Shown one piece after another: positions 1 through 12,700 of a stretch of 12,700 nt of DNA. The stretch spans positions 1 to 12,700 of the forward strand of contig SYGW01000052.1 of NCBI GenBank assembly GCA_005800255.1. Direction: 5' to 3'. The position numbers and the translations under genes are program-made. Each line of letters starts with the position of its first letter. Position 1 is the stretch's first letter. Source of the stretch: Nitrospiraceae bacterium. GTDB lineage: Bacteria > Nitrospirota > Nitrospiria > Nitrospirales > Nitrospiraceae. Below the pieces are notes generated by a model. The model was not told the DNA's origin and did not search any database. It saw nothing but the letters and a program-made list of their open reading frames with translations.

Positions 1-143
1 ATGGATTTCGCGTGGCCGATATGGATATAGCCGTTGGGCTCGGGCGGGAAGCGCGTGACGACCCGGCCGCCATGTTTGCCGGCTGCATGGTCGGCCGCCA
101 CGATTTCGCGAATAAAATTTGACGCACTGGATGGTTCAGACAT
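1..143 (-). CDS. glnS: Glutaminyl-tRNA synthetase, N-terminal fragment (cut by window edge)
   Basis: The reverse strand reads an open frame from ATG at 143 down to the edge, giving 47 complete codons. It encodes a short leader, then SNFIREIV, a GKH segment, and a class I synthetase motif [17 protein letters not shown] with the HIGH ATP-binding signature. The RFPPEPNGY context is characteristic of GlnRS; discriminating bacterial GluRS normally has RFAPSPTG. The enzyme charges tRNA-Gln directly with glutamine in the cytoplasm, so the host need not rely only on the amidotransferase route. An in-frame ATG at 161 would add six residues. Neither start has a clear Shine-Dalgarno, and 143 is preferred because the family-like sequence begins just after it. 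The rest of the gene lies beyond position 1. Confidence 0.9.
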
Positions 144-294
144 GTGCGGCTGTTCTACCATAAGAACGGCACAGGGGAGAAGGCCTCATTGCAGGAGGCG
201 CGGCGGCGGAGCGCTGGGCGGCCTGGCGTCCAGGGAATTCTGCTATCTGTCGGAGGGGTGAGGGGGGTTAGCCGGGGATTCAGAGAGGCGACGA

Positions 295-831
295 TTAACC
301 GATGGATGCGGCGTCGCCGCGGCTTTCCGTTACATCGCCAAAGAGGGTAAGGCCTGTGCCGATGCGGCAGTAGTGCGGGCTGATAGTGACCAATTCACCC
401 TGGTGGGTATAGAAGTGCCCGACGGTGATGCGGACTTTTCTTCTCTGGAAGAGGCAGGCTTCGAACACCGTGTGGCCGCTTGCCCGGTCGGCCACGGTGA
501 CGGAGGGAGAGCCGTCCTGTGTTGCCTCGTCTCCGGTCTTGGACTGGAGGGCGAAGCGGCCCGCGCTGTGAACGGAGAGCGTGTTCCGTCTGATGTGCCT
601 GATGCGCGTGCCCTGGTCATCGTAAAAGTCCATGGTCAGAAGCAGTGCCAAGGGAGCGGACTGCATCTCCAGCACTACCTGTTCCTTGTTCTGGAGCGTG
701 AGGACGCCATTCGTATTTCGAAATACGTTCGAGCCGACCTGCAACTCAAGGCCCTGCTCGGGCTTTTCGAGGTCGATCAACTCTGGAGAGTCTGTGATGC
801 CGGTGGCTTTGGTTCTGAGCGGATTGTTCAT
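295..831 (-). CDS. Hypothetical protein, probably beta-rich, 178 aa
   Basis: I do not recognise this family. The 178-residue product starts with MNNPLRTKATG. From about residue 30 it alternates short hydrophobic strands with charged turns, which suggests an all-beta fold. Visible landmarks are a DFYDDQG turn, VRITVGHFYTHQGELVTI, and a compact HYCRIGTGLTLFGDV segment near the C-terminus. There is no signal peptide, membrane helix or known catalytic motif. The frame is open upstream to an ATG at 1050, but that extension is proline/arginine-rich, low in complexity, and overlaps the probable tRNA promoter, so ATG 831 is chosen. No good ribosome-binding site precedes it. It lies in the same direction as glnS, 151 bp upstream of it. 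The gap holds only a small CCTGG/CCAGG hairpin at 222-234 without a T-run. Existence as a gene is likely; function unknown. Confidence 0.6.
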   Translation of the reverse strand: MNNPLRTKATGITDSPELIDLEKPEQGLELQVGSNVFRNTNGVLTLQNKEQVVLEMQSAPLALLLTMDFYDDQGTRIRHIRRNTLSVHSAGRFALQSKTGDEATQDGSPSVTVADRASGHTVFEACLFQRRKVRITVGHFYTHQGELVTISPHYCRIGTGLTLFGDVTESRGDAASIG

Positions 832-915
832 GTTTTTGGATGGGTCTGCCGATGGGGAGCAGGGCGGCCATCGAAGAATCCCCTCTCCCTGAGGCTCGTC
901 ACGCGTATTTCGCTC

Positions 916-944
916 AAGGCAGGCTATGCCATGGTCTCTGTCAA
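916..944 (-). promoter_or_regulatory. Possible promoter for the 295-831 gene
   Basis: The reverse strand carries a perfect -35 hexamer TTGACA (944-939). A 17-bp spacer is followed by a poor -10, TGCCTT (921-916). It lies about 85 bp upstream of ATG 831 in the divergent region between that gene and the tRNA. Only the -35 box is convincing, so this is tentative. Confidence 0.22.
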
Positions 945-999
945 GTCGTGGGCCTGCCGGCGGTGGAGGGGCCTGAGCACCGTGCGGCCGCATCAGGAA

Positions 1000-1029
1000 T
1001 TGAAAAGTGAAAAGCCCCTGTGCTACTGT
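1000..1029 (+). promoter_or_regulatory. Likely sigma-70 promoter of the tRNA-Glu gene
   Basis: TTGAAA (1000-1005, five of six matches to the -35 consensus) is followed by an 18-bp spacer and TACTGT (1024-1029), which keeps the most conserved T, A and final T of a -10 box. The following bases, GGCCG, form a GC-rich discriminator as is common for stable-RNA promoters. A start near 1036 would leave a leader of roughly 20-25 nt before the mature tRNA at 1059. Confidence 0.45.
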
Positions 1030-1058
1030 GGCCGTTCGATCACACGTCATGGTTGTTT

Positions 1059-1136
1059 GGTCCCATCGTCTAGCCTGGCCTAGGACGGAGCCCTCTCAAG
1101 GCTTAAACACGGGTTCAAATCCCGTTGGGACCACCA
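1059..1136 (+). tRNA. tRNA-Glu (anticodon CUC)
   Basis: A complete cloverleaf folds by hand. The acceptor stem GGTCCCA pairs with TGGGACC, the D stem is GTCT/GGAC, and the anticodon stem GAGCC/GGCTT (one G-T pair) closes loop CTCTCAA. The T stem ACGGG/CCCGT has loop TTCAAAT. The anticodon CTC at 1095-1097 reads GAG, so this is a glutamate tRNA. The discriminator A (1133) is followed by an encoded CCA at 1134-1136. The gene stands alone between a divergent hypothetical gene and the 1319 operon. No direct repeat of its 3' end and no integrase is visible, so there is no sign that it serves as an integration site. Confidence 0.95.
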
Positions 1137-1167
1137 CACCATGCTCGCAAACCCCTGATCACGGTAG

Positions 1168-1198
1168 AACGATCCCTTCGTTGCAGGCGTTTTTCGCC
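1168..1198 (+). terminator. Weak terminator candidate after tRNA-Glu
   Basis: Two small inverted repeats follow the tRNA: AACGA/TCGTT (1168-1172 with 1178-1182), then GGCG-TTTTT-CGCC (1186-1198), where the only T-run is the loop of the second hairpin. Neither is a textbook intrinsic terminator, since no T-tract directly follows a strong stem. They may still be where the tRNA transcript ends. Confidence 0.22.
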
Positions 1199-1232
1199 GG
1201 CCCTTCTCGTCACGTCTTGCGCGGCAACTTCG

Positions 1233-1262
1233 TTGACGCCTCTATTGCCGGTTGTGTATGTT
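1233..1262 (+). promoter_or_regulatory. Probable sigma-70 promoter for the 1319 operon
   Basis: TTGACG (1233-1238, five of six) and TATGTT (1257-1262, four of six with the key T, A and final T) are separated by 18 bp. Transcription would begin near 1269, leaving about 50 nt of leader before ATG 1319. It is the best promoter-like pair between the tRNA and the deoxyhypusine-synthase-like gene. Confidence 0.4.
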
Positions 1263-1318
1263 GTGCCTGAAGAATGCGCCAGGCCGCTTTGTACTTCTTA
1301 TGGTAGGTAGACTTTCCT

Positions 1319-2425
1319 ATGGGTGCACGTGAGTTTCGTGATGGGGCGCAAGATGGACTTGAAGCGCTCGAGCCGCTCGACCCGGACCAGATCGCATCGT
1401 TCGATGGCCTGCTGACCGCCATGCGCAAGACGGCCTTCGGAGGCCGGCGATTGGGCGAGGCTTACGAAGTGCTCTGGGCGATGATCGAGGATCCCGATTG
1501 TTTCGTTGTGCTGACTTTGTCCGGGGCGATGACCATTGCCAAGATGGGCAAGATCATTAGCTCAATGATCGATCACGGGATGGTGCAAGCGGTCGTCTCG
1601 ACCGGCGCCTTGATCGCGCATGGGCTGAGCGAGTCGGTCGGCAAGACCCATTACCGGCACCATCCGTCCATGTCCGATGAAGAGTTGTTCCAAAAGGGTT
1701 ATAACCGGGTGTACGACACCTTGGAAATGGAATCCAACCTGAACTACGTGGAGCAGGTGGTTTCCCAGACGATGAAGCGGGTCAAGCCTGACCGGACGCT
1801 GTCTTCCGAGATCCTGACCCGCGAACTGGGTCAGACGCTTGCGGAAGAATATGACGGGGCCGGTATCCTCAAAAGCGCTTATCTAAAAAAAGTCCCGGTC
1901 TTCATTCCGGCTTTTACCGATTCCGAGATGGGGCTGGATGTCGGGACCTGGGCGATGGGGCGGGAGCTGGATCGAGCGAGCGCGCAGCTTCAAGGGGGCA
2001 GCGACCTCGATGTGCTGCGGGCGATCCATGGCGCCTATCCCCAGTTCAATCCCTATCTCGATCTCAATAGTTATGCGAGCCATGTCGTGTCGGCCAAGAA
2101 GCTGGGGATCTTTACGATCGGCGGAGGCGTGCCACGCAATTGGGCGCAACAGGTCGGTCCCTATATCGAGATCAGCAATTCGCGGCTCGGTCTCAATGTG
2201 CAGCCGCCTCGGTTCCAGTACGGTGTGCGCATCTGTCCGGAGCCGGATTATTGGGGCGGATTGAGCGGCTGTACCTACCAGGAAGGCATTTCTTGGGGAA
2301 AGTTTGTGCCGCCTGAAGAAGGCGGGCGCTTCGCGGAAGTCTTGAGCGATGCCACGGTCGTCTGGCCTCTTCTCATGGTCGGATTGCTGGAGCGCGCCAA
2401 AACGAAGCGCGCGGCCCGCTCATGA
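1319..2425 (+). CDS. Deoxyhypusine synthase-like aminobutyltransferase (probable polyamine synthase)
   Basis: The 368-residue length matches eukaryotic deoxyhypusine synthase. Family blocks in order are TLSGAM (66-71), VSTGA (93-97), IPAFTDSEMG (196-205), IGGGVPRNW (267-275) and EGISWGK (322-328). K328 aligns with the human lysine that carries the aminobutyl imine, and both proteins have 40 residues after it. DHS enzymes use NAD to move the aminobutyl group of spermidine to a lysine of eIF5A. Bacteria have no eIF5A, so the acceptor here is probably a free amine. Homospermidine synthesis from putrescine, as in plant DHS-derived enzymes, is the leading inference, supported by arginine decarboxylase and agmatinase genes about 2.6 kb downstream. 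By eye, human H288 corresponds to N274 and human D316 to L315, which fits altered specificity. ATG 1319 follows TAGGTAG with about 8 nt spacing. The stop overlaps the next start (ATGA). Confidence 0.85.
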   Translation: MGAREFRDGAQDGLEALEPLDPDQIASFDGLLTAMRKTAFGGRRLGEAYEVLWAMIEDPDCFVVLTLSGAMTIAKMGKIISSMIDHGMVQAVVSTGALIAHGLSESVGKTHYRHHPSMSDEELFQKGYNRVYDTLEMESNLNYVEQVVSQTMKRVKPDRTLSSEILTRELGQTLAEEYDGAGILKSAYLKKVPVFIPAFTDSEMGLDVGTWAMGRELDRASAQLQGGSDLDVLRAIHGAYPQFNPYLDLNSYASHVVSAKKLGIFTIGGGVPRNWAQQVGPYIEISNSRLGLNVQPPRFQYGVRICPEPDYWGGLSGCTYQEGISWGKFVPPEEGGRFAEVLSDATVVWPLLMVGLLERAKTKRAARS

Positions 2426-3126
2426 TGATGCCACGCCTCTTTCGCACAGCGGTGGTACTGATGTTGGTTCTCGCGCCGTTGACGCAGGCAAGCGCCGGGT
2501 CGATCATGGACGACGGCCGCATCAGAGGGCGGGTAGACGCGCCGTTGACCCTGATCGAGTATTCCGATTTTACGTGCGGGTACTGCGTCAAGTTCTTCAA
2601 GGAGACGTTGCCCCGGTTGCAGGCCAAATATATCGACACGGGCAAAGTGCGGTTTGTGTATCGGGATTATCCCAGGGCGGATCAGGGCGTTGCCGTGGAA
2701 GCAGCTGTGGCGGCGCGTTGCGCCGGAGCGCAAGGCCGGTATTGGCCGATGCATGACCGGCTTTTCAGCGGCGGCGGCCGGTTAGATTCCGGATCGTTCA
2801 AGGGCTATGCGAAGGTAATGGGCTTGGATCAGGCGGCCTTTGCCAAGTGCTTCGACGAGCGCCAGCATCTGGAAGCCATTTTCCAGGATCGTCAAGAAGC
2901 GAACCGGTGGGGGTTTCATGGCACGCCCGGCTTTATTTTGATCAGGACCGTCGGGGGACCGACCGAGAAAGAGCCGGCTATCGCGATCCCCGGCGCATTT
3001 CCGTTCGAAGAGTTTGCGGAAGAGATTGATCGCATGCTGGCCACGGCTCCGCGTTCCCAGAGGGCTCCCACGGAGCCTTCCGGGTCGACGGCGGTGGCGC
3101 AGAACAGTCAGTTCACCATTCATTAA
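2422..3126 (+). CDS. DsbA-family periplasmic thioredoxin / thiol oxidoreductase
   Basis: The 234-residue protein begins with a signal peptide: Arg near the N-terminus, hydrophobic core VVLMLVLAPL, probable cleavage after ASA at about residue 25. It should therefore act in the periplasm. A DsbA/DsbG-like thioredoxin domain follows: IEYSDFTCGYC with redox pair C52-C55 (CGYC), a helical insertion, then HGTPGF with the expected cis-proline P169. Two further cysteines, C100 and C143, might form a structural disulfide. The tail after about residue 208 is Ser/Pro/Thr-rich and probably disordered. Such proteins oxidise or isomerise disulfides in exported proteins; the client cannot be read from sequence. 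ATG 2422 overlaps the previous stop by 4 bp, implying translational coupling to a cytoplasmic polyamine-type enzyme, an odd pairing. Confidence 0.88.
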   Translation: MMMPRLFRTAVVLMLVLAPLTQASAGSIMDDGRIRGRVDAPLTLIEYSDFTCGYCVKFFKETLPRLQAKYIDTGKVRFVYRDYPRADQGVAVEAAVAARCAGAQGRYWPMHDRLFSGGGRLDSGSFKGYAKVMGLDQAAFAKCFDERQHLEAIFQDRQEANRWGFHGTPGFILIRTVGGPTEKEPAIAIPGAFPFEEFAEEIDRMLATAPRSQRAPTEPSGSTAVAQNSQFTIH

Positions 3127-3136
3127 GGATCACCCT

Positions 3137-3406
3137 ATGTCTGCCACGCAATCGTTTTGGTCTGTTCCTCAGCGCGCAGGGGAGCCTGCTTACCGGGTTT
3201 GCATGTCTTGCCTGTCGGAAGTGTTCTATCTCAAGGTGCCCATGCCGGATTGTCCGACCTGCCACAGCGTCTCGACCTATGAGGCCTTCACGCTCGACGC
3301 GATTCGTGACTGGGGCACCGGGGATTTGATCGCCAAAGCCGGCATCGCTCAGCAAGAGGCCAGCCTTGAGCCGGTCCCTGCAGCATCGGTCAAGTCCGCC
3401 GACTAA
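3137..3406 (+). CDS. Small zinc-ribbon-like protein, 89 aa
   Basis: Starting at ATG 3137, preceded by AAGGA (3125-3129) at good spacing, the frame encodes 89 residues. Four cysteines are arranged C22-x2-C25 (CMSC) and C39-x2-C42 (CPTC), 13 residues between the pairs, a zinc-ribbon or rubredoxin-like knuckle arrangement. The rest is unremarkable, with a short Ala/Pro/Ser-rich tail. The frame runs open upstream to 3014, but that part overlaps the thioredoxin gene, and the Shine-Dalgarno decides for 3137. It begins 10 bp after the thioredoxin stop, so it belongs to the same transcript. No enzyme motif is present. A metal-binding accessory or regulator is possible but unproven. Confidence 0.75.
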   Translation: MSATQSFWSVPQRAGEPAYRVCMSCLSEVFYLKVPMPDCPTCHSVSTYEAFTLDAIRDWGTGDLIAKAGIAQQEASLEPVPAASVKSAD

Positions 3407-3433
3407 GTCTTCATTATCCGCGGGGCGCCTTTC

Positions 3434-4873
3434 GTGCAAGACCCACGTCCATTTTTAATTGGAGGCCTGTGGCGGCAGGGGGAGACCTCTGTTCCTGTAA
3501 ACAGTCCATTTACGGGGGAGCGGCTTGCCTCGGTCTCCTACGCCAGCTCTTTCGATGCAGAGGCTGCAATCCAATCGACGGCTGCTGCCGCTGTCGTGAT
3601 GGGAGCCCTGCCGTCCCATGCCCGCTATCAGCTATTGCAAAAGATCGCCGGTGCGATCCACGACCGGCGCGAGGAATTTGCCCGGTTGATGACGGCGGAA
3701 GCAGGCAAGCCGATCGCCGACGCGAAGAGGGAAGTCAGCCGGGCCGTCCAGACCTTTACCATTGCGGCGGAGGAGGCGAAGCGCCTTCCCGGCGAGGTGA
3801 TTCCGCTCGATTGGACGCCGGGGACTGATTCGCATCTCGGGATTCTCCGGCGGGTTCCGATTGGGCCGGTGCTCGGGATCACTCCCTTTAACTTTCCGCT
3901 GAATCTTGTCGCGCACAAGGTCGCTCCGGCCTTGGCCGCCGGCAATGCTATTCTCATCAAGCCTGCGCCGCAGACGCCTCTGACTGCGCTCCTCCTGGGC
4001 GAAGTGGCGCTGGAGGCAGGGCTTCCTCCCGGTGCGCTCAATATCCTGCCCTGCGATAACACAGTGGCGGAGCAGCTCGTCGTCGATTCCCGTTTCAAGC
4101 TGTTGAGTTTTACCGGCAGCGCTCCCATCGGATGGATGTTGAAGGCCAAGTGCGGGAAGAAAAAGGTGGTGCTGGAGCTGGGTGGCAATGCCGGTGTGAT
4201 TGTCGAGCCAGATACCGATGTGGAGTTTGCGGCGCAGCGCTGCGCCGCAGGCGGGTTCGGCTATGCCGGGCAGACCTGTATTTCCGTGCAGCGAATCTTT
4301 GTGCATCATTCTATCGCAGAGTCGTTCACGGCGAAGTTGCTGGCGCAGGTCGCGCGGCTGAAGGCCGGTGATCCCAGCGACGAGGCGACGGTCGTCGGTC
4401 CTTTGATCGATCAGGCCGCTGCCCGGCGTGTGGAGGCGTGGGTCGGGGAAGCGGTCTCGCAGGGGGCGTTGGTGCTTCTGGGGGGCAGGCGCAGGGGCTC
4501 GGTTATGGAGGCGACGGTGCTCTCTCAGGTCACGCCGGCGATGAAGGTTTCCTGCCAGGAAGTGTTCGGGCCGGTGGTGACGGTGACTCCCTATCGCCAT
4601 TTCAGCGAAGCGATTGCGGCGTTGAATCAGTCCAACTACGGGCTGCAGGCCGGGGTCTTTACCCAGGATGTAAATGCTATTTTTTATGCTTTTCGGCAGC
4701 TTGCAGTCGGGGCGGTGCTGGCCAACGAGATTCCGACCTTTCGGGCCGACCATATGCCATATGGCGGCGTGAAGGATTCGGGAATCGGGCGCGAAGGGGT
4801 GCAGGCGGCGATGGAGGATATGACGGAGCCTCGCATGCTGGTGTTGAATCTGAAGCCTCCGGCCGGGGCTTAA
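3434..4873 (+). CDS. NAD(P)-dependent aldehyde dehydrogenase
   Basis: The 479-residue product is a full-length aldehyde dehydrogenase. Visible motifs are ITPFNFP with oxyanion N153, KPAPQTP in the cofactor site, FTGS (226-229), LELGGN with general base E248, GQTC with nucleophile C282, and QEVFGP with E376 binding the nicotinamide ribose. It oxidises an aldehyde to the acid in the cytoplasm. The substrate is not evident: the GYAGQTCIS style is shared with lactaldehyde and non-phosphorylating glyceraldehyde-3-phosphate dehydrogenases. Proximity to polyamine genes makes an aminoaldehyde conceivable but no more. The start is GTG 3434, 27 bp after the zinc-ribbon stop, with only a weak GGGG ribosome-binding match. 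It is the last gene of the 1319 operon, and no terminator hairpin with a T-run follows. Confidence 0.9.
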   Translation: MQDPRPFLIGGLWRQGETSVPVNSPFTGERLASVSYASSFDAEAAIQSTAAAAVVMGALPSHARYQLLQKIAGAIHDRREEFARLMTAEAGKPIADAKREVSRAVQTFTIAAEEAKRLPGEVIPLDWTPGTDSHLGILRRVPIGPVLGITPFNFPLNLVAHKVAPALAAGNAILIKPAPQTPLTALLLGEVALEAGLPPGALNILPCDNTVAEQLVVDSRFKLLSFTGSAPIGWMLKAKCGKKKVVLELGGNAGVIVEPDTDVEFAAQRCAAGGFGYAGQTCISVQRIFVHHSIAESFTAKLLAQVARLKAGDPSDEATVVGPLIDQAAARRVEAWVGEAVSQGALVLLGGRRRGSVMEATVLSQVTPAMKVSCQEVFGPVVTVTPYRHFSEAIAALNQSNYGLQAGVFTQDVNAIFYAFRQLAVGAVLANEIPTFRADHMPYGGVKDSGIGREGVQAAMEDMTEPRMLVLNLKPPAGA

Positions 4874-4929
4874 ATAAAAAAGGTCTCGGGATATTGCGAA
4901 GCAGCGTCAATTTTTGGTAGAACAGCCAC

Positions 4930-4943
4930 CCTGCATGTGCAGG
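4930..4943 (+). repeat. Perfect hairpin CCTGCA-TG-TGCAGG
   Basis: A perfect 6-bp inverted repeat (practically 5 bp with a 4-nt loop) lies 57 bp after the aldehyde dehydrogenase stop. It is followed by AAGATTTGA, not a T-run, so an intrinsic terminator is doubtful. It may be a protein-binding palindrome or part of the pdaD leader. Confidence 0.3.
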
Positions 4944-4976
4944 AAGATTTGAGGGCCGTATTTCAGCTAACGAGGT

Positions 4977-4999
4977 GTCCGGCATCCGGTCGGTCGGAC
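4977..4999 (+). promoter_or_regulatory. Leader hairpin just before the pdaD ribosome-binding site
   Basis: GTCCGG (4977-4982) can pair with TCGGAC (4994-4999), six pairs including one G-T, around an 11-nt loop. The stem ends 5 nt before the strong AAGGAG Shine-Dalgarno (5005-5010) of the arginine decarboxylase gene. That position would suit translational control or mRNA stabilisation. It does not match any riboswitch I know. Confidence 0.28.
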
Positions 5000-5018
5000 G
5001 AAGTAAGGAGAAGAGACG

Positions 5019-5585
5019 ATGGTACCTACGCAGATGTTTCTGACGCGAGGAGTTGGAGTCCACAAGGAAAAGCTGGCCTCTTTCGAGGAGGCCTTGCGTA
5101 GCGCCGGCGTCGCCTATTGCAACCTCGTTACGGTGTCGTCGATTCTTCCGCCGAATTGTAAAATTATCCCGCGTGTGCGCGGCGAGAAGTTATTGAACCC
5201 CGGTGAGATTACGTTTTGTGTGATGGCGCGCTCGGAAACGAATGAACGGAACCGTTTAGTGTCTGCGTCGATCGGGCTGGCGGTGCCGACGGATCGTCGC
5301 ACGTACGGCTATCTGTCCGAGCACCATGCGCATGGCGAAACTGATGAAGAGACGGGTGAATATACGGAAGACTTGGCGGCGCAGATGCTGGCCACGACGC
5401 TCGGGGTCGAGTTCGATCCGAACATCGCGTGGAAAGAACGGGAGCAGGTCTTCAAGATGGCCGGCAAGATCGTTCGGACCCAGAACATCACGCAGTCCGC
5501 TATTGGAAAGCCCAATCGCTGGACGACGGTGGTGGCGTTTGCCGTGTTCATCCCGGAAGAAAATATTCCGAAGCGGCGCCGGTAG
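5019..5585 (+). CDS. pdaD: Pyruvoyl-dependent arginine decarboxylase
   Basis: The 188-residue protein matches the PdaD family in length and motifs. The self-cleavage site is VSSILPP with the S40-S41 bond. Cleavage there would give a small beta chain and a larger alpha chain whose new N-terminal serine becomes the pyruvoyl cofactor. The segment [11 protein letters not shown] (from about residue 97) carries the conserved glutamate region of the active site. The enzyme converts arginine to agmatine and CO2 in the cytoplasm without PLP. ATG 5019 has a strong AAGGAG at 5005-5010. The ureohydrolase gene starts 23 bp downstream, so the two should form a two-step arginine-to-putrescine module. The family was first characterised in archaea and is also found in scattered bacteria. 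Confidence 0.93.
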
Positions 5586-5608
5586 TCCTGCCACGTGAGC
5601 ACACGCCC

Positions 5609-6541
5609 ATGACACTTCCCGCCGGATGGGAAGGCATCGACCAGAACTTCCTCGGGCTTGAAGAGCCCTGGTGCCATCCAGACCACGCGGGCGTCTACGT
5701 CCTGCCCGCGCCGTACGAACATACCTCCAGCTACGTGTTGGGCTCCGATCGGGGCCCAACAGCCATCATCGAGGCATCGCAGCAAGTCGAGCTGTACGAC
5801 GAAACGCTCGGCTGTGAACCCTATCGCGAGTGGGGCGGGGTCGCGACCATCCGTCCGCTCGACCTTGCAGGCAAAGTCGATAAGCAGGCGGTGGATGCGA
5901 TTGAATCGTTCGTCGCGCCCCATGTCGGAGCCGGGCGGTTTGCCGTCACTTTGACCGGCGAACATACGGGCGCGTTGGGGGCGATTCGGGCCCATGCCAA
6001 ACGTTATCCCGATCTCTGCGTGGTGCAAATCGATGCGCATGGAGATTTGCGGAAGGCCTACCAGGGGAATCCCTACAGTCATGCCAGTGTGATGGCCCGT
6101 GTGGTCGACGACGGCTTGCCGTTGGTCCAAGTCGGCATCCGCTCCATCTCTCCTGAAGAAGTGGAGTTGCTGAAGGGCAACGATCGCATCGCCACGTTCT
6201 TTGCCGCCAACATTCTCGACCCATCGGGCCCTTACGAAGGCAAGGCCTCCCGTTGGATTCCAGAGGTGGTGAAGGCCTGCCGGGGGCCGGTTTACCTGAC
6301 GTTCGATTGTGACGGGCTCGATGCCTCCCTGGTCCCGGCGCTGGGCACTCCCGAGCCGGGCGGGTTGGGGTGGTACGATACGCTGAACCTCATCACGGCC
6401 TTGGCCAATGGGCCCGGTATCCTCGGGATGGACATCAGCGAGATCGCCCCGCTCGAAGGGTTTGTCGCGCCGCAGTTTTGTATCGCCAGGCTGATCTACC
6501 GCATGCTGGGACGGATCAAAGCGGGTCGGCGCGTTCACTGA
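5609..6541 (+). CDS. speB: Agmatinase / ureohydrolase-family enzyme
   Basis: This 310-residue arginase/agmatinase-fold protein keeps all six expected Mn ligands: H119 (GEHTG), D142-H144-D146 (DAHGD) and D233-D235 (DCDGLD). The usual active-site His of the SHAS segment (H158) and the late glutamate of DISEIAP (E278) are also present. It should hydrolyse agmatine to putrescine and urea. Agmatinase is preferred over arginase or guanidinobutyrase because the gene lies 23 bp after the agmatine-forming decarboxylase. Two motif variants are GEHT for the common GGDHS, and DGLDAS where many homologues have a proline after LD. ATG 5609 is selected; the frame is open 60 codons upstream, but that part overlaps pdaD. 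The ribosome-binding site is weak, so coupling to pdaD translation is plausible. Confidence 0.88.
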   Translation: MTLPAGWEGIDQNFLGLEEPWCHPDHAGVYVLPAPYEHTSSYVLGSDRGPTAIIEASQQVELYDETLGCEPYREWGGVATIRPLDLAGKVDKQAVDAIESFVAPHVGAGRFAVTLTGEHTGALGAIRAHAKRYPDLCVVQIDAHGDLRKAYQGNPYSHASVMARVVDDGLPLVQVGIRSISPEEVELLKGNDRIATFFAANILDPSGPYEGKASRWIPEVVKACRGPVYLTFDCDGLDASLVPALGTPEPGGLGWYDTLNLITALANGPGILGMDISEIAPLEGFVAPQFCIARLIYRMLGRIKAGRRVH

Positions 6542-6557
6542 AACGGCATACTACCTC

Positions 6558-7292
6558 GTGACTGAGAAACTGCGCATCAATAAGTTTTTTACGCACCATG
6601 GGATTTGTTCTAGGCGGGAGGCCGATCGCCTGGTCGAATCCGGTCGTGTGACCATCAATCAGCGGGTGGCGTCCCTGGGCGACAAGGTCAGTCCCGAGGA
6701 CGTGATCGCGCGGGACGGCCAGGTGATTCCCTGGGGGACGGCCCCGATCTATATCAAGTATTACAAGCCGGTGGGCGTGACGACGACCAGTGAGTCGCAT
6801 GTGACCCGTAACATCATCGCGGAGATCGGTCATCCGGAACGGATTTTTCCGATCGGCCGGCTCGACAAGGATTCCTCCGGCCTCATCCTGCTCACGAACG
6901 ATGGGGATATCGTGAATGAGATTCTCCGAACCGAGCATGGCCATGAGCGGGAATACGAGGTGTCCGTCGATCGTCCGTTCGATCAGACGTTCATCGATCA
7001 TATGGCGCAAGGGGTCATCATCCTCGACCGTCCGACCAAGCCCTGCCGGGTCGAGCGGATCGGTCCCGCGGGGTTCTGCATCATCCTCACCGAAGGGCGC
7101 AATCGGCAGATCCGGCGTATGTGCCAGCTTTTGGGCTACCGGGTGCTCGCGCTGCATCGTGTCAGGATCATGCATATTACGCTGGAGGGGCTGGTTCCCG
7201 AGTCCTGGAAACCGCTGACCGACGAGGAGCGCAGGCAGCTCTTTCAGGCAATCGGGCGAGGGGGCAGTCAGGGCGAGGCGCAGCGCGGGTGA
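6558..7292 (+). CDS. rluF: RluF-type 23S rRNA pseudouridine synthase
   Basis: The 244-residue protein has an N-terminal S4 RNA-binding domain (LRINKFFTHHGICSRREADRL) followed by the RsuA/RluB/E/F catalytic domain. The block GRLDKDSSGLILLTNDG carries catalytic D103, and EGRNRQIRRM is the typical C-terminal signature. Overall sequence style is closest to E. coli RluF, which isomerises U2604 in 23S rRNA; RluB or RluE specificity cannot be fully excluded. It lacks the long basic tail of E. coli RluF. The start is GTG 6558, 16 bp after the agmatinase stop, with no clear Shine-Dalgarno, so read-through from the polyamine pair is likely. Its stop lies 12 bp from the convergent stop at 7305. Confidence 0.88.
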   Translation: MTEKLRINKFFTHHGICSRREADRLVESGRVTINQRVASLGDKVSPEDVIARDGQVIPWGTAPIYIKYYKPVGVTTTSESHVTRNIIAEIGHPERIFPIGRLDKDSSGLILLTNDGDIVNEILRTEHGHEREYEVSVDRPFDQTFIDHMAQGVIILDRPTKPCRVERIGPAGFCIILTEGRNRQIRRMCQLLGYRVLALHRVRIMHITLEGLVPESWKPLTDEERRQLFQAIGRGGSQGEAQRG

Positions 7293-7304
7293 CTCTGCAG
7301 TGAA

Positions 7305-8096
7305 TTAGTCCTGGCGTAGCGCCGGCTGCGGGCTGTCATCGGACTGTGGATGCGCCTGGTTGTGGAGGGAGTTGATCTCAGGTTCAGCTGGGCTGCCGGC
7401 CTGAGGGGAGTCTCCCCTGCGCTGCCTGGTGAAAAAGAGATTTAAAAAGGCGACAAAGAAACTCCCCCCTACGATCAGCAAGCCCGTGCGCTGGATCGCT
7501 CTCGTCCCTTCATCTCGCATATCCTTGGCCACGTCCGCCACAGTGTCCAGCAGTCGATCCAGCGCCAGACTCACCTGAATCATTTTGGGACCGGCGTTGT
7601 CGGAGGCATGCTCTTCTGCTTTCCGCCTGAGGGTTTCCCGCTCTGCTGGAGAGACGGCCAGCCATTCCTGCGTCAAGAGTTGGACGGTCGTGCTGGCCAC
7701 AGAGAAGTACTGATCCAGACTCTGCCGGACCGCTTCGATATCTTCCGGTTCACTGCGGCCGCTTCGGGAGACGCGGAGCCCGGCGGCCGCATAGCGATCG
7801 ACGGCATGTTGAATTTTCGCGCGCTGGACTGGCAAAGACTCCGTGATCCGTTCGAACTCTTTCTGGCTGTCTGCTGCGAGGGCGCGGATGATGGTGTTTC
7901 GGTAGCGCATGGCGTCTGCGGAAATGTGGGCGAGATCGGCGGCGCCGAGCGTGTACTCGGTGTACATGATTCGTAGGTCCTGGTCGACGCTGCGCAAGGC
8001 TTGTCCGCTCATCCAGCCCAGTCCTGCAATGAGTAGGCTGATGAGCAGTTGCGAGGCGCTTGGGTGAAACGATCGAAGAAAGGCTATGAGTCCCAC
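7305..8096 (-). CDS. Two-helix membrane protein with chemoreceptor-like four-helix-bundle region, no output domain
   Basis: The 263-residue product has a membrane helix at about 12-32, a long charged helical segment at about 41-197, a second helix at about 204-222 (GLLIVGGSFFVAFLNLFF), and a Pro/Ser/Gln-rich tail. The first part of the middle segment (MYTEYTLGAADLAHISADAMRYRNTIIRAL style) resembles the 4HB sensor domain of methyl-accepting chemotaxis proteins. No HAMP, methylation helix or kinase follows, so it is a sensor-like scaffold with no visible output. GTG 8096 is chosen because GGAGGAG stands at 8101-8107, just upstream; a TTG at 8135 would overlap the ABC gene and has no such site. 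It begins 13 bp after the ABC stop and is the last gene of the export-like operon. An accessory role for that complex is inference. Confidence 0.7.
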   Translation of the reverse strand: MGLIAFLRSFHPSASQLLISLLIAGLGWMSGQALRSVDQDLRIMYTEYTLGAADLAHISADAMRYRNTIIRALAADSQKEFERITESLPVQRAKIQHAVDRYAAAGLRVSRSGRSEPEDIEAVRQSLDQYFSVASTTVQLLTQEWLAVSPAERETLRRKAEEHASDNAGPKMIQVSLALDRLLDTVADVAKDMRDEGTRAIQRTGLLIVGGSFFVAFLNLFFTRQRRGDSPQAGSPAEPEINSLHNQAHPQSDDSPQPALRQD

Positions 8097-8109
8097 TGTG
8101 CTCCTCCGC

Positions 8110-9774
8110 TCAATCGAGAATGATTCGCCGGTCAACGTGCGGCGTGAGGTTGGGATCGTTCGACACGAAGATCACCGACCAGGGCTCGTCTTTTGAGCAG
8201 AGACGTCGCAAGATGGTCTCCCGCATGGCTGGCTGCATGGCATGGAGGATGCCGTCGAAGATCAGAATTTTGGGACGGGCCAGGATCGTCCGCGCGAGCA
8301 AGATCTGCATGATTTGCATCGGGGTTAGCGCCTTCCCGAGAACTCTGATGTGGGTTTTGAGTCCCTGCGGGAGCGCATCGACTTCTTCTTCCAGTTCAGT
8401 GAATTGCAGAGCCCAGCGCACGTCGCTGTAGGGAACATGGGATCTTCCCAGTACGATATTATCCTCGATCGTGCCCTCGAACAGGGTGAGTTGAGAGTCG
8501 ATCATGAATCCCCGACAACGATTGATCGTGTGGACATCGAGGTGGCGAAGGTCTACGCCATTGTATCGGAGGACGCCGTCGGTCGGCGATTCCATGCCAG
8601 CCAGGATGCGCGCGAGTGCTGTTTTAGCCTCCGTTGTGCGGGCGTAGAGGCCGATCTTTTCTCCGCAGGTGGCTTCAAGATTGAATTGTTTGAACGCTGG
8701 CGGCATGCCTGGATCGGTGAACGCCAAGTTCGTACAGGTCACGCGAATGCCGTGAACGGTTGGGTCTGGCAGCGGGATAGATAGGGCGGTGATGGCTTGG
8801 TCCTTCGGAAGTGAGAAAAGGAAGTTGAGCTCGGACAAGCCGGTTAAGAAATAATAAATATGCCCCATGCGCTTGACGACGGCATCGAGATTCGAGAGGA
8901 GTCCACTGACAACAACTTCGGCGGCCACCAGTTGTCCGAGTGTCAATTGGCCTATGGACAAGAGCCAGCCGGCGGTGGCGAGGAGTCCGCTGTGGGCGAT
9001 AGCTTGCCAGCCGACCGACCCCAGGTATTGGCGGACTAGAATGTCGAACCGGGCCTGTCTGGTCTCAACGTAGGCAAGGACCAATTCGTCGGTTCGTTTG
9101 ATCAACAGCTCTTGGCTGTCCGTGGACTTCAAGTGCAGCAGGTTGTGGGAGATCTCTTGCAGCCAGTGCAGGGTGTCATACTTGGCATGGGACATGTTGA
9201 TGGTGGCTTTGAGTCCTCCATGCGACATGAGAAAAAAGATGACGTTGAATCCTGCCAGGAGCAGGGCGTTATACAGCAAGAAGTATGGATGATAGAAGAC
9301 CAGGATGGTCATGCCAACGGCGCCGCCGACGATAACATTGATCAGGTCGACGAGGAGCACCGAGAGCGCTCGCTGCATGAAGACCGTTTCCATGAAGTAA
9401 TTGGCATAGCGTGGCTGGAATTCTGTAAGTCGCAGGTAGGGTAATTGTTGGGTCATGCCGAGAGCGATGCGAGCGAAGAGCCGGCGCTCCAGCATCTCGA
9501 CGGCGTAGAATTGCAGGGCGCGAAACGTTCCGACAAATATGAGGCCGGCCACCATGATTATCGCGAGGGTTACAATGGTGATGGGCTGAATGGCAAAGGC
9601 AAAGGTATTGACGAGTTCCTGAACGGTGAGAGGGACGATGAGCGAGAAGAGCCCGATGGCGAGGGAATAGGAAAAAATCAGAGTGAGGACTCGCCGCTCC
9701 AAGCGGAAGAGGATGCCTAGGCAGCTGAGCAGCAGCTGAAAGAAATTAAGTTGCTTGCCGACCTGATGTTGCAC
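8110..9774 (-). CDS. ABC exporter-fold protein with degenerate nucleotide-binding domain
   Basis: This 554-residue protein has the half-transporter layout of a type I exporter: a hydrophobic membrane domain (about 25-320, several helices, no N-terminal C39 peptidase) fused to a C-terminal ABC domain (about 340-554). The ABC domain has lost most catalytic motifs. The Walker A position reads ARTTEAKT (378-385), lacking all three glycines but keeping K384 and T385. The signature LSGGQ is LTPMQ (483-487). Walker B keeps D507 but the catalytic Glu is G508. The D-loop is HAMQ. The switch His is N539. The Q-loop Q428 remains. ATP hydrolysis is therefore unlikely, while weak nucleotide binding is possible. 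There is no frameshift and the reading frame is intact, so the gene appears maintained. Start is GTG 9774. TolC and HlyD genes lie upstream in the same direction, after a 138-bp gap with no convincing promoter. Confidence 0.85.
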   Translation of the reverse strand: MQHQVGKQLNFFQLLLSCLGILFRLERRVLTLIFSYSLAIGLFSLIVPLTVQELVNTFAFAIQPITIVTLAIIMVAGLIFVGTFRALQFYAVEMLERRLFARIALGMTQQLPYLRLTEFQPRYANYFMETVFMQRALSVLLVDLINVIVGGAVGMTILVFYHPYFLLYNALLLAGFNVIFFLMSHGGLKATINMSHAKYDTLHWLQEISHNLLHLKSTDSQELLIKRTDELVLAYVETRQARFDILVRQYLGSVGWQAIAHSGLLATAGWLLSIGQLTLGQLVAAEVVVSGLLSNLDAVVKRMGHIYYFLTGLSELNFLFSLPKDQAITALSIPLPDPTVHGIRVTCTNLAFTDPGMPPAFKQFNLEATCGEKIGLYARTTEAKTALARILAGMESPTDGVLRYNGVDLRHLDVHTINRCRGFMIDSQLTLFEGTIEDNIVLGRSHVPYSDVRWALQFTELEEEVDALPQGLKTHIRVLGKALTPMQIMQILLARTILARPKILIFDGILHAMQPAMRETILRRLCSKDEPWSVIFVSNDPNLTPHVDRRIILD

Positions 9775-9912
9775 GGATTCCGCTTTCTTCCTCAGCTCAG
9801 TCCCGTCCGCTGTCGCCCTGCTTGATTATGGATAGGATGAGTTGTTTATAGGAACCGGTGCGCCTGTTTCGCACGTTATCAAAGCCCGAAAATAAAAGCT
9901 ATGGCTGCCATC

Positions 9913-11418
9913 TCAGTCCCTGGCGCGATAGGTGACGGGAGTCGTGTATGGCGTTCCCTTTGCCCAGGCGCCGATCGCCCATTGGTAGAGGGCCAGGGCT
10001 TTCTGATAGTCCGCTTTGGCGCGGATGACTTGGTTTTCTGAGTCGACCGAGTTGCGTTCCCGCAAGTTGACGAAGAGGACACTGGTAGCTCCTAAGCTGA
10101 ATCGGAACCGTTCCCCCTCTTCGAGCGTCTTGGCTAGGCGAAGCGATTCGGTTGCGGTGGTCACTCGTTCCTTGGCTCGCTCGATCGCGGAGAGGGCATT
10201 GTCCACGTCGACGAGCACTTGTTGCTCGCGGAACTGCTGCATGAAGACGAACCGGTCTGCTTTGCCTTGCGCTTCCAGGACTTCCCCACGGCTCTTGCGT
10301 TGGAGAATGGGAATTCTGAGCTCAAGCCCGAAGCGATAACCGAGCCCCAATACGAACTTTTCTGGCGCGCGGGCCGGCGCGGCCTCTGCATCTAGGCTCG
10401 GGAGGAGATTGTTTTTGGCTAACTCTAGATCGATATTGTTTAGTTTGGCCTCGATGCCGATTTCCTTGATCTCCGGGCGCTCGACCTTGGCTTGGAGTTT
10501 GTGGGCTTGGATGGCGTCGGGCGCCGGTACCAGCATCTGCGATGGAAAATTCGGGACTCGCTCCAATGGTGGGGTTACGGGGGCGTTGCTGTCCCAGAGG
10601 AACATGGAAAGTTTCAGTTGCTCCTGTTCCACCAACCGTTGCACGGCGATAGCCGTTTCGCGCCGGCGCTGGACTTCCTGGTTGGCCTCAACCACATCAA
10701 GTGGTGCGACGGCTCCCGCTTTGGCGCGGCCCTCGATCTGTTTATGGCGATCTTCAGCCACCCCCACGGCTCGGCGTTGTACGTCCGCCAGCTTTACTGC
10801 TGTAACCCAATCCCAAAATTGCGTGGCGGCTGCGAGGAAGAGATCCTGTCTCGTTTGGGCAATCTGTACCTCTGCACGGGGATTAGCCAATTCGGAGCGC
10901 TGGAGTTCAGCATTTTCCGGATTCATCATGAGGCCTCGGAGGAGGGGTAGGTAGCCTCCGAGGAGAACTTGATTGTTGTTGCCAAACGAGAGGTCTGGAA
11001 TGGTAGCGTCGCCGATTGATTTTCGCACGCCTGCGCTGTAGCGAAAGCCCCAGGGATGGCGGGCTTCGATGAGGGTGTCGTTGAAGCCCATGGTTTGGGT
11101 CCCTTTGCCTGGCTCTGAGCTCTTGATGAATCGTTCGATTTCTGTATCGTTTATGAGGGTCGGTTCAAAGGCGCCGAGTGCTTTGAGCATTTTCCCACGA
11201 GCCAGCGTTTTCTCCGTGCCGGCGCCCCTGAGGAGTGGGTGCGCACGATCAATCCAGGCGTGAATTTCTTCCACGCTCAAGGGAATCGGGGGCAGCGGTT
11301 TTGATTTTGTCGCCTCTCCCGCAGCAACAGGGAGGGGGTACAGCCAGATCGTTCCCAGGAGCAGAATGATCGGGATGCAGTGGCTGGCATTTATGGAATG
11401 GATTTCTTTGTGCTGCAT
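9913..11418 (-). CDS. TolC-family outer-membrane efflux protein
   Basis: The 501-residue protein starts with a signal peptide: polar residues 1-14, hydrophobic core PIILLLGTIWLYPLP, likely cleavage after VAA near residue 33. Two long helical repeats typical of outer-membrane efflux proteins follow, roughly 50-275 and 305-480. Examples are LFLAAATQFWDWVTAVKLADVQ in the first and NNIDLELAKNNLLPSLDAEA in the second. It would form the trimeric outer-membrane channel of a tripartite system. ATG 11418 directly follows the TAA of the adaptor gene (TAAATG), so the two are translationally coupled. The substrate cannot be inferred from the channel. This is a divergent member with no obvious defects. 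Confidence 0.88.
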   Translation of the reverse strand: MQHKEIHSINASHCIPIILLLGTIWLYPLPVAAGEATKSKPLPPIPLSVEEIHAWIDRAHPLLRGAGTEKTLARGKMLKALGAFEPTLINDTEIERFIKSSEPGKGTQTMGFNDTLIEARHPWGFRYSAGVRKSIGDATIPDLSFGNNNQVLLGGYLPLLRGLMMNPENAELQRSELANPRAEVQIAQTRQDLFLAAATQFWDWVTAVKLADVQRRAVGVAEDRHKQIEGRAKAGAVAPLDVVEANQEVQRRRETAIAVQRLVEQEQLKLSMFLWDSNAPVTPPLERVPNFPSQMLVPAPDAIQAHKLQAKVERPEIKEIGIEAKLNNIDLELAKNNLLPSLDAEAAPARAPEKFVLGLGYRFGLELRIPILQRKSRGEVLEAQGKADRFVFMQQFREQQVLVDVDNALSAIERAKERVTTATESLRLAKTLEEGERFRFSLGATSVLFVNLRERNSVDSENQVIRAKADYQKALALYQWAIGAWAKGTPYTTPVTYRARD

Positions 11419-12700
11419 TTACTTTGTCCCTCGTCCTGCTTTTGGCATGAGGGTGTCGAGTAGGCTCGGCGGGCGCTCTTGGTAGTCCGGCGGGAAGAGG
11501 TTGAAGCGCCGCCAGAGTTCGTACCAGAGGGGGACCCGATTCAAGATGACCCATCCCATCGCTTTCGTGCCCTGGCGGATATGTTCCTGGGGTGGCCATG
11601 GCCGATCCTCAGGATCCGGGATTACCCAGAAACGAAAGCCGCCCTTGCCGTCGTCGACTTGATCGATAACCTTGATCGAGCCGCCATAGGTGCCAGCCAT
11701 GAGTTCCGGCCAGGCTGGGAGTGGAATAGCGGGGATCCCGTAGAATAGGATGCGAACTTTGCGGCCCACGTTGAGGAGGGGCGCGTCGATTCCATCAGCC
11801 ACCATCTCAATCGCTTTGTCGGTGCTCGCCGGAGACAGTTTCACGAGCTTGTCTCCTGGACGGACGGTTTCGCCGGCCCCAGCGTGAGCCATCTTCACCA
11901 CGGTGCCATCGATCGGGGCGAGGATGCGGCTGGCGCCCCGGCGTTGTTCCGCATTGGACATCCGGAGGGAGATATCGGCCAGCTGATCGGTGGCTTTGGC
12001 TGCGTCGCCGATGGAGGCCTCACGGGCCGCTTCGGCATCGAGTAATCGTTGGAGAACGTCGGCGCTGACTTGGTCGCGGCCAAAGTTGAGGGATTTCATC
12101 GCCTGTCCTGCGCCTTTGAGGTTGGCTTGCGCCCCGGCCAGATCGGCTTTGGTGGCGATCGCCGCTTGGATGGTCAACTCGAGTTCGCGTTGCGACACGA
12201 GGCCCTGTTCTGCTAGTTGTTTGTGCCGGTTTACATTTAACTCGGCGGTTGCGACCGCGATTTTTGCCGATTCGACCTTCTGGTAGGCTTCCCGCACCTT
12301 GTTCTCCGCTTCGACCACCCGCGCTTGGGCAGAGGGGACCGCGGCCTTGACGAGGTTCTGCATCTCCACGATCCGTTTATCCAGTTGCTCGGCCCGCGCG
12401 AGCGCGGCTTTGCGAGACTGGTTCAGCGCTTTGCGTCGTTGGTCCAGAAAAGTCAGGAGGTCTGGAGACATGAAGTTGGGATCGTAGTCATCCAACTCGA
12501 GAATGAGATCGCCTTGCTTGACGCGCACCCCCTCGAAGATGTGCCATTTCTTGATTCGCCCGGTGATTTGCGCTTCGATATCCTGCGGACGCTCGTAGGG
12601 CATATAGGCGGAGAGTTGTCCTGTGACAGTAATCGTCTGGGTCCAGGGCAGGAAGGCGATGATCAGGAGGAACAGCCCCACCAGCTTAATGGCGAGGCGC
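11419..12700 (-). CDS. HlyD-family membrane-fusion (periplasmic adaptor) protein, N-terminus beyond window
   Basis: The reverse frame is open to the window edge, giving 426 visible residues. It contains a membrane anchor (IKLVGLFLLIIAFLPW) at the visible start, then a first half lipoyl/barrel-sandwich (ITGRIKKWHIFEGVRVKQGD). A long Ala/Glu/Lys-rich coiled coil follows (about 85-245). The second half lipoyl (SRILAPIDGTVVKMAHAGAGE) and a beta-barrel domain come next, with an aromatic C-terminal region (PLWYELWRRFNLFPP). An in-frame GTG at 12681 sits inside the membrane anchor; because the frame continues upstream, it is probably not the start. The adaptor would bridge an inner-membrane transporter and the TolC-like channel encoded immediately downstream. 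The usual energising partner would be an ABC or MFS protein; the ABC-fold protein of this operon looks inactive. Confidence 0.88.
   Translation of the reverse strand, partial: RLAIKLVGLFLLIIAFLPWTQTITVTGQLSAYMPYERPQDIEAQITGRIKKWHIFEGVRVKQGDLILELDDYDPNFMSPDLLTFLDQRRKALNQSRKAALARAEQLDKRIVEMQNLVKAAVPSAQARVVEAENKVREAYQKVESAKIAVATAELNVNRHKQLAEQGLVSQRELELTIQAAIATKADLAGAQANLKGAGQAMKSLNFGRDQVSADVLQRLLDAEAAREASIGDAAKATDQLADISLRMSNAEQRRGASRILAPIDGTVVKMAHAGAGETVRPGDKLVKLSPASTDKAIEMVADGIDAPLLNVGRKVRILFYGIPAIPLPAWPELMAGTYGGSIKVIDQVDDGKGGFRFWVIPDPEDRPWPPQEHIRQGTKAMGWVILNRVPLWYELWRRFNLFPPDYQERPPSLLDTLMPKAGRGTK

Follow-up and report, generated by a model that had tools for sequence, protein, structure and literature searches.

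What can a protein with the fold of an ABC exporter do beside a HlyD-family adaptor and a TolC-family channel, when its ATPase site has been dismantled at nearly every catalytic motif? The question is raised by a gene in the stretch of 12,700 nucleotides analysed here (the window), which is the third in a run of four encoding an HlyD protein, a TolC/OEP protein, the ABC protein and a 4HB_MCP membrane protein (Table 1). Its frame (9774-8110 on the minus strand) starts with GTG and contains no internal stop over 554 aa. Both the undamaged frame and the HlyD/TolC operon setting had been pointed out in a preliminary description of this DNA and are borne out, with HlyD cut by the window edge. The adaptor, which has 478 aa in one relative (L001), also matches TIGR01843 (6.4e-20, below the cut-off of that model).

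The C-terminal part of the ABC protein is still recognised by Pfam ABC_tran (31.7 bits, cut-off 25). The best NCBIfam match is to the NHLM bacteriocin exporter model TIGR03796, at 120 of 853 bits and far under the cut-off, and none of the 25 models listed, of 83 matching the protein, reaches its own cut-off. An exporter-type membrane fold is present in the AlphaFold2 model (mean pLDDT 77.5), whose best Foldseek match is HlyB (7sgr_B, E 7e-20). Predicted promoters (2) and terminators (3) are not above chance (shuffle means 1.9, sd 1.4, and 5.6, sd 2.8, respectively). Elsewhere in the window (1319-2425, plus strand) lies a gene of the deoxyhypusine synthase family (Pfam DS, 3.5e-74), here in a bacterium, adjoining a DsbA/thioredoxin-like gene; a gene downstream of it, recognised by eye, is presumably agmatinase-like.

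Table 1. Coordinates of the operon, the domains and the motif positions in the window
Feature	Position	Strand	Evidence
Pseudo-ABC exporter half-protein, 554 aa	8110..9774	-	Intact frame; ABC_tran Pfam match; AlphaFold2 model; Foldseek HlyB
Membrane domain (TMD), residues 1-330	8785..9774	-	No Pfam ABC_membrane/SbmA match; conserved in members without ATPase domain
Pseudo-nucleotide-binding domain (pseudo-NBD), residues 340-554	8113..8757	-	Pfam, model, alignment of 283 members
TolC/OEP-family outer-membrane channel, 501 aa	9913..11418	-	Pfam OEP 5.6e-32
HlyD-family periplasmic adaptor, cut at window edge	11419..12699	-	Pfam HlyD_3 5.1e-9
4HB_MCP membrane sensor-domain protein, no recognised signalling domain; accessory	7305..8135	-	Pfam 4HB_MCP_1 1.3e-8
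Walker A remnant ARTTEAKT, residues 378-385	8620..8643	-	Sequence; alignment
Q-loop position, Ser427 instead of Gln	8494..8496	-	By eye against canonical motif; alignment
Signature remnant LTPMQ, residues 483-487	8314..8328	-	Alignment; first Gly position is 485
Walker B ILIFD (503-507), then Gly508 replacing catalytic Glu	8251..8268	-	Alignment
Switch His position, Asn539	8158..8160	-	Alignment
Glu53, TM1, candidate proton-handling residue	9616..9618	-	Glu in 315/315 TMD segments with a letter there
Glu286, TM6, candidate proton-handling residue	8917..8919	-	Glu 312, Gln 4 of 316 TMD segments
Glu129, TM3	9388..9390	-	Glu 311, Asp 5 of 316 TMD segments

Loss of the catalytic motifs

Four losses had been reported for the ATPase domain, namely a Walker A reading ARTTEAKT, a signature reading LTPMQ, Gly after Walker B and Asn at the switch His. 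All four are found in the sequence, but the extent of the loss had been understated, as the A-, Q- and D-loops are lost too. Specifically, the D-loop reads HAMQ and not SALD, the A-loop aromatic is absent, and all three Walker A glycines are gone together with the Q-loop Gln and the signature; the A-, Q- and D-loop positions were placed by eye against the canonical motifs. What survives is Lys384-Thr385 of Walker A and Asp507 of Walker B. The Walker A, LSGGQ, catalytic Glu and switch His of a competent NBD are thus lacking in the window protein.

The family was assembled from homologue listings (the best 120 of 1649 matches to the window protein and the best 120 of 1235 to a TMD-only relative) and from the ORFs of 75 loci, obtained by a scan of GTDB species genomes in which 80 of 99 were kept; pooled and made non-redundant, these sources gave 283 full-length members. 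The motif degeneracy is not chance, because not one of the 283 keeps the catalytic Glu (Gly in 281, Ser in 2), the first signature Gly, the switch His (one gap) or the first Walker A Gly. The Q-loop Gln is retained by 6 members, the Walker A Lys by 167 (with Arg in 109) and the Walker B Asp by 246. When the best 120 of the 1649 homologues were aligned (76-96% identical), Gly508 was invariant, and position 539 was Asn in 118 and Ser in 3 of the 121 rows that include the window. The preliminary description had named canonical close homologues in the same locus as evidence that would count against it; canonical motifs occur in none of the 93 ABC ORFs of at least 450 aa from the 75 loci and the window (two are cut inside the motif region), and the degenerate motifs are conserved in homologues at the locus, as shown by the loss of Glu, His and the first signature Gly in every member examined. 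Even the Walker A Lys has been replaced in twelve locus ORFs of one lineage (L038-L042, L044-L047, L049, L050 and L058), whose HlyD gene, wherever present in the sequence, has the reverse orientation; the Lys is also lost in the Nitrospirales/Nitrospinota branch.

Nucleotide might still be bound without being hydrolysed, with Lys384, Thr385 and Asp507 holding it as a gating switch. The survival of these residues in the window, and of the Lys and the Asp in many of the 283 members, would agree with such a switch, and for TmrAB the binding of nucleotide can be enough for translocation (PMC7756269, in the portion available). Nevertheless, the three glycines, the Q-loop Gln and the signature have gone from the window protein, the A-loop aromatic is absent by eye, the Lys has often become Arg, and the whole domain is missing in one clade (see below), so that we consider a binding switch unlikely.

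Selection was estimated by pairwise dN/dS (Nei-Gojobori; the pairs are not independent). Seven pairs that include the window gene gave 0.13-0.25 overall, 0.12-0.22 for the TMD and 0.11-0.27 for the pseudo-NBD, and 1000 pairs with dS of 0.2-1.3 gave medians of 0.24 for the whole gene, 0.21 for the TMD and 0.21 for the NBD, the highest NBD value being 0.55. The gene is not decaying: values well under 1 indicate that the TMD and the pseudo-ATPase domain are both under purifying selection. Since selection on the pseudo-NBD is about as strong as on the TMD, this domain does something important in most members, and the earlier suggestion of selection for a non-hydrolytic role is in keeping with the conserved losses and the low dN/dS. 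A case for a decaying pseudogene or dispensable remnant could be built on some close pairs outside the window, whose dN/dS (0.01-0.05) lies below that of the window pairs, and on two genomes in which the first tandem pseudo-ABC copy is split into two frames by a real lesion or an assembly error (L020:2464-4131 and G144:C4:249648-251265). Against it stand losses common to 283 members, and decay or frameshift was rejected for the window gene on account of its undamaged frame and its dN/dS; we give a remnant hardly any credence.

Distribution and the search for a competent partner

The pseudo-ABC locus is conserved through much of Nitrospira. A TolC homologue is present in 69 of the 75 related loci, and HlyD and TolC occur together in 65; seven of the other ten have contig ends near the gene, and the remaining three (L072, L074 and L075) represent an orphan paralogue elsewhere. 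A 4HB homologue accompanies the gene in 46 of the 75 loci, and none was seen beside L116-L118. Two full-length pseudo-ABC genes, both degenerate, stand in tandem in 19 loci. One lineage (L054, L059, L061, L064, L065 and L124) has three tandem TolC-like genes, followed by the pseudo-ABC gene and then HlyD. The 75 loci are titled mostly Nitrospira, Nitrospiraceae, Nitrospirae or Nitrospirota; those titled ‘uncultured Nitrosospira’ (L014 and L050), Armatimonadetes (L035) and Acidimicrobiia (L057) are perhaps misnamed or misbinned. The family is an isolated one among ABC-fold proteins; its members come from Nitrospira, from other Nitrospirales and from some Nitrospinota, and most of them have HlyD and TolC as neighbours. 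A literature search, conducted mostly outside subscription journals, found no paper on this pseudo-ABC family or locus.

Matches at E<=1e-20 occur in 47 of 198 Nitrospirota genomes, and 45 genomes carry family members of at least 44% identity (seven candidates scored per genome). The remaining matches, in three genomes, have 22-23% identity, and L123, the one inspected, has canonical motifs; a bridging relative with canonical motifs was rejected, as identity drops straight from the former level to the latter. With the TMD-only query, 45 of 196 Nitrospirota genomes match. A query that we take to be NxrA-type, judging by its length, copy number and sequence, matches 47 of the 196 at a minimum of 77% identity, 37 of them with the pseudo-ABC family and 10 without, and eight genomes with the family lack such a match. 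Not all nitrite oxidisers appear to need the family, and its use as a strict marker of nitrite oxidation was rejected on these discordant genomes, in a comparison confounded by kinship. NxrA-like genes at 85-99% identity occur with no family match in G066, G082, G138 and G180, where assembly gaps are possible.

Some members lie outside the export setting. Two orphan paralogues (L085:8834-10513 and L125:2812-4500) have no HlyD or TolC nearby; by Pfam, the L085 gene is flanked by an NtrC-type two-component system, consisting of a histidine kinase and a receiver-domain sigma-54 activator, and the neighbours in L125 are of similar size and match the same clusters. A sensory role would fit these two. 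Another orphan paralogue occurs in L072, L074, L075, L084, L120 and L122. In L084 its neighbours, by Pfam, include a PMT-like gene and one for a GT2 glycosyltransferase, and in the other five it is surrounded by related gene clusters. Three proteins named from Nitrospinota/Nitrospinae (P0189, P0202 and P0235; P0189 is from Candidatus Nitronauta litoralis, phylum Nitrospinota) fall among Nitrospirales sequences in the TMD tree described below, a placement that suggests gene transfer between Nitrospinota and Nitrospirota.

The preliminary description had noted that no competent partner is encoded in the operon. Indeed, no ORF of at least 90 aa in the window or the 75 loci fits a strict pattern of Walker A plus an LSGGQ-type signature. 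A competent ABC gene just past the window edge was considered and rejected: none is found there in relatives, and in window-like operons HlyD is preceded by genes of the opposite strand that resemble, by eye, purE/purK. At the level of the genome, ABC_tran matches number 42 in N. moscoviensis and 51 in N. defluvii, many in frames long enough for a membrane domain. The degenerate genes, two in the former and four in the latter, score 35-51 bits against ABC_tran, other near-full-length matches score 67 bits or more, and weaker partial matches fall below the degenerate genes. A competent half elsewhere in the genome, which the preliminary description had envisaged, did not appear in these two complete genomes, as the matches at E<=1e-20 are degenerate paralogues alone (7 of 31 and 7 of 33 candidates scored).

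These results bear on the proposal that the protein is the degenerate half of an asymmetric heterodimer, with a competent ABC partner encoded elsewhere. Exporters with one degenerate and one competent site are indeed known, Pdr5 being a case in which every motif of one site is changed (PMC7756269, in the passages available); moreover, the numerous ABC_tran matches in the two genomes would make an unrelated partner in trans available. However, an ABC composite site combines the Walker A and B motifs and the A-, Q- and H-loops of one chain with the signature of its partner (same source). The chain studied here has lost the Walker/Glu/His set as well as the signature, and therefore could not complete a partner's catalytic site: judged from the sequence, it could contribute to a canonical site neither in a homodimer nor in a heterodimer with a normal partner. 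With tandem partners also degenerate and members without any NBD in existence, the half-of-a-heterodimer proposal is not supported, and we regard it as very improbable.

The membrane domain and a clade without the ATPase domain

At locus L116 (genome G188), HlyD and TolC are accompanied by a membrane domain of 346 aa that ends where the NBD would start. Thirteen such TMD-only proteins (329-346 aa) are among the best 120 of 1235 matches to the L116 protein. A tree of TMDs (98 rows) unites them in a single group (SH-aLRT 99) nested among full-length pseudo-ABCs; the tree is a quick LG+G4 estimate with one very long-branched outgroup and an unsure root, and only a root placed within the group of 13 would undo the nesting. 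Three other short rows (P0139, P0145 and P0201) are each placed alone next to full-length relatives; they may reflect further losses, frameshifts or truncated records. Of the 14 genomes in the genus of G188, five match, with TMD-only proteins in G188, G207 and G202 and full-length ones in G174 and G201. Searches by tblastn with three NBD queries gave short or chance-level matches in G188 (best E 0.03, inside HlyD) and chance-level matches in G207 (best E 0.05) and G202 (best E 0.73). Three TMD-only loci (L116, L153 and L154) share the order divergent LysR-type gene, HlyD, TolC, TMD and then a DabA-linked operon; this operon, on the same strand and with Proton_antipo_M and DabA genes (Pfam, in L116), follows directly. 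TMD-only genes have an omega of 0.24-0.30, which is purifying, against 0.10-0.17 for their TolC and HlyD mates, and this relative relaxation counts somewhat against a fully constrained transporter.

Because the chain has lost both motif sets and an NBD-free clade exists, ATP hydrolysis is very unlikely, and we are highly confident that the pseudo-ABC protein carries out none. Of the non-hydrolytic options offered in the preliminary description, a non-hydrolytic role as such stands, and a transporter working without ATP is favoured over an ATP-gated one because relatives lack the domain altogether.

Pfam searches of 25 family TMDs at E<=1 gave no ABC_membrane or SbmA match, remote homology being possible; of the weak matches obtained, the commonest was TraQ (12 members, best E 0.0064). 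Confidence in the TMD-only model is intermediate (mean pLDDT 73.5), and the Foldseek matches of this model, none of which reaches E 0.001, are led by HlyB (7sgr, 8dck), BmrCD and other ABC exporters, with SbmA in 44th place. In the same model a single short helix precedes the core at the N-terminus, and another short one, at 207-213, may be a coupling helix. Three membrane glutamates are conserved in the family (Table 1). At the E53 position BmrA has Gln and one canonical exporter aligned has Val; at E286 the corresponding entries are Ile and a gap. At E129, by contrast, the one canonical exporter has Glu too, as aligned, and family-specificity is thus unsupported. D143 is kept in 315 of 316 TMD segments, and R135 and H162 are also near-invariant.

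The reading that we prefer, and to which we give about an even chance, is of a HlyD-TolC-type tripartite exporter to which the protein contributes the inner-membrane component, one that has abandoned ATP hydrolysis and is likely driven by an ion gradient, probably of protons. The catalytic machinery would have been lost in an ancestral exporter before the members examined diverged; the pseudo-NBD would then have been retained in most lineages, perhaps for dimerisation or conformational control as a clamp on the dimer, and discarded entirely in one. Assembled with HlyD and TolC, the protein would most likely use the gradient for transport via its membrane glutamates, with E53 and E286 as the first candidate proton carriers, and with alternating access by analogy with SbmA/BacA. 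SbmA is the precedent for a fold of this kind running on protons after NBD loss (PMC13316013, in the part available). Weighing against this reading are the somewhat relaxed omega of the TMD-only genes, the low Foldseek rank of SbmA, the Glu of the canonical exporter at the E129 position, the strength of selection on the pseudo-NBD in most members, and the orphan paralogues outside the export setting.

Alternatively, the protein may be a pseudo-ATPase scaffold or gate, that is, an anchor or passive conduit for HlyD-TolC at the inner membrane, or a regulator of the SUR type; any movement would then be powered by the gradient of the substrate itself or by some other machine. The loss of catalysis in all members examined is compatible with this, as is the frequent 4HB sensor-domain homologue; the orphan paralogues beside a two-component system or glycosyltransferases would fit regulators, and the TMD-only members, with their slightly relaxed omega, could be simple anchors. 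Still, the near-invariant charged residues (E53, D143, E286, R135 and H162) seem more than an anchor needs, and we treat the scaffold or gate as a serious but distinctly lesser possibility.

If ion-gradient drive is correct, the family could preserve the path along which a tripartite exporter resembling those of type I secretion exchanged ATP for ion-gradient power, from a pseudo-ATPase with the Walker Lys, through loss of the Lys, to loss of the whole domain. This broader reading is put forward tentatively, as one about which we are slightly more doubtful than confident. Such living intermediate stages would make the order of ATP-coupling loss, and any residual role of the pseudo-NBD, directly testable.

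Comparison with known systems

The closest system by gene content is HlyB/HlyD/TolC type I secretion: the gene set is the same, the linked HlyD and TolC of that class are found in the window and in most related loci, and Foldseek ranks HlyB (7sgr, 8dck) first for both models. HlyB, however, is a competent ATPase, whereas the family described here has lost its catalytic motifs. The heterodimers TM287/288, TmrAB, TAP and Pdr5 share conserved degenerate catalytic motifs with it, yet they keep one competent composite site (PMC7756269, in the portion available), while the family copies examined, tandem partners included, are degenerate on both faces. In a heterodimer of that type the half with the degenerate Walker/Glu site has an intact signature; here the signature and the Glu/His are lost in the same chain. 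Type I secretion-like loci without a competent ABC transporter have also been described in Planctomycetes and others, where HlyD is linked to SecA_DEAD; by their description, in the sections available, these carry a SecA_DEAD ATPase and an M50 peptidase with no ABC homologue (PMC4452313). On the model of those loci, an energiser of the SecA_DEAD type was considered for the present family.

The transporters described as powering tripartite exporters are of the ABC, RND or MFS type (PMC8277102, in excerpt), and an ABC-fold pump working without ATP would, if the preferred reading is true, be a further arrangement. The nearest parallel in mechanism would be SbmA/BacA (SLiPT), for which descent from an ABC transporter with NBD loss has been proposed, and which has a glutamate ladder and is proton-driven. 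It shares the ABC-exporter membrane fold without ATP use, and the TMD-only clade repeats its loss of the NBD. There are clear differences: SbmA/BacA imports, has an added TM0 domain and is described as without coupling helices (PMC13316013, in the part available), whereas in the present family linkage to HlyD and TolC is the rule for most members, and the 25 TMDs scanned do not match the SbmA model of Pfam. Absence of the NBD characterises the 13-member clade alone, since the window protein, like most members, retains a pseudo-NBD. As possible counterparts of the glutamate ladder the family offers the near-invariant E53 and E286, which may or may not line a cavity. If the preferred reading is true, this would be a second loss of the NBD besides that of SbmA/BacA, in a HlyD/TolC-linked export machine of mainly nitrite-oxidising lineages; SbmA is, in the literature consulted, the one worked-out case of an ABC membrane domain turned secondary transporter (PMC13316013), and the pseudo-ABC family is a candidate for the second.
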